A DNA stretch of 64,000 nt from Mycobacteroides immunogenum. GTDB taxonomy: Bacteria > Actinomycetota > Actinomycetes > Mycobacteriales > Mycobacteriaceae. The DNA lies in assembly GCF_001605725.1 (NCBI RefSeq), contig NZ_CP011530.1:2046001-2110000 (forward strand), given 5' to 3'. This document shows positions 1-64,000 of the stretch, in pieces. Within the stretch, counting starts at the first letter, position 1. Each line of letters starts with the position of its first letter. The position numbers and the translations under genes were made by a program. A model generated the notes under the pieces. The model was not told where the DNA came from. It ran no database searches and saw only the letters and a program-made list of their open reading frames with translations.

Positions 1-90
1 ATGTATGAGGCGGTGCTGCTGTCGCGTGCGGTGCAGAACGTCACGGCCGTTCTCGCGGTGCTCGCGGCGCTGCATCAGCGCCGTCCGTAA
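1..90 (+). CDS. cobD: CobD (cobalamin biosynthesis membrane protein), C-terminal fragment
   Basis: The last 29 codons of a gene that begins left of the window. The peptide has the pattern AVLLSR-V-Q---AVLAV followed by a terminal RRP, which I recognise as the C-terminus of mycobacterial CobD (Rv2236c), the membrane protein that attaches aminopropanol to the corrin ring to give adenosylcobinamide. The first codon in the window reads ATG but is almost certainly internal. Its tail overlaps the convergent SURF1 gene by 16 bases, the same arrangement as Rv2236c/Rv2235. Confidence 0.8.
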   Translation: MYEAVLLSRAVQNVTAVLAVLAALHQRRP

Positions 91-890
91 CGGTCGGCCA
101 ACCGCTCTTCGGTGGTCTGCGGTGTCCCCGGCTTCACGGCTTTCACGGCGGCGGCCGCGGCCCGGCGCTGCCTGATCTCCGAGAACACGAAGTACCCCAA
201 GCCAATTGGCGCCAGAATCCCGAAGGCGATCCACTGAATGCCGTACGAAAGAAACGGTCCGGCGTCGAGCTGGGGCAGCGGGATCGCGCCCAGACCGCCG
301 GGCTGCCCCTCGGCAAGCTGTAGGTAGGGTCCGGCCAGCGGTGTTTTCAGCAGTGTCGAAACTTGAAGCGGAACAATCGAATACACCTGGTATTGACCGT
401 TCTCCAGGAACGGCGCCTTCTCCGACTGCTGCTCGGGTTCTCGTAGCCGCGCGTTGATGGTGACCTGCCCTGCCGGGGCGGGGGGCACCGGCGGAACGCT
501 GGTGCCCTGCTCGGGCCGCACATAGCCCCGGTCCACCAGAATCGCGGGACCACCGTCTACCTGGAACACCGTCAGCGCCTCATATGCGGGTTTCGCGTCG
601 ACCACGCGTAGCCGCGCCAGTACCTGCTGATCCGGCAGATAGTGACCCGTCGCCGTCACCCGCCGCCACTCCGAATCCTCGGGCATCGAGTGATCGGGCC
701 GCAGCTCGTCTTTCAACGGCACCGGATCGGCGCTCACCGATTGGGCAATGCGGTTGTTCTCGCGCGAAGTCTTGGTGTTCTTGCCCAGCTGCCAGGGGGC
801 CAGCACTGTGAAGCACAGGTACGCGAACGCGACCACCACCAGCGCCAGGGCGATCCAGCCCGGGCGCAGCAGAAACGCGAGCCGCCGCAT
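75..890 (-). CDS. SURF1 family protein (cytochrome oxidase assembly), Rv2235-like
   Basis: 271 residues with the SURF1 layout: an N-terminal membrane helix (about residues 10-32), a central extracytoplasmic domain, and a second helix near the C-terminus (about 212-240) before a basic tail. SURF1 proteins help assemble the aa3-type terminal oxidase, probably heme a insertion. The WQL-----K motif after the first helix is typical of the family. The start ATG shares one base with the ptpA stop (TGATG), so translation is probably coupled to ptpA. The function in mycobacteria is taken from the family. Confidence 0.85.
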   Translation of the reverse strand: MRRLAFLLRPGWIALALVVVAFAYLCFTVLAPWQLGKNTKTSRENNRIAQSVSADPVPLKDELRPDHSMPEDSEWRRVTATGHYLPDQQVLARLRVVDAKPAYEALTVFQVDGGPAILVDRGYVRPEQGTSVPPVPPAPAGQVTINARLREPEQQSEKAPFLENGQYQVYSIVPLQVSTLLKTPLAGPYLQLAEGQPGGLGAIPLPQLDAGPFLSYGIQWIAFGILAPIGLGYFVFSEIRQRRAAAAAVKAVKPGTPQTTEERLADRYGRR

Positions 891-1378
891 CAGCTGTTCT
901 CACGCTCCGCGAGGGCCTGGTCGACCCACTCGTGCAGGCCCGGCATCGCCGCTTCGATGACCTCGAGCGCTTCGACGAAATCCTTGCGGTCGCCGTAGTA
1001 CGGGTCCTCGACGTCCATCGCGGCACGGCCGGCTCGCGGATCGAAGGATCGCAGTAGCCGCACCCGCTCGGGGTCGGCCCCCAGATGCAGCAGCATTCGG
1101 GAGTGATTGCGCGCCAAGGCGATGATCAGATCGGCGCTCAGATGGTCCTCGTCCACCTGGGCGGCGCGGTGCGCCGTCGGATACCCGTGCTCGGCAAGCA
1201 CACTGGCCGCGCGTTCATCGGCGGGTTGCCCGGCATGCCAATCGCCGGTGCCGGCGCTGGTCACCCGGACCCGATCGCCCAGCCCGCGTTCGGCCAGCTG
1301 GTGGGCAAGCATCTTTTCGGCGATGGGGGAACGACAGATGTTTCCGGTGCACACGAAGGTGACATGCAGCTCAGACAT
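890..1378 (-). CDS. ptpA: Low-molecular-weight protein tyrosine phosphatase PtpA
   Basis: 162 residues. The LMW-PTP signature CTGNICRSP is at residues 10-18 (nucleophile C10, phosphate-binding R16), and the general acid Asp with the paired tyrosines is in DPYY at 125-128. In M. tuberculosis the orthologue (Rv2234) is secreted into macrophages and dephosphorylates host VPS33B; whether that holds here is unknown. The start overlaps the end of ptkA by 8 bases and the stop overlaps the SURF1 start, so ptkA-ptpA-SURF1 look like one transcript. Confidence 0.95.
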   Translation of the reverse strand: MSELHVTFVCTGNICRSPIAEKMLAHQLAERGLGDRVRVTSAGTGDWHAGQPADERAASVLAEHGYPTAHRAAQVDEDHLSADLIIALARNHSRMLLHLGADPERVRLLRSFDPRAGRAAMDVEDPYYGDRKDFVEALEVIEAAMPGLHEWVDQALAERENS

Positions 1379-2033
1379 GAAGCTCCTCTAGCAGCTGCTC
1401 CGGGGTCCCCACGCGTCCGATGATCCACTCGGCCAACTCGCCGGGATCGCCGTCGAAATCGGTTGCTCCATAGCCCCAGTCGACGACGACCGTGCCGATT
1501 CCGTGTGCGGCCGCGCCTTCCACGTCGTGCACCCGGTCTCCGACCATCACCACACCGGTCGAGGGAACATCCTCCAGCTGAGACAGCGCGTGCTCGATCA
1601 CATCGGCCTTGCTGGACCGCACACCGTCGGGGCTCGCACCGGCAATAACCTGGAAAAACTCGGCGAGCCCGAAATGCTTCAGAATGCGCGCCGCGATCGG
1701 CTCGGACTTCGACGTCGCGACCACCATGGGTACCCCGGCATCACGCAGCCGGGCCAGCACGTCGCGGATGCCGTCAAACATCTCGTTGACGGCCCAGCCG
1801 CGTTCGCCGTAGTCGGCACGGTAGGCCGCTATCGCGTCATCGGCGCGGTCGCCGAGGCCCATGGAGCCGAGTGTGATGTGCATGGGTGGCCCGACCACTC
1901 GCGATGCGATGTCCCCGGTGGGTTCGGGGGCGCCGACGTGGCTGAGGGCGTGGCGAAAACTGGAGACGATCCCCGGCGCGGAATCGGTCAGGGTGCCGTC
2001 GAGATCGAAGATCACCAGCATCGGAGGAGCCAC
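1371..2033 (-). CDS. ptkA: PtkA, HAD-superfamily protein tyrosine kinase/phosphatase
   Basis: 220 residues of HAD fold, with motif I FDLDGTLTDS (D10, D12), a Thr/Ser motif II near ATSKSE, and motif IV GDRVHD. The orthologue Rv2232 is reported to phosphorylate PtpA, and the adjacent ptpA supports the same pairing. I chose the GTG at 2033 because a TAATGT -10 element ends six bases upstream, making it a leaderless start; the next in-frame ATG is at 2021. The M. tuberculosis protein carries a longer, disordered N-terminal extension that is absent here. By sequence alone it could be called a phosphoglycolate-phosphatase-like HAD hydrolase. Confidence 0.85.
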   Translation of the reverse strand: MAPPMLVIFDLDGTLTDSAPGIVSSFRHALSHVGAPEPTGDIASRVVGPPMHITLGSMGLGDRADDAIAAYRADYGERGWAVNEMFDGIRDVLARLRDAGVPMVVATSKSEPIAARILKHFGLAEFFQVIAGASPDGVRSSKADVIEHALSQLEDVPSTGVVMVGDRVHDVEGAAAHGIGTVVVDWGYGATDFDGDPGELAEWIIGRVGTPEQLLEELHV

Positions 2034-2039
2034 CCCCCT

Positions 2040-2049
2040 ACATTAGTGT
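2040..2049. promoter_or_regulatory. Symmetric bidirectional promoter (ptkA/cobC)
   Basis: ACATTAGTGT contains a -10 hexamer on each strand that share the central TA: TAGTGT on plus (2044-2049) and TAATGT on minus (2045-2040). Each ends exactly six bases before a start codon (ATG 2056 plus, GTG 2033 minus), so both transcripts would be leaderless. The layout recurs at 36674-36683 and 60793-60802. Confidence 0.6.
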
Positions 2050-2055
2050 CGAGAC

Positions 2056-3075
2056 ATGACTGGGCCGCGAAAGGGAGTGCGCTACCACGGCGACCAGGCG
2101 CTGGCACCCGGCGTCCTGGACTTTGCTGTGAACGTGCGTGCCGCGGCGCCACCACCATGGTTGCGGGACCGGCTCGCCTCCCGGCTCGACGAGCTGGGCA
2201 GCTATCCGCGCCGCGCCGACGAGGAACGCGCCGTCGGCGCCATTGCCGGTCGGCACGGCCGCGCGCGCGAGGAGGTGCTGCTGCTGGCCGGTGCCGCGGA
2301 AGGCTTCGCGATGCTGCCACGGCTGGGTCCGCGCCGGGCGGCGGTGCTGGCGCCGGGATTCACCGAGCCCGAGGCGGTCCTTGCTGAGGCGGGTGTCCCC
2401 ATCGACCATGTGGTGTTGCCGCCTCCGTTCACTTTCGACGACGCGGCGCGGGTACCTGAGGACGCCGATCTGGTCGTCGTCGGTAACCCCACCAATCCGA
2501 CCGGCGTGCTGCACAGCCGTGCGCAACTGCTGGCGTTGCGCAGGCCCGGACGGATCGTGGTGGTTGACGAGGCCTTCATCGACGCGGTGCCGGGCGAGCC
2601 GGAGTCGGTGGCCGCACTGAGCCTGCCCGGGTTGGTGGTACTGCGCAGCCTCACCAAGACCTGGGCGCTCGCCGGGCTGCGCGCGGGCTACGCCGTCGGC
2701 GACCCGGAGGTGCTGCACGTTCTTGCGCGCGGGCGCGCGCATTGGCCTTTGGGCACACTGCAACTGGAAGCACTCGCGGCCTGCAACACCCAGGAAGCGG
2801 TGGCGAGCGCGGCCCGGGACGCGCAACGGCTTGTCGAGACGCGGCACCAGCAGGCCGATGCGCTGCGCGGGTTGGGTTTGTCGGTCACCGCTGGTGCGGC
2901 CCCGTTCCTGCTGGTGGCGGTTCCCAACGCCGATTTGATGCGAAAACACCTGGAGGTCAAAAATATTGCCGTCCGGCGTTGCGACACCTTTGTGGGGCTG
3001 GACGCGGATTATCTGAGGGTGGCGGTGCGGCCCGAATGGCCGGAGCTGGTGCAAGCGATGAAGGAGATCTTGTAG
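2056..3075 (+). CDS. cobC: CobC-like PLP-dependent aminotransferase/decarboxylase (Rv2231c)
   Basis: 339 residues, class I/II aminotransferase fold. Visible motifs are GNPTNPTG (substrate and PLP contacts), a VVVDEAF Asp that binds the pyridine N, and [15 protein letters not shown] with the Schiff-base lysine. Orthologues are annotated CobC, proposed to make the aminopropanol moiety of cobalamin, and are also close to histidinol-phosphate aminotransferase, so the exact reaction is uncertain. The chromosomal setting near cobD fits cobalamin. The start is apparently leaderless (TAGTGT six bases upstream). The TAG stop shares a base with the GTG of the next gene. Confidence 0.85.
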
Positions 3076-4214
3076 TGGGTGTGCGGCTCGCGGACATCAT
3101 CGGCGCGCTTGACGTGGCGTATCCGCCGGCCCTGGCCGAATCGTGGGATTCGGTGGGGTTGGTGTGTGGTGACCCAGACCAGCAGATCGACACGGTGACC
3201 GTCGCCGTCGATGCGACTGCCGCGGTGCTTGACGAGATGGATAGCGCAGGTTCGCATCTTCTGCTGGCGCATCATCCACTGCTGCTTCGTGGTGTGGACA
3301 CGGTGGCGGCCAGCACGCCCAAGGGAGCGCTGATTCATCGGCTCATCCGCTCGGGCGGCGCGCTGTTCACCGCGCATACCAACGCCGATTCGGCAAGCCC
3401 CGGAGTTTCTGACGCGTTGGCCGAATCCCTTGGACTGACAGTGACTTCGGTGCTGGAACCGCAGTTCGCCGACTTCGACAAGTGGGTGGTGTATGTGCCC
3501 ACCGATTCCGTGGAGGCCGTGCGCGGCGCCATGTTCGAGGCGGGCGCCGGGCATCTCGGCGCGTACTCGGACTGCTCGTGGAGTGTCACCGGCACCGGCC
3601 AGTTCCGTCCGCTGGAGGGTTCCGACCCCTCCATTGGTGCGCACGGTGTGGTGGAACGGGTGGTCGAGGACCGCGTGGAGATGGTGGCCCCGGCGCGGTT
3701 GCGTCGTGAGCTGTTCGCGGCGATCCACACCGCCCACCCGTACGAGGTCCCGGCCGTCGACGTGTTACCCATGGCGCCTGTCCCTTCCGGCACCGGCCTG
3801 GGCCGGGTGGGCGTACTGACTGAGCCGGAGCCCTTGCGGGACTTTGTATCCCGGGTACGTGCCGCGCTGCCCGAGACGGTGTGGGGGACCCGGGCGGCCG
3901 GCGACCAGGACGCGCTGATCCAGACTGTCGCGGTATGTGGCGGCGCGGGTGACTCGCTGCTGGGCGCGGCGGTGAAATCAGGTGTCGACGCCTACGTCAC
4001 CGCGGATCTTCGGCACCATCCTGCCGACGAGCATGTCCGGACAAGTAGCGTCGCTCTTGTCGACGTCGCGCACTGGGCCAGTGAATTCCCATGGTGCGCG
4101 CAGGCGGCGCGTGTGCTCGATAACGAGTTCGGGGAGAAGCTGCCGACCCGTATCTCTCCCGTTCGTACCGACCCGTGGACGCTGGGCGGCCCAGAGAAAG
4201 AAGACAACGCATGA
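3075..4214 (+). CDS. Nif3-like dinuclear metal center protein (DUF34, Rv2230c)
   Basis: 379 residues from GTG 3075, which overlaps the cobC stop. The Nif3/YqfO family forms hexameric toroids holding two metals. The expected ligands are visible: LLLAHHPLL (H66, H67), TAHTNAD, and a C-terminal VDVAHW---E. The middle third is the inserted PII-like/CutA-like domain found in the longer bacterial versions. Biochemical function is unsettled; a GTP cyclohydrolase I-type activity or a metal-chaperone role has been suggested for the family. ATGA overlap with the next gene indicates translational coupling. Confidence 0.85.
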
Positions 4215-4933
4215 AAGCCGAAGTAGCGCAACAACGTCTACTGGTCGACCTGGCGTCGGTAGACGCCGAACTGACACGGGTGGCGCACCGGCGCGCGAAC
4301 CCGCCCGAGCGTCAGGAACATGGGGAACTGCAGGTGCAGCAGCGCACCATTCTCGACGAGGTGGGCGCCCTTGCCATCGCTCTGGAAGACCTGGACGAGC
4401 AGGTTGCCAAATTGGACGCGGAGGTGACCGCCGTGCGGCAGCGGGAAGACCGTGACCGGTCCCTGCTCGCCTCGGCGAGCACCAACCCCAAGGAACTCAC
4501 CGAGATTCAGCATGAGCTGGATACCCTGGAGCGCCGTCAGTCCAGCTTGGAGGATTCCGAACTGGAGCTGATGGAGCGCCGCGAAGAGCTGCAGAAGCAA
4601 CAGGCGTCGGCGCAAGCCAACGCCGACAAGGTCGCCGAGCGGCTGGCGGAGATCGAACGGATCCAGCGGGCGGTCGCTATCGATACCGATGCCGAGGAGA
4701 ACCGGATCCGGCAGCGCCGCGATGGGTTGTCGTCATCCATCGACGGGGTTCTGTTGGAAGCCTATGAACGCCAGCGTCGTTCGGGTGGTCCAGGTGCGGG
4801 GCTGCTGCAGGGCAACAAGTGCGGCGCATGCCGCATCGAGCTGGACCGTGGTGAACTGTCCAGGATTTCGGCCGCCGCCGCCGACGAGGTGTTGCGGTGC
4901 CCCGAATGCAGCGCGATCCTGGTGCGCCCGTGA
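4211..4933 (+). CDS. Coiled-coil zinc-ribbon protein (CdsZ/Rv2229c family)
   Basis: 240 residues. Residues ~1-190 are a long, heptad-rich, charged coiled coil, and the C-terminus is a zinc ribbon with CxxC pairs in NKCGAC and RCPEC. Rv2229c-type proteins are conserved through actinobacteria and resemble the chlamydial CT398/CdsZ fold, thought to be a scaffold or nucleic-acid adaptor. ATG overlaps the previous stop (ATGA), and the stop overlaps the GTG of the RNase H gene (GTGA), so it sits in a tightly coupled four-gene operon from cobC to the RNase H gene. Confidence 0.85.
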
Positions 4934-6033
4934 AGGTTCTTGTCGAGGCCGATGGTGGTTCACGTGGCAACCCCGGATTGGCTGGATACGGCGCGGTGGT
5001 GTTTTCTCCCGACCGCCAGACGGTGCTGGGGGAGGCCTGTGAGGCCATTGGTCATGCCACCAACAACGTCGCCGAATATCGGGGTTTGATAGCGGGACTG
5101 GCCGAGGCGGCGCGTGTGGGCGCCACGGAGGTGAGCGTCTCGATGGATTCCAAACTGGTCGTTGAGCAGATGTCCGGCAGATGGAAGGTCAAGCATCCTG
5201 ACCTGATCACGCTGTACCAGCAGGCTGTTACCGCGGCAATGCAATTCGATTCCGTCGACTACAGATGGATTCCCCGGGAACGCAACAAGCATGCCGATCG
5301 GCTGGCCAATGAGGCAATGGACCGGGCCAGCGGTATCGAGCCCAAGGAGCCGAAGAAGCCCAAAGAGGCCAAGGAAAACAAGCCGGCCGATACCGCGCCG
5401 GGCTGGACCGGGGCCCGGGGCAAGCCCACCCGGATGTTGTTGCTGCGCCATGGGCAGACCGAACTTTCGGTGCAGCGCCGTTACTCCGGACGCGGCAACC
5501 CGGAACTGACCGAACTGGGCCGCGAACAGGCCGCGCGGGCGGCACGCTACCTGGCGAGCCGCGGTGGTATCGCGGCGGTGATCAGCTCGCCGCTGAGCCG
5601 GGCCAAGGAGACCGCGGGGGCGGCTGCTGCCGCGCTGGGCGTCCCGTTGACGGTCGACGACGATCTGATCGAGACCGACTTCGGTAAGTGGGAAGGTTTG
5701 ACATTCTCCGAGGCTGCCGCGCGCGATCCTGAGCTGCACCGCCAGTGGCTCAGCGATACTTCGGTGACTCCGCCGGAGGGCGAGAGCTTCGACACCGTGC
5801 ATCACCGGGTACGGCGCGCGCGCAACCGAATCATCGCCGAATTCGGCGGCGCAACGGTTTTGGTGGTCTCGCATGTCACACCCATCAAGACGCTGCTGCG
5901 CTTGGCGCTCGATGCCGGACCCGGGCTGCTGTACCGACTGCACCTGGATCTGGCCTCGCTGAGCATTGCCGAGTTCTATTCGGACGGACCGGCATCGGTA
6001 CGACTTGTCAACGAAACCTCCTATCTGACTTAG
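4930..6033 (+). CDS. Bifunctional RNase H / acid phosphatase (Rv2228c)
   Basis: 367 residues from GTG 4930. Residues 1-135 form an RNase HI domain with catalytic acids D8 (ADGGSRGNP), E49 (NNVAEY) and D73 (SMDSKL), plus a late Asp in NKHADRLA. A Lys/Pro/Glu-rich linker follows (about 138-160), then a histidine phosphatase domain of the phosphoglycerate-mutase type starting with LLLRHGQTE and containing the second His in VVSHVTP. The M. tuberculosis homologue has RNase H and alpha-ribazole phosphatase (CobC-like) activities; the phosphatase half fits the cobalamin neighbours. Confidence 0.93.
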   Translation: MKVLVEADGGSRGNPGLAGYGAVVFSPDRQTVLGEACEAIGHATNNVAEYRGLIAGLAEAARVGATEVSVSMDSKLVVEQMSGRWKVKHPDLITLYQQAVTAAMQFDSVDYRWIPRERNKHADRLANEAMDRASGIEPKEPKKPKEAKENKPADTAPGWTGARGKPTRMLLLRHGQTELSVQRRYSGRGNPELTELGREQAARAARYLASRGGIAAVISSPLSRAKETAGAAAAALGVPLTVDDDLIETDFGKWEGLTFSEAAARDPELHRQWLSDTSVTPPEGESFDTVHHRVRRARNRIIAEFGGATVLVVSHVTPIKTLLRLALDAGPGLLYRLHLDLASLSIAEFYSDGPASVRLVNETSYLT

Positions 6034-6036
6034 GAT
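6031..6036 (+). promoter_or_regulatory. -10 element, leaderless promoter
   Basis: TAGGAT lies six bases before ATG 6043, the distance expected when transcription starts at the A of ATG. Its first three bases are the stop codon of the preceding RNase H gene. Confidence 0.45.
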
Positions 6037-6042
6037 GTCGCT

Positions 6043-6846
6043 ATGGCTTCTCGCGATCACGGTGATCCTGGCGATGCACCCACCATCGCTCCACCCCTGA
6101 CAGAGGTGGCCAACTCGGCCCGGCCGTCTGCCGCGGAGGAGGCCAGGACGGTCGCCGCGTCCACGAATACCGCGACGCTGGCAAGCCTGTCTGCCGACGG
6201 CGACCCATGGGCCTCGTTGGTCACCTATGGACTGTTGGACGGTGCACCGGTGTTGTGCGTCTCGCAGATGGCCGAACATGGACGCAACCTGTTGCGTGAC
6301 GCCCGGGCCAGCGTGTCCATCGTGGCGCCCAACCCGCCCGAGGACCCGCTGGCCAACACCCGGATCACTCTTGCGGGCAGGGTCCGCCGACCCGGCCCCG
6401 ATGAGTTGCCGGCCGCGCGTGCGGCCCACATCGCCGGGGTGCCTGCCGCGCGCTTCTATATCGACTACAGCGATTTCTCTGTCTGGATCCTGGACGTCGA
6501 GCGGGTGCGCTGGGTGGGCGGCTACGGCCGCATGGATTCGGCCACAGGTGCCGAATACGATGCCGCCGAACCCGATCCGGTTTCGCCCCACGCGGCTGGC
6601 GCGATCAAACATCTCAACGATGATCACGGGCAGGCGCTGCTCGCCATGGCTCAGCAGTTGGGCGGATATCCGGATGCCACGGACGCACGTTGTGAAGGCG
6701 CGGACCGCTATGGGCTGGATGTCCGGGTCGGCACGCCGCGGGGCTGGTCGGTGACGCGAGTCGGCTATGTGGAGCCGATCGACGCGATTGATCAGCTCCG
6801 GGCGGCCACGGTGCAGTTGGCGCGGCTCGCTGATCCGCGCGCTTAG
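6043..6846 (+). CDS. HugZ-like FMN-binding split-barrel protein with DUF2470 domain
   Basis: 267 residues. The N-terminal two thirds has the pyridoxamine-5'-phosphate-oxidase-like split barrel (TATLASLS-DG-PWASLV) and the C-terminal third is a DUF2470 domain beginning HLNDDHGQAL. This domain order is that of the HugZ/HutZ heme utilisation proteins, in which a C-terminal His helps bind heme. Whether this actinobacterial protein degrades heme is not shown. It has no operon partner: the next gene is 124 bases away and apparently has its own promoter. It is absent from the syntenic M. tuberculosis position. Confidence 0.7.
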   Translation: MASRDHGDPGDAPTIAPPLTEVANSARPSAAEEARTVAASTNTATLASLSADGDPWASLVTYGLLDGAPVLCVSQMAEHGRNLLRDARASVSIVAPNPPEDPLANTRITLAGRVRRPGPDELPAARAAHIAGVPAARFYIDYSDFSVWILDVERVRWVGGYGRMDSATGAEYDAAEPDPVSPHAAGAIKHLNDDHGQALLAMAQQLGGYPDATDARCEGADRYGLDVRVGTPRGWSVTRVGYVEPIDAIDQLRAATVQLARLADPRA

Positions 6847-6881
6847 CGCGTTGAGATGTCGATGTCCACTGATCGGCAAGA

Positions 6882-6922
6882 TTGTGGATAACTTGCCCAG
6901 TATCCGAATGGTTGTGGATAAC
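6882..6922. repeat. Pair of DnaA-box-like direct repeats
   Basis: TTGTGGATAAC occurs at 6882-6892 and again at 6912-6922, exactly 30 bases apart. Each contains TGTGGATAA, the perfect complement of the classical DnaA box TTATCCACA. The pair lies about 50-90 bases upstream of the HNH gene start. Whether DnaA or another factor binds is unknown. Confidence 0.6.
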
Positions 6923-6957
6923 AACGAAAGCTGGACCACATCGAACTGATGTGCGAG

Positions 6958-6963
6958 TAGCGT
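6958..6963 (+). promoter_or_regulatory. -10 element, leaderless promoter of the HNH gene
   Basis: TAGCGT ends seven bases before the GTG start at 6971, which supports that start and suggests a leaderless transcript. Confidence 0.45.
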
Positions 6964-6970
6964 CGGTGGT

Positions 6971-8167
6971 GTGTCAGAGACCGATCCCGCCGTCCGCGCG
7001 GCCCGGCTCGTCGAACGAATCGGCGAGCTGGAGCGCGTGAAGGCTACGGCCGCCGCGGAGCAGGCTCGTGCCGCGGTGTTGCTTGACCGGGCGCGCCGCG
7101 AGGACGAGGCCGCCAACGGGGTGCCGCTGCGGCGGCAGGGGACGGGGGTCGCGGCGGAGGTCGCCTTGGCGCGACAGGATTCGCCGGCGCGCGGCGGTCG
7201 TCATCTCGGCTTCGCGAAGGCTCTGGTGAACGAGATGCCACACACTCTTGCCGCGCTGCAGTGCGGTGCGCTGAGCGAATGGCGTGCAACTATTCTGGTA
7301 CGTGAAACCGCATGTCTTGCAGTCGAAGACCGACAGAAGGTCGATGTCGAGATGTGTGCCGATCCGTCTCCGCTCCGTGGCTTGGGTGATGCCCGGCTCG
7401 CTGCGGACGCGAAGCGCTTGGCATATCGACTGGATGCGGAGGCCGTGGTGCGGCGGGCGCGCCGGGCGGAGAATGAACGCCGGGTATCCATCCGTCCGGC
7501 GCCGGACACCATGACGTATCTGACGGCATTGCTTCCGATGAAGCAGGGTGTGGCCGTCTATGCCGCGCTCAAACGCGCTGCCGACACATCGATGGATCCG
7601 GTTCGTGGCCAAGGACAGATCATGGCTGACACTTTGGTGGAACGGGTGACGGGAGTGTCGGTCGCCGAGGCGGTGCCCATCGGTGTGAACATCACGATCT
7701 CCGACGAGGCACTGCTGGGTGCGGGCGACGAGCCCGCCGCCGTCGCGGGTCATGGACCTGTCCCGGCCGCAGTGGCGCGACGGCTCATATCGGGTGCTGT
7801 CAGCTCGGGAGCGAAAGTTCTCACGCGGCGGCTCTATCGCCGCTGTGGCACCGGCGCGCTCGTCGGCGTGGAGTCGCGAAGTCGATTGTTTCCCAAGGGA
7901 TTGGCTGAGCTGATCGATCTACGTGATCAGACATGCAGGACACCGTATTGCGACGCCTCGATCCGTCATCATGACCACGTCGTGGCCAATGCGAGTGGCG
8001 GTGCGACCTCACTGGACAACGGCCAGGGCCTGTGCGAGCGATGCAATTACGCCAAGGAGGCGCCGGGATGGAACGCGGTGCCGGTGCCCGGCACGGATCG
8101 GCATACCGTCGAGATCACGACGCCAACGGGAACCGTCTACCGTTCCACCGCGCCGCCACTGCCCTGA
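6971..8167 (+). CDS. DUF222 domain HNH endonuclease (13E12-type)
   Basis: 398 residues. The N-terminal ~280 residues are the DUF222 helical region (basic and alanine-rich), followed by an HNH motif: RDQTCRTPYCD, then HHDHV and a later ERCNYAKE giving the paired cysteines and the His-Asn-His set. Members are common in mycobacteria, often in several copies, and include the M. tuberculosis 13E12 repeat proteins. No role beyond nuclease is established. The GTG start is preceded by a good -10. It overlaps the convergent membrane-protein gene by 31 bases. No inverted ends or integrase are seen, so mobility is not evident. Confidence 0.85.
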   Translation: MSETDPAVRAARLVERIGELERVKATAAAEQARAAVLLDRARREDEAANGVPLRRQGTGVAAEVALARQDSPARGGRHLGFAKALVNEMPHTLAALQCGALSEWRATILVRETACLAVEDRQKVDVEMCADPSPLRGLGDARLAADAKRLAYRLDAEAVVRRARRAENERRVSIRPAPDTMTYLTALLPMKQGVAVYAALKRAADTSMDPVRGQGQIMADTLVERVTGVSVAEAVPIGVNITISDEALLGAGDEPAAVAGHGPVPAAVARRLISGAVSSGAKVLTRRLYRRCGTGALVGVESRSRLFPKGLAELIDLRDQTCRTPYCDASIRHHDHVVANASGGATSLDNGQGLCERCNYAKEAPGWNAVPVPGTDRHTVEITTPTGTVYRSTAPPLP

Positions 8168-8583
8168 GTGAATGGGCGAAGGGCCAGCACATAGATCAGG
8201 ACTACCGCGACCGGCGCAGCCAAGGGTAGCCACGACGATCGTGCTACGGGGATCGCCGCTGCCAGTAGGGCCACGCAACCGAATACCAGCGCGGGCACGA
8301 TCACCTCATATCTGAGGGCGTTGACCTGCGGTGGCCAGCGCAGAGGGTAGGCGGCAAGCAAGTACAACACCGCGGCCAGCCCGCAGAGCATCGTCAACGC
8401 AGGAGAGGGTTCAGTGAAAGCGAGGATGCCGATGACGGCGAGCACAGCCAGCACTGCGAGCGCACGAATCCGAAGGCCAACGACAACCAGTACCGCCGTA
8501 CAGGCCAAGACCACAAGCTCGTCGGCGGCCGCCAACGCCATCAGTAGCCCGAAGACCGCCGCCAACAGCACGCGTGTACTCAT
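8137..8583 (-). CDS. Small integral membrane protein of the MoxR operon
   Basis: 148 residues, four or five hydrophobic helices and almost nothing else; no recognisable catalytic motif. I took the ATG at 8583 because it overlaps the DUF58 stop by four bases (ATGA), like every other junction of this operon; the longer reading frame upstream is the shadow of the DUF58 gene. Last gene of the five-gene unit DUF4129 - membrane protein - MoxR - DUF58 - this one. In M. tuberculosis, moxR loci also contain small membrane proteins. Function unknown. Confidence 0.7.
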   Translation of the reverse strand: MSTRVLLAAVFGLLMALAAADELVVLACTAVLVVVGLRIRALAVLAVLAVIGILAFTEPSPALTMLCGLAAVLYLLAAYPLRWPPQVNALRYEVIVPALVFGCVALLAAAIPVARSSWLPLAAPVAVVLIYVLALRPFTQGSGGAVER

Positions 8584-9809
8584 CGGTGCCGTCCTCTCCG
8601 GGGGCGCCTCGGCAACAGATGCATGGTGTGGTTCAGCCCGGAGTCGTGATTCCAGCCGACTACATCGACGCCCGTGATGGCGATATTGCGGTACATCCGA
8701 GCGCGTTCCAGACGCCACCACCGGGCAACGATGGGATCGGGTTCGTCGCGGAAGGGCAGCCGGTCCAGCACATCGACCACCAGGACCGGATGTCCACGCC
8801 GCCGCAGATCGGTGAGGGCCAGTCCAAAGTCCGCATTCAGAAGAGTGGAGAAGGCCACCACAATCGCGTTGGCAGGTACTGCGGCACGTGGGGCGAGAGC
8901 GCTGATGCTCTGCGAATGCCATTCTCCGGCATCAAGAATGGCGTCAAGAAGCCGATAGAATTGATGACGGCCGATGTCCGGGTTGAGCCACCGCGCAGCA
9001 CTGCCCAGCACGACGACGCCCGCGCGGTCACCGCGCTGCAACACCGACTGGACGAGCTGGGCCGCACCTCGTGCGGACCGCTCGGTTGCCGTGGTCGCCG
9101 GACCAGATGGTTGCGGGTAGGTGTCGATCAACACGACCACATCGGCGGCGCGATCGGTGAGCCGGTCTGTGACGTGCAGGCGCCCCCGCCGCGCGCTGAC
9201 CCGCCAATTGACCGTGCGCAGTGAGTCACCCGGGACGTATTCGCGGATATCGGCGTACTCGACCCCCGGTCCATGATGCCGCGTCAGGTGCGTGCCAATC
9301 CGGTCGGGCAGATCGGCAGGTGGCAGCGCGACATCGTCCGGATCTGCCAACGGGTACACGCGCACCTCCGCCGCGGGCAACCGCATCGGGGCGCCAATCC
9401 ACAGGCCGGACGTCGACACCGTCTGGACCTCAACGGGAATGGTGTAGCGGCCCCATCGCTGAGCACACACCCGCATCGTCAGCTGGTGGGCCGTTCCGCG
9501 CTTGTCCGCATCGATCCGCAGACCCTCGACGTGTGCTGGCCGTAGCCCGTACACCACCGCAGGATCCGTGGCGTGTACCGATGCGGCAATGCTGACTGTC
9601 TCAGATTCCAGGCACCGTAACGGTTCCGGCTCATCGGCAATCCACACCCGGGCATCTGACGGCGGCCGCGCCGCACCGACGAGCACGCCGATGAACGGCG
9701 CCGCGAACACGATCAGCTGCCAGCGTCCCGTCGCCACCGCGATCACCAGCGCGACACCGGCGCACGCGGCAAGTGTCGATATCAGCGGAGAAGCGCGCCA
9801 GGTGATCAT
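8580..9809 (-). CDS. DUF58 domain membrane protein
   Basis: 409 residues. Two membrane helices lie near the N-terminus (about 8-45), followed by a periplasmic or cytosolic beta-rich part and the DUF58 signature GDSLRTVNWRVSARRGRLHV, then a VWA-like alpha/beta domain (VVVLIDTYP). DUF58 proteins accompany MoxR AAA+ ATPases in many bacteria and are thought to be partners or clients of the chaperone. The start ATG 9809 overlaps the MoxR stop (ATGA). Its VWA-like motif keeps a single Asp rather than a full DxSxS metal site. Confidence 0.85.
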   Translation of the reverse strand: MITWRASPLISTLAACAGVALVIAVATGRWQLIVFAAPFIGVLVGAARPPSDARVWIADEPEPLRCLESETVSIAASVHATDPAVVYGLRPAHVEGLRIDADKRGTAHQLTMRVCAQRWGRYTIPVEVQTVSTSGLWIGAPMRLPAAEVRVYPLADPDDVALPPADLPDRIGTHLTRHHGPGVEYADIREYVPGDSLRTVNWRVSARRGRLHVTDRLTDRAADVVVLIDTYPQPSGPATTATERSARGAAQLVQSVLQRGDRAGVVVLGSAARWLNPDIGRHQFYRLLDAILDAGEWHSQSISALAPRAAVPANAIVVAFSTLLNADFGLALTDLRRRGHPVLVVDVLDRLPFRDEPDPIVARWWRLERARMYRNIAITGVDVVGWNHDSGLNHTMHLLPRRPRRGRHR

Positions 9810-10768
9810 CCCGATGCCCTCGGCACCGGCAGCCGATGCAGCAGCTCGTCGACCACGTGTGCCCCGGTGATGCGGCGCACCCACATCTCCGGGCGCAGAC
9901 TGATCCGGTGAGCCACCGCAGGCACCGCCAGCGCTTTGACGTCCTCGGGGATCACGAAATCGCGGCCGAGCAGCATGGCTCTCGCTCGCGACATCTGCAC
10001 CAGATCAAGTTCGGCGCGCGGACTGGCCCCGACCTCGACATGAGAATGGCTGCGTGTCGCGGCCGCCAGCGCCACGATATAGCGCAGGACGTCCGGGTGC
10101 ACCGAAACCTGTTCCACCGCTTCGCGCATCGCGATGAGGTCGTCGGTGGTGATCACCTGCGAAACCATCGGCGGTGCCGATCCCCGGTTCAAACGTCGTT
10201 GCAGCATTTCGATCTCAAGATCTTCGGGCAGGTATCCCAGCTGCAGCCGCGCCGCGAACCGGTCCAGCTGGGCCTCCGGCAGCGGATAGGTTCCCTCGTA
10301 TTCGATCGGGTTGTCCGTCGCCAACACCACAAATGGTGATGGCAGCATGCGTGTTTGACCGTCGATGCTGACCTGGCCCTCCGCCATGGCCTCCAGCAGC
10401 GCGGACTGAGTTTTGGGTGGGGTCCGGTTGATCTCATCTGCCAGAAGGAGATTGGTGAAGATGGGCCCGGTCCGGAACTCGAACAACCCGGACGACATGT
10501 CGTAGATTGTGGAGCCCAAGAGATCGGCGGGCAGCAGATCGGGTGTGAACTGCACCCGTGCGAATTCAAGTCCCAGCGCGGCCGCGAAGGACCGGGCGAT
10601 CAATGTTTTGCCGAGTCCCGGCAGGTCCTCGATCAGAACGTGCCCGCGCGCCAATATGGTGAGCAGAATGAGTTGCAGCGCATCGCGTTTGCCGACAACA
10701 ACACGTTCGATCTCGGTGAGCACCGTGTCGGCGTGCTGACTTGCGACGGAAACCGGAACCGATGTCAC
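9806..10768 (-). CDS. MoxR family AAA+ ATPase
   Basis: 320 residues from GTG 10768, chosen because it overlaps the upstream stop (GTGA). Walker A is EDLPGLGKT (47-55, K54), Walker B is LLLADEIN (D111, E112), and sensor-1 Asn is in VLATDNP; a C-terminal lid domain follows. MoxR ATPases act as chaperones with VWA-domain partners, for example in metal insertion or complex maturation. M. tuberculosis has three (MoxR1-3); this operon resembles the Rv3164c or Rv3692 type by neighbours. The divergently transcribed VWA gene at 12644 is a candidate partner. Confidence 0.92.
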   Translation of the reverse strand: MTSVPVSVASQHADTVLTEIERVVVGKRDALQLILLTILARGHVLIEDLPGLGKTLIARSFAAALGLEFARVQFTPDLLPADLLGSTIYDMSSGLFEFRTGPIFTNLLLADEINRTPPKTQSALLEAMAEGQVSIDGQTRMLPSPFVVLATDNPIEYEGTYPLPEAQLDRFAARLQLGYLPEDLEIEMLQRRLNRGSAPPMVSQVITTDDLIAMREAVEQVSVHPDVLRYIVALAAATRSHSHVEVGASPRAELDLVQMSRARAMLLGRDFVIPEDVKALAVPAVAHRISLRPEMWVRRITGAHVVDELLHRLPVPRASG

Positions 10769-11250
10769 ATCCGCTCCAATCGTTCGAGAATTGATTGCAG
10801 CACCGCGCGGCCGGGGGCGGGCTCCCCGCGGTCTGCATCCGAGGCGCCGTTGGGGTCGACCCAGCGCCAAAGCTCGGGACCGAAGGTCATACGACCGGTC
10901 GCGGTGAGCACGGCGCGGTTCCGTGCCTGCCGGTGCCCGGCGGCCGTCTCGAAATCGGCTGCGATCAGCGGACGAAGCTGGCGGTCCCAATCGCCTCGAG
11001 TGCGTTCGGCCCAGCTGATTCTGGCCTCGGCGCGGGCATGCCACCGGTGCAGGCTCTCATCGGCGGGCAGGCTTGTGGGTGGGGACGGCTTCGGTTCACG
11101 TGGACTGTGCAGGTATCGCCAGAGCAGACACAGCGCGACAGCGACTACTACGGCGGTGATCGGCAGCGTGTATGCCCGCAATGGGCTGGTCGCCACACCC
11201 GCTTCGGTCAAGACGACCATCAGCAACATCGCCGGGGCAAGCCATTTCAT
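10765..11250 (-). CDS. Single-pass or two-pass membrane protein of the MoxR operon
   Basis: 161 residues with two N-terminal hydrophobic segments (about 2-17 and 27-45) and a charged Arg/Glu-rich cytoplasmic C-terminal part. No motif recognised. Both ends overlap the neighbouring genes by four bases (start ATG 11250 with the DUF4129 stop; stop with the MoxR GTG), so it is an integral part of the operon. Comparable proteins sit between DUF4129 and MoxR in other mycobacteria. It may anchor or assemble the MoxR complex, but this is a guess from position. Confidence 0.7.
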   Translation of the reverse strand: MKWLAPAMLLMVVLTEAGVATSPLRAYTLPITAVVVAVALCLLWRYLHSPREPKPSPPTSLPADESLHRWHARAEARISWAERTRGDWDRQLRPLIAADFETAAGHRQARNRAVLTATGRMTFGPELWRWVDPNGASDADRGEPAPGRAVLQSILERLERM

Positions 11251-12164
11251 TGTCGGCTCCGAAGATCGTCCAACACGGCCTGCAGCCATCGCGCCGCGGC
11301 CTGGCGATCGGCCTGTGTCATCTCATGCGGGCTGAAGCGGGCTTCCGAGAACAACGAAACGAGCCGGGTGCCCGCCGCCGATTGGAGAGCGCCGATGTGC
11401 ACAGCGCGCTGCAGAACCTCCGATGGCGTGTCCGAGGCCAGCGGAGCGGCCTCGGGGGCCGCGGTAAGTCCCTGCTCCATCGCCGCATAACAGGCAATGA
11501 TCGATGCGCGCGGATCACGGCCTGGTTCGGCGACCTCCGCGAGGCCGAGTTCCACCAGGTGGGCAAGGGATCGGGACGTTCCGGCCGCGGCCCCTGGCTC
11601 TGCGGATGGGTCGGTCTCAGCATCGGTGTCGTCCGGATCTCGGCGTCTGAGCACGAATACCGCGACGGCAATGCCTCCCAACGCCAGCCCGAGCGCCACC
11701 ATCGGCAGGGCAGGGTCCTGCCGCGGCGAAACTGCGCCCGGGGTATGCGATTCGGCTTCCGGCGCTCGTGGTTCGGAACTGCGGGAGGCGGGCTCGGGCG
11801 GCGGACCGTGCCCTGCCGGGCCGATGAGATGGAGCGATGTCCACACCGTGCCCACCAAAACAAGCACGGTGGCGGCGGCGATGAGGGCTTCGCGGCGAGT
11901 CAGGCCCCGTAGCCGTAGATACGGCGGGCTTTCTTGCGGCAGCGGCAGTTTGGGCCGTCTGCGGCGAAGACTCAACAGTATGACGATGGATATCGCACCG
12001 CACAGCACGAGCTGAAGGGCAATGGAATGAGGTTGAGGTCGAGGTTTCTCGGGCGGGGGAAGTGCCGCGACCTCCGGTAAATAGCTGCGTAGCGCCGCAA
12101 CGGAGAGCACGACCAAGGCGATCAGCCCGGCCGCTCGCAAGAACAGTTTGTCGGCACTGTTCAT
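11247..12164 (-). CDS. DUF4129 domain membrane protein
   Basis: 305 residues, first gene of the MoxR operon. There are four hydrophobic segments (about 8-28, 46-64, 92-110, 150-170) and a C-terminal DUF4129 domain with the pattern IIACYAAMEQGL---DTPSEVLQRA---LVSLFSEARFS. DUF4129 is found fused to transglutaminase-like proteins or alone beside MoxR/DUF58, and probably has a cell-envelope role. The stretch between segments 3 and 4 is Pro/Ser/Glu-rich and probably extracytoplasmic. The promoter is likely in the ~85 bases between its start and the divergent M-box promoter. Confidence 0.8.
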   Translation of the reverse strand: MNSADKLFLRAAGLIALVVLSVAALRSYLPEVAALPPPEKPRPQPHSIALQLVLCGAISIVILLSLRRRRPKLPLPQESPPYLRLRGLTRREALIAAATVLVLVGTVWTSLHLIGPAGHGPPPEPASRSSEPRAPEAESHTPGAVSPRQDPALPMVALGLALGGIAVAVFVLRRRDPDDTDAETDPSAEPGAAAGTSRSLAHLVELGLAEVAEPGRDPRASIIACYAAMEQGLTAAPEAAPLASDTPSEVLQRAVHIGALQSAAGTRLVSLFSEARFSPHEMTQADRQAAARWLQAVLDDLRSRQ

Positions 12165-12214
12165 GCCTCATGGTTGCACGATGACGGGGTTGTGCGCTCC
12201 ACCATTGGCCAACC

Positions 12215-12243
12215 TTGACCGTGATACGTGTGTGGCTTACAGT
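12215..12243 (+). promoter_or_regulatory. Promoter of the M-box leader
   Basis: TTGACC (12215-12220), a 17-base spacer, then TACAGT (12238-12243): a near-consensus housekeeping promoter, unusual for mycobacteria in having a good -35. Transcription would begin near 12250, just before the riboswitch P1 strand. Confidence 0.6.
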
Positions 12244-12249
12244 TCGGCT

Positions 12250-12420
12250 GTTAGCACCTCGCTAGGCGAGGCTCCTGCGCGAACATAGGCCACTGATCCG
12301 ACGACGTCGAGAGACGCCCAGGGTTAGGACAGATCTCCCCGGCCTAAGGGGTGATCCGAAGTGGCTTCCGGTGTAGCCGGATTACGTCGCGTAGTGCCGA
12401 AGCTCTGACGAGAGAGGTGT
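12250..12420 (+). promoter_or_regulatory. M-box magnesium riboswitch (ykoK leader)
   Basis: The region carries the conserved M-box blocks in order: CTAGGCGAGGCTCCTG (12262-12277), AACATAGGCCACTG, GAGACGCCCAGGGTTAGGAC (12310-12329), AAGGGGTGATCC with AAGTGGCT, and GTAGTGCCGAAGCTCTGACG (12391-12410). P1 can form between CACCTC (12255-12260) and GAGGTG (12414-12419). M-box RNAs fold compactly on binding Mg2+ and usually switch genes off when magnesium is plentiful. The downstream MgtA-type ATPase is exactly the expected target. In M. tuberculosis, M-boxes precede Rv1535 and the PE20/mgtC operon; here the target is a VWA protein plus MgtA. Confidence 0.92.
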
Positions 12421-12423
12421 AAG

Positions 12424-12458
12424 CCGGTTCTCAGTTATGAGATCGGTTTCCTTCTTTT
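12424..12458 (+). terminator. Intrinsic-terminator-like hairpin, riboswitch expression platform
   Basis: CCG (12424-12426) pairs with CGG (12444-12446) and TCTCA (12429-12433) with TGAGA (12438-12442) around a GTTA loop, followed directly by TTTCCTTCTTTT. It begins five bases after the P1 strand. GAGA within 12410-12416 could alternatively pair with the TCTC arm, giving an antiterminator that P1 formation would remove. The stem is modest, so Rho-assisted or translational control is also possible. Confidence 0.6.
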
Positions 12459-12510
12459 CGCGGGCACGCCTGGTGATGTGATGAAGACGGCGCGATGCGT
12501 CCTGGCGTGA
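12437..12510 (+). other. Two short overlapping upstream reading frames in the leader
   Basis: ATG 12437 opens a 14-codon frame ending at TGA 12479-12481, whose last base is the A of ATG 12481, opening a 9-codon frame that ends at 12510. Neither has a strong ribosome site. They lie between the terminator-like hairpin and the Shine-Dalgarno of the leader peptide and might be fortuitous. Confidence 0.25.
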
Positions 12511-12528
12511 AGGAGGTGAGGGGACGGT

Positions 12529-12600
12529 ATGACGTCCGGCGGAAGTCCATATCACAGTACTTATTTCCCAACAGCCTCCTGGACCCGGCGTAGTTCGTAA
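12529..12600 (+). CDS. Putative 23-residue leader peptide in the M-box transcript
   Basis: ATG 12529 to TAA 12600. It is preceded at nine bases by AGGAGGTGA (12511-12519), a perfect match to the 16S anti-Shine-Dalgarno, far better than the site before the VWA gene, so ribosomes should load here. The peptide has the pattern M-T-S-G-G-S-P-Y-H and ends with W-T-R-R-S-S. CCTCCT inside the frame (12575-12580) can pair with AGGAGG of its own ribosome site (12511-12516). E. coli mgtA also carries a leader peptide (mgtL) but the sequence is unrelated. A regulatory role is inferred. Confidence 0.5.
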   Translation: MTSGGSPYHSTYFPTASWTRRSS

Positions 12601-12643
12601 CCGGTTTGCGAGGCTGGATTTCGTGTGAGAAAGCAGCCTTGCC

Positions 12644-13648
12644 ATGAACATCCCGTTTTTCGGGCCGATGACGCTATCGGGTTTCACCCATCCGTGGTTC
12701 TTCCTGGTACTGCTACTGGTCCTCACATTGGGCGCGTTATACGTTGCGGCACAACGACTACGTCACAAACGGGTGCTGCGATTCGCCAACACCGAGCTGC
12801 TCGATTCGGTGGCCCCACAACGTCCACGTCTGTGGCGCCACACCTCCGCGGCACTACTGCTGACCGGGTTGATCGTTCTCACCATTGCGCTGGCCGGGCC
12901 GACCCACGATGTACGAATTCCTCGCAACCGGGCCGTCGTCATGTTGGTGATCGATGTCTCGCCGTCCATGCAATCCACCGATGTCACGCCCACGCGGTTG
13001 GCTGCCGCCCAAGAGGCCGCCAAAGGGTTCGCCCAGAACCTCACCTCTGGAATTAACCTGGGACTGATAGCTTTTGGTGGTACGTCGACGATATTGGTAT
13101 CGCCCACCACCAATCATGGGGCGACCGTGGACGCCATCGGGAAGCTGCAATTCATCGAACGCACCGGCACCGGTGAGGCTATCTTCACGGCACTTCAAGC
13201 AATAGCCACCGTGGGAGCGGTGATAGGGGGCGACAACAAGGCACCCGCGCGCATTGTCCTGATGTCTGACGGTAAGGAAACCGTGCCGTCCAATCCGGAC
13301 AACCCCAAGGGCTGCTACACCGCCGCCCGAACCGCGAAAGAACAAGGCGTGCCGATCTCGACCATTGCCTTCGGAACCGCCGACGGCACCGTCGACATCA
13401 ATGGGCAACGCCAACCGGTGCCGTGGGCGCCGGACATGATGGCCAAGGTCGCCGAGCTGTCCGGTGGCGAAACCTACTCGGCCTCATCGGTGGGTGAGCT
13501 CAAACAGGTGTACGCATCACTGCAACAGCAGATCGGATACGAGACCATCAAGGGCGACGCCAGTGCAAGCTGGGTGCGACTCGAAGGATTGCTCATACTG
13601 GCAGCGGCTTTTACCGGGCTGCTCCTCAACCGCCGCCTTCCCAACTAG
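12644..13648 (+). CDS. VWA domain membrane protein, Rv1481-like
   Basis: 334 residues: N-terminal helices at about 14-36 and 68-86, a VWA domain (about 95-295), and a C-terminal helix (about 314-330). The metal-ion-dependent adhesion site is complete: DVSPS (D104, S106, S108), a Thr in ERTGTGEA (about 173-177) and D209 in MSDG. It is strikingly similar to M. tuberculosis Rv1481, the VWA partner encoded after moxR1 and Rv1480. Here it instead follows an M-box leader and is four bases upstream of an MgtA-type ATPase. Ribosome site before ATG 12644 is weak, which leaves room for coupling to the leader peptide. Confidence 0.88.
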
Positions 13649-13652
13649 CCAG

Positions 13653-16295
13653 ATGCGTAACGAGGACATGATGATCAGTGATGGCTGCGGGCGCCTGCGA
13701 GAGTTGAGCACTGCGCCATTACCCACAGTTTTTGACGAGATCTCTGGATCTCCGGATGGTCTTACCGAGAGGGAGGCCGCCGACCGCCTCCACCACTTCG
13801 GGGATAACCGCCAGACTTCTGCTTCCGAGGAAGGGTTCGTGGCGGGCCTTCGCGCATCCTTGCGGAGTCCATTCCTGGCGCTGCTGGCTGGTTTGTGTGT
13901 GGTCTTCGTGCTCGTCGGAGATCGCAAGGCGGCCGCGACCATCGCGGCAATGATCGTGCTGGCGGTCGCGCTGCGCCTATGGCAGCGGACCCGTTCGATG
14001 CGGGCGATCCGAGGTGTGCGTGAGTTGGTGACGGCGACGGCAACGGTGTGCCGGCGGGCCGATGAGCAGGCGCCATCTGTCGCGTGCGAAGTCCCGGTTG
14101 CCGAGCTGGTCCCAGGAGATGTGGTGATACTTGGCCCCGGTGATGTGGTGGCGGCAGATGTACGGATCGTGTCGGCGACCGACCTGGTGATCGACCAATC
14201 GGCGATGACGGGCGAATCGCTGCCGGTATACAAGGACGCCACTGCGAGACAGCGCCGTGTGCGAGGGGTGGCCGCGGTCGTCGATTCCGCGAACCTGTGC
14301 CTGTGCGGCACGACAGTGGTGGCGGGAGCGGCTACCGGGGTTGTCGTCGCCACCGGGATTCGCACCTACGCCGGCGCGCTGGCTAGCCACGCTGCTGACC
14401 CGCGGTCGGAATCCAGCTTCGATCAAGGGGTTCGGGCGGTCAGCTGGACGCTCATTCGTTTCATGCTGGTGATGGTGCCCATTGTGTTCGCGGTGAACGG
14501 AGTGGTGAGCGGCGCCTGGGGGCAGGCCGCCATGTTCGCGGTGGCGGTTGCGGTTGGTTTGACGCCGGAAATGTTACCGGTGATCGTCACCACCAATCTG
14601 GCGCGCGGCGCCGTGCTGCTGGCGCGCGAACGAGTAGTTATTCGTCGCCTCAACGCAATTCAAGATCTTGGAGCGATGGATGTGCTGTGTATCGACAAAA
14701 CCGGAACCCTGACCGAGGACCGGGTTGTCTACGCGCACAGCGTGGATGTGACCGGGCATATCGATGAAACCGCCAGTGAGTTGGCCTACCTTGCCACGCA
14801 CTTTCAGGCCGGACCCCACAGCCGACTCGACCGGGCCATCGCGCAGTGGGCGGACGAGGAACAGATGGGGGTCGTCGCGGAAGCGGCGTACACCGGGTTC
14901 GCCGAGATCGCCCCGGAGCGGTCGCGCCGGAAACAGACAGTGGTCGTCTCCCGCCTGCACGGTGAGCACATCCTGCTCTGCAAGGGTCACCCCGATGAGG
15001 TACTGCCGTACTGCACCCGGGCCCGGGTGGGCGACGACGTCGTCGGCTTTCACGATGAGTTGAAATCCGAAGCTCGCGACCTGATCTGCGCGTATCGAAA
15101 GCGTGGGATGCAAGTGATGGCCGTGGCGGCCAGGAGCCGCCCGGCGCGCACGGGGCAGTATCAGGTGACGGACGAAAACGACCTTGTCCTAGTGGGTTTC
15201 GTGGGGTTCGTCGACCCGGTTCGCGCCAGCGCGTCCTGCGCGGTGACGAGCTTGTCGCGGCACGGCGTCCGGGTGAAAATCTTGACCGGCGACGACGGAC
15301 ACGTCGCTGCGCAGGTGGCGACGCAGGTCGGAGTGGCCTGTGACCGCGTCATCCGCGGAAAACAGATCGACAAACTCGGTGACACCCGCCTGCAGGCGGT
15401 CGCGACGCAGACAGATGTGTTCGCCGAGCTGACTCCCGGGCACAAGGCGCGTATCGTCGCCGCGCTGCGGGAAGCGGGATGTGCCGTCGGCTTCCTCGGT
15501 GATGGGGTCAATGACGTTGCGGCCCTGCGCCTTGCCGATGCCAGCATTGCCCCCGATACCGCGACCGGCGCGGCCAAGCAGGCTGCCGATCTCATCCTGC
15601 TGGACAAGGATCTGTCGGTGATCGCACGCGCAGTCATCGAGGGGCGGCGCACGCTGGCCAACACCATGAAATACGTCACGATCACCGCCAGCTCAAACTT
15701 CGGCAATGTCTTGTCCGTCATGGCCGCCAGCGTGCTCTTGCCGTTTCTGCCGATGCTGCCCGGCCAGCTGATGATGCAAAACTTGCTCTATGACATCGCC
15801 CAGCTCGCGCTGCCGTGGGACCGAGTAGATCCCGAGTACCTGCGCCGCCCGCGGCGCTGGCAGTCCAGCGGCATGGTCCCGTTCATGCTGATCTTTGGTG
15901 CGCTCAGTTCGCTGTTCGACCTGGTTACTTTCGCCGTGCTGTGGTGGGCATGTGGCGGTAGCGATTCGCCGTCAGTGTTTCAAACCGGTTGGTTTGTCGA
16001 GGGATTGCTCACGCAGCTGGCAGTCGTACTCGTCTTGCGGTCACGCACCCTGCCCTGGCGCAGGCCGCGACCGGCCCCGGTTGTCGTGCTCAGCGCGATG
16101 GCCGTAGCCATTGTCGGCGCTCTGTTGCCGTTCTGTCCGTTGGCGGAACCCCTCCAGATGACGGCTCCGCCAGTGGCTTATCTGCTGTGGCTTGCCGTCG
16201 TGGTAACCGCTTACGCGGCCGCGGCGTATGTGGTGAAGCGGTGGTATCTACGCCGCCGAGTCACGAATAGGTGCCCTCAGGAATCATGTTGGTGA
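13653..16295 (+). CDS. mgtA: MgtA-type magnesium-importing P-type ATPase
   Basis: 880 residues. Actuator TGES at 186-189, transmembrane GLTPEMLP (302-309), phosphorylation motif DKTGTLT (D348), hinge GDGVNDVAALRLADA, and the MgtA-specific stretch PFLPMLPGQ---NLLYDIAQ---P-DRVD. The P3B class imports Mg2+. Placement downstream of an M-box agrees: transcription should rise when Mg2+ is scarce. The start ATG 13653 is four bases after the VWA stop, with alternatives at 13668 and 13671 that have a slightly better ribosome site. Stop overlaps the convergent VOC gene by 35 bases. The product could in principle carry another divalent metal, but motif and riboswitch both point to Mg2+. Confidence 0.9.
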   Translation: MRNEDMMISDGCGRLRELSTAPLPTVFDEISGSPDGLTEREAADRLHHFGDNRQTSASEEGFVAGLRASLRSPFLALLAGLCVVFVLVGDRKAAATIAAMIVLAVALRLWQRTRSMRAIRGVRELVTATATVCRRADEQAPSVACEVPVAELVPGDVVILGPGDVVAADVRIVSATDLVIDQSAMTGESLPVYKDATARQRRVRGVAAVVDSANLCLCGTTVVAGAATGVVVATGIRTYAGALASHAADPRSESSFDQGVRAVSWTLIRFMLVMVPIVFAVNGVVSGAWGQAAMFAVAVAVGLTPEMLPVIVTTNLARGAVLLARERVVIRRLNAIQDLGAMDVLCIDKTGTLTEDRVVYAHSVDVTGHIDETASELAYLATHFQAGPHSRLDRAIAQWADEEQMGVVAEAAYTGFAEIAPERSRRKQTVVVSRLHGEHILLCKGHPDEVLPYCTRARVGDDVVGFHDELKSEARDLICAYRKRGMQVMAVAARSRPARTGQYQVTDENDLVLVGFVGFVDPVRASASCAVTSLSRHGVRVKILTGDDGHVAAQVATQVGVACDRVIRGKQIDKLGDTRLQAVATQTDVFAELTPGHKARIVAALREAGCAVGFLGDGVNDVAALRLADASIAPDTATGAAKQAADLILLDKDLSVIARAVIEGRRTLANTMKYVTITASSNFGNVLSVMAASVLLPFLPMLPGQLMMQNLLYDIAQLALPWDRVDPEYLRRPRRWQSSGMVPFMLIFGALSSLFDLVTFAVLWWACGGSDSPSVFQTGWFVEGLLTQLAVVLVLRSRTLPWRRPRPAPVVVLSAMAVAIVGALLPFCPLAEPLQMTAPPVAYLLWLAVVVTAYAAAAYVVKRWYLRRRVTNRCPQESCW

Positions 16296-16644
16296 TGCAG
16301 AACGGGTGACCGGCCGGGTCGACCAGTACCCGCCATCCGCTCGGGTTCGGCTGCGTCTCGGCCTTGGTCGCCCCCAACCCGAGGATGCGAGCCTCTTCGG
16401 CATCCAGGTCGGCCGCGGCCAGCTCGAGGTGCAGCTGTTTCGGTACCGCACCTTCTGGCCACTGCGGCGGTTGATGGTCTGCCACCCGCTGGAAAGTGAG
16501 CAGCACGGCGGCGCCCTTCAGCGCGGTAAATTGCTCGCTTTCGAACAATATCTCCAGGTCAAGGACCTGCTGATAAAACCTGGCCAGTGCTGCCGGATCC
16601 GCACAGTCGATCGATATCGCGCCGAGTCGAGCCTTTGTCGTCAT
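16261..16644 (-). CDS. VOC superfamily (glyoxalase-like) protein
   Basis: 127 residues with two beta-alpha-beta-beta-beta modules: the first begins LGAISIDCADPAALARFYQQVLDL, the second HLELAAADLDAEEARILGLGA and ends with WRVLVDPAGHPFCIT. Mycobacterial genomes encode many such single-domain proteins, mostly without known substrate. The metal site is not obviously complete (one clear His at HLEL, one Glu/His at the C-terminus missing), so enzymatic activity is uncertain. Lone gene between mgtA (convergent) and RNase P RNA. Confidence 0.75.
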   Translation of the reverse strand: MTTKARLGAISIDCADPAALARFYQQVLDLEILFESEQFTALKGAAVLLTFQRVADHQPPQWPEGAVPKQLHLELAAADLDAEEARILGLGATKAETQPNPSGWRVLVDPAGHPFCITNMIPEGTYS

Positions 16645-16679
16645 AGAGACGAGCTTGTCACGAGTAGGATGACCGCGCG

Positions 16680-17088
<409 letters not shown>

Positions 17089-17091
17089 TCT

Positions 17092-17097
17092 TACCCT
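17092..17097 (+). promoter_or_regulatory. -10 element, leaderless promoter of the RNB gene
   Basis: TACCCT ends six bases before GTG 17104, right after the 3' end of the RNase P RNA. Confidence 0.45.
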
Positions 17098-17103
17098 GAA
17101 CCG

Positions 17104-18528
17104 GTGACGCTGAAGCGGCTGGTTGCTCGCGACCTCAGTTTCGACGGCATTCGTGCGGAGTTCGGGTTGCCCACCGACTTCAGTCCGGGGGCCCAGCGCG
17201 ATGCTGCCCAGGCAGTCGATCGCCATCGCGCCGAGCGTGTCGATCGCACCGATCTGGGATTGGTGACCATCGATCCGCCCGGATCACGTGATCTCGATCA
17301 GGCCCTGCACCTCGAGCGCACGGCGGGCGGATACCTGCTGCACTACGCCATCGCCGATGTCGCGGCGCAGATCGAACCCGGCAGCGCGCTGGACATCGAA
17401 GCACGCGAACGTGGCGAGACCATCTATCTGCCCGACGGTTCGGTGCCGCTGCATCCGCTGGCGTTCTCGGAAGGATCGGCGAGCCTGCTGCCCAACGAGA
17501 TCCGGCCCGCCGCCCTGTGGCGCATCGAAACCGACCACGACGCGAACCCGGTGACCTGGAGCGTTCAGCGCGCTCTGGTCAAGTCCGTGCGGCAGCTGAC
17601 ATACCGGGAGGCCCAAGACGCGGCGGATGCCGGCCGCCCGCACCCCGCCATCGCGGCGCTACCTGAATTTGGCCGCAAGAGAAGAGATCTCGGATTGGCC
17701 CGGGGCGCTATCGAACTGAATCTGCCCGAACAGGATGTGGTGCGCGGCGCCGGTGGCGACTGGGAGCTGGTCATCGAAGCGCGCACCGAAACCGACGGCT
17801 GGAACGCGCAGATATCACTGCTCACCGGGATCTGCGCGGCGCGGATCATGCTCGACGGCGGCGTCGGCATGCTGCGCACGTTGCCCTCGGCGGATGGCGA
17901 CGTGCGCCGCTGGATGCGCCGCACCGCCGAGGCCCTCGGACTGCCCTGGGCGAACGACACTCCAATCGGGGCGCAGCTTGCCGCGCTCGACCCCTGCGCC
18001 ACCACAACATTGGCGATGATGACGCAGGCCACCACGCTGCTGCGGGGTGCCTCGTATCTGGTTTTCGACGGTGAACGCCCCGATGATCAGGCCGCGCTGC
18101 ATGCCGGTATCGCCGCACCCTATGCGCATGTGACCGCGCCGCTGCGCAGGCTGGGGGACAGGTTTGTCACCGAAATCTGCCTGGCGCTGTCCGCCGGTAC
18201 CCCGGTGCCGCAATGGGCACGCTCGGCCCTGGCCGACGTCAGATCGTCATTGCTGACATCGAATGCGTTGGCCAACAAGGTGGAACAGGCGTGTGTGGAT
18301 CTCACCGAGGCCACCATCCTGGCACCACAGCAGGGGCAGACCTTCGATTCCGCGGTGCTGCGGGGCGCCGAGAAGAAGCGGGCGGCGGAGGTCTTCGTGA
18401 CCGATCCGCCGATCCTTGCCCGGTGTGAAGGTGATCCGCCCGAAGGTCAGCGCGCCAAACTCACGCTGCGTGAAGCGAATCCGGAAACCCGGACCGTGCT
18501 GTTCGGATTCCCGGCCGACGGCAGCTGA
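17104..18528 (+). CDS. RNB domain (RNase II/R-type) exoribonuclease
   Basis: 474 residues from GTG 17104. The catalytic RNB signature is DPPGSRDLDQALHL (three metal-binding Asp in the D----RD-D spacing), followed by YAIADVAAQI and the IYLPDGSVPLHP block; YAHVTAPLRRLGDRF near the C-terminus is the conserved TAPLRR substrate-clamp. It is much shorter than E. coli RNase R, lacking the N-terminal cold-shock domains and probably the C-terminal S1 domain, like other actinobacterial RNB proteins. RNA decay or maturation is inferred from the family. Its stop abuts the stop of the convergent CYTH-CHAD gene with no spacer. Confidence 0.88.
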   Translation: MTLKRLVARDLSFDGIRAEFGLPTDFSPGAQRDAAQAVDRHRAERVDRTDLGLVTIDPPGSRDLDQALHLERTAGGYLLHYAIADVAAQIEPGSALDIEARERGETIYLPDGSVPLHPLAFSEGSASLLPNEIRPAALWRIETDHDANPVTWSVQRALVKSVRQLTYREAQDAADAGRPHPAIAALPEFGRKRRDLGLARGAIELNLPEQDVVRGAGGDWELVIEARTETDGWNAQISLLTGICAARIMLDGGVGMLRTLPSADGDVRRWMRRTAEALGLPWANDTPIGAQLAALDPCATTTLAMMTQATTLLRGASYLVFDGERPDDQAALHAGIAAPYAHVTAPLRRLGDRFVTEICLALSAGTPVPQWARSALADVRSSLLTSNALANKVEQACVDLTEATILAPQQGQTFDSAVLRGAEKKRAAEVFVTDPPILARCEGDPPEGQRAKLTLREANPETRTVLFGFPADGS

Positions 18529-19980
18529 TCACTTCTTGTGGCGCACTGCCCTGCGGAGGGCCTTGAGCGTCGCCTCCACCTGGCGGCGGGTGGCCTCTGC
18601 CGCATCATGTTCACGCTGGTACAGCACCCCGTAGGTAAAGGTGTCCTCTCCGGCGCTGTGTGCCTCGATGGCCTGCGTGCCCAGATAGGTGCGGCTGACC
18701 GTGCTGTCCTGATGTTCGCCGAGTAGTTCCTGAATGTCCCTGGCCGCCTGGGATATCTTCTTGGCCCCCTCGGCGCTGGCCACGTAGCGCAGCCGCTTGG
18801 CCGACTTGCGGATGCGGTGCAGGGCCTCGTCGCGATATTCGCCCTCGGCGCGCGCCGCGGCCCGTGCCGCACGGCGCACCTTGCGGTACGCGGCATCAAG
18901 CGTCCCGCCCTCGTCCGAGTGATGGGTGTCCGACGCCGGTCCGGCCGTCGCGACCAACTCGTCCAGAGTATTGAGTAGCCGGAAGTATCGATGGCTGCGC
19001 ATCGCCGCCAGTGAGCGCCGCAGTCCGCCGTCGTACCGCTGCTTGGCGGCGTCCACGAGCCTTTCATGCACCGGGCCGCGGATAAGCGCCTCGGGCAGCT
19101 CGGCCAGTGCCACGTCATACCGCTGCGCGAGCACTTCGGCATCACGCGCCACACCCAGGATGTTGGCCAGTAGTCGGAGTTCGTCGAGTGGTTCCTGATT
19201 GGTGTCCAGACCGAAGCGTTCAGGATTGGACTGCAGCAGGCTGCGGATACGCCGAATGGTGACGCGCATCTGGTGCACCGAGTCATAGGTATCCACCCGG
19301 ACCGCCCTATCCCAGCCCTGCAGCTGTTCCAGCTGTTCGAGTAGCGCGCGCTGAATGGAGTCCTTGCCCTTGGGGCGCTCCCGTTCGGGTACGTCCAGAA
19401 CCCGGGCCAGTTTGGACCCGTGTCCGGCGTGAGCGGCCCCGGCGTCGAGCAGGCGGGCAGTGATCCGGTCGAACAGCGCGATATCGGGGCCGTCCGGGCC
19501 CGGTGCCGACAGCTCCAGCTCCCATTCTCGCCAGCTCAGATCTCCCGAGGTGACGCGGTCGTCGCAGAATTCCGCGAGTTCTTCGCCCTGGGCGCCGATC
19601 AGCAGCGACACCGTGCGCACGGTGCTGATCCGCGCGACCGGCGCGAGTTCGTCCTCGCGGACCACCGCCAGCACCGTGTCCCGCAGTTCTTCGGGGACCG
19701 CGTCATCGCCCTCGCTGAGGGGGAGACGCAGCTCGGTCCGGGTGTCCGGTCCCGCGGGAAGTTTCAGATGCCATCCGGCGTCGGTGCCACCGGTGCGCCG
19801 CCGCAACGTGATGCGGTGCTGCGCCAGCCGCTGATCGGGGGTGTCGAAGTACACGGCATCCAAATTTTGCTGTGGCTGCTGTTCCACGCGCGCGACGGCG
19901 GATATTCCATCGAAGGAGGGGTTGATCGTCGCGTCGGTGACATCGAACTTCCGCTCGACCTCGACGTGTTGAGATGGCAT
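18529..19980 (-). CDS. CYTH and CHAD domain protein (Rv2226-like)
   Basis: 483 residues. The N-terminal CYTH (triphosphate tunnel) domain opens with the EVERK form of the ExExK motif (residues 7-11) and runs to about 200. The C-terminal CHAD domain is helical, with repeated basic/His motifs such as VHQMRVTIRRIRS and LHRIRKSAKRLRY, which bind polyphosphate in characterised CHAD proteins. Probable role in triphosphate or inorganic polyphosphate metabolism. The gene occupies the Rv2226 position next to panB. Start ATG 19980 was chosen over a longer frame because homology begins there. Confidence 0.88.
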   Translation of the reverse strand: MPSQHVEVERKFDVTDATINPSFDGISAVARVEQQPQQNLDAVYFDTPDQRLAQHRITLRRRTGGTDAGWHLKLPAGPDTRTELRLPLSEGDDAVPEELRDTVLAVVREDELAPVARISTVRTVSLLIGAQGEELAEFCDDRVTSGDLSWREWELELSAPGPDGPDIALFDRITARLLDAGAAHAGHGSKLARVLDVPERERPKGKDSIQRALLEQLEQLQGWDRAVRVDTYDSVHQMRVTIRRIRSLLQSNPERFGLDTNQEPLDELRLLANILGVARDAEVLAQRYDVALAELPEALIRGPVHERLVDAAKQRYDGGLRRSLAAMRSHRYFRLLNTLDELVATAGPASDTHHSDEGGTLDAAYRKVRRAARAAARAEGEYRDEALHRIRKSAKRLRYVASAEGAKKISQAARDIQELLGEHQDSTVSRTYLGTQAIEAHSAGEDTFTYGVLYQREHDAAEATRRQVEATLKALRRAVRHKK

Positions 19981-20063
19981 GAGATATGTGCCCTGACGGT
20001 CGAAGGGACGGGATGCTGAGCTGCGCAAGCACGCGACACGGTGCCACATTCAGGTAAACAATG

Positions 20064-20114
20064 GTCACAACTTGTCACGGGGTAATCTAAGATTCTCTTA
20101 GGGTTCTCATAAGG
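20064..20114. promoter_or_regulatory. Clustered direct repeats upstream of the FAAL gene
   Basis: Two nested repeat pairs: GTCAC at 20064-20068 and 20074-20078 (ten-base period), and TTCTCTTAGGG (20093-20103) immediately followed by TTCTCATAAGG (20104-20114), matching at nine of eleven positions. One-helical-turn direct repeats are the usual binding sites of OmpR-family response regulators. Which regulator uses them is unknown. Confidence 0.45.
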
Positions 20115-20240
20115 TCGGGGTATCGGATAGGGACGCGATATTCGCTTCGCACCGCGTGTGGTGCCGAGTGTCGGTGTTGCCTGGTCGGTATTGTCCCCCT
20201 ATGGGACGCCAGTCGTGTTCACAGCTAGACCGAGGTCACC

Positions 20241-22043
20241 ATGAAGTTACGTGTTGAGGAGTACCTGAACGGCAAGGGCGCCATCGTCCTGCCCGATGGC
20301 TATACCGTCAACTACTACCTCGAACGTGTTGTCGAAGAGTTGGGCGATACGTTCGCCTATCGCTACCTCGACTTCAACACCAACTCCGACGGCGAACCCA
20401 ACGATCTCAACTGGACCCAGCTTGGCCAGCGCTCCCGCGCGGTGGCGGCACGGCTCCAGCAAGTAACGAAGCCCGGTGACAGGGTGGCCATTCTGGCCCC
20501 GCAAGGCCTTGATTATGTGGTGGGTTTCTTCGCCGCCATCGAGGCCGGGAACATAGCCGTCCCCTTGTTTGCTCCGGAGCTGCCCGGTCATTCCGAACGG
20601 CTCGACGCGGTGCTCACCGATGCGCAGCCGACGGTCGTGCTGACCAACAACGCCGCCGCCGAATCCGTCAGCCGATTTGTCCGCGGGCTGCCCCGTGACC
20701 GCCGTCCCCGCGTGGTTGCCGTCGACAGCGTCCCCGATTCGGTGGCCGCCACCTATGTCAAGGTGACGCCTGATACCGATGACATCGCCTACTTGCAGTA
20801 CACCTCGGGATCGACCCGGGTGCCCGCGGGCGTCGAGATCACTCACCGCGCGGTGATGACCAATGTTCTGCAGATGATCATCTCGGTCGGTTTGGACGAC
20901 AGCATCCGCAGCGTGAGCTGGCTGCCGCTCTACCACGACATGGGCCTGCTGATGATCCTGTTCCCGCTGTGCGGCGGACGGATCACCCTGATGTCCCCGG
21001 TGTCGTTCGTGCGACGGCCGGGTCGGTGGATCAGGGAGCTCGCCTCCGAAGGGCATCTGGGCCGAACCTTTGCCGCCGCACCGAATTTCGCGTTCGAACT
21101 GGCCGCCGAGCGGGGCCTGCCGAAGGACGGCGACGAGCTCGATCTGAGCAATGTCGCGGGCTTGATCAACGGCTCCGAACCCGTCAGCATCTCCTCGATC
21201 CGCAAGTTCAACGACGCCTTCGGGCCGTACGGGCTGCCGCCGACCACCATCAAGCCGTCCTACGGAATGGCCGAGGCCACGCTGTTCGTCTCCACCATTC
21301 CCTCCGACGCCGAGGCTTCCGTGGTGTATCTGGACCGCCGCGAGCTGGGCAATGGACGCGCGGTGCGTGTCGCGGCCGACGACGAGAACGCGGTTCCGCA
21401 GGTGTCGTGCGGGAAGATCGCGCGCAGTCAGTGGGCGGTGATCGTCAACCCGAACGCCGATTCCGAGCTGGCCGACGGTGAAGTCGGCGAGATCTGGCTG
21501 CACGGTGACAACATCGGCCGCGGTTACTGGGGCCGGCCCAAGGAAACGGATTTCTCGTTCCGTAACAAACTGCAGGCCCGGCTCGACCACGGCAGTCACG
21601 CCACCGGCACCGAGCCCGGTGCCATCTGGTTCCGCACCGGAGACCTGGGTGTCTACCTCGACGGCGAGATCTACATCACCGGCCGGGTCAAGGACCTGGT
21701 GATCGTCGACGGCCGCAACCACTACCCGCAGGACATCGAGGCCACCGTCGAGGAGGCCTCGCCCGCGGTGCGCCGTGGTTTCGTGGCGGCATTCTCGGTG
21801 CCCGCAGAAGGATCTGGGGAGCAGCTGGTCATCGTGTCCGAACGTGCCGCCGGTGCGGGCCGCGCCGAGCCGGAGCCCATCATCGATGCCATTCGGGCGG
21901 CCGTCTCACGGCGTCACAACCTGCCCATCGCCGACGTACAGCTGGTTCAGGCGGGCGCGATTCCGCGCACCACCAGCGGAAAGCTCGCACGCCGAGCCTG
22001 CCGCCAGGAATACCTGGACAACAAGCTCGGCGTGCGTTCCTGA
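20241..22043 (+). CDS. Long-chain fatty acid AMP ligase (FAAL, FadD32/FadD21-like)
   Basis: 600 residues of the adenylate-forming superfamily: AMP loop YTSGSTRVPAGVEITH, SWLPLYHDMG, PSYGMAEATLFVS, WFRTGDLG, and GRVKDLVIVDGRNHYPQDIE before a C-terminal TTSGKLARRAC with the catalytic lysine. These are FAAL hallmarks; such enzymes activate fatty acids as acyl-AMP and pass them to a polyketide synthase or acyl carrier protein rather than to CoA. No PKS, NRPS or ACP gene is near. Ribosome site CGAGGTC precedes ATG 20241, and the 260-base upstream region has repeated motifs suggesting regulation. Confidence 0.88.
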   Translation: MKLRVEEYLNGKGAIVLPDGYTVNYYLERVVEELGDTFAYRYLDFNTNSDGEPNDLNWTQLGQRSRAVAARLQQVTKPGDRVAILAPQGLDYVVGFFAAIEAGNIAVPLFAPELPGHSERLDAVLTDAQPTVVLTNNAAAESVSRFVRGLPRDRRPRVVAVDSVPDSVAATYVKVTPDTDDIAYLQYTSGSTRVPAGVEITHRAVMTNVLQMIISVGLDDSIRSVSWLPLYHDMGLLMILFPLCGGRITLMSPVSFVRRPGRWIRELASEGHLGRTFAAAPNFAFELAAERGLPKDGDELDLSNVAGLINGSEPVSISSIRKFNDAFGPYGLPPTTIKPSYGMAEATLFVSTIPSDAEASVVYLDRRELGNGRAVRVAADDENAVPQVSCGKIARSQWAVIVNPNADSELADGEVGEIWLHGDNIGRGYWGRPKETDFSFRNKLQARLDHGSHATGTEPGAIWFRTGDLGVYLDGEIYITGRVKDLVIVDGRNHYPQDIEATVEEASPAVRRGFVAAFSVPAEGSGEQLVIVSERAAGAGRAEPEPIIDAIRAAVSRRHNLPIADVQLVQAGAIPRTTSGKLARRACRQEYLDNKLGVRS

Positions 22044-22053
22044 CGATCTCGAT

Positions 22054-22899
22054 TTAGTACGAGTGCTCGGGAGCGGGGAACACCCCGCGCGCCACCTCGT
22101 CGGCGTAGTCCGCGGCGGCCTTGCGCAGTTCCGCGCCGACCTGGCCGAACTGCTTCACGAACTTGGCGGTCTTTCCGCCCGTCATGCCGGCCATGTCCTG
22201 CCACACCAGCACCTGAGCGTCGCATTCCCGGCCCGCGCCGATACCGACGGTGGGGATGGTGAGCTTGCCGGTGATCTGCGTGGCCAGTTCGGCGGGCACC
22301 ATTTCCATCACCACGGCGACGGCTCCGGCCTCCTGGACAGCGATGGCGTCGTGGATGAGCTGTGCGGCTGCGTCATCACGGCCCTGAACGCGGTACCCGC
22401 CAAGGCCGTTAACGCTCTGCGGGGTGAACCCGATGTGTGCCACCACCGGAATACCGGAAGCGGTGAGCGTGGCGATCTGTTCGGTAACGCGTTCTCCGCC
22501 TTCGAGTTTGATGGCGTGCGCGCCCGCTTCCTTCATGAATCGGGTGGCGCTGGCGAGGGCCTGCGCGGCCCCGCCCTCATAGGAACCGAAGGGCAGATCG
22601 GCAACTACCAGCGCCTCGGGGGCGCCGCGAACAACGCCGCGCACCAACGGAATCAGCTCGTCGATGGTGATCGGCACGGTGGTGTCGTACCCGTAGACCA
22701 CGTTCGCGGCCGAATCTCCGACCAGCAGAACGGGAATCCCGGCATCGTTGAACACCCGGGCGGTGGAGTAGTCGTACGCGGTGAGCATCGACCACTTGTG
22801 GCCCTCGGCCTTCCACTTCTGCAAGTGGTGCACGCGGGTCTTGGTACGAGGCTTCGTGGAAGTCTCGGAAGCAGCGCCATACAAGGCGGTTTCAGACAT
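22054..22899 (-). CDS. panB: 3-methyl-2-oxobutanoate hydroxymethyltransferase PanB
   Basis: 281 residues from ATG 22899, the same length as the M. tuberculosis enzyme, which is why the longer upstream ATG (22932) was not used. First step of pantothenate synthesis: transfer of a one-carbon unit from methylene-tetrahydrofolate to ketoisovalerate. Conserved blocks are [25 protein letters not shown] (metal Asp), [23 protein letters not shown] and [18 protein letters not shown]. It is separated from the divergent DGAT gene by 180 bases. Confidence 0.97.
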
Positions 22900-23066
22900 A
22901 TCGCAGTCTCTTTTTCTGTCGAATTTCCTCAAGGCCCATCCGGGTCCCTGGGTTTCTAACGATGTTCAGTCTGCCACCGCGTGGCGGTGAGATGAATATC
23001 CGAACACGTGGACTTGGTCACATCGGCAGTCCCCGCATTTGGGCACGCCGCACTACCCGGCTCGCC

Positions 23067-23072
23067 TAGCAT
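23067..23072 (+). promoter_or_regulatory. -10 element, leaderless promoter of the DGAT gene
   Basis: TAGCAT ends seven bases before ATG 23080, supporting that start over an upstream in-frame ATG at 23008. Confidence 0.45.
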
Positions 23073-23079
23073 CTGCGGC

Positions 23080-24453
23080 ATGCAGCGACTTTCCGGACTG
23101 GACGCCAGTTTCCTGTACTTGGAAACACCCACTCAGCCCATGCATGTCTGCGGGATATTGGAATTAGACACCACAACCATTCCTGGTGGCTACTCGTTCG
23201 AAAAACTGCGATCCAAGCTGGCCGAGCGCGTCGAGGGCATCCCGTCCTTCAAGGAAAAGCTCGCCGACAGCCGACTGAACCTGGACCATCCGGTGTGGGT
23301 TGACGACGACGACTTCGACATCGACCGCCACCTGCACCATGTTGGTCTGCCCGCGCCCGGCGGCAAGGCCGAGATCGCGGACATGTGCGGGCACATCGCC
23401 TCGCTGCCGCTGGATCGTGCGCGGCCACTCTGGGAGATGTGGGTCATCGAAACAGGGGACACCAACCGGCTGGTGGTCATGACCAAGATGCATCACGCGT
23501 CGGTCGACGGTGTCACCGGCGCCAACCTGATGTCGGCACTGTGCGGCCTGGAACCCGATGCCGAGGCGCCCGAGCCCGCGCCGGGGGTCGGCGGCGCCAA
23601 CAGCATCGAGATCGCGGTGACGGGAGCCCTCAAATGGGCGTCGCGGCCACTGAAATTCGCCAAGCTGCTGCCCGCGACGATTGGGGTGATTCCGGCCTGG
23701 CTGGAGCGCTCCAAGCGTGGCGAGGCCATGTCGGCACCCTTCTCGGCGCCGCGCACCTCGTTCAACTCCACGATCACCAGCCGTCGCAACGTCGGATACG
23801 CACAGCTTGATCTGGGTGATGTCCGTGCGGTCAAGGACCACTTCGGCGTCAAGGTCAACGATGTCGTCATGGCGATCTGTGCCGGTGCGCTGCGCAAGTA
23901 TCTGGACGACCGCGGCGAGCTGCCGGACAACTCCTTGGTTGCCATGGTTCCGGTGTCGGTGCACGAGAAATCGGATCGCCCCGGCCGAAACCAGGTGTCC
24001 GGCATGTTCTCTCGGCTGGAGACCAATGTTGATGATCCAGTGACGCGGCTTCGAGCCATCGCTGCGGCAAACAACATCGCCAAGGATCACACGGCGGTGC
24101 TGGGCGCCACCCTGCTGCAGGACTGGAGCCAATTCGCGGCGCCGGCGGTTTTCGGCACCGCGATGCGGGTCTACTCGCGCATCCGGCTCGCCGACCGGCA
24201 CCCGGTCATCCACAACCTGGTGGTTTCCAATGTGCCGGGACCGCAAGTGCCCCTGTACTTTTTGGGCGCGCAGGTGATCAGCATGTATCCGTTGGGCCCG
24301 ATCTTTCACGGTGCCGCGCTCACCGTCACGGTGATGTCATTGGACGGCAAGCTCAATGTCGGCCTGATTTCGTGCCCCGATCTGATGCCGGACCTTTCCA
24401 CCCTGACCGACGATTTCGGCGCGGCGCTGCAGGAGCTAAAGGCCCTTATCTGA
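23080..24453 (+). CDS. Wax ester synthase / diacylglycerol acyltransferase (WS/DGAT)
   Basis: 457 residues with the active-site motif HHASVDG (138-144), preceded by PLWEMWVIE and followed by NDVVMAICAGALRKYL and VSNVPGP, all typical of the bacterial Tgs family. It makes triacylglycerol or wax esters from acyl-CoA. Opening LSGLDASFLYLETPTQPMHV is the canonical family start, agreeing with ATG 23080. No counterpart is at this position in M. tuberculosis. Mycobacteria carry several paralogues and which one is the main TAG synthase cannot be told from sequence. Confidence 0.92.
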   Translation: MQRLSGLDASFLYLETPTQPMHVCGILELDTTTIPGGYSFEKLRSKLAERVEGIPSFKEKLADSRLNLDHPVWVDDDDFDIDRHLHHVGLPAPGGKAEIADMCGHIASLPLDRARPLWEMWVIETGDTNRLVVMTKMHHASVDGVTGANLMSALCGLEPDAEAPEPAPGVGGANSIEIAVTGALKWASRPLKFAKLLPATIGVIPAWLERSKRGEAMSAPFSAPRTSFNSTITSRRNVGYAQLDLGDVRAVKDHFGVKVNDVVMAICAGALRKYLDDRGELPDNSLVAMVPVSVHEKSDRPGRNQVSGMFSRLETNVDDPVTRLRAIAAANNIAKDHTAVLGATLLQDWSQFAAPAVFGTAMRVYSRIRLADRHPVIHNLVVSNVPGPQVPLYFLGAQVISMYPLGPIFHGAALTVTVMSLDGKLNVGLISCPDLMPDLSTLTDDFGAALQELKALI

Positions 24454-24467
24454 GTTCACATGGCAAC

Positions 24468-26006
24468 ATGGCTGACATGATGTTGCGTGGGCCTGGTCGC
24501 CCTGGGCTGTTGCCGCTACTGGCTCTTGCCTCGGTGGTAGCCGTCGTCTCTGGTTGTGTGCGGTCGGTCGAGGGTGAGGCGATGGCGGCACGGCCGTCGG
24601 AAACCTCCCTCAATTGGGGTGACTGCGACGGCCTCACACCCGAGAACGTCACGGTTCCGGCCAGCACGGTGTGCTCGGAACTGGAGGTTCCCGTCGACTA
24701 CACCAAGCCCGACGGCGCCAAGGCGCGGCTGGCCATCATCAAGTACCCGGCCAAGGGACAGCGGATCGGGTCGCTGTTGATGAACCCCGGTGGCCCGGGC
24801 CAGTCCGGTATCGAGGCGGCGACCGCGATCGTCAAGCAGGTGCCCAAGGAGATCCGCGACCGCTTCGACTTCATCGGATTCGATCCGCGCGGTGTCGGGG
24901 CCTCCACTCCGGCGATCGAGTGCAACTCGGACAAGGACGTCGATCGGCTGCGGGCGCAGAACGACACCGACTACAGCCCTGAGGGCGTGGCCCGCATGGA
25001 GCAGGACTCCAAGGACTTCGTGAAGCGCTGCGTCGACAAGGTGGGGCTGGAGTTCCTGGCCAATGTCGGCACGGTGAACGTCGCCAAGGACATGGACCGG
25101 CTGCGCGCCGCGCTGGGTGACGAGAAGCTGACCTACCTGGGCTACTCGTACGGAACCCGGATCGGTACCACCTACGCCGAGGAGTTCCCCAAGAATGTGC
25201 GGGCCCTGATCCTCGACGGTGTGATCGATCCGAATGCCGATCCCACGCAGGCCGATATCGACCAGATCGCGGGATTCCAAAAGGCTTTCGACAACTACGC
25301 GGCCGACTGCGCCAAGAGCCCAAGCTGCCCGCTGGGGACCGACCCCGCACAGGCCACAGCCCGCTACCGGGCCATGATCGACCCGCTGGTCGATCACCCC
25401 GCCAAGACCAAGGACGGTCGTGGTCTTTCGCACAGCGACGCGATCATCGGCACCATCATGGTGATGTACTCGCCCACGCTGTGGGAGGCCTTCACCAAGG
25501 CGTTGCGTCAGCTCAGTGAGGGATCGGGCGACATCCTGCAGCTGCTCGCCGATGCCTACATGAAGCGCGACGAGGACGGTCACTACAGCCACGCGCAGGA
25601 CGCGCAGACCGCCATCAACTGCGTGGACGAACCGCCGGAGAAGGACCGGGCCAAGGCCGTCGAGAAAGACCGCCGCATCCGTGAGGTGGCGCCCTTCCAG
25701 GATTACGGCGAATTCACCGGCAACGCCCCGCTGGGCGTGTGCGCGTTCTGGCCGGTACCGCCGACCAGTAAGCCCCACCCCATCCACGTCGCGGGTCTGC
25801 CCAAGCTGCTGGTGGTTTCCACCACCTATGACCCGGCGACTCCGTACCAGGCGGGTGTTGAGCTGGCCAAACAGCTCGGCGGAGGCTTGCTGACCTACGA
25901 CGGGACCAAGCACACCATCGTGTTCGACGGCAACCAGTGCGTCGACAAGGCGGCCGAGGACTATCTCATCAAGGTCACGACTCCGCCCGAAGGCGCCCGC
26001 TGCTGA
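24468..26006 (+). CDS. caeA: CaeA-like lipoprotein serine hydrolase (Rv2224c)
   Basis: 512 residues. The signal peptide ends in the lipobox VVSGC (C30), so it is a predicted lipoprotein. Alpha/beta hydrolase of the TAP/SlpD type: oxyanion loop NPGGPGQSG, nucleophile elbow GYSYGT, Asp in the TTYDPATPY block, and His in TKHTIVF. The M. tuberculosis orthologue (CaeA/Hip1) is an envelope-associated esterase/protease that affects the host response. ATG 24468 was chosen; ATGs at 24477 and 24480 are alternatives giving a shorter positively charged n-region. Confidence 0.92.
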   Translation: MADMMLRGPGRPGLLPLLALASVVAVVSGCVRSVEGEAMAARPSETSLNWGDCDGLTPENVTVPASTVCSELEVPVDYTKPDGAKARLAIIKYPAKGQRIGSLLMNPGGPGQSGIEAATAIVKQVPKEIRDRFDFIGFDPRGVGASTPAIECNSDKDVDRLRAQNDTDYSPEGVARMEQDSKDFVKRCVDKVGLEFLANVGTVNVAKDMDRLRAALGDEKLTYLGYSYGTRIGTTYAEEFPKNVRALILDGVIDPNADPTQADIDQIAGFQKAFDNYAADCAKSPSCPLGTDPAQATARYRAMIDPLVDHPAKTKDGRGLSHSDAIIGTIMVMYSPTLWEAFTKALRQLSEGSGDILQLLADAYMKRDEDGHYSHAQDAQTAINCVDEPPEKDRAKAVEKDRRIREVAPFQDYGEFTGNAPLGVCAFWPVPPTSKPHPIHVAGLPKLLVVSTTYDPATPYQAGVELAKQLGGGLLTYDGTKHTIVFDGNQCVDKAAEDYLIKVTTPPEGARC

Positions 26007-26041
26007 TCCCTTTTGGGGCGCGACATGGCACGATGTGGCCC

Positions 26042-27571
26042 ATGATGCGGATGCGCCGGGCGTTGCCAGTGATCTTCTTGATGTTGACGGCGGCCGTCCC
26101 AGCCATCCCGGCGGCCGCCGCGCCGCTGCCCGCTCCGAGCCCGTCGCTGCAGGCGTTCTACGACCAAAAGGTGGTCTGGGGCGGCTGCGACGGCTTCGTC
26201 ACCGACACCAGCCGCATCCCGACCGCGCGCTGCGCCAAGGTCAAGGTGCCCGTCAGCTACGACAAGCTGATGGGCACGGTGGCCGAACTCGCCGTGCTCA
26301 AGGTGCCCGCCTCCGGAAAGCGGGTCGGCGCACTATTGGTCAACCCCGGTGGCCCGGGCGGTTCGGGTGTGGATCTGGCCGCCGGCATGGGCGCCAAGCT
26401 CGGTGACTCGGCGATAGGGCAGAGCTTCGACATCGTCGGGTTCGACCCGCGTGGTGTCGGCGGCTCCACGCCGACCCTGCGCTGCCGGACCGACGCGCAG
26501 TTCGACGCCTTCCGCAAGGAACCGCTCGCCGACTACAGCCAGGCCGGCGTGGCGCACATCGAGGATGTGTATCGCCAGTACGTCAACGAATGCGCGAACC
26601 GGATGGGGCTGGACTTCCTCGCCAACGCCGGAACTGCCTCGGCGGCAAGGGATATGGATATCGTTAGGGCCGTGGTCGGCGACAGCAAGCTGAACTACCT
26701 GGGGTACTCCTACGGCACCGAGCTGGGCACCCAGTACGCCGAGTACTTCCCGCAGAACGTGCGCACCATGGTCCTGGACGGTGCGATCGATCCGACAATC
26801 GATCCGGTGGAGTCCAACGTCCGCCAGATGACCGGATTCCAGGTGGCCTTCAACGACTACGCGGCCGATTGCGCCAAGGACCCCAAGTGCCCGCTGGGCG
26901 CCGACCCGTCGCAGGCAGTGAAGCGCTTCCACCAGCTGGTCGATCCGCTGGTGACCAAGCCGGCCAAGACCAACGATCCGCGCGGACTGAGCTACCAGGA
27001 CGCCATCACCGGCACCATCCAGGCGATGTACACGCCGCGGTATTGGAAGTACTTGACGTCGGGCTTGGCCGGATTGGTTGATGGCAGCGGTCCCGACGAC
27101 CTGCTGTGGCTGGCCGACCAGTATCAGGAGCGCGACGACCACGGGCGTTACGACAACCTGCAGGACGCCTTCAATTCGATTCGGTGCGTCGACGGACCCA
27201 CGCCGAAGGATTCCGCGCCGTGGGTGGCGGCCGACAAGACGCTGCGTGAGCAGGCGCCGTTCTCGAGTTACGGTCAGTTCACCGGCTACGCCCCGCGCGA
27301 CCTGTGCGCCTTCTGGCCGGTGCCCCCGACATCGACCCCGCACACCCCGTCGACACCCGGTCTGCCGCCGGTGGTCGTCATCTCCACCACCCATGACCCG
27401 GCGACGCCCTACGAGGCGGGTGTGGCGCTGGCCCGGCAGTTGGGCGGATCGCTCATCAGCTACGAGGGCACCCAGCACACCGTCGCCTTCAATGGTGAAG
27501 CGTGCGTCGATGACGTGGTGACGCGCTACTTCGTTGACGGGACCGTGCCTCCTAAAGACGTTCGCTGCTGA
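26042..27571 (+). CDS. Secreted alpha/beta hydrolase, CaeA paralogue (Rv2223c-like)
   Basis: 509 residues, plainly a tandem duplicate of the gene upstream: the same NPGGPGGSG, GYSYGTELG, TTHDPATPYEAG and GTQHTVAF blocks in the same order. Unlike CaeA it has a cleavable Sec signal (hydrophobic residues ~8-24, cleavage near AAAA-APL) without a lipobox cysteine, so it should be released or loosely attached. 35 bases separate the two genes. Substrate unknown. Confidence 0.9.
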   Translation: MMRMRRALPVIFLMLTAAVPAIPAAAAPLPAPSPSLQAFYDQKVVWGGCDGFVTDTSRIPTARCAKVKVPVSYDKLMGTVAELAVLKVPASGKRVGALLVNPGGPGGSGVDLAAGMGAKLGDSAIGQSFDIVGFDPRGVGGSTPTLRCRTDAQFDAFRKEPLADYSQAGVAHIEDVYRQYVNECANRMGLDFLANAGTASAARDMDIVRAVVGDSKLNYLGYSYGTELGTQYAEYFPQNVRTMVLDGAIDPTIDPVESNVRQMTGFQVAFNDYAADCAKDPKCPLGADPSQAVKRFHQLVDPLVTKPAKTNDPRGLSYQDAITGTIQAMYTPRYWKYLTSGLAGLVDGSGPDDLLWLADQYQERDDHGRYDNLQDAFNSIRCVDGPTPKDSAPWVAADKTLREQAPFSSYGQFTGYAPRDLCAFWPVPPTSTPHTPSTPGLPPVVVISTTHDPATPYEAGVALARQLGGSLISYEGTQHTVAFNGEACVDDVVTRYFVDGTVPPKDVRC

Positions 27572-27590
27572 CCTGCGGCATACTCTCCCC

Positions 27591-28931
27591 ATGGATCGTC
27601 AGAAGGAATTCGTGCTGCGCACGCTGGAAGAACGCGATATCCGTTTTGTCCGGCTGTGGTTCACCGACGTGCTCGGCTACCTCAAGAGCGTGTCCATCGC
27701 GCCCGCTGAGCTGGAGGGCGCGTTCGAGGAAGGCATCGGCTTCGACGGCTCGTCCATCGAAGGCTTCGCCCGTGTCTCTGAGTCGGACACCGTGGCGCAT
27801 CCTGACCCGTCCACGTTCCAGGTGCTGCCCTGGACCACCAGCGCCGGCAAGCATCACTCGGCGCGCATGTTCTGCGATATCAAGCTGCCCGACGGATCGC
27901 CGTCGTGGTCGGATCCACGGCACGTGCTGCGCCGCCAGCTCGCCAAGGCAAGCGATTTGGGCTTTTCCTGCTACGTGCACCCGGAGATCGAGTTCTTCTT
28001 GCTGAAGAACATGCCCGACGATGGTTCGGCGCCGATCCCTGCCGACGACGCCGGGTACTTCGACCAGGCCGTGCACGAAGCAGCGCCGAACTTCCGCCGG
28101 CACGCCATCGACGCACTCGAATCCATGGGCATCTCCGTGGAATTCAGCCATCATGAGGGCGCACCCGGCCAGCAGGAGATCGACCTGCGGTACGCCGACG
28201 CGCTGTCCATGGCGGATAACGTGATGACGTTCCGCAACGTGGTCAAGGAAGTGGCCATCATCGACGGCGTGCATGCCACGTTCATGCCCAAGCCGTTCAG
28301 CGACCACCCCGGTAGTGCCATGCACACCCACATGAGTCTGTTCGAGGGCGACACCAACGCCTTCCACAATCCCGACGATCCGCTGCAGCTGTCCGATGTC
28401 GGCAAGTCGTTCATCGCGGGAATCCTGGAGCACGCCAACGAGATCAGTGCCGTCACCAACCAGTGGGTGAACTCCTACAAGCGGCTGGTGCAGGGCGGCG
28501 AGGCGCCCACGGCGGCATCGTGGGGCGCGGCCAACCGCTCGGCGCTGGTGCGGGTTCCGATGTACACGCCCAACAAGTCGTCTTCGCGCCGTATCGAGGT
28601 CCGCAGCCCAGATTCGGCCTGCAACCCGTACCTGACCTACGCGGTGCTGCTGGCCGCCGGTTTGCGCGGCGTCGAGCAGGGCTACACCCTGGGACCCGAG
28701 GCCGAGGACGATGTGTGGCAGCTGACCGCCGCCGAGCGCCGGGCCATGGGATATAAGGAGCTACCCAGCACCCTGGAGAATGCCCTCATCGCCATGGAGG
28801 GCTCCGAACTGGTGGCAGAGGCCTTGGGGGAGCACGTCTTCGACTTCTTCCTGCGTAACAAGAGAGCCGAGTGGGCGCGCTACCGCAGTAATGTGACCCC
28901 GTTCGAGCTGCGGGCCTATTTGGGGCTGTGA
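27591..28931 (+). CDS. glnA2: Glutamine synthetase GlnA2 (type I-alpha-like)
   Basis: 446 residues, the length of M. tuberculosis GlnA2. Signatures: FDGSSIEGF, the metal-binding EIEFFLL, the ATP-binding [16 protein letters not shown], and NRSALVRVP. It lacks the adenylylation tyrosine region present in GlnA1 of this window. GlnA2 is a minor, non-essential glutamine synthetase in M. tuberculosis. The start is 19 bases after the hydrolase stop; a TACTCT four bases before ATG may be part of a promoter but the spacing is short. The stop overlaps the glnE start (GTGA). Confidence 0.95.
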
Positions 28932-31906
28932 CTCGATCTTCTGAGCGTTCAAAGGTCCCCGGCGTCGGGCGACTGGGCCTTGTCGACGCGCGGGCCGCGG
29001 CACTGCTCGAAGAGCTGGGTTGGACCACCGAGGCGCACGTTCCGCTGCTGTGGTCGCTCTCGCGTTCTCCCGACGCAGATGCCGCGCTGCTCACCCTGAT
29101 CCGGCTGCGCGAGGAGATGGGCCCACAGTGGGCCGCACTGGATCGGGAGCTGAGCACCGACACCTCGCTGCGGGGGCGGCTGCTGGCGGTGCTCGGGTCG
29201 TCGCTGGCACTCGGTGATCATCTGGTGGCCCGTCCCGATCGTTGGCAGCTATTGGTCGGAGACATCCAGCTGGAGTCGAAATCGGCTCTGCAAGAACGCT
29301 TTTTGGCAGCAGTCGGGGCCGTCGACGGGCGGGCCTCGGTCTCGGAGGGCGCCGCCATCTCGGCGCTGCGGGACGCCTATCGCGACCGGCTGCTGGTGCT
29401 GGCCGCGCTTGATCTGGCGGCCACCGTCGAAAACGAACCGGTGCTGCCGTTCCCGGTGGTGGGACAGCACCTGTCAGATCTGGCCGATGCCGCGCTGACG
29501 GCGGCGCTGGCAGTAGCGGTGTCACTTGTGGTTCCCGAGGGGCAGGCCCCGCCCCGGCTCGCGGTCATCGCGATGGGCAAATGTGGTGCACGCGAACTCA
29601 ATTACGTCAGCGATGTCGATGTCATCTTTGTCGCGGAGGAAGCCGACTCGCTGACCACCCGCGTCGCCGGCGAGATGATGCGGGTGGGGTCCAGCACCTT
29701 CTTCGAGGTGGACGCGGCGCTTCGCCCGGAGGGCAAGGCCGGGGCGCTGGTCCGCACCCTGGAGTCGCATGTCGCGTACTACCGCCGTTGGGCCAAGACC
29801 TGGGAATTTCAGGCGCTACTCAAGGCGCGTCCCGCCGTCGGCGATTCCGACCTGGGTAAGGCGTACATCGACGCGCTCATGCCCATGGTGTGGACCGCTT
29901 GTGAGCGTGAGGATTTCGTACCCGAGGTGCAGGCCATGCGCCGCCGGGTGGAATCACTGGTGCCCGCCGATCTGCGCGAGCGTGAGATCAAACTGGGCAC
30001 CGGTGGTCTGCGTGACGTCGAATTCGCGGTGCAGCTGCTGCAGCTGGTGCATGGCCGCGCTGACGAGTCGCTGCATGTGGCATCGACTGTCGACGCGCTG
30101 AGCGTGCTGTCGGCCGGGGGCTACATCGGTCGTGACGACGGCGCCAATCTCACTGCGTCCTATGAATTTTTGCGGCTGCTGGAGCATCGACTGCAGCTGC
30201 AGCGCCTCAAGCGCACACACACCCTGCCCGCACCAGAGGACACCGAGGCAATGCGCTGGCTGGCCCGGGCGGCGCATGTACGTCCCGACGGGCAAAACGA
30301 TGCTCTCGGAGTGTTGCGCGCCGAGATCAAGCGGCAAGCGTTGCGGGTGTCGCGTCTGCACGCAAAGTTGTTCTACCAACCGCTGCTGGAATCGGTGACC
30401 GAGTTCGACAAGGAAGCGCTGGGGCTGTCCAACGAGGCGGCGGTGCGTCAGCTCGCCGCCCTGGGATACCAGCAGCCGCAGCACGCCCTCAGTCACCTCT
30501 CTGCGCTGACCAAAGAGGGTGGGCGGCGTGGACGTATCCAATCCATCCTGCTGCCAACGCTTTTGGACTGGCTGGCGGATACCCCCGACCCGGACGCTGG
30601 GCTGCTGGCCTACCGCCGGGTGAGCGAGGCGCTGGTCGACCAAACCTGGTACCTGCGCACCCTGCGTGATGAGGGCGCGGTGGCCAAGCGGTTGATGCAG
30701 ATCTTGGGCACCTCGGCGTATGTGCCCGATCTCATCATGCGCGCACCGGAAGTGATCCAGCTGTATGCGGACGGACCCAACGGCCCCAAACTCCTTGAGG
30801 CAGATCCAGCTTCGGTAGCCAAGGCGCTCATCGCGTCATCGGCGCGGCACGCCGATCCCGAGCGGGCCATCGCGGCGGCACGGTCATTGCGGCGCCGGGA
30901 GCTGGCGCGGGTGGCCTCGGCGGATCTGCTGGGCCTGCTGGATGTGGTGGAGGTTTGTGGTGCGCTCACCTCGGTGTGGGTGGCGGTGCTGCAGGCGGCA
31001 CTGGACGCGGTGATCAAGGCGAGCATTGTGGCGGGGGAGGAGGCGCCCGCCGTCATCTCCGTCATCGGAATGGGCCGGCTGGGCGGCGGAGAGCTCGGTT
31101 ACGGGTCCGATGCGGATGTCCTCTACGTGTGTGAGGCGCGCGGCGATGCCTCCGACGCTGAGGCGGTCCGGTGGTCGGCGACCGTTGCCGAGAAGGTGGG
31201 CAAGCTGCTCGGCGCGCCCAGCACCGACCCGCCGCTGCAGGTGGACACCGGGCTGCGGCCGGAAGGTCGCAACGGACCGCTGGTGCGCACCCTGGCCGCC
31301 TACGAGGCGTACTACGCGCAGTGGGCGCAGCCATGGGAGGTGCAAGCGCTGCTGCGGGCGCACAGCGTCGCCGGAGATGCAGATCTGGGGCTGCGGTTCC
31401 TGCACATGATCGACAAGACGCGGTATCCGGCCGGCGGTATCGGCCTGGACGCGGTGCGCGAGATCCGCCGGATCAAGGCGAGGGTGGATGCCGAGCGGCT
31501 GCCGCGCGGCGCGGACCCGAATACCAATACCAAGCTGGGGCGTGGCGGCCTGGCCGACGTGGAATGGACCGTGCAGCTGCTGCAGCTGCGTTACGCACAC
31601 GAGCACCAGTCGCTGCACAGCACCTCGACCCTGCAAACGCTGCGGGCCGCGGCGGAAGCCGGGCTCATCGAGGCCGACGATGCCGAGCTGCTGCGCCAGG
31701 CCTGGCTGACCGCGACCAACGCGCGCAACGCGCTGGTGCTGGCGCGCGGCAAGCCGACCGACCAGCTGCCCGGCCCCGGACGGCTGCTCAACACCGTGGC
31801 CGCGGCTGCCGGTTGGCCCGACAACGACGGCGGCGAGTTCCTGGACAACTATTTGCGGGTGACTAGGCGGGCAAAGGCCGTGGTGCAGAGGGTGTTTGGG
31901 GAGTAG
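28928..31906 (+). CDS. glnE: Bifunctional glutamine synthetase adenylyl-removase/adenylyltransferase GlnE
   Basis: 992 residues (M. tuberculosis 994). Two nucleotidyltransferase domains are visible: the N-terminal with [19 protein letters not shown] (deadenylylation) and the C-terminal with [19 protein letters not shown] (adenylylation), each followed by a helical domain with a [20 protein letters not shown] block. It attaches or removes AMP on GlnA1. GTG start overlaps the glnA2 stop, so the pair is co-translated. In M. tuberculosis glnA1 is adjacent; here nearly 7 kb intervenes. Confidence 0.97.
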
Positions 31907-31988
31907 TGGCTACCGCTACAGCGGGATCCACCGGGACCGAGCCACCCGCCTGCCCAGCGCCTCGTACCGAGCTGCTCAAACAAGGCGA

Positions 31989-32513
31989 CTAAAAGGCGTA
32001 GCTACCCGATGCTTGCAGCACGAAGCCATGTGGGCCGCTGGTGGTGTCTGTGCATGCAAGCAGCGGCTCAACGCCCACGGCGCATGTCGCGTTTTGAAAT
32101 GCCACTTTTTCGCCGACGTTAAGCATTTCTCCGTGCTCGTAGCTCCAATTGCAGCCGAACCCTTGCTTGCTAATTTCATACTGAGGCCCTCGGGGGTACA
32201 CGGACCCAATCAGGCACGCATCTTCGCCAGGGCCGGAGCCCCGGGCGCTATCCAAGCCAGGGATATGCCCGGAACATTGAATTCCCTGATTGATGGTTAG
32301 AGTGGTTTCCGGTGCGCTGACTACACATTTTATTTCGTATGGGGTTGAGAAGCTAATAGTGCGAGCTGCGCTTTTTGGGGTGTATCTAAAAAACTTTTCT
32401 ACCGGCACAGACGAGTAAGAGTTGAAATCTACTGTACCAGGATCCGCATGTGCGAAGTTTGGAATTACGCAAAGCATACTTGCTGTGCACGCTATTGCAA
32501 TAACAAATTTCAT
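31989..32513 (-). CDS. Secreted cysteine-containing protein of unknown function
   Basis: 174 residues. Sec signal peptide with hydrophobic core at ~4-22 and likely cleavage after AHA (residue ~27). The mature part has six cysteines (at CVV, QCS, ACL, GCN, TCA, ACT), suggesting disulfides. I do not recognise the family. The gene is markedly AT-rich compared with its neighbours, especially its first half (32280-32560), with codons rarely used elsewhere in this window. It lies 11 bases downstream of the 71-residue gene and forms an operon with it. ATG 32513 is preferred over an in-frame TTG at 32528. Confidence 0.65.
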   Translation of the reverse strand: MKFVIAIACTASMLCVIPNFAHADPGTVDFNSYSSVPVEKFFRYTPKSAARTISFSTPYEIKCVVSAPETTLTINQGIQCSGHIPGLDSARGSGPGEDACLIGSVYPRGPQYEISKQGFGCNWSYEHGEMLNVGEKVAFQNATCAVGVEPLLACTDTTSGPHGFVLQASGSYAF

Positions 32514-32524
32514 TGCAGTGCCTA

Positions 32525-32740
32525 TCAATGTTGAATTATGAGCCGAGTTACGTGAGTTTCAGGGTTGTACGGGGGTTCTGCGTTGAGGTTTTGGCCGAAG
32601 TAGGTGTGGACTTGTCCGTCGGTGAGCAGGCCCAGGTTGTTGTCGTCGAGTACTTCCACGAATGCTTCACCCCCTTGCATGATGACTTCGACAACCGTCC
32701 CCTCCGGTTGTTGTCCCAGGTTCATGTATGGAACTTTCAT
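32525..32740 (-). CDS. Small protein, possibly DUF1883-like
   Basis: 71 residues with an excellent ribosome site (AAGGAG, eight bases before ATG 32740), so it is likely real. Sequence pattern: G--VEV--------VEVLDDNNLGLL-DG----YFG------PPYNP, all-beta looking. It vaguely resembles DUF1883, a small beta domain known alone or fused to TIR domains, but I could not confirm that. Acidic, no signal peptide. Upstream partner of the AT-rich secreted protein gene. Confidence 0.55.
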   Translation of the reverse strand: MKVPYMNLGQQPEGTVVEVIMQGGEAFVEVLDDNNLGLLTDGQVHTYFGQNLNAEPPYNPETHVTRLIIQH

Positions 32741-33032
32741 GACAAATACTCCTTGTGGTTAGTGATCGACGCAATGACGCAATGGAAATGGCCCGCGCGT
32801 CAAGGAGGTGGCGGGTCAGGGTTTGTCGCGCGGAGGCGGGCAGATAGGGCACGCCCGCGAAGCGGGGGGCGGCATGAAAAAACAGCACCCCGTCCCGAAT
32901 GTGGGCACAGTTGTGCTGCTGCGAAACCGAGTCTACGAACCCCACACCAGACACACCAGGGGCGTGATTTGGCTTGTGCGATCGGTCGGCGCGAAGTTCA
33001 GGACAGCTCACGGATGTCAGTCCCATACTGTG
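32741..33032. other. Intergenic stretch between the AT-rich operon and the hemophore genes
   Basis: About 300 bases between divergent genes. It should hold the promoter of the minus-strand operon (near 32745-32790) and, at its right end, TACTGT (33026-33031), the likely -10 of the hemophore gene. A 60-codon plus-strand frame (32874-33056) is present but not convincing. No repeat or RNA gene recognised. Confidence 0.4.
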
Positions 33033-33046
33033 CGGATCAAGATCCG
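33033..33046. promoter_or_regulatory. Inverted repeat at the hemophore gene transcription start
   Basis: CGGATC-AA-GATCCG, a perfect six-base inverted repeat with two-base spacer. It begins one base after TACTGT (33026-33031) and would cover the +1 region, a typical repressor position. The binding protein is unknown. Confidence 0.4.
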
Positions 33047-33077
33047 TCTCTGCTGATTCGATCTGCAAGGAGTACTC

Positions 33078-33410
33078 ATGAAGTACGCATCGATCGTCCT
33101 GAGTCTCGGTGTTGTCGTCGGTGCGCTTGGCGTCGCGGTACCGGCTCAGGCGAAGCCAGGTGATTGCACCGTCTCTGAGGAAGCCCGACTCGACGCCGTG
33201 GCGGACACCAAGCGGGCCGAATATCTGGAGCGTCATCCGGACGTCAACGCTGGGATGAGCAATGCTCTCAAGAACACCCCTGGGGACGGAGAGGCCAAGC
33301 ACCAGGCCGTGCAGGCCTACCTCGATACGAATCCGGCGGCCAAGGCCGATCTGGATGCGATCCGTCAGCCCGTGCAGGACTTCAAGAATCGCTGCTGGCC
33401 GCAGGGCTAG
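33078..33410 (+). CDS. Hemophore-related secreted protein
   Basis: 110 residues. Signal peptide of about 26 residues (cleavage near AQA-KPG), then a compact helical domain with two cysteines (C near residue 30 and the C-terminal CWP) and the pattern YLERHPDVN-G----KNTP---KHQAVQAYLDTNP-AK-DLD-IRQPV--FKNRC, which marks the mycobacterial hemophore-related (Rv0203-like) family. These small exported proteins bind heme; heme binding here is inferred. Strong ribosome site AAGGAG before ATG. It is paralogous to the next gene, with the same core. Confidence 0.8.
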   Translation: MKYASIVLSLGVVVGALGVAVPAQAKPGDCTVSEEARLDAVADTKRAEYLERHPDVNAGMSNALKNTPGDGEAKHQAVQAYLDTNPAAKADLDAIRQPVQDFKNRCWPQG

Positions 33411-33447
33411 GAGCAGCGGAATTACATCGCTGTAGTTCCTCCCACGC

Positions 33448-33466
33448 TTCTCATGGTTTCTTAACG
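33448..33466. repeat. Direct-repeat motif upstream of the second hemophore gene
   Basis: TTCTCATGG followed by TTTCTTAACG puts TTCTCA and TTCTTA ten bases apart, resembling the TTCTC repeats at 20093-20114 upstream of the FAAL gene. Possible response-regulator site; weak evidence. Confidence 0.3.
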
Positions 33467-33555
33467 TTCAGGCCATGACGGTCCAACCAACGCTCGATAG
33501 CGTCCCGGGCGGGCCGGCACGTCGTCGGCTGTAACGCTGAACAAGGAGTTACTCC

Positions 33556-34119
33556 ATGAAGTTCACCTCTGCTGTCATCAGTGGTGTCGTTGGCGCCGGC
33601 GCGGTGGCCAGCGCCCTGGCATTCGCCGGCGCTGCCGACGCGGCTCCGAGCAAGTGCACCGCCGCTGAGTTCGCCCGCACCCACTCAACCGTGTCGAGCC
33701 AGGTCGCGAGCTACCTGGACAAGAACCCGACCATCAACGACGGAATCACCAACGCCGCCAAGGGCGCTCCCGAGGGTCAGCGTCACGAGGCCATCAAGAC
33801 CTACCTGGACGGCCAGCCCGCCGCCAAGGCCGAGCTGGACAAGATCCGCCAGCCGCTGACCAGCCTGAAGAACAGCTGCGGCGCGGACACCGATGACGCC
33901 GCCCCGGCCGCTCCCGCCGCACTGACAGGTCAGGTGCCCGCCGAGCAGCCCGCCACCGAGAACGCTCCCGCCGAGCAGCCGCAGCAGCCGTGGAACCCCT
34001 TCGCGCCGCAGCAGCAGCCGGCCCAGGAGGCCACCGAAACTGCCAACACCCAGCAGGCCGCCCCGGCCAAGCCGGCCACGCCGAACGTGGCCGCAGTGGT
34101 TGATCAGCAGGACGTCTAA
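33556..34119 (+). CDS. Hemophore-related secreted protein with Pro/Gln/Ala-rich tail
   Basis: 187 residues. Signal peptide (cleavage near ADA-APS), hemophore-type core with two cysteines (SKCTAAEF and LKNSCG) and YLDKNPTINDGITNAAKG, followed by a ~75-residue low-complexity tail rich in Ala, Pro, Gln and Glu that is absent from its neighbour. The tail may be a cell-wall spacer. Good ribosome site AAGGAG. Likely arose by duplication of the adjacent gene plus tail acquisition. It is followed after 37 bases by the two-component genes. Confidence 0.78.
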   Translation: MKFTSAVISGVVGAGAVASALAFAGAADAAPSKCTAAEFARTHSTVSSQVASYLDKNPTINDGITNAAKGAPEGQRHEAIKTYLDGQPAAKAELDKIRQPLTSLKNSCGADTDDAAPAAPAALTGQVPAEQPATENAPAEQPQQPWNPFAPQQQPAQEATETANTQQAAPAKPATPNVAAVVDQQDV

Positions 34120-34156
34120 CAACACTCATAGGTGGGCGGCTTAGCCTTATGGAGCG

Positions 34157-34867
34157 ATGACACAGGAAACTGCCGCCCGTCACAAGGTGTTGATGGTCGA
34201 TGACGACCCGGACGTTCGGAACTCGGTAGCCCGCGGGCTACGCCACTCGGGTTTCGACGTCCGGGTCGCTGTCGATGGCCGCGATGCGCTTACCCAGCTC
34301 GCGGCCGATGAGCCCGACGCCCTGGTGCTCGATGTGCAGATGCCCGAGCTCGACGGCGTGGCGGTGGTTACCGCACTACGGGCCCTCGGTAACGACATTC
34401 CGATCTGCGTGCTCAGCGCACGCGACACCGTCAACGATCGGATCGCCGGTCTAGAGGCCGGCGCGGACGACTATCTGACGAAACCCTTCGATCTTGGCGA
34501 GCTGGTGGCCCGCCTGCGCGCACTGCTGCGCCGTCGCGGTGCCGGCGCGGGCGGCATGGCGGTGTCCGCCATCACCGTCGGACAGATCACCGTGGACGCG
34601 TCGCGCCGGCTGGTCTTTGTCAACGGAGAGCGCGTCGAACTCAGCAAGCGCGAGTTCGACCTGCTGGTGGTGCTGGCCGAGAACACCGGCGTGGTGCTGA
34701 GCCGCACCCGGCTGCTGGAATTGGTGTGGGGGTACGACTTTGACGTCGAGACCAACGTGGCCGATGTCTTCGTGAGCTACCTGCGCCGCAAATTGGAAGC
34801 CGGGGGAGCCTCCCGGGTCATCCACACCGTCCGGGGAGTCGGGTACGTGATGCGGGAAGAGCCGTGA
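34157..34867 (+). CDS. OmpR/PhoB-family response regulator, PrrA-like
   Basis: 236 residues: receiver domain with acidic pocket D15-D17, phospho-acceptor D59 (LVLDVQMP), conserved Thr/Ser and Lys (LSARDT, LTKPF), then a winged-helix DNA-binding domain ([33 protein letters not shown]). Very like mycobacterial PrrA (Rv0903c), but the location beside hemophore genes is not that of prrA, so it is best called a paralogue. TAGCCT nine bases before ATG suggests a near-leaderless transcript. ATGA overlap with the kinase gene. Confidence 0.9.
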
Positions 34868-36153
34868 AACGCTCGCTGTCCCTGCGCACCCGCGTCGCGG
34901 TCGCGGCGTTTCTCGCCGCCGGACTAGTGGTTGCCCTGATTGGCATTGTCGCCGGGATTGCCTTGGTGCGCAACGATACTCGACAACTTGATCGGCGCCT
35001 CGACATGCTGACCGACGCGGTACAGGCCACCACCCGCCATGGCGAAACCACCTTCGTGCTGACGGTGCGGGACACCAAGAGCGGCGGGCTGGTCATCTTC
35101 CGCGGAGTCGAACTACCCCGCCTGCCGTTGGGGACCAGGAACGTGACCGTCGGTGATGTGAACTACCGGGTACGGACCATCGAGAACCCCGAAGAACAGA
35201 CGGTGATTTCACTGGGGACACGCTCAGACACGGTGCTGGTCAATCACCGCGGCATTCCGGTGTTCATCGCTTTAGGCGTGCTGTCGATGCTGCTGGCCGG
35301 CGGATTCGCCTGGCTGTTCGCTGGGCGTGCGGTGCGGCCGCTGCACCAGCTCACCGACCAGACCCGCCAGTTGGACACCGACGGCCTGCAGGTCGCCGCG
35401 GTGCGCGGCGCCCGTGAATCCGAGGAGCTTGCCGAGGCCATGGCCGCCATGCTTGGCCGAGTGTCGGCGGCGCAGTCCGAAACCACCAAATCCCTTTTGG
35501 CAGCCCGCGATTTCGCCGCCAGTGCGGCGCACGAGCTGCGCACGCCGCTCACTGCGATGCGCGCTGACCTGGACACTCTGCGCGCACACGACCTTTCGGA
35601 CGATGAGCGCGTCGAGGTGATCGGAGATCTACAGCGCGCGCAGCGACGCGTCGAGGCCACCATCACCGCGCTCGGCCAGTTGGCCTCCGGTGACCTTGCC
35701 CGGCTTGAGGACCGCGAACTGGTAGATATCGCCGACCTATTGGATCGGGTGGCCGGGGACGCGTTGATGCACCGCACCGATGCACCGGACATCACCGTGA
35801 ATGTCGACGACGGCGGTGTGGTGCTGGGCTGGCCGGACGGGCTGCGGCTGGCCGTGGACAACCTGGTACGCAACGCCATCAACCACGGCGACGCCAAACA
35901 TATTGTGCTGTCGGCAAACCGCCATGATGACCGGCTGGTCATCGTGGTCGACGACGACGGCACCGGCCTGCCTGAGGCCGATCGGGAGCGGGTGCTCGGG
36001 CGATTCGAACGCGGACCCGGTGCCAAGCCCGGCGGGCTGGGCCTGGGACTGGCACTCGTCGCGCAGCAGGCCGCGTTGCACGGCGGAGACGTGGTGCTGT
36101 CCTCAAGTCCACTGGGTGGTCTGCGCGCGACGCTGACCATCGCCGCAAAATAA
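34864..36153 (+). CDS. Sensor histidine kinase, PrrB-like
   Basis: 429 residues: TM1 (~11-33), an extracytoplasmic sensor of about 95 residues, TM2 (~132-152), HAMP, dimerisation domain with phospho-accepting H223 in [17 protein letters not shown], and an HATPase domain ([26 protein letters not shown]). Architecture and sequence follow mycobacterial PrrB. The sensor domain begins [14 protein letters not shown] and shows no obvious ligand motif. Presumably phosphorylates the regulator encoded just upstream; signal unknown, heme or iron being a contextual guess. Confidence 0.9.
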
Positions 36154-36163
36154 GAAGCGACAG

Positions 36164-36667
36164 TCAGTTTTTGCGTGACCCGTATTTGGTGAGCCACTCA
36201 CGAGCCTCTTGGGGCAGATTGCCGGAGGTCTCGGCCGCCTTGCACCAGCGCCGCACCATCTTGACCATGTTGGCGGGGTTGTAGGCGTCCTCCTGCTGCG
36301 ACCACAGCCCGTCCCCGGCGTAGTGCAGTACCGTCAAATTCGGCTCGCCCCAGTGCTGACCATCGCCCGGATCGCTCATGACATTGTCGATTTCGCAGAC
36401 CACCCAACCCTTTTCGGGATCAAACACCGTCCAGGTGGCGGGCAGGCTGGGCATGTGGTTCCCGGGGAACTCCGCCATGACCGCGGTGATGTAGCGCCGA
36501 ATCGCCTCTTTGCCGTGTAGTCGGCCCACCACGTGCTCGATGTAGAGGGCGTCCTCGGTGTACATCTCGGCGTAGGGGTTCCAATCGCCGGTTTCGATGC
36601 AGCGATGGACGGTGGCCTGGTGTTGCGCGAACGCTTCTTCGAGCTCGGCGCGACTGAATGATGGCAT
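36164..36667 (-). CDS. Nuclear transport factor 2-like (SnoaL-type) protein
   Basis: 167 residues, cone-shaped NTF2/SnoaL fold by pattern: RAELEEAFAQHQATV, DWNPYAEMYTEDALYIEHVVGRLHGKEAIRRYI, and WVVCEIDNVMSDPGDG. Members are cyclases, isomerases or ligand carriers; no catalytic His/Asp pair stands out. I set the start at ATG 36667 rather than 36673 because the minus-strand -10 TACCTT ends six bases before it, matching the leaderless pattern. Homologues occur widely in mycobacteria and are often annotated as polyketide-cyclase-like. Confidence 0.7.
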   Translation of the reverse strand: MPSFSRAELEEAFAQHQATVHRCIETGDWNPYAEMYTEDALYIEHVVGRLHGKEAIRRYITAVMAEFPGNHMPSLPATWTVFDPEKGWVVCEIDNVMSDPGDGQHWGEPNLTVLHYAGDGLWSQQEDAYNPANMVKMVRRWCKAAETSGNLPQEAREWLTKYGSRKN

Positions 36668-36673
36668 CAACAT

Positions 36674-36683
36674 AAGGTACCGT
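36674..36683. promoter_or_regulatory. Symmetric bidirectional promoter (NTF2-like/EEP genes)
   Basis: AAGGTACCGT carries TACCGT on plus (36678-36683) and TACCTT on minus (36679-36674) sharing the central TA, the same geometry as at 2040-2049. They end seven and six bases before GTG 36691 and ATG 36667 respectively. Confidence 0.6.
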
Positions 36684-36690
36684 CCCTGAG

Positions 36691-37650
36691 GTGCGAGGAC
36701 GGACCGCCGTGGGGGCATTGGGCTGGCTGCTGTCCATCCTCGCCATCCTGGCAATTGCCTCGCGGTGGGTGCGGTCCAGCTGGTCGCCCCTGATCGCGCT
36801 GACCGCCGGTTTTCCGCCCACCTGTCTACTGATGGCGCTAGGGCTGTTGCTGTTCCTTGCGGTGCGGCAGTGGTGGGGTGTGCTCACCGCCGTCGTGCTG
36901 ATCGCGTTGCAGGCGCTGGCCATCGCGCCGATGTACTTGCCCGACAGCGCCGCCGAGGGAACCGCGGTGACGGTGCTGCAGACCAACCTACGGGTGGGTG
37001 CCGGCGATGCGGGGGCGGTGGTGGCCGCGATTCGTGAACACGACGTAGGCGTGGTGACGGTTAATGAGCTCACCCCGGAAGCGCGAACCAAACTCGTTGC
37101 CGCGGGTATTGATTCGGTCCTTCCGTATTCGTACACCGTCGCCGAACCGTTGGCCCTGGGCACCGGGATCTGGAGTCGGTATCCGTTGACCCCGGTGCAC
37201 CAAGACGATCAGGGTTTCGCGATGCGGCAGATTTGGGCAGAGGCGGAGATTCCGGGCGTGGGCTCCGTCATACTGGTCGCGGCGCACACCCGCCCGCCGG
37301 AGAAGGACATGAGCTCACCGGGCTGGCTCACCGAATTGGACACCATGGGGCGCCAACTGCATGCGCTACGTTCCGACGTGAAAGTCATTGTCGGCGGCGA
37401 TTTTAACGCCACCTACGACCATTTCGCGTTCCGGCAGATCCTTACCGGTGGATTCGCCGACGCGGTGGACCAGGCCGGCGGCGGGTGGCTGCCTACCTGG
37501 CGCGAAGGGCGCTGGTACACAAGGCTGATCGGTATCGACCATGTGCTGACCCGGGGCGCGACCGCTACCGCGGTGAGCACCGAGGAGATCTATGGCACCG
37601 ACCACCGGGCGCTGATCGCCACGGTGGTGGTGCCTAATTCTTCTTCTTGA
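36691..37650 (+). CDS. Membrane-anchored endonuclease/exonuclease/phosphatase family protein
   Basis: 319 residues. Three hydrophobic helices occupy the first ~100 residues, followed by an EEP domain: QTNLRVGAGDAGAVVAAI, VNELTP (catalytic Glu), GIWSRYPL, VAAHTRPP, VGGDFNAT (catalytic Asp-x-Asn) and GTDHRALIA (catalytic Asp-His). Substrates could be phospholipids, nucleic acids or sugar phosphates; not determinable. GTG 36691 is seven bases after TACCGT, so probably leaderless. The 3' end overlaps the convergent DoxX gene by 17 bases. Confidence 0.82.
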   Translation: MRGRTAVGALGWLLSILAILAIASRWVRSSWSPLIALTAGFPPTCLLMALGLLLFLAVRQWWGVLTAVVLIALQALAIAPMYLPDSAAEGTAVTVLQTNLRVGAGDAGAVVAAIREHDVGVVTVNELTPEARTKLVAAGIDSVLPYSYTVAEPLALGTGIWSRYPLTPVHQDDQGFAMRQIWAEAEIPGVGSVILVAAHTRPPEKDMSSPGWLTELDTMGRQLHALRSDVKVIVGGDFNATYDHFAFRQILTGGFADAVDQAGGGWLPTWREGRWYTRLIGIDHVLTRGATATAVSTEEIYGTDHRALIATVVVPNSSS

Positions 37651-38059
37651 GCGCCGCGTCGATGGACAGCGATCCGCCGCCGGTGAAAATCAGCAGGAAA
37701 AAGCCCCAGCAGAACAAGGCGGCCAGCTCGCCGTTGTTTTGAATCGGTAGCAGCCCGGTGGGCTGGTGCTGGGTGAAGTAGGCGACCGCCATGGTGCCCG
37801 AGGCCAGGAACGCCGCCGCGCGGGTACCGGCACCGAACAGAATCGCGACGCCGGTGAGGAACTCGAGGGCACCCGCCCACCAGCCCAGCGACCACGATTC
37901 GGATACCGGCATCGGAGGCGTCAATTCGGGCCAGCGGAACAGGATCGCGGTGCCGTGAATGGTGAACAGGAATCCGAAGACGATACGAAACAGGGACAGG
38001 GCAACGGGTGTGGCGCCGTCGAGCTTGGCGACCGAGTTGGACGTGCTGGAAGAGGCCAT
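37634..38059 (-). CDS. DoxX family membrane protein (copy 1)
   Basis: 141 residues, four membrane helices. DoxX signatures: LFRIVFGFLFTIHG, WWAGALEFLTGVAILFGAGTR-AAFL, and MAVAYFTQHQP---LPIQNNGE-AAL-CWGFFLLIF. DoxX proteins are linked to redox and thiol stress in M. tuberculosis (DoxX with SodA and SseA), but these lone versions are uncharacterised. Strongly similar to the next gene. TAGCAT six bases before ATG 38059 marks a leaderless start. Confidence 0.85.
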   Translation of the reverse strand: MASSSTSNSVAKLDGATPVALSLFRIVFGFLFTIHGTAILFRWPELTPPMPVSESWSLGWWAGALEFLTGVAILFGAGTRAAAFLASGTMAVAYFTQHQPTGLLPIQNNGELAALFCWGFFLLIFTGGGSLSIDAALKKKN

Positions 38060-38065
38060 GGCCAG

Positions 38066-38071
38066 GATGCT
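38066..38071 (-). promoter_or_regulatory. -10 element of DoxX copy 1
   Basis: TAGCAT on the minus strand, six bases before ATG 38059. Confidence 0.45.
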
Positions 38072-38093
38072 AAACCAATTCGTACGTAACGAC

Positions 38094-38504
38094 TTAGCGC
38101 TTAGCGCGGGTAACGAATCGGTCCAGGGAGAACGATCCGCCCCCGGTGAACACCAGCAGGAAGAAGATCCAGCTGTACAGCGCGGCGGCCTCGCCGCTGT
38201 TCTGGATGGGCAAGAGGCCCTGCGGCTGGTGGTAGGTGAAGTAGGCGACCGCCATCGCGCCAGATGTCACGAAGGCGGCCAATCTGGTGCCAATGCCGAG
38301 GAAGATCGCCCCTCCGCCAACGAATTCGATGATTCCGGCCCACCACGGCAGCGCGCCGACCGGCTGTAGATAGGAGGCCAGGGGCCACCCGAACAGGTGT
38401 GACGTGCCGTGCAGGAAGAACAGAAATCCCACCACGATCCGGAAGGCCGACAGCGCGATCGGAGTCAGACCGGTGAGCTTGTTTTCGAGTTCAGTGAGAG
38501 CCAT
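38094..38504 (-). CDS. DoxX family membrane protein (copy 2)
   Basis: 136 residues, four helices, same blocks as copy 1 (LSAFRIVVGFLFFLHG, WWAGIIEFVGGGAIFLGIGTRLAAF, YFTYHQPQGLLPIQNSGEAAALYSW), so a tandem duplication. The start ATG 38504 was chosen because the conserved N-terminus and a minus-strand TATTGT seven bases upstream agree; a longer frame upstream has no homology. 34 bases separate it from copy 1, each apparently with its own promoter. Confidence 0.85.
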   Translation of the reverse strand: MALTELENKLTGLTPIALSAFRIVVGFLFFLHGTSHLFGWPLASYLQPVGALPWWAGIIEFVGGGAIFLGIGTRLAAFVTSGAMAVAYFTYHQPQGLLPIQNSGEAAALYSWIFFLLVFTGGGSFSLDRFVTRAKR

Positions 38505-38511
38505 GCGCCTA

Positions 38512-38517
38512 ACAATA
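38512..38517 (-). promoter_or_regulatory. -10 element of DoxX copy 2
   Basis: TATTGT on the minus strand, seven bases before ATG 38504. Confidence 0.45.
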
Positions 38518-38698
38518 GGACCATGGTCCGCTTTATTCCTGTCGACCGTCAGGAGACCGCCTCTACCAGGGTCTCGGCGGCCAGTAGTCTCAGGTTTCTC
38601 GCCCACCAGCCAGGGCATTTTTCCTGAAATGTAACCGATTTCGATATTTACGCCGGTGTCGAGGGCGTCGGGGCCATGGCACACCGCCGGGGAAACAA

Positions 38699-38730
38699 CA
38701 AGGCCCCCGGGAGGTTTCCCGGGGGCCTTG
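38699..38730 (-). terminator. Intrinsic terminator of glnA1
   Basis: A perfect 13-base inverted repeat, CAAGGCCCCCGGG with a six-base loop and CCCGGGGGCCTTG, 14 bases beyond the glnA1 stop. In the glnA1 direction it is followed by TTGTTT, a short U-tract. The strongest hairpin seen in the window. Confidence 0.8.
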
Positions 38731-38743
38731 TCATAGAGGCGAC

Positions 38744-40180
38744 TTACACGTCGAAGTAGAGCGCTACCTCGTACGGGTGAGGACGGATGTTGATCGGCTC
38801 GATCTCGTTCTCGCGCTTGAACGCGATCCAGGTCTCGATCAGATCCGAGGTGAAAACGCCACCCTCGGTGAGGTACTCGTGATCCTTCTCCAGGTTGTCG
38901 ATCACGGTAGCCAAGTTGGTCGGGGCCTGCGGAATGTTGGCGGCCTCCTCCGGAGGCAGCTCGTAGAGGTCCTTGTCGACCGGCGCGAGCGGCTCGATCT
39001 TGTTCTTGATGCCGTCGATACCGGCCATCAACATGGCCGCGAACGCCAGGTACGGGTTGCCCGAGCTGTCCGGGCAGCGGAACTCGAGGCGCTTGGCCTT
39101 CGGGTTGTTGCCGGTGATCGGGATGCGCACGCAGGCGGAGCGGTTGCGCTGGCTGTACACCAGGTTGATCGGGGCCTCGTAGCCCGGCACCAGACGCTTG
39201 TAGGAGTTCACCGTGGGGTTGGTGAACGCCAGCAGCGACGGTGCGTGGTGCAGGATGCCGCCGATGTAGTGACGGGCCACGTCCGAGAGCCCGGCGTATC
39301 CGGCCTCATCGTGGAACAGCGGCTTGCCGTCCTTCCACAGGGACATGTGGGCGTGCATACCGGACCCGTTGTCACCGAACAGCGGCTTCGGCATGAACGT
39401 GACGGTCTTGCCGTTGGCCCAGGCGGTGTTCTTGATGATGTATTTGAACAGCAGCACATCGTCGGCCGCGGCCAACAGCGTGTTGAACTTGTAGTTGATC
39501 TCGGCCTGCCCGCCGGTGCCCACCTCGTGGTGACCGCGCTCCAGGGTGAACCCGGCGTTGATCAGGTTGGTGGTCATCTCGTCGCGCAGGTCGACGAAGT
39601 GGTCGTACGGGGCTACGGGGAAGTAGCCGCCCTTCGGACGGACCTTGTAGCCGCGGTTGGGGCTGCCATCCTCTTCGTAAGGCTCGCCGGTGTTCCACCA
39701 GCCGGCCTCGGAGTCGATCTCATAGAAGGTGCCGTTGATCTTCGAGTCGAAGCTCACCGAGTCGAAGATGTAGAACTCTGCCTCGGCGCCGAAGTAACAG
39801 GTGTCGGCGATACCGGTGCTGATCAGGTACTGCTCGGCCTTGCGGGCCACGTTGCGCGGGTCACGCGAGTAGGCCTCGCGGGTGAACGGGTCGTGCACGA
39901 AGAAGTTGACGTTCAGCGTCTTGGCGGCACGGAACGGGTCGAGCTTGGCCGTCGAAATATCGGGAAGCAGCAGCATGTCCGACTCGTGGATGGACTGGAA
40001 CCCGCGAACCGAGGACCCGTCGAAGCCCAAACCATCTTCGAAGACGCTCTGGTCGAAAGCCGAAGCCGGGATGGAGAAGTGCTGCACGACGCCCGGCAGG
40101 TCACAGAACCTGACGTCCACGTACTCGACCTTCTCGTCGGCAATGAACTTGAATACTTCCTCGGGGCTACTGAACGTCAT
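38744..40180 (-). CDS. glnA1: Glutamine synthetase GlnA1 (type I-beta)
   Basis: 478 residues. Main nitrogen-assimilating enzyme: ATP + glutamate + NH3. Blocks: [66 protein letters not shown], and the adenylylation loop [10 protein letters not shown] with Tyr406, the site modified by GlnE. Strong ribosome site AAGGAGA before ATG 40180. Upstream is a two-site GlnR operator, and downstream a strong terminator, so it is transcribed alone. In many mycobacteria GlnA1 is also exported in abundance without a signal peptide. Confidence 0.98.
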
Positions 40181-40249
40181 GCTTCTCCTTGTTTTTTCCT
40201 CTTGGGTCCACTGAAACCATGACCGCGCGACTGAACCTATGGAGCCGGT

Positions 40250-40287
40250 GTTGCCCGCCGGTCAACCATATGTTGCGCGGATGTTAC
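40250..40287 (-). promoter_or_regulatory. Double GlnR operator upstream of glnA1
   Basis: Read on minus: GTAAC-N6-GCAAC (40287-40272), six bases, then TTGAC-N6-GCAAC (40265-40250). This is the a-site/b-site arrangement of the actinobacterial GlnR consensus gTnAC-n6-GaAAC, with the two boxes exactly 22 bases apart. GlnR activates glnA in nitrogen-limited mycobacteria. It is 70-107 bases upstream of the glnA1 start and could also affect the divergent RDD gene. Confidence 0.7.
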
Positions 40288-40312
40288 GCGTAACCACGGA
40301 TCGGTTGGCATT

Positions 40313-40318
40313 TACGCT
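40313..40318 (+). promoter_or_regulatory. -10 element, leaderless promoter of the RDD gene
   Basis: TACGCT ends six bases before ATG 40325, favouring that start over GTG 40319. Confidence 0.45.
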
Positions 40319-40324
40319 GTGAGT

Positions 40325-40789
40325 ATGGCGCGAGACCTGGGTTCATGGTTGTCGGGGCCCGGCTCGGTAGAGGGCGCGGGCAACTCTCGGTATCCGGGGG
40401 AGCATCTTGGCCTGCCCGAAAGCGGGCCCGGATCAGCCGCGCCGCTGTCGCGGCGGCTGCTGGCACTGCTGATCGACTGGCTGATCGCCGGTGGGCTGGC
40501 GTTGTTCTTTGTCAAGGGAAACCTGTTGTCGCAGACGCTTTCTTCGGCGCAGTTGCTCACCTGGCTCGTCATCGGTGTGGTGGCGGTACGGCTGTGGCGA
40601 TTCACCCCTGGGCAGTACATGGCGGGCTTGCAGGTGGCGCCCGCCGACGGAACCCATTCGATCGGTATCGGCCGGGCGTTCATCAGAAATCTGTTGATCG
40701 CCTTGATTGTCCCGCCGTTGATCACCGATATCGACGGCCGCGGCCTGCATGACCGGGTGACCCGCACCGTCGTGATTCGATCCCGCTAG
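40325..40789 (+). CDS. RDD family membrane protein (Rv2219A-like)
   Basis: 154 residues. After a ~45-residue soluble, Gly/Pro/Ser-rich N-terminus comes an RDD domain: PLSRRLLALLIDWLIAGGLAL, a second helix around residue 80, and RFTPGQYMAGLQVAPADG, RAFIRNLLIALIVPP, with the Arg-Asp-Asp equivalents at R-L-A---I-D-W. RDD proteins have been tied to Na+/Li+ transport or to protein export in some bacteria; unknown here. Syntenic with the gene beside glnA1 in M. tuberculosis. The stop is immediately followed by the ATG of the MFS gene. Confidence 0.82.
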   Translation: MARDLGSWLSGPGSVEGAGNSRYPGEHLGLPESGPGSAAPLSRRLLALLIDWLIAGGLALFFVKGNLLSQTLSSAQLLTWLVIGVVAVRLWRFTPGQYMAGLQVAPADGTHSIGIGRAFIRNLLIALIVPPLITDIDGRGLHDRVTRTVVIRSR

Positions 40790-42184
40790 ATGATCCTGCT
40801 CGCCGTCTGCATGGCGGTGTTCATGCTGCTGCTCGACATGACGATTGTGTCCAGCGCGCTCGCGGACCTGCAGAACTCGCTGGGGGCCGATCTTTCCGAT
40901 TTGCAATGGGTGATCGACGCCTATGCGCTGCCGATGGCCGGTTTGTTGCTCACCGCCGCCACTCTCGGTGACCGGCTGGGGCGCAGGCGGCTCTATCTGT
41001 TGGGCATGGTCGTCTTCACGACGGCCTCGCTGGGCTGTGCGCTGTCGGGCAGTGCGGCCATGCTGATCGGGGTGCGTGCCGTACAGGGGATCGGCGGTGC
41101 GATCCTGCTCGCGGTGTCGCTGCCGATCATCGCTGCCGCGTACCCGCAAGAGCGCCGTGGCGGCCCCATCGCGATCTACGGTGCGGTCATGGGCGCGGGT
41201 AGCGCGGCGGGTCCGCTGCTGGGCGGCTTCCTTGTCACCCACTTCGGATGGCAGTCGATCTTTCTGGTGAACCTTCCGGTGGGTGTGCTCGCATGGGTGA
41301 TCGCGGCCCGCCACCTGCCCGAGACCCGGGCCGAGCAGATGCGGCCGGTGGACTGGGTGGGTACGGTGCTGCTCACGTTCGGGCTGCTGACCGGAGTTTT
41401 CGCGGTGATCTCGCTGCACGACGGCGGGATTGGCGCCCGTGCGTCCGCGTCCCTGGCAGCGTGCGCGGTGGTGGCGCTCGCGCTGTTCCTGTGGTGGGAG
41501 GGGCGTGCACCGGCCCCGATGCTGAGCCTGCGGCTGGTTGCCTCGCCCGGATTCGCCGGAGTGTGGGTGGCCGCGGCCGCTGCCTCGGGCACGCTCATCG
41601 GTGCCACCAACTATCTGGCGCTGTATTTCATGAACACCTTGGGTTACAACGCCTTTGAAACCGGTCTGCGTGCTGGACCGCTGACACTGGCCACCATCGT
41701 CGGGGCGCCCTTGGGGATTCTGGCGGGCAAGAGGCTGCCCACCATGGCGACCATTCCCGGGGGCGTGGCACTGGTGGCTGTCGGGTTGTGGGCTGCGACC
41801 GGGGCCCACGCGGACACGGCCTGGACCCACTTCATCATCGGTTCCGCGTTGGCAGGCCTGGGGCTCGGCGCGCTCTCGGCGGTGACATCCGATGCTGCCC
41901 TGCAGTTCGTGCCGCTCGACGGTGCCGGAATGGCCACCGGATCGGTGAGTACCGGCCGTCAGATCGGCATTCTTTTGGGCGTGGCAGGCATGGGTGTGGC
42001 GTTCGGTCATGCCGCCGCGGGCCAGTCCGGTGCCCGGGCCGCCGGCGCTGCCGCCATCAACAGCGTGCTGTCGCTGGGAGCCCTTGCCGCGGCGTGCGCG
42101 GCGTTCGTTTCGCTGATTCTGCTCGGTGTCGCTACGATGAGTCGCTCGCACGATCCGGCCACCGGAGAGTCGCTAGCTATCTAG
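40790..42184 (+). CDS. MFS drug/proton antiporter, DHA2 (EmrB/QacA) type
   Basis: 464 residues, 13-14 predicted helices. Motif D1 is LLLDMTIVSSAL, motif A is GDRLGRRRLYL, and motif C-like G-GIGGAILLAVSLPI. DHA2 exporters pump drugs or secrete metabolites. ATG 40790 follows the RDD stop without a gap, so it is probably co-transcribed with the RDD gene, although in M. tuberculosis the RDD gene is followed by another gene. Position before the GNAT/monooxygenase pair makes it a candidate exporter for their product (inference). Confidence 0.88.
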   Translation: MILLAVCMAVFMLLLDMTIVSSALADLQNSLGADLSDLQWVIDAYALPMAGLLLTAATLGDRLGRRRLYLLGMVVFTTASLGCALSGSAAMLIGVRAVQGIGGAILLAVSLPIIAAAYPQERRGGPIAIYGAVMGAGSAAGPLLGGFLVTHFGWQSIFLVNLPVGVLAWVIAARHLPETRAEQMRPVDWVGTVLLTFGLLTGVFAVISLHDGGIGARASASLAACAVVALALFLWWEGRAPAPMLSLRLVASPGFAGVWVAAAAASGTLIGATNYLALYFMNTLGYNAFETGLRAGPLTLATIVGAPLGILAGKRLPTMATIPGGVALVAVGLWAATGAHADTAWTHFIIGSALAGLGLGALSAVTSDAALQFVPLDGAGMATGSVSTGRQIGILLGVAGMGVAFGHAAAGQSGARAAGAAAINSVLSLGALAAACAAFVSLILLGVATMSRSHDPATGESLAI

Positions 42185-42275
42185 CCATCGGTGAAGAGCG
42201 CCTGCCAGTACGGATGCCCACAGGGATTTGTGCATTGCGGTCGTGCGCCGTAGACAGAGGGAGTAGCTTTCGATC

Positions 42276-43112
42276 ATGGAGAGCGCGGCGGTTCTCATCG
42301 CGGCGCCCGGTGTCGGTTCCGATCGGGGGACGGACGCGAACCCGCGGCCGCGGTACAGCATTGTGTTGTCGTCAGATCCGGCTGAAATTGAAGCCGCCCA
42401 ACGACTTCGATACCAGGCATTCGCCGATGAAATGGGTGCGCCGCTGCCACATGCTGTGCGCGGCCCGCTGACGGGCGAGATGATCGACATGGACAAGCTG
42501 GATCCATTCTGCGATCACCTGCTGGCTCGCGACGAGGACACCGGCGCCATCATCGGCTGTTGCCGGTTGTTGCCTCCGGAGGGATACCAGGCGGCGGGGG
42601 AGACGTTCACCGATTCGATGTTCGACGCCTCGGCGCTGGACCCGTTGCGGCCCAAGCTGGTTGAGATCGGCCGCGTCACCGTCGCCCCCGAGCATCGCAA
42701 CGGTGCGGTGATGGGGATTCTGTGGGCCGGGATCTTCCGCTATCAGCAGCTGACCGAGCATCAATACGCGATTGGTTGTTTGTCCGTCCGGATGGAGGAC
42801 GGCGGCCCGCGCGGATCGTTGGTGCGCTCGGTGCACGACTTCGCGCAGCGCTTCGCGGCCCCCGATGAGTATCGCGTGGTGCCGAGAAACCCGGTCGTGG
42901 TCGACGGGGTACCGCTCGAAGACATCCCGCCACAGGAGAAGGCGAAGATCCCACCGCTGCTGCACGGATGCCTGCGCATCGGCGGGCGTATCTGCGGACC
43001 GCCGTCTTTCGACCCGGAGTTCGATATGGCGGACTTCCTGGTGCTGGTCACCAAAGACACTGCCCGGCAACGCTATTTAGAGCGTCTGGAGCGGTCCCTT
43101 GCTCTCGGATAG
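42276..43112 (+). CDS. GNAT-fold N-acyltransferase, OlsB/autoinducer-synthase-like
   Basis: 278 residues. Pattern: EAAQRLRYQAFADEMG (~40-54), DPFCDHLLARD, GCCRLLPPEG, and the core VEIGRVTVAPEHRNGAVMGILWAG (129-152) with E130 and R133. This is the fold shared by acyl-homoserine-lactone synthases, OlsB (ornithine alpha-N-acyltransferase) and the hemolysin-like group; M. tuberculosis Rv3027c is similar. Ornithine or another amine could be the acceptor and an acyl-ACP the donor. TAGCTT ends six bases before ATG, and GGGAG also precedes it, so either a leaderless or Shine-Dalgarno start. The last 14 bases overlap the monooxygenase gene. Confidence 0.72.
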   Translation: MESAAVLIAAPGVGSDRGTDANPRPRYSIVLSSDPAEIEAAQRLRYQAFADEMGAPLPHAVRGPLTGEMIDMDKLDPFCDHLLARDEDTGAIIGCCRLLPPEGYQAAGETFTDSMFDASALDPLRPKLVEIGRVTVAPEHRNGAVMGILWAGIFRYQQLTEHQYAIGCLSVRMEDGGPRGSLVRSVHDFAQRFAAPDEYRVVPRNPVVVDGVPLEDIPPQEKAKIPPLLHGCLRIGGRICGPPSFDPEFDMADFLVLVTKDTARQRYLERLERSLALG

Positions 43113-44391
43113 TCATGCTTATCATGACGTGCTCGGCATTGGATTCGGGCCGTCGAACCTTGCCCTGGCGATAGCGCTGTCCGAGCACCCGCATCCGCTC
43201 TCGGCGCAGTTCGTGGACGCGCAATCGCGATTCGGGTGGCACCGCGGCATGCTCATTCCCGGTGCGCGAATGCAGGTTGCCTTCCTCAAAGACCTGGTGA
43301 CGCTGCGGAACCCCAAGAGTCACTACACCTTTGTCAACTATCTGACGGAACGCGGCAGGCTGCCGGACTTTATCAATCAGCAGAGTTTCTTTCCGACTCG
43401 GCAAGAGTTCCATGACTATCTGGACTGGGCGCAGCAGGCGCTTGAGCCGGCCGTCAGCTACTCATCGAGAATGACCGGAATACAGGCCGCCCCCGACGGG
43501 TTCGAGGTGCGGCTGCAGGACACCTCCGGCTCGCGGCCGGATCGTGTGACGCATGCACGAGCCCTCGTGCTGGGCTGTGGCACATTCCCGGCCATGCCTG
43601 CCGGCATCAATCCCACCGCCCGGCAATGGCACAGCAGTCAGCTGCTGCACCGGCTCGAAGCGCTGGACAGCCCGCCCGTTCGTATCGCGGTGGTAGGTGC
43701 TGGGCAGAGCGCCGCCGAGGCGGTGGCCTATCTGCACAGCCAGTATCCCGAGGCCCAGGTACACGCGATTTTTGCCCGCTACGGCTACAGCCCGGCCGAC
43801 GACAGCCCCTACGCCAACCGGATCTTCGACCCCGCTGCCGTCGACGACTTCTACGGCGCGCCCGCCGACATCCAGCGTCAGCTGGTGGACTACCACCGCG
43901 ACACCAACTATGCGGCAGTCGATTCCCCGCTGATCGCCGACCTCTACGACCGCGAGTACCGGGAACGAGTCAGCGGGCAGCGGCGACTGTGGATGCACAA
44001 CGCGTCCAGGATCGCCGCCGTTGACGAGACGCCGGAACGGGTGCGCCTCGCGATCGCCCACCTGCCGTCGTCGTCGACCGAACTGCTGGACTGCGATGTG
44101 GTGGTGTACGCCACCGGATACCGGCCGTTGGACGTGCGCGCGTTCCTGGGTGCGCTGGCCTCGTGTTACGAGTTCGACGCCGCGGGCCTACCGGTGGTGG
44201 ACCGCGACTACCGGCTACGGCCGCGTGCGGACGCCCCCGGGGACATCTACCTCAATGGGTCGGTGGAGCACAGTCACGGTCTGTCTTCCTCGCTGTTGTC
44301 CAATGTCGCGGTGCGGGCCGGCGAGATCGTGGATTCGCTTGTGGCCGAGGCCGAGACCCGCGAAGCGGTGGCCTCCTTCAAGACCGGATAG
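43099..44391 (+). CDS. L-ornithine N5-/L-lysine N6-monooxygenase
   Basis: 430 residues from TTG 43099, supported by GGAG seven bases upstream. FAD motif VLGIGFGPSNLALA (11-24), WHRGMLIPGARMQVAFLKDLVTLRNP, NADPH motif IAVVGAGQSAAEA (about 196), and YATGYRP towards the C-terminus: the layout of siderophore N-hydroxylases (PvdA, CchB, IucD) and not of mycobacterial MbtG. It N-hydroxylates the side-chain amine of ornithine or lysine, the first step to hydroxamate ligands. Translationally coupled to the GNAT gene. No NRPS or NIS synthetase is nearby. The 3' end overlaps the TetR gene by 118 bases tail-to-tail. Confidence 0.88.
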   Translation: MLSDSHAYHDVLGIGFGPSNLALAIALSEHPHPLSAQFVDAQSRFGWHRGMLIPGARMQVAFLKDLVTLRNPKSHYTFVNYLTERGRLPDFINQQSFFPTRQEFHDYLDWAQQALEPAVSYSSRMTGIQAAPDGFEVRLQDTSGSRPDRVTHARALVLGCGTFPAMPAGINPTARQWHSSQLLHRLEALDSPPVRIAVVGAGQSAAEAVAYLHSQYPEAQVHAIFARYGYSPADDSPYANRIFDPAAVDDFYGAPADIQRQLVDYHRDTNYAAVDSPLIADLYDREYRERVSGQRRLWMHNASRIAAVDETPERVRLAIAHLPSSSTELLDCDVVVYATGYRPLDVRAFLGALASCYEFDAAGLPVVDRDYRLRPRADAPGDIYLNGSVEHSHGLSSSLLSNVAVRAGEIVDSLVAEAETREAVASFKTG

Positions 44392-44918
44392 ACAAACCGC
44401 TCGATCATCTCCGATTCTTGTGCGGGATCCGTGGTGGGCCAGAACAGGAATGCCATCACCACACGCGAAATCCACTGCGCGGCAGTTTCGTCGGCTAGTC
44501 CGGTGAACGCGGCCGCCGAGCGGGGGATCTCCGAGGACGCGCTGAGATAGGACCCGAGTGAGGCGGGTGGCATGGTCGCGATCATCGCGCTGACGACGGG
44601 GTCGTTGCGGATGGCGGCCAGCGACGCGGTGATGGCGACGACGGCACGCCGCTGGGCATCCGCCGTCTGGACCGCGCGCTGAATGTCCGAGGTGACTTTC
44701 GCGATGTTCCGCGCCAAGACGGCGTCGACAATGGCGGCCTTACCGCCGACATGCCGGTACACCGTGGCGCGGGAACATCCCGCCTCACGAGCCACCTCGT
44801 CGAGGTTCAGCCGGTCCAGTCCGTGGCGCGCGATCCGGCCGGCGGCGACCGAAATGATCCGATCGGCGGCGATGGTGTGACGATCGGCTCCGTGTAGCCA
44901 GTCGGTAGAGGGCGACAT
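44274..44918 (-). CDS. TetR family transcriptional regulator
   Basis: 214 residues. The N-terminal HTH is at ~30-55 (LDEVAREAGCSRATVYRHVGGK) and the rest is a helical ligand-binding domain ending in a TFR_C-like region and a low-complexity tail. Transcribed away from the P450 gene, with a cluster of TCTCA/TGAGA motifs between them, so it probably controls itself and the P450. A minus-strand TAAATT nine bases before ATG overlaps one operator half. The C-terminal 38 codons are antisense to the monooxygenase end. Confidence 0.85.
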   Translation of the reverse strand: MSPSTDWLHGADRHTIAADRIISVAAGRIARHGLDRLNLDEVAREAGCSRATVYRHVGGKAAIVDAVLARNIAKVTSDIQRAVQTADAQRRAVVAITASLAAIRNDPVVSAMIATMPPASLGSYLSASSEIPRSAAAFTGLADETAAQWISRVVMAFLFWPTTDPAQESEMIERFVYPVLKEATASRVSASATSESTISPARTATLDNSEEDRP

Positions 44919-44933
44919 TGTCCGAGAAATTTA

Positions 44934-44999
44934 TCTCAAGATGAGACGAAAGCGTCAAATATTCTCAGTATTCGCGCAGGTGAGAACAGCGCACTGAGA
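44934..44999. promoter_or_regulatory. Operator array between TetR and P450 genes
   Basis: Five TCTCA/TGAGA copies in 66 bases: TCTCA 44934, TGAGA 44942 (palindrome TCTCA-AGA-TGAGA at 44934-44946), TCTCA 44963 and TGAGA 44981 (a wider inverted pair), and TGAGA 44995. A palindrome beside a divergent tetR gene is the usual autoregulatory operator. Confidence 0.5.
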
Positions 45000-45086
45000 C
45001 ACCGCGGATCATGCGTCTGAACAGGCCTTTCTCACTTTGCTGAATGCCTTGACGTGCGGTTTTAGGGTCTGTCAGCCTCGTTGGTG

Positions 45087-46307
45087 ATGAGCACCGTTGA
45101 ATTGTTCGACCCGCAGGTTCTGCAAGATCCGTATCCGTTCTATCGGCGGCTACGTGAGACGGCGCCGGTATGGCCCGTCGCGGACTCCGGCTTCTACTTC
45201 GTCTCGCGCTGGGACCTGGTGGTGGAGGCCACCGAACGCACCGAGGATTTCTCGTCCAACCTGACCGCCGCACTGATGGCATCCAGCGAGGGGCCGACAG
45301 TCGCGGCGATGGGGCCGCCGGCCGACCCCACGCACGTGCTGGCCACCGGCGATGACCCGATCCATCAGGCCCACCGCAAGCTGGTGCTGCCCACCTTGGT
45401 GGCCAAGCGGATCGCCGCGCTGGAACCCGCCATGGCTGAGACCGGCTCGCGACTGTGGGAGCGGGGAGTGGCGGGTGACGGCATCGACTGGATGGCCGCG
45501 ATGGGTGACGCACTACCGATGGCGATGGTGGCCCGGCTGATCGGCCTGCCAGAGGAGGACGTACCGCAACTGGTGCGGTGGGGCTATTCGAGCACCGAAA
45601 TGCTGGGCGGGCTCAACACTCCGCAGCGGCAGGCCGAGGTGGTCACGGACACCATGTACCTGGTTCTGTACCTGCGCGAGCACCTGCAGAAGGAGCAGGC
45701 GGCGCCGGGCCATGATCTGCTCGGATACCTGGCGCAGGCGTGCAACAGGGGAGATGTCTCCCTGGACATCGGCGTGATGATCCTGGTGCAGTTGGTTGGT
45801 GCGGGCGGCGAGTCGACAGCGGGCTTGATGGGCAATGCCGTACGCATCCTCGGCGAGAACCTGGACCTACAACAGCGCATCCGTGATGACCGGGCGTTGA
45901 TACCGACGTTCCTCGAGGAGGTGCTGCGGCTGGAATCGCCGTTCCGTGGGCATCACCGCCATGTGCTGGCCGACACCACGCTCGGCGGGGTAGAGCTGCC
46001 CGCCGGAAGTCACCTCACGCTGCTCTGGGGCGCGGCCAACCGTGATCCGGCGATCTTCGAGGATCCCGACATGTTGCGCCTCGACCGGCCCAGCCCGCGC
46101 GGCCACATCAGCTTTGGCAAGGGGCTGCACTTCTGCGTCGGTGCGGCGCTGGCCCGGCTGGAGGCACGCACCGCGATCAACCTGCTACTGGACCGCACGC
46201 GCGAGTTCGCCATCAAACCCAATGGGGCGCAGTGGGTTCCGAGCATCATGGTGCGTCGGCACCAGAGGCTGGAACTGGAACTCGGCCGGGTTGCTACCGG
46301 CGCCTGA
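45087..46307 (+). CDS. Cytochrome P450
   Basis: 406 residues. Heme-thiolate motif SFGKGLHFCVGAALA with the cysteine ligand; ExxR in EEVLR; I-helix AGGEST in place of the common AGxDT; conserved ANRDPAIFEDPD before the heme loop. A soluble single-domain type needing external ferredoxin partners, none of which is adjacent. Substrate unknown. TAGGGT (45063-45068) could be the -10, giving a ~10-base leader. Divergent TetR suggests induction by substrate. The stop overlaps the convergent DUF4191 gene by 14 bases. Confidence 0.9.
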   Translation: MSTVELFDPQVLQDPYPFYRRLRETAPVWPVADSGFYFVSRWDLVVEATERTEDFSSNLTAALMASSEGPTVAAMGPPADPTHVLATGDDPIHQAHRKLVLPTLVAKRIAALEPAMAETGSRLWERGVAGDGIDWMAAMGDALPMAMVARLIGLPEEDVPQLVRWGYSSTEMLGGLNTPQRQAEVVTDTMYLVLYLREHLQKEQAAPGHDLLGYLAQACNRGDVSLDIGVMILVQLVGAGGESTAGLMGNAVRILGENLDLQQRIRDDRALIPTFLEEVLRLESPFRGHHRHVLADTTLGGVELPAGSHLTLLWGAANRDPAIFEDPDMLRLDRPSPRGHISFGKGLHFCVGAALARLEARTAINLLLDRTREFAIKPNGAQWVPSIMVRRHQRLELELGRVATGA

Positions 46308-47043
46308 TGGTGCGCTGCATCCCGCCGCGTGACTTCGCCTGACCGGGCATCGGGCCCTTGGGCATGGCCGCGGCGCGCGAACCCAGTGCCGCCAGCCGCG
46401 ACTCCAGGGAGTCCATCTGCTTGGCGGTGATGTTGGCGGGGAGCTTGGTGAGGTGGCGTTCCAGCTTGGACAGCGGCACCTGGCCGTCCTCATTGCCGAC
46501 GATGACGTCGTAGATCGGGGTGTCTCCGACCAGACGTGCGGTGCGCTTCTTCTCCTGCGCAAGGAGCGGCCCGAGCCGGCCGGGGGCGCCTTCGGCGACG
46601 AAGATGACGCCCGGACGGCCGATGACGCGGTGCACGACATCGAGCTGCGTGGTGCCGGCGACCGCGGTGGTGACCCGCCACCGCCCGCGCATGTTGTCCA
46701 GCGCCCAGCCTGCCGCACCCTTCTGGCCCTCGGCCTTGGTGAACACCGACTTCTGCACGCGACGGCCGAAGATGATGAACCCCACCAGCACACCTAGCAC
46801 CACACCCAGGATCGGGAACAGGAAGGTGCTGATGCCGCCGGAGAAGTACCCGGCGACCGAGAACACAGCCACGATCAGCACGAACGCGCCGATCATGTAC
46901 GGCAGCAGGCGCTTGTCTTCCTTGCGCTGAATCTGGAAGGCCTGCCACATCTGGGCGCGGCGCGCCTTCGATTCGGCCTTGCGGCGCGCCTTTGCCTCGG
47001 CCTTGGCGGCCTTGGCTTCGGCGGGACTCAGTGATTTAGGCAT
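46294..47043 (-). CDS. DUF4191 membrane protein (Rv2219-like)
   Basis: 249 residues. Lys/Ala-rich N-terminus (~1-45), two helices (about 49-68 and 72-92), then a soluble domain (RRVQKSVFTKAEGQKGAAGWALDN--GRWRVT) and a basic C-terminal tail. Conserved in actinobacteria beside lipA/glnA1; function unknown. A minus-strand TATTCT six bases before ATG 47043 gives a leaderless start, so it is transcribed separately from lipA, which lies 34 bases upstream. Confidence 0.83.
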   Translation of the reverse strand: MPKSLSPAEAKAAKAEAKARRKAESKARRAQMWQAFQIQRKEDKRLLPYMIGAFVLIVAVFSVAGYFSGGISTFLFPILGVVLGVLVGFIIFGRRVQKSVFTKAEGQKGAAGWALDNMRGRWRVTTAVAGTTQLDVVHRVIGRPGVIFVAEGAPGRLGPLLAQEKKRTARLVGDTPIYDVIVGNEDGQVPLSKLERHLTKLPANITAKQMDSLESRLAALGSRAAAMPKGPMPGQAKSRGGMQRTIRRR

Positions 47044-47049
47044 GGCAAG

Positions 47050-47055
47050 AGAATA
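47050..47055 (-). promoter_or_regulatory. -10 element of the DUF4191 gene
   Basis: TATTCT on the minus strand, six bases before ATG 47043, inside the short lipA intergenic gap. Confidence 0.45.
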
Positions 47056-47077
47056 TCGCCCGGTCGCAACGTGCCCG

Positions 47078-48067
47078 TCATCCGATGAGGTTGATGGCTT
47101 CCTGACGGGCCGAACCCGCCGACGCCAGGTGCTCCAGGGCAGCCGGCAGCGGACGTCCGTGGTGGGCCATCGCCTGCGCGTACAGCCGCCCGGCCCGGTA
47201 GGAGGAGCGCACCAGCGGCCCGGCCATCATACCGGCGAAACCCAGCCCCTCGGCGAACTCCGAAAGTTCCACGAATTCCTGCGGTTTGACCCAGCGATCC
47301 ACCGGATGGTGCCGCGGCGACGGGCGCAGGTACTGCGTGATGGTGATGATGTCGCAGCCCGCCTCGTGCAACGCGACAAGCGCCTCACGAATCTCGTCGT
47401 TGGTCTCGCCCATGCCGAGAATCAGGTTGCTCTTGGTCACCAGCTGGGCCTCACGCGCGGCGGTGATCACTGACAGGCTTCGCTCATAGCTGAATGCGGG
47501 CCGGATCCGGCGGAACACCCGGGGCACCGTCTCCAGGTTGTGCGCCAGCACCTCGGGACGGCTGCTGAACACTTCGCTCAACTGTTCTGGATTGGCGTTG
47601 AAGTCGGGGATGAGCAGCTCCACACCTGTGGCCGGATTGAGCTCCTTGATGTATCGCACGGTTTCCGCGTACAGCCAGGCGCCGCCATCGGGCAGATCAT
47701 CGCGGGCCACTCCGGTGACCGTCGAGTACCGCAGGCCCATGGTCTGTACGCTCTCGGCCACCCGGCGCGGCTCATCGCGGTCCAGGTCAGCGGGCTTACC
47801 GGTGTCGATCTGGCAGAAATCGCAGCGGCGCGTGCACTGCTCACCACCGATGAGGAAGGTGGCCTCACGGTCTTCCCAGCATTCGAAGATGTTGGGGCAT
47901 CCGGCCTCTTCACACACGGTGTGTAGGCCGCCGGAGCGCACCAGCGACTTGAGTTCCTTGTACTCGGGGCCCATCTTGGCGCGGGTACGGATCCAGTCCG
48001 GCTTGCGCTCGATCGGGGTCTGGGCGTTGCGGACTTCCAGCCGCAGCAGCTTGCGTGGTTCGGTCAT
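47078..48067 (-). CDS. lipA: Lipoyl synthase LipA
   Basis: 329 residues. Radical-SAM cluster motif CTRRCDFCQ and the auxiliary cluster ligands [12 protein letters not shown], with the terminal R-S-S-Y motif (VRSSYRAG) whose Ser is the third auxiliary ligand. Inserts two sulfurs into the octanoyl group put in place by LipB. ATGA overlap with lipB (stop 48064) means the two are coupled. Same order as Rv2218-Rv2217. Confidence 0.97.
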
Positions 48068-48756
48068 ACCGTCGCCCCGACCGGAAGCCGTCCCTCAAGC
48101 GCGTCGACAACGGAGGCAACCACCTGCTCACGCACCTCGTCGATGGTGACATCGCGGCCCAATTCGGCGGACAAGGTTGTCACCCCGGCATCGGTGATGC
48201 CGCACGCCACGATCGGCAGGTAGGCGTCCAGGCTGTTGTTGCAGTTGAGGGAGAACCCGTGCATGGTGACGCCGCGCTGCACGCGCACGCCGATCGCGGC
48301 GATCTTGCGTTCGGGCTTGCCGCCGCCCGCCGCCAGCCACACACCCGAGCGGCCGTCGACCCGCTTGGTGTGCACACCTAGCTGTGCACACACGGCGATG
48401 ATCGATTCCTCAACGCGCCGAACGTAGTTCACCACATCAATGGGTTCGGCGAGTTGCACTATCGGATAGCCGACCAACTGACCGGGACCGTGCCAGGTGA
48501 TCTTGCCGCCGCGGTCGGTGTCGATGACCGGGGCGCCGTTGATCGGGCGTTCCTGCGGCTCGGTGCGCCGCCCGGCGGTGTAGACGGCCGGATGCTGCAA
48601 GGTGAGCAAGGTGTCGGGTCCACCGGCCACGCGCGCCTCGACGAGATCGCGCTGCAGCTCCCACGCCGCCTCATAGTCGATCATGCCCAGATCGCGTACC
48701 TCGACGGGATCTGCGCTGGACCGGATGGATCCATGAGAGCGGTGCACGGGTTCCAT
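48064..48756 (-). CDS. lipB: Octanoyltransferase LipB
   Basis: 230 residues. Signatures [19 protein letters not shown] (substrate loop) and [20 protein letters not shown], with the catalytic Cys in [12 protein letters not shown] and the Lys in the KIAAIG block. Transfers octanoate from ACP to lipoyl domains, such as those of DlaT encoded nearby. The start ATG 48756 is four bases from the stop of the upstream SDR gene. Confidence 0.96.
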
Positions 48757-48760
48757 TATC

Positions 48761-49663
48761 TCACTTCATCGGTTGGGTGTTATTGGCGTAGGCCAGCGCC
48801 TCGCCGATGGTGTGATGCTCGAACTCGAACCCGTGCTGTTCCAGCACGGCGGGGATGACACGCATGCTGCGTGTCAATTCGGCATCGGCGAACTCCCCGA
48901 GGATCGCGCGCAGCGCGAATTGGGGAGCCACCAGCAGCGTGGGGCGATGCAGCGTCCTGCCGAGCGCGGCGGTGAATTCGGCATTGGTCACCGGCGCCGG
49001 TCCGGTCAGGTTGACCGGGCCCGACAGGGTCGGTTCGGAGAGTGCGAATTCGAGGGCGCGGATATGGTCCTCGAGGCTTATCCAGGGCATATACCAGCGA
49101 CCATTGCCCAGCCGCGCGCCCAGGCCCAGAGAGAACAGTGGCCGTGTCCGGCCGAACAGCCCGCCGGCCGGAGCCAGCACCAGTCCGGTCCGCACGATCA
49201 CCACCCGGGTGCCGGCCCGCACCGCCTCCGCCGTCGCGGTCTCCCAATCGACGCACACCCGAGCAAGGAAACCTGTACCGCTAGAGGCGGTTTCATCGAT
49301 AACGCGGTCTCCGCTGTCGCCGTAGAAGCCCACCGCCGAGGCGTTGATCAAGACCGGCACCCTGGCGTCGGCGACGGCGTCGGACAACACTTCCGTCGGG
49401 ATGATGCGGCTGTCGTAGATCTCTTGCTTGTAGGCGCCTGACCACCGCTTGTCACCGACACCGACGCCACACATGTTGACGACGGCGTCGGCGCCGTCGA
49501 GTGTGCCGGGCTCGATCTGTCCGCTCGCCGGATCCCAGCGTCGTTCGTCGGGGCCCAGCGGGTCGCGGCGCACCAGGCGGATCACGGTGTGATCCGCCGC
49601 ACGCAGCGACGCGACAAGCGCCGACCCAATCACCCCCGAAGATCCGGCGATGACGACACGCAT
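48761..49663 (-). CDS. TIGR01777-type NAD(P)-dependent epimerase/SDR (Rv2216)
   Basis: 300 residues. Rossmann motif [16 protein letters not shown] at the N-terminus, then the family-specific [33 protein letters not shown], and a C-terminal DUF1731 part ([29 protein letters not shown]). These YfcH-like proteins have no settled substrate. It sits three bases downstream of dlaT and just before lipB, as in M. tuberculosis, so the dlaT-SDR-lipB-lipA set is probably one transcript. Confidence 0.88.
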
Positions 49664-49666
49664 GGG

Positions 49667-51415
49667 TTACAGACCCAGGTCCGCCTCGAAAGCCCCCTCT
49701 TCCAGACGGTGTCTGATGGTGGTGAGGAACCGCCCCGCGTCGGCTCCGTCGATCAGGCGATGATCGTAGGTCAGTGGCAGGTAGCAGACCGAGCGGATAC
49801 CGATCGACTCGTTGCCCGCGTCGTCACGAATAACCCTGGGGCGCTTCACGATCGCGCCAGTGCCCAGCATGGCGGCCTGCGGCGGCACCAAGATCGGTGT
49901 GTCGAACAATGCGCCCTGGCTGCCGATGTTGGTGATGGTGAAGGTGCCACCGGCCAGCTCGTCGGGCTTGAGGTTCCCGGAACGGGCCCGTGCCGCGATA
50001 TCGGCGATGGCGCGTGCCAGCCCGGCCAGCGACAGATCGCCGGCGTTGTGGATCACCGGGGACAGCAGGCCCTGCTCGGTGTCGACCGCGATGCCCAGGT
50101 GCTCGGCGTCGAAGTAGGTGATCTCCTTGGAGTCCTCGTCGTAGCTCGCGTTGACATTCGGGTGCGTCTTGAGCGCTTCGACCGCAGCCTTGGCGAAGAA
50201 CGGCAGGAAGGTGAGGTTGACGCCCTCACGTTCTGCGAAGGTCGCCTTGGCGCGGGCCCGCAGGGCCGCGATCTTGGTGACGTCGACCTCATGGGTCTGC
50301 GTCAGCTGTGCGGTCTCCTGCAGCGACTCGCGCGTCTTCTTGGCGGTGATCTGGCGAATCCGGTTGGCCTTCTGCGTGGTTCCGCGCAGGTGTGCCAGCG
50401 CAGCAGGAGCTGCAGGAGCCGATGGCGCCGCAGCCGTGGGAGCTGCCGCTGCTGCAGGTGCGGGGGCCTTGGCGGCCTCAGCGGCAGCCAGGACGTCCTG
50501 CTTGCGAATGCGCCCACCCACACCGCTACCGGTCAGCGCGGAAAGATCCACGTTGTTCTCGGCCGCGAGCTTGCGGACCAGCGGGGTGACGTACGGATTG
50601 TCGCCCGCGGCGCCGTTGGCGGCGGGCGCCGGTGCGGCGGCAGCAGGAGCCGGGGGTGCGGCAGGTGCGGGCGCCGGTGCGGCGGGTGCGGCCGGTGCCG
50701 GTGCCGGTGCGGCAGGCGGAGCCGGGGGAGCCGGAGGCGCGGCAGGAGCCGCCGCCGGAGCAGGTGTGGGCGCAGGCGCAGGCGCGGCGGCGGGGGCAGC
50801 ACCGGCCGCCCCGACGACGGCGAGCTCGCCGCCCACGGCCACGGTGTCGTCCTCATTGGCCGAGATGCTCAGCAGCACACCGGCGACCGGTGACGGGATC
50901 TCGGTGTCGACCTTGTCCGTGGACACCTCCACGAGCGGCTCATCCACGCCGACCTCATCGCCGACCTTCTTGAGCCAGCGTGTCACGGTGCCTTCGGTGA
51001 CGGACTCGCCGAGCTCGGGCATCTTGACCGAGGTGCCCGAACCGGCCGGGGCAGGGGCAGCGGCCGGCGCGGGTGCGGGTGCGGCGGCAGGGGCCGGCGC
51101 GGCTTCAGGTGTGGGTGTGGGTTCCGGAGCCGGAGCGGCTTCAGGTGCGGGCGCGGCGGCAGCCGGAGCAGCCTCGCCGGCCTCGCTGATCACGCCGAGC
51201 TCGCCGCCGATCTCGACGGTGTCGTCCTCACGGGCGACGATCTTCGTCAACACACCCGAAGTGGGAGCTGGGATCTCGGTATCCACCTTGTCGGTGGATA
51301 CCTCGAGCAATGGCTCGTCGACTTCGACCGTGTCGCCCTCTTGTTTGAGCCACCGTGTCACCGTCCCTTCGGTCACGCTCTCACCGAGGGCGGGCATCTG
51401 GACGGAGAAGGCCAT
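49667..51415 (-). CDS. dlaT: Dihydrolipoamide acyltransferase DlaT (E2), annotated SucB
   Basis: 582 residues from ATG 51415 (ribosome site AGGAG). Two lipoyl domains, each with the DKVD lysine ([16 protein letters not shown] and [16 protein letters not shown]), separated and followed by long Ala/Pro linkers (the second about 60 residues), a peripheral-subunit-binding domain ([20 protein letters not shown]), and a catalytic core ending in [16 protein letters not shown] (catalytic His and Asp). In M. tuberculosis DlaT (Rv2215) is the E2 of pyruvate dehydrogenase and of the peroxynitrite reductase system. Slightly longer than the 553-residue M. tuberculosis protein because of the linkers. Confidence 0.96.
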
Positions 51416-51552
51416 GGTTTCCACTCCTGAAAACGGTTCGGACAGCAGCTCTAACAATGCGGACTCTTCATGGCTTACCACAGCTTCGGGTGAGCCGGGT
51501 TAATCCTGTCACTGTGTGGAACGACGCGCCTGCCCGGGTCCATGATCGTGGA

Positions 51553-51783
51553 GTGAGCCAGCGCACAGTCGTCTGCGTTATCAAGCCGGGAAGCCGTAAG
51601 GGGCCAGCCGTAGAGGTTGCCGGCGATGGTTCCCTGACGCTGTACGTGCGCGCGCCGGCGGTCGACGGCAAGGCCAACGACGCGGCGATCGCACTGCTGG
51701 CGGAACACCTGGACGTGCCGAAATCGGCGGTACGGCTGGTCGCGGGGCGGACCAGCAGACTGAAACGATTCACGGTCGGATAA
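51553..51783 (+). CDS. DUF167 (YggU-like) small protein
   Basis: 76 residues from GTG 51553. Typical DUF167 pattern VCVIKPGSRKGPAVEV, LYVRAPAVDGKANDAAIALLAEHLDVPKSAVRLVAGRTSRLKRF. Unknown function; a conserved fold found in all domains of life. Divergent from dlaT with 137 bases between starts. The longer open frame upstream would run into the dlaT promoter region and has no homology. Confidence 0.82.
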   Translation: MSQRTVVCVIKPGSRKGPAVEVAGDGSLTLYVRAPAVDGKANDAAIALLAEHLDVPKSAVRLVAGRTSRLKRFTVG

Positions 51784-51819
51784 CAGGATGTTCTCAGAAT
51801 TAGCTGACACCATGGCGCT

Positions 51820-52161
51820 ATGGCATGGATCGACGCCTTTCGCGGCCGGCGCCAGGGGCGAACCCCGCAGGGCACCAATGACGACCTGCGCTACCTTGCC
51901 GCCTGGTCGGCCGCCCGCCGGGGCGTAGAGGCCTACGTCGAGCCGCAAACCAACTTCTCCGACGTCACAGTGATTCTCATCGCAGGGGACGGCGAATGGA
52001 CCCGCCGGCGCGTCGGCGGGGTCGCGGGCGCGCGGCGGATCTCCGAGAGGCTGAAGATCCCGGTGTACGACGTACACCGGACCGGCTACCCGCAACGCAA
52101 GCGCGACTATGACGCCCGGCAGAAGATCCTCAAACGCCGGGCCGCGCAAGACGGTGTCTGA
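51820..52161 (+). CDS. Conserved mycobacterial small protein, function unknown
   Basis: 113 residues, basic, no signal or membrane segment. Contains DLRYLAAWSAARRGVEAYVEPQTNF and a GVAGARRISERLKIPVYDVHRTGYPQRKRDY C-terminus. Homologues in mycobacteria are sometimes labelled oxidoreductase without evidence. Start is ATG 51820 with ATG 51812 out of frame. It is 36 bases after the DUF167 gene and ends six bases before the convergent aminopeptidase stop. Confidence 0.7.
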   Translation: MAWIDAFRGRRQGRTPQGTNDDLRYLAAWSAARRGVEAYVEPQTNFSDVTVILIAGDGEWTRRRVGGVAGARRISERLKIPVYDVHRTGYPQRKRDYDARQKILKRRAAQDGV

Positions 52162-52167
52162 CGGGGA

Positions 52168-53676
52168 TCACCCGTTCTCGGCGATGTCCTCCAACACCCC
52201 GAAGATGGTCCGCACCGGGACTCCGGTGCCGCCCTTGGGCGTGTAACCCCACGGTCCGCCGGTGTTGTACGCCGGGCCCGCGACGTCGATATGGGCCCAC
52301 TGGACCCCGTCGGCAACAAATTCGCGCAGATAGTGTCCGGCGGCAAGCATGCCGCCATTGCGGTGATTGGTGACGTTGGCCAGATCCGCCACCTTCGACT
52401 TCAGGTCGTCGCGCAGCTCCTCGGGCAGGGGCATGGCCCAGCCGTTCTCGCCGACCGACTGCGAGATCGCCGACACCCGGTCGCGGAACTCGTCGGTGCC
52501 CATCACGCCTGGGGTGCGGGTGCCCAGCGCCACCAACTGCGCACCGGTCAGCGTCGCGGTGTCGATCAGATAATCCGGCTCGTCCTGGCATGCCCGCACG
52601 ATCGCGTCGGCCAGGATCAGTCGGCCCTCGGCGTCGGTGTTGATCACCTCGACGGTGGTGCCGTCCAGGTGGGTCAGCACGTCACCCGGACGTTGAGCCG
52701 TCGCCGACGGCATGTTCTCGGCCATCGGCACCGTTGCGATCACGTCGATCGGCAGCTGCCGGCGGGCGGCCAGCAGGGCGACGGCGATAACCGCTGCGGC
52801 ACCGCCCATATCGGAGGTCATGTTCTCCATACCGCCGGCCGGCTTGATCGAGATACCGCCGGTGTCGAAGGTGATGCCCTTGCCCACCAATGCGACAGTC
52901 TTGGCCTTCTTGCCCTTGGCGCCGCGGTACGTCAACCGCACCAGCCGCGGCGGGCGCGAGGAGCCCTTGCCGACGCCCACGATGCCGCCGTAACCGGCCT
53001 TGGCCAGCTCCTTCTCGTCGAGCACCTCGACCTCGATACCCTCCGCCGTGGCCAAAGCCTTTGCGCGCTTGGCGAACTCGGCCGGGAACAGATGGCTGGG
53101 CGGGGTGTTCACAAAATCGCGGGCGGTCGTCACAGCGGTGGCAACCGCCGCGCCGCGCTCCATGGCATCCTTCTGCGCACGGCCCTTGTCGCCGACGAGC
53201 AACGTAACCTTCTGCAGCCCAGCGTCCTTGGGGGCGGTCTTGGCGCTACGGAATTCCGCGAAGCGGTACCCGCCCAGCACCACGCCCTGAACAGTCGCGT
53301 CCACATCGCGCTCGGACAACGTGGTCACCAGGATTTCGACATTGTCCAGCGAGCGGGCGGCCACCCCGGCGGCCCGCCGGATCGCCTCGGCGCTGTCGGA
53401 CTTACCCAGCCCGACGGCAAGCACGCTGGCCACCGGCAACCCGTCCACCACCACCCGGGTGAGCTGATCGGCCGAACCGCTGGCACCGACCGCCTTGAGC
53501 GCGGCCTCGATGGACTTGACCGCTGCCTTGTCCAGCAGCTGCGCGTCGACCACCTTCGGCCCCTTGTCGGACTCTTTCTCGCTGGGACGTACACCCACCA
53601 GCAGCACCGCGGCGGAGACCCCGCGCTGCGGAATGGACGTGGCCAAGGTGAACGAAGGTGCGGTGTATGCGCTCAT
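52168..53676 (-). CDS. pepA: Leucyl aminopeptidase (cytosol aminopeptidase, M17)
   Basis: 502 residues from ATG 53676. M17 motifs: [29 protein letters not shown] (Lys and Asp metal ligands), and the signature [13 protein letters not shown] with the second Lys/Arg and carboxylates. Two-metal hexameric exopeptidase; orthologue of Rv2213 (pepB). A minus-strand TAGGCT eight bases before the start suggests a very short or no leader. The N-terminal domain is the usual poorly conserved M17 extension. Confidence 0.95.
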
Positions 53677-53746
53677 GAGCTCACAGCCTAGTGAAGGCCG
53701 ATGAGGTACCAACCAGGATGAGCCGCTGGCGCGAAGGCCAAGTGGC

Positions 53747-53752
53747 TAGGGT
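53747..53752 (+). promoter_or_regulatory. -10 element, leaderless promoter of gcvT
   Basis: TAGGGT ends seven bases before ATG 53760, selecting that ATG over the long N-terminal extension. Confidence 0.5.
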
Positions 53753-53759
53753 GAACGCC

Positions 53760-54863
53760 ATGACGGACCTTTTGCTCGGACCACTCCATGATCGGCACGC
53801 CGCACAGGGCGCCACCTTCGCTGAGTTCGGCGGCTGGAACATGCCGGTGTCGTACGCAGGCACCGTGGGGGAGCACACCGCCACGCGCGAGGCGGTCGGT
53901 CTGTTCGACGTGAGTCATCTGGGCAAGGCGCTGGTACGCGGACCGGGCGCGGCGGCCTTCGTCAATGCGTGTTTCACCAACGACCTCAACAAGGTTGGGC
54001 CGGGCAAGGCGCAGTACACGTTGTGCTGCCAGGAATCGGGCGATGTGGCCGGTGTCATTGATGACCTCATCGCCTACTACGTGTCCGACGATGAGATCTT
54101 CCTGGTGCCCAACGCCGCCAACACCGCCGCCGTGGTCGCTGCCCTGCAGGACAAGGCGCCCGAGGGGATCACCATCACCAATCAGCACCGCGATTACGCG
54201 GTGCTGGCCGTGCAGGGGCCCAAATCCGCGGATGTGCTGAAACGGCTGGGTCTGCCAACGGATATGGAATACATGGCCTACGCCGACGCGACACTCGACG
54301 GAGTGCCGGTGCGGGTGTGCCGTACCGGATACACGGGCGAGCACGGCTACGAGCTGCTGCCGTCCTGGAACGACGCCGGCGCGGTGTTCGACGCCCTGCT
54401 ACCGGCGATCGTCGAGGCGGGTGGGCAGCTGGCCGGGCTGGGCGCACGTGACACCTTGCGCACCGAGATGGGTTACCCGCTGCACGGCCACGAGCTTTCC
54501 GCCGATATCAGCCCGGTCCAGGCCCGCGCGGGATGGGCCGTGGGCTGGAAGAAGGACGAGTTCTGGGGGCGCGAGGCGCTCGTTCGCGAAAAGAGCGCAG
54601 GACCCGTTCGGACGCTGCGCGGCCTGCGCGCGACCGGCCGGGGTGTGCTGCGCCCCGACCTCACGGTGCTCTCCGGCGGCCAGCCGGTCGGGGTCACCAC
54701 CTCGGGAACCTTCTCGCCGACACTCAAGACCGGAATCGCGCTGGCGCTGCTGGATACCGCGGCCCAGATCCCGGATGGCGCGACCGTGGTCGTCGACGTG
54801 CGCGGGCGCGAGATCGAATGCGAGGTCGTCAAGCCGCCATTCGTGGACGTCAACGTCGGATAA
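53760..54863 (+). CDS. gcvT: Glycine cleavage system T protein (aminomethyltransferase)
   Basis: 367 residues. Opening [28 protein letters not shown] and LFDVSHLGK are GcvT hallmarks; later [31 protein letters not shown] (catalytic Asp) and the C-terminal barrel. Uses tetrahydrofolate to release NH3 from the aminomethyl-lipoyl H protein. No gcvH or gcvP is in the window. Leaderless start as above. ilvE follows after 42 bases with its own promoter. Confidence 0.96.
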
Positions 54864-54892
54864 TGGGTTCGGATTCGGTGACGGCGGACGGT

Positions 54893-54898
54893 TAGACT
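54893..54898 (+). promoter_or_regulatory. -10 element, leaderless promoter of ilvE
   Basis: TAGACT ends seven bases before ATG 54906. Confidence 0.5.
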
Positions 54899-54905
54899 GC
54901 CGAGC

Positions 54906-56009
54906 ATGAATCCGCTTCTCGAGTTCACCCGGCAACTCAACCCGTCACCGGCCAGCCCGGCGCGTCGGGCTGAGGTACTCGCGGCGCCGGGATTCGGGAA
55001 GTACTTCACCGACCACATGGTGTCCATCGACTGGAACACCGAAAACGGATGGCACAACGCGCAAGTGGTGCCCTACGGCCCCATCACACTCGACCCCTCG
55101 GCCATTGTGTTGCACTACGCGCAAGAGGTGTTCGAGGGACTCAAGGCCTACCGGCAGCCCGACGGAACCATCGCCGCTTTTCGCCCCGAGGCTAACGGCG
55201 AGCGATTGATCCAGTCGTGCCACCGCATCGCGATCCCCGAGCTGCCGGTGGAGCTGTTCATCGATTCGCTACGCCAGCTCATCGCGGTCGACGCCGACTG
55301 GGTGCCGCCGGGCGGTGGTGAGGAATCGCTGTACCTGCGGCCGTTCATCATCGCCACCGAGGCCGGTCTCGGGGTGCGGCCCGCCGCCGAGTACCGGTAC
55401 CTGCTCATCGCCTCGCCGGCGGGCGCCTACTTCTCCAAGGGCATCAAGCCGGTGAGTGTGTGGCTCTCGCACGAGTACGTGCGCGCCGCGCCGGGCGGGA
55501 TCGGTGCGGCCAAGACAGGCGGCAACTATGCCGCCTCGCTCGTCGCGCAGGCGCAGGCCGCCGAGGAAGGCTGCGATCAGGTGGTGTGGCTCGACGCCAT
55601 CGAACGCCGGTACATCGAAGAAATGGGCGGAATGAACCTGTTCTTCGTGTTCGGGCGTGATGGCGAGGCGCGCCTGGTGACCCCCGAGCTGTCCGGTTCG
55701 CTGCTGCCGGGTGTCACGCGGAAATCCTTGCTGCAGCTGGCCTCTGACGCCGGTTTCGCCATCGAGGAACGCAAGATCGATGTCGATGAATTGGAGAAGA
55801 AGGCGGCCTCCGGGGAGATCACCGAGGTGTTCGCCTGTGGCACCGCGGCGGTCATCACGCCGGTGGGGCGCGTCAAGCACTCGGGCGGCGAATTCACCAT
55901 CGGCGAAGGGGAACCGGGCGAGGTGACCATGGCCTTGCGTGACACGCTGACCGGTATCCAGCGCGGCACCTTCGCCGATACGCACGGCTGGATCACCAAG
56001 CTCGGCTAG
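54906..56009 (+). CDS. ilvE: Branched-chain amino acid aminotransferase IlvE
   Basis: 367 residues, class IV PLP fold. Catalytic lysine is in [17 protein letters not shown], phosphate contacts near [13 protein letters not shown], substrate arginine in [14 protein letters not shown], and the [11 protein letters not shown] block. Last step of Leu/Ile/Val synthesis; the mycobacterial enzyme can also use methionine precursors. The end overlaps the convergent phosphatase by four bases. Confidence 0.97.
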
Positions 56010-57718
56010 GACGCTCCGGTGCGCACCCGGCGCCGGTAGGTCACCTTGTCGAACTCACGGCCGTATTCATCGACGGCCGTGACGTCCATCTCGCTGAGCA
56101 AGGTGCCCGGGCGCACGTCAACGCGGATGAAGGCGTAATTGCGATAGCGCACCCGCGACCACGTCACCGCTTCGGCATGCTTGCTGCCATCGGACGCCCA
56201 GACAAAGCTGTTGGGCACCAGGGTGTCTGAAAGCTCGCGGCCCCGGTATCCCTCGGGTTCGCCCGGCTGAAAGTCGTAGCGGGGCCGCCCCGCGGAGCCG
56301 ACCGTGTAATACACCGTGCCATCGGTTTCCGGGTCCACGGTGGAGTTGTCGCCGGCTTCTCGGGTCGGCTGGCCCGCACGGATGGGATCGGTGCGCTCGA
56401 AGACGTGGTTATGCCCCTGCAGCACCAGATCCACCTGATAGCGATCAAACAGCGCACACCACGCGTCACGTACGCCGCCGTCGCTGGCATGCGACAGCGT
56501 GGTGGAATAGGCGCAGTGATGGAAGAAGCACACAATGAAGTCGATGTTCGGGTTAGCCCGATACGCCGCTAAAGTTCTTCCCACCCAGCCGGTTTGGGCG
56601 CCCCCCGAATAGCCGGTGTTGGCCCGGATCTCATACGACACGTCGTTGGCGTCCAGGGACAACACAGCCACATTGCCGTAGCTGAACGAATATGCCGACG
56701 GGCAGCCGGTGGGGCCGTTACCGGGGAACCCGAGGCGGGCCAGGTGGCCGCCGTAACCGTGGGTGCCGTATGCGGCCTCCATATCGTGATTACCCGTGGC
56801 GAACATCCACGGTGTGGTCGAGGCGCTGGATTCGATAGAGGTCAGATACACATCCCAGACGAAGGGGTTGTACTTGTCGAATCCCGAGGGAGCCTTGGCG
56901 CCCGAGGACACAAACTGAGGCTTTTTCCCCATCCCCGACGGATCGGCGTACGCGATATCGCCGGCCAGGATGTGAAAGTCGGGTCGGCTCGCCACAATCT
57001 GGTTCATAACGTTGAGCGTGTGCGGCACCGCCGGATCATTGTCCGCGCCATAGCCGTTGTCGTCGTACTCGCCGGGCTTCAGGCCCGGCGGTTGGGTGGG
57101 GGTCTCGTCGGTGCCCTGGTCGCCCATCATGGTGAAACGGAAGGGTGCGAGCGCGTTTCGTGCGGACGGTACCGCCGTCGCGGCGGACCGGACATCGGTG
57201 AGAAATCCGTCCGCGGTACGCCAGCGGTAGAAATGCTCGGTGCCGCCGGGAAGTCCATGCACGGGCGCATGGACATAGAACTGCTCGGCCGCCAGCACGC
57301 CGTGGTCGCTGGACGGTATCTGGGTGACCAGGTTACGAACCTCGGCCTCCAGGGAGGCGCCGAGTTCGGGTGTGGGTCCATGATCGAGAAAGATCTTGGT
57401 GCCGTGCGGATTCCTGGACAGCTGGCCGGAGAAGCTGAGCTGGCTGGCGGAGTCCGCGCCGTACCCGACGCGCCTGCCCGCGACTCCCAGCTGTGCCTCG
57501 TCCGCATACGCGCGCCGGCCGAACGGCGACACCCCCAGCGCCGCCACCGCGGCGGCCGCCGCCGAACCCCGCAGGAAGTTGCGGCGTGAGACCGCGTGAC
57601 GGCGCAGATATCCGCGATGCCACTCGTATTGTTCGGCCATCGACATCGATCCGGCGATCGACGGCGGGACGCCCATGTCCGGTGTTTCACCGGCGGGGTT
57701 CAACGGATTGCGTGGCAT
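56006..57718 (-). CDS. Tat-exported calcineurin-like purple acid phosphatase
   Basis: 570 residues. Twin-arginine signal SRRNFLRG (44-51) followed by an Ala-rich h-region, preceded by an unusually long ~43-residue n-region. Then a fibronectin-like segment (~90-190) and a metallophosphoesterase domain with the full set: [30 protein letters not shown] and [11 protein letters not shown], plus a C-terminal PAP region. Similar in layout to M. tuberculosis Rv2577. Likely acts outside the cell on phosphoesters. No phosphate-box is evident upstream, and the convergent neighbour leaves no terminator room. Confidence 0.88.
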
Positions 57719-57806
57719 AGGTTCGAATGGTGGACCACGGCGGCAGGTAACGCGACCGCACAGGCCGATGTGGCCGCGAAATCCTGGTGAATCTTTTTGG
57801 GTGGCA

Positions 57807-58565
57807 TCAATACGCCGCGAAACCGAGTGCGGCCAGCGTGGTGGTCACCTCGACGCTCCCACCCAACACGTCGCCGGTGATTCCGCCGAACCTGCGGACG
57901 CAATGACGTACCAGGAGCGCTCCAGCCAGCAGGGCCACCAGCACCGCCGCCGGCCCCTGCCACGGCCGCCAGGGCTGAGCCAGAACTCCCACGGCCACCG
58001 CCGCGAGCACCCAGATGCCTGCCAGCCACAGCGGCTGAGAGCCAGCGACCCGGGTGCCGAAGCCGCTCTGTGCGGCTCCGGGCACACCACGCCGGCAAGC
58101 CACCACCGCGCTGACCCGTCCCACCGCGATGGCCAGCGCGATGGCCAGCCATTCTTGCCGGGAAGCCAGTACGCCGAACGACAATGCTTGTGTCAGAACA
58201 GAGATGATTAGCGCCACCACCCCGAACGGCCCGGCCGAGCCATCGCGCATCACTGCCAGTGCGCGCTCCGGCGGCCCGTAGCAGCCCAGTGCGTCGGCGG
58301 TATCGGACAGCCCGTCGATATGCAGGCCCCGGGTGGCGAGAATCGTCGCCGTGACCGCCGCCAGCCCAGCCAGCGGTGCCATGTAGGCGAAATGCATGAT
58401 CCAGGCGACGAAGGCGGCGAGCACGCCCAACGCCGCGCCCACCACCGGCAGAGCGCCCAGCACCGGCCCGGAAAGTGATCCTGCGAGCCGCGCGGGAACC
58501 GGTGCCACGGTGGCGAATTCGAAGGCGCCACCGACCGGCCGCAGGATCCGCAGCAGCGCGTTCAT
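57807..58565 (-). CDS. cobS: Cobalamin-5-phosphate synthase CobS
   Basis: 252 residues, several membrane helices. CobS blocks [12 protein letters not shown] at the N-terminus and [42 protein letters not shown], the nucleotide/metal binding heart of the family. Joins alpha-ribazole phosphate (from CobT) to GDP-cobinamide (from CobU). ATGA overlap with cobT. Start ATG 58565 was chosen on that overlap and homology; the longer frame upstream is a shadow of cobT. Confidence 0.95.
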
Positions 58566-59584
58566 GCGCTGTCCACCCCGGCCTCGTCGAAGGTCGCCAT
58601 CTGGGCCAGTGTGCCGACGGCGGCTTGCAGCACCGGAAGCGCAACGAGTGCACCGGAACCCTCGCCCAGCCGCATCTGCAGATCGAGCACAGGTTCCAGT
58701 CGTAGGCGTTGCAGGGCAAGGGAATGTGCGGGCTCGGTGGAGCGATGTCCGGCGAGCCACCACTGGCGCGCCCCCGGCGCCAGCTGCTCGGCCACCAGCG
58801 CGGCGGCTGTCACCACCACTCCGTCCAGCAGCACGGGAGTGCGCCGCACTGCCGCCTGTGCCAGGAAGCCGGCCATGGCCGCGAGATCGGCGCCGCCCGC
58901 CACGCCCAGCAGCGCCACCGGATCGGTGCGCACATCCTTGGTGCGGCGCAGCGCGTCGCGGATGGCGGCGGTCTTGCGCATCCACCCGGCGTCATCGACC
59001 CCGGTGCCGCGGCCCACCACCGCTACGGGCTCACTGCCGGTGAGGGCGGCCACCAACACCGTTGCGGGTGTGGTGTTTCCGATGCCCATATCCCCGGCGA
59101 TGAGCAGGTCGGCTCCGCTGTCGATCTCGGCGTCGGCCAGTGCGATGCCTGTCGCGAGTGCCGCGTGCGTCTGCTCGGTGGTGAGAGCGTCCTCGACCGC
59201 GATGTTGCCGCTGGGCCGGCCGACCGCCATATCGGCCACCCGCACGCTGGCCCCGGTCAACGCCGCCAGTACGTTGACGGCGGCGCCACCGGCATCCATG
59301 TTGCGCACCATCTGGGCGGTGACCGATGGGGGATAGGCGGATACCCCGCCGGCCGCCACGCCATGGTCACCGGCGAAGACCACCACTCGCGGCCGCTGGA
59401 ATGTTGTAGGGGGGCACTGATTTTGGCAGGCCGATGCCCAGATGGACAGCTCCTCCAGCCGTCCCAGCGCGCCCGCGGGCTTGGTGAGGCGCTGCTGTCG
59501 CGCTCGAGCGGCGTCGGCGATATCCGGATTGGGCGCCGTCACCGGTGCGAATCGCGGCGCCTGAGGTGGTTCGGCCTGCGTCAC
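58562..59584 (-). CDS. cobT: Nicotinate-nucleotide-dimethylbenzimidazole phosphoribosyltransferase CobT
   Basis: 340 residues from GTG 59584. Landmarks: [75 protein letters not shown] and the C-terminal [16 protein letters not shown] with the catalytic Glu. Makes alpha-ribazole-5'-phosphate. Both ends overlap partners by four bases (GTGA with cobU, ATGA with cobS). Confidence 0.97.
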
Positions 59585-60114
59585 GTGTGTGCTCCCTTGA
59601 TGGCCAGCGGCTGGCCCGCCACCACTAGCAGTACCCGATCGCAGTGCGCCGCGACCGCCTGATTCAGCGTGCCGAGTGCGTCCGCGAAGAGCCTCCCGGC
59701 AGCGGTGGCAGGCACCACGGTCAGGCCGACTTCCGGGCTCACGATCACCAAGTCGACGGAGTAGGCGGCGACGGCCTCGACCAGCGCGCCGATATCCGCG
59801 GTGACCGCGTCGGCCCCGGCATCCCAGGCGCCCCGGGCGTCCATCGCCGCGGTAAGCCAGCCCCCAAGATCATCGACGAGCGTCGGCAGCGGTGCGCGGG
59901 TGCGCAACTCGGTCGCGATATCCGTGGTTTCGGCCGTCGTCCAGTGCGACGGACGGCGGGACCGGTGCGCGGCGACCCGGGTGGCCCAGGCCTCGTCCCC
60001 GGCCAGTGACGACCCGGTGGCCAAATACCGCGCCGGGCCTTCGGCGGGTAGCAGCGACTCGGCGAAACGCGACTTTCCCGAACGAATTCCACCAAGAACC
60101 AGCGTGGTAGCCAC
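59581..60114 (-). CDS. cobU: Adenosylcobinamide kinase/guanylyltransferase CobU
   Basis: 177 residues. P-loop [15 protein letters not shown] at the N-terminus, SHWTTAE (guanylylated-His region: [13 protein letters not shown]), VDDLGGWLT, and [33 protein letters not shown]. Phosphorylates and guanylylates adenosylcobinamide. In M. tuberculosis cobU (Rv0254c) is far from cobT-cobS; here the three form one overlapping operon. The upstream DUF3043 gene ends six bases before it, so it may be in the same transcript. Confidence 0.95.
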
Positions 60115-60120
60115 GTGAGG

Positions 60121-60786
60121 CTAGACCGGCTCGCCGCGATTTACCCGGGGACGTGGCGCACGCATCCTGCGCAGCTGTGACGCGCGGCTCGCGGCATACC
60201 AGCCGAGCTTGAAGCCGGCCTCGTCGCTGGTCGGGAAGCGTTCGTAGACACGTTTGTTCACCAGCCGGCCCACGAAGATTCCGTCCACGATCATGACGAG
60301 CATCAGCACCAGCATGGCCGGGGTCATCCACATCTGGACCTGCACCGACGGCACCGCGAACATGGTGAAGATCAAAAAGAGTGCCAGCGGCATGAACAGA
60401 CCCAGCACATTGCGGCGCGAGTCGACGATGTCACGCGCGAAGGCGCGCACCGGGCCCTTGTCGCGAGGCAACAAGTACGCCTCGTCGCCGGCCATCATCT
60501 TTTCGCGGTTGTCGGCCATGCGGGCGCGCCGCTCGGCGCTCTCCACCTTGCGTTCGGCGCGCGAGAGCTTCGGCCCGCGCAGGGCCTTGCGGCGCTGACG
60601 AGCCTCGGCGCTGGTCAACGGTGCCGGAGCGATCGGTCCGCGGCGCTTACCGGCGTCCCGCTTGGGTGTGGGGCGGCCCTTTCCGGCCTGCGCCGACCCG
60701 GCAGAATCTGTGACGCTCGTCTCACCGGATTCGGGAGTCGAGGCGTTGTCTTCGGGGGCGGATTTCTTTCGGCCGAGCAGATTCAC
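60121..60786 (-). CDS. DUF3043 membrane protein (Rv2206-like)
   Basis: 221 residues. First ~85 residues are charged and Ala/Pro-rich (APLTSAEARQRRKALRGPKLSRAERK), then DNREKMMAGDEAYLLPRDKGPVR, two membrane helices (about 128-146 and 152-170), and a basic C-terminus. Conserved in actinobacteria beside the cobalamin genes; unknown function. The GTG start is six bases from a minus-strand TAATCT. Confidence 0.82.
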   Translation of the reverse strand: MNLLGRKKSAPEDNASTPESGETSVTDSAGSAQAGKGRPTPKRDAGKRRGPIAPAPLTSAEARQRRKALRGPKLSRAERKVESAERRARMADNREKMMAGDEAYLLPRDKGPVRAFARDIVDSRRNVLGLFMPLALFLIFTMFAVPSVQVQMWMTPAMLVLMLVMIVDGIFVGRLVNKRVYERFPTSDEAGFKLGWYAASRASQLRRMRAPRPRVNRGEPV

Positions 60787-60792
60787 ACGCCC

Positions 60793-60802
60793 AGATTATC
60801 CT
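60793..60802. promoter_or_regulatory. Symmetric bidirectional promoter (DUF3043/glycerate kinase)
   Basis: AGATTATCCT contains TATCCT on plus (60797-60802) and TAATCT on minus (60798-60793), sharing the TA. Each ends six bases before a start codon: ATG 60809 plus, GTG 60786 minus. 22 bases separate the starts, exactly as in the ptkA/cobC pair. Confidence 0.65.
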
Positions 60803-60808
60803 GCGCGA

Positions 60809-61870
60809 ATGAGTCAGATTCTGGTGGCGCCCGACAGCTTCGGTGACACGCTCACGGCCACCGAGGCCGCCGGTGTCATCGCGGACGGCTGGCACCGTAC
60901 CCGCCCGGACGACGTGGTCGTGCTCAGCCCGCAATCCGACGGCGGACCGGGGTTCGTGGACGTGCTCGCCGCGCAGCTGCCCGCGGCGCGGCGGCACGCG
61001 CTGCGGGTGCGTGGCCCCCTCGAGGAGGACGTCGACGCGGTCTGGCTCTTGGACGCGGCGACCGCCTATATCGAATGCGCACAGGCCTGCGGGCTGCCGC
61101 TGCTGCGCCAGGCACCATCCGTCGATACCGCCTGGCGCGCACACAGCACGGGGGTGGGACAGCTGATCTCCGCCGCGCTGGAGTCCGGGGCGACACGTGT
61201 CGTGGTCGGCCTGGGCGGCAGCAGTTGTACCGACGGGGGTGCGGGACTCATCGCGGGCCTTGGCGGGATCGAGCAGGCGCAACGCCGGTTGGCCACAACC
61301 GAACTGGTGGTGGCCAGCGATGTCGAGCATCCGCTGCTGGGGCCGCGCGGCGCGGCCGTGGTGTTCGGGCCGCAGAAGGGAGCCGACCCCGACACCGTCC
61401 AGCGCCTCGAGGCCAGACTCACCGACTGGGCGACGGCGTTGGAGGCGGGAACCGGGCGCGGCGTGCGGGACGTGGCCGGAGCCGGGGCCGCGGGCGGCAT
61501 CGGGGCCGCGCTGCTCGCACTCGGGGGCCGTCGCGAATCGGGGGCACGCATCGTGGCCGAGCACACCGGCCTGGAGGCGGCGATCTCCCGGGCCGACCTG
61601 GTGATCACCGGAGAGGGCAAGTTCGACGACCAGACCCTGCACGGCAAGGTGGCGGGAGCGGTCGCGGCCCGCGCCGCGGCCTCCGGCACCCCGGTGCTGG
61701 TCTTGGCGGGCCAGGTGGCGCTGGCCGCCGGTGAGTATGAGCGGGCAGGTATCGCCCGCGCGGAATCGATCTCCCAGTTCGCGGGCTCTGTGCGGCGCGC
61801 CATGGAGGACGCGGCCGGTCAACTCGCCGGTTTGGCGGCGCGGGTCGCGCGCGAGTGGGCACAGCTGTAG
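60809..61870 (+). CDS. Glycerate kinase (GarK family, Rv2205c)
   Basis: 353 residues. GlxK/GarK-type signatures: ILVAPDSFGDTLTATEAA at the start, LSPQSDGGPGFVDVL, VVGLGGSSCTDGGAGLIAGLGG, and DLVITGEGKFDDQTLHGKV. Phosphorylates glycerate; the preferred position (2 or 3) is not evident. Leaderless start. Position next to the DUF3043 gene agrees with Rv2205c/Rv2206. Confidence 0.92.
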   Translation: MSQILVAPDSFGDTLTATEAAGVIADGWHRTRPDDVVVLSPQSDGGPGFVDVLAAQLPAARRHALRVRGPLEEDVDAVWLLDAATAYIECAQACGLPLLRQAPSVDTAWRAHSTGVGQLISAALESGATRVVVGLGGSSCTDGGAGLIAGLGGIEQAQRRLATTELVVASDVEHPLLGPRGAAVVFGPQKGADPDTVQRLEARLTDWATALEAGTGRGVRDVAGAGAAGGIGAALLALGGRRESGARIVAEHTGLEAAISRADLVITGEGKFDDQTLHGKVAGAVAARAAASGTPVLVLAGQVALAAGEYERAGIARAESISQFAGSVRRAMEDAAGQLAGLAARVAREWAQL

Positions 61871-61960
61871 GAATAGCCGCACACGAGGTACCGTTGAGGT
61901 CAGAAGACGTCGCTGAAATGGACGTCCACCCGCGAGCTTCGACCCAGGGGAGATCCCACC

Positions 61961-62332
61961 ATGACTGTTCAAGACGAATCGACCGCCACCAGCACCGACG
62001 AGGGCACGCATGGCGCCGTCTTGACCGATGCTGCCGCCGCCAAGGCCAAGGCGCTGCTGGATCAGGAAGGCCGCGACGATCTGTCGCTGCGTATCGCCGT
62101 CCAGCCGGGTGGCTGCGCCGGTCTGCGCTACCAGCTCTTCTTCGACGACCGCACCCTCGACGGTGACCTCGTTACCGAGTTCGACGGCGTGAAGCTCACC
62201 GTGGACCGGATGAGCGCCCCGTACATCCAGGGCGCCTCCATCGACTTCGTCGACACCATCGAGAAGCAGGGCTTCACGATCGACAACCCGAACGCCACCG
62301 GCTCCTGCGCCTGCGGCGACTCCTTCAACTGA
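61961..62332 (+). CDS. erpA: A-type iron-sulfur carrier ErpA/IscA
   Basis: 123 residues. Three cluster-binding cysteines at C52 (PGGCAGLRY), C116 and C118 (GSCACGDSF), with the family motif SAPYIQGASIDFV. Extended acidic N-terminus of about 18 residues. Delivers Fe-S clusters to apo-proteins, such as LipA encoded in this window. Ribosome site AGGGGAG precedes ATG. Orthologue of Rv2204c, which is essential in M. tuberculosis. Confidence 0.96.
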   Translation: MTVQDESTATSTDEGTHGAVLTDAAAAKAKALLDQEGRDDLSLRIAVQPGGCAGLRYQLFFDDRTLDGDLVTEFDGVKLTVDRMSAPYIQGASIDFVDTIEKQGFTIDNPNATGSCACGDSFN

Positions 62333-62346
62333 TCAGCACCGCCTGA

Positions 62347-62889
62347 TCAGTACGCGTTGGCTCCGCGCATGTAGGCGGAGCAGACGTAGATCTTGCCCTC
62401 GTTGAGCAGCAGCTCTGCCTGACCTTGCGGGGCATCCTTACGCTTCTGGCTCGTCGCGGTGAACAGCACCTTGAGCTGGTACTGGGAGAAGTACACGATC
62501 TTGTCGATCGACTTCACCGTCGCGGTACCGAAGGTGGCCACAAACTGCTGGGCGTTGGCGCGCACAATCGTGTCGTCGGTGTCCTTGTCGCGCACCGCGT
62601 CGTACAGTCCGCAGCCGGCATTACGTGCCAGCGTCACGGTGTCGAGCCTGGACATGGCATCCAGGTAGGCCTGGATGGTCTGCTCGATCTTCGCCTCACT
62701 GGGCCGCTGGGACACGCCAGAATTCTTGGTCAAGAACCCCAGCAGCAGCGCCAGCACCAGCAGCGCACCCACCACTGCGGCGGGGGCGACCCAACCGGGC
62801 ACCTTGCGCTTGCGTTCGGGGTAGTCGACCGGCGGCGGCATGGGCGGTAAACCAGGGTAGGGCACCGTCGAATAACCTGGTTCAGCCAT
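62347..62889 (-). CDS. Membrane-anchored protein of the Rv2203 family
   Basis: 180 residues from ATG 62889 (ribosome site AGGAG). Pro-rich cytosolic N-terminus (PYPGLPPMPPPVDYPERKRK), one membrane helix (~32-53), then an extracytoplasmic domain with two cysteines (ARNAGCG and YVCSAY), a likely disulfide. Pattern IEQTIQAYLDAMSRLDTVTLARNAGCGLYD suggests an NTF2/DUF4878-like fold. Function unknown. Convergent with erpA, 14 bases between stops. Confidence 0.8.
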   Translation of the reverse strand: MAEPGYSTVPYPGLPPMPPPVDYPERKRKVPGWVAPAAVVGALLVLALLLGFLTKNSGVSQRPSEAKIEQTIQAYLDAMSRLDTVTLARNAGCGLYDAVRDKDTDDTIVRANAQQFVATFGTATVKSIDKIVYFSQYQLKVLFTATSQKRKDAPQGQAELLLNEGKIYVCSAYMRGANAY

Positions 62890-62979
62890 TGATTCTCCTG
62901 AAAATCGTGTCCCCGATCTCACTCCCCAACAAACCAGGCTAGCAATCGGCCACAACCCCGGAACAGTTACGTTAGGTAA

Positions 62980-64000
<1,021 letters not shown>

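Follow-up and report, generated by a model that had tools for sequence, protein, structure and literature searches.

An M-box leader of the mycobacterial uORF2 type before a VWA gene and mgtA in Mycobacteroides immunogenum

We found a genuine M-box riboswitch with a uORF2-type mycobacterial expression platform in M. immunogenum, where it heads an unusual regulated unit made of a VWA gene and mgtA. Judged by comparison with related chromosomes, the promoter–M-box–uORF2–VWA–mgtA unit is a 4.1-kb insertion, which is seen in two species and is new here. This member of the M-box family probably controls a self-contained magnesium-uptake unit through translational masking of the second Shine–Dalgarno site (SD2), uORF2 and Rho; Mg2+ binding, the direction of switching, Rho dependence and cotranscription at the M. 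immunogenum locus are what we infer. The features below are numbered within the window, that is, the whole 64-kb stretch of DNA that was analysed.

12181..16259 (+): inserted cassette with promoter, M-box, uORF2, VWA and mgtA, delimited by blastn breaks against five relatives
12215..12243 (+): promoter-like pair TTGACC - 17 - TACAGT, from a pattern scan; TTGAC is common in leaders of the genus
12251..12423 (+): M-box riboswitch aptamer (RF00380, 142.5 bits, E 3.5e-32)
12410..12419 (+): SD1 or anti-anti-SD, GAGAGAGGTG, forming P1 as its 3' strand and competing for the pyrimidine tract, with downstream pairing predicted in 117/117 leaders
12424..12446 (+): hairpin hp1, formerly read as a terminator stem; -10.0 kcal/mol, equally probable in both states
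12447..12459 (+): pyrimidine tract, TTTCCTTCTTTTC, proposed anti-SD from folding and a core motif, formerly read as a U-tract
12510..12521 (+): SD2, AAGGAGGTGAGG, predicted ribosome-binding site of uORF2
12529..12600 (+): uORF2, MTSGGSPYHSTYFPTASWTRRSS, 23 codons, resembling Rv1805A (conserved Pro7), behind a strong SD, GGAGG at 12512
12644..13648 (+): gene for a VWA/BatA-type membrane protein (PRK13685, 543.8 bits against 432; DVSPS motif)
13653..16295 (+), ATG to stop end: mgtA, magnesium-translocating P-type ATPase (TIGR01524, 907.2 bits against 610.75)

The M-box and the genes behind it

The RF00380 match covers the full length of the model (1-169 of 169) and far exceeds the gathering score of 44, so the M-box that a sequence-only reading had placed here is confirmed. 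The promoter-like pair which that reading had noted upstream is also present, and it is the only pair of its type in 12100-12750, where shuffled sequences give a mean of 0.2. Of the 118 genus leaders that have a full 50-base upstream stretch, 116 show TTGAC at -48..-26 relative to the aptamer. A TANNNT -10 element is as frequent in the 118 leaders as in shuffles (12 vs 12), because the genus has approximately CAnnAT as its -10 consensus where M. immunogenum has TACAGT. These leaders come from a collection of 119 M-box loci, comprising the M. immunogenum locus, 32 + 80 further genus loci, one of M. franklinii (strain CV002, L034) and five linked to mgtA; low-scoring M-boxes are under-represented in it because it consists mainly of best-scoring matches, and the counts out of 118 and 117 leave out one locus (L015). 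Under strict filters, which lose weak matches, RF00380 was present in 130/248 genomes of the genus, 72/301 of the family and 27/298 of the order. Two more M-boxes exist in the M. immunogenum genome; a short uORF lies behind both, and next comes a gene for an MgtE_N protein (L001) in one case and for an Nramp protein in the other.

The VWA protein carries the DxSxS metal site as DVSPS, and its PRK13685 family is, we assume, that of Rv1481. A second VWA copy, 78% identical, lies elsewhere in the genome (G000:C1:2991802-2992803), and the cassette copy groups with Mycobacteroides copies (100/100) on a long branch of a tree whose bootstrap is not settled. MgtA has the P-type motifs DKTG, TGES and GDGVND, and the gap from the VWA stop codon to the mgtA ATG is just four bases. 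A gene order of VWA followed by mgtA had been proposed and is indeed found; the VWA gene is not the first cistron, however, since uORF2 precedes it, and mgtA is the third ORF 3' of the M-box on the same strand. Among the 119 loci, a VWA gene lies 3' of the M-box only in M. immunogenum and M. franklinii (1500 bases covered in 116 loci, L015 excepted).

uORF2, the missed first cistron

The uORF2 peptide starts with MTSGGSP, so that, as in the pe20-type leader, a short uORF with Pro7 stands behind SD2; M. immunogenum reads GGSP where GDSP or SDSP is usual. In PMC12810186, uORF2 (Rv1805A) with its proline at position 7 is described as highly conserved in mycobacterial M-box leaders. In our collection the strict motif is present in 102 of the 119 leaders (101 by script plus L015, with SD). 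Of the 17 leaders that lack it, several carry recognisable variants in which other residues stand, and L172 has no SD2. The motif together with an SD was found in 100/118 leaders, against a shuffle mean of 0.5 (at most 2), and irrespective of an SD in 101/118, against 7.3 in shuffles. Pfam and NCBIfam gave no match for uORF2. PMC12810186 calls the peptide mycobacteria-specific; vcgB of Rhodococcus equi had already been named in PMC4974804. We found the strict motif with SD also in 22 of 65 M-box leaders of other genera or families (shuffle mean 0.1), spread over nine genera, and a looser motif in 42/65, a count made without a control.

The codons of the uORF2 start are unusually constant. The serine of the motif (12544-12546 in M. 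immunogenum) is encoded by AGT in 113 of 114 distinct genes (92/93 in the genus, 21/21 in others), against 6/344 for the later serines of the same ORFs (4/305 and 2/39) and 13/167 for the serine codons of six genes in the window. The tyrosine in the next codon is mostly TAT across the leaders. Shared ancestry may explain part of the AGT constancy; neighbouring codons vary, however. No conserved RNA structure was detected in uORF2 by RNAalifold (0.0, 57 representatives), a weak test, since column-shuffled controls also gave 0.0. Leader-peptide sensing in the style of mgtL was considered as well, and the absence of acidic residues from the M. immunogenum uORF2 speaks against it. Selection on the start of uORF2 could act chiefly on codons or RNA letters rather than on the peptide, and this start could serve as a second, tandem Mg2+ sensor in which slow or unstable ribosomes gate Rho in the enterobacterial leader-peptide manner, across mycobacteria and related genera; we hold this idea to be a long shot.

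Base composition singles out uORF2 within the leader. The C/G ratio is 0.39-0.80 in 60-base windows starting at 12424-12504, and 1.38, 1.82, 1.06 and 0.75 in the next ones, the two highest starting at 12524 and 12544, which makes uORF2 the C-rich part of 12424-12643. Such a C-rich stretch would suit Rho loading when it is untranslated. In the family as a whole, the median C/G ratio is 1.13 for the linker, which is thus not G-rich there, and 1.32 for uORF2.

The expression platform and its alternatives

The names SD1 and anti-anti-SD follow PMC12810186, and that paper demonstrates the SD1/anti-SD/SD2 design experimentally for the M-box of M. tuberculosis pe20. Transferred to M. immunogenum, the design would work as follows. 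With ample Mg2+, the aptamer would close P1 and hide SD1, leaving the pyrimidine tract free to pair with SD2, so that uORF2 would stay untranslated; Rho would then load on the unprotected C-rich uORF2 RNA, and transcription would end before VWA-mgtA. With little Mg2+, P1 would open and SD1 would capture the pyrimidine tract in a helix enclosing hp1, which would free SD2 for translation of uORF2 and let transcription proceed into VWA and mgtA. The OFF switch assumed in the sequence-only reading is supported by analogy to published M-boxes.

Across the family, predicted folding supports such switching. Each of the 117 leaders is predicted to form 6 or more pairs between SD1 and RNA downstream, around hp1 (68% of shuffled linkers), and 112 of them form 8 or more (52% of shuffled linkers); the fold energy has a median 1.67 SD below shuffles, falling below -2 in 42/117. 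A pyrimidine core (CTCC, CCTC, TTCC or CCTT) was found at +8..+60 in 108/117 leaders, and a GGAGG-type SD2-like site in 117 of 118 usable ones, L172 being the leader without SD2. Among the 56 leaders with a non-majority SD1, 49 have a linker that their own SD1 stabilises more than foreign SD1 strands do on average, and the other seven, including L165 and L220, contradict the pairing; in four related mgtA leaders (L160-L162, L164) an altered SD1 is matched by a fitting altered tract. We also computed for 117 leaders how exposed SD2 is when the P1 strand is blocked or free. Opening of P1 raised the mean from 0.304 to 0.388 with 45 nt of 3' sequence, a gain of +0.084 that exceeds all 40 shuffled sets (0.002-0.047), with gains above 0.02 in 72/117. 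The mean gains at 20, 70 and 110 nt (0.198, 0.134 and 0.052) each exceed their 12 shuffled sets. The energy of a direct anti-SD:SD2 duplex was dropped as a test of switching, as it is no better than in shuffled linkers (median z 0.3 in the family, 0.4 in M. immunogenum).

For the M. immunogenum leader alone, the prediction of SD2 masking by the anti-SD is ambiguous. SD1 makes 12 predicted downstream pairs at a fold-energy z of -3.2 (-0.5 in M. franklinii), a pairing that depends on the transcript end chosen, and the leader's own SD1 is no better than 39% of foreign ones. The freed strand GAGAGAGG pairs with UUCCUUCUUUUC around hp1 in transcripts ending at 12459 (-21.5 vs -12.7 kcal/mol) and 12600, whereas the open-state minimum-energy fold of a transcript ending at 12545 leaves SD1 unpaired, the tract being engaged with the SD2 region. 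On opening of P1, predicted SD2 exposure changes from 0.30 to 0.33 with 20 nt of 3' sequence, from 0.22 to 0.46 with 45 nt and from 0.17 to 0.26 with 70 nt, and is reversed, from 0.29 to 0.23, with 110 nt; under another cut it goes from 0.29 to 0.37 (end 12545) and from 0.19 to 0.20 (end 12600). The M. franklinii values are 0.08 to 0.60, 0.07 to 0.46, 0.22 to 0.22 and 0.35 to 0.16 for the same four lengths. A CCTCC within uORF2 can compete for SD2. The favoured reading also meets a difficulty in M. tuberculosis, where the main mapped 3' ends lie upstream of uORF2 (PMC12810186), a poor fit to Rho acting only once translation of uORF2 has failed.

The sequence-only reading had instead proposed a transcriptional M-box of the ykoK kind, in which hp1 and the tract behind it would terminate transcription at high Mg2+ and an antiterminator, formed by a GAGA/TCTC pairing, would take over at low Mg2+. 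The hairpin and the tract after P1 are present, with TTTCCTTCTTTT directly 3' of hp1 (12447-12458), and the stability of hp1 is what a terminator stem could use. Of the 8 bases that follow hp1, 5 or more are T in 5/117 leaders, M. immunogenum and M. franklinii among them, and M. immunogenum is one of three that also show a run of 3 or more T; in the 117 leaders as a whole these 8 bases are 42% C and 35% T. The switching part of the proposal is not supported, however. At three transcript ends hp1 has a mean pair probability of 0.92-0.93 with the 3' strand of P1 either free or blocked (0.93 in both states for the end at 12459), and thus shows none of the mutual exclusion expected of a terminator/antiterminator pair. 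The GAGA/TCTC antiterminator was rejected for this reason, and in transcripts ending at 12459 and 12600 the freed strand is predicted to pair around hp1 and not with the UCUC inside it. An intrinsic-terminator scan of 12100-12750 listed two sites, and hp1 with its C-interrupted tract is not among them. By aligned-base identity hp1 is moreover the least conserved stretch of the leader, with 9/23 bases kept in M. franklinii, where its energy is -7.9 kcal/mol against -12.9 for M. immunogenum under the same cut. The supposed U-tract sits where other mycobacterial leaders have the pyrimidine anti-SD, and PMC12810186 ties neither M-box termination site of M. tuberculosis to a canonical intrinsic terminator. 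Taken with the T-rich tract, these findings leave the terminator unlikely.

A switch by Rho only, in which the Mg2+-bound leader exposes pyrimidine- or C-rich loading sites and SD2 masking is irrelevant, seems to us slightly less likely still. The authors of PMC12810186 raised it for pe20, and a C/G ratio above 1.2 over 78 nt from about the uORF2 start, found in 77/117 leaders, would suit it; it leaves unexplained, however, both the pairing of SD1 with the anti-SD and the conservation of SD2 and uORF2. It is also conceivable that the aptamer stayed intact and the platform decayed after transfer, with VWA-mgtA expressed constitutively from the TTGACC promoter, as the ambiguous SD2 prediction and the GGSP variant might suggest. 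We regard such decay as improbable, the least probable of these readings, since the comparison with M. franklinii shows 170/173 letters of the aptamer, 12/13 of the pyrimidine tract, 23/23 of the SD2 region (12506-12528) and 68/72 of uORF2 identical, with hp1 changed. The spacer before the VWA gene is 35/43 identical, with 48 gap columns.

Insertion, distribution and meaning

The unit arrived by insertion between a glyoxalase-like gene and a DUF4129/MoxR operon. We located the corresponding region of five Mycobacteroides relatives (L282-L286) through the glyoxalase-like gene and compared stretches of about 11 kb, in which tblastn (E 1e-8) found neither VWA nor mgtA. The blastn alignments break at 12171-12186 on the left (4/5 relatives) and at 16251-16260 on the right (5/5), and the last mgtA codons reach past this right-hand break. 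Less than 50 bp lie between the glyoxalase-like gene and DUF4129 in L282 and L283, against 4.1 kb in M. immunogenum; L284-L286 have other spacings. The GC content of the cassette is 62.9%, against 65.8-66.1% around it. No direct or inverted repeats of 8-14 bases were found between 12151-12260 and 16221-16300. Megablast matched 13 plasmid records, but 80% coverage of the cassette is reached by none of them, and among the ten listed the highest coverage is 2%.

The neighbouring operon at 8580-12164 (-) consists of genes for a DUF58 protein, a MoxR-type AAA protein, a small membrane protein and a DUF4129 protein, and it adjoins the glyoxalase-like gene in two relatives without the cassette. The case for a functional partnership of the VWA protein with this operon is weakened, because the operon is where the cassette was inserted and, in relatives lacking the cassette, is a direct neighbour of the glyoxalase-like gene. 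In one relative, M. chelonae S00154 (L285), the 11-kb stretch yielded no DUF58, MoxR or small membrane protein gene and only part of DUF4129, possibly as a result of deletion. A class A bacterial RNase P RNA (300.4 bits) lies at 16682-17086 (+), just 3' of the cassette and the glyoxalase-like gene.

An M-box before mgtA is not peculiar to this locus. Among M. immunogenum and the 20 next-best mgtA matches in 248 genus genomes, with about 5 kb upstream of each, an M-box precedes mgtA at 7/21 loci (M. immunogenum, L146, L160, L161, L162, L164 and L165). One of the 14 loci without an M-box, L148, has ArsR-type and MgtC-type neighbours. At 5/21 loci a VWA gene lies beside mgtA, in line in M. immunogenum and L146 and divergent in L147, L150 and L163. 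No M-box at gathering score was found near the divergent VWA/mgtA of these last three loci; the VWA protein of L163 is only 48-52% identical, and the L147 locus runs on into MgtE_N and Nramp genes. The adjacency of VWA and mgtA in loci without an M-box supports a VWA–MgtA link independent of the riboswitch. Some 600-700 bases with only a doubtful ORF separate VWA and mgtA at L147:4189-4916 and in the matching gap of L150, where another leader may lie. In L158:5001-7441 (genome G109), mgtA is read in two frames.

Outside the genus, the family search gave 12 mgtA matches in four other Mycobacteriaceae genera (L258-L269). They resemble M. immunogenum in having an M-box upstream on the same strand (12/12) and a short SD-led ORF (11/12), whereas their mgtA is about 39-45% identical, no VWA gene was found in their flanks of about 1.5 kb, and several of their leaders have a different uORF start (DDPPSRY or DEPPSRY). 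Two of these loci have paired divergent M-boxes, about 230-245 bases apart, one of them before mgtA: L261 at 441-614(-) and 859-1032(+), and L263 at 462-635(-) and 862-1035(+). Each M-box of the pairs is followed by a short uORF of a different type.

Among characterized systems, the M. tuberculosis pe20 (Rv1806) and Rv1535 leaders are the nearest in design, with an aptamer, SD1 at its end, a pyrimidine anti-SD, SD2 and a uORF2 with Pro7 (PMC12810186). The M. immunogenum unit differs from them in its targets, VWA and mgtA rather than PE/PPE-mgtC or Rv1535, in the GGSP of its uORF2 and in a tract after hp1 that is U-richer than in most of the 117 leaders. The mgtE gene (MAB_2717c) of the close relative M. 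abscessus likewise has an M-box and a short uORF before a Mg2+ transporter, and, according to PMC4974804, this uORF is translated, being ribosome-protected, and is homologous to Rhodococcus equi vcgB. The M. immunogenum L001 locus has the same M-box, uORF and MgtE_N order, and the unit described here differs from that of M. abscessus in transporter class and operon. With Bacillus subtilis ykoK it shares the aptamer family RF00380, but the alternative pairing required for an intrinsic terminator like that of ykoK (PMC12810186) is not supported in M. immunogenum. Our literature searches listed no paper that names an M-box–VWA–mgtA unit in its title or the start of its abstract.

In this locus of a rapid-growing mycobacterium, a magnesium riboswitch has reached a new place in the chromosome along with the complete unit under its control, and a VWA/BatA-type membrane protein is linked to a magnesium pump. 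M-box leaders of several other genera also contain uORF2, which PMC12810186 calls mycobacteria-specific, and its codons are under an unexplained constraint. If the translational reading is true, the M-box leader family would offer one tractable model of a riboswitch, a uORF and Rho acting together.
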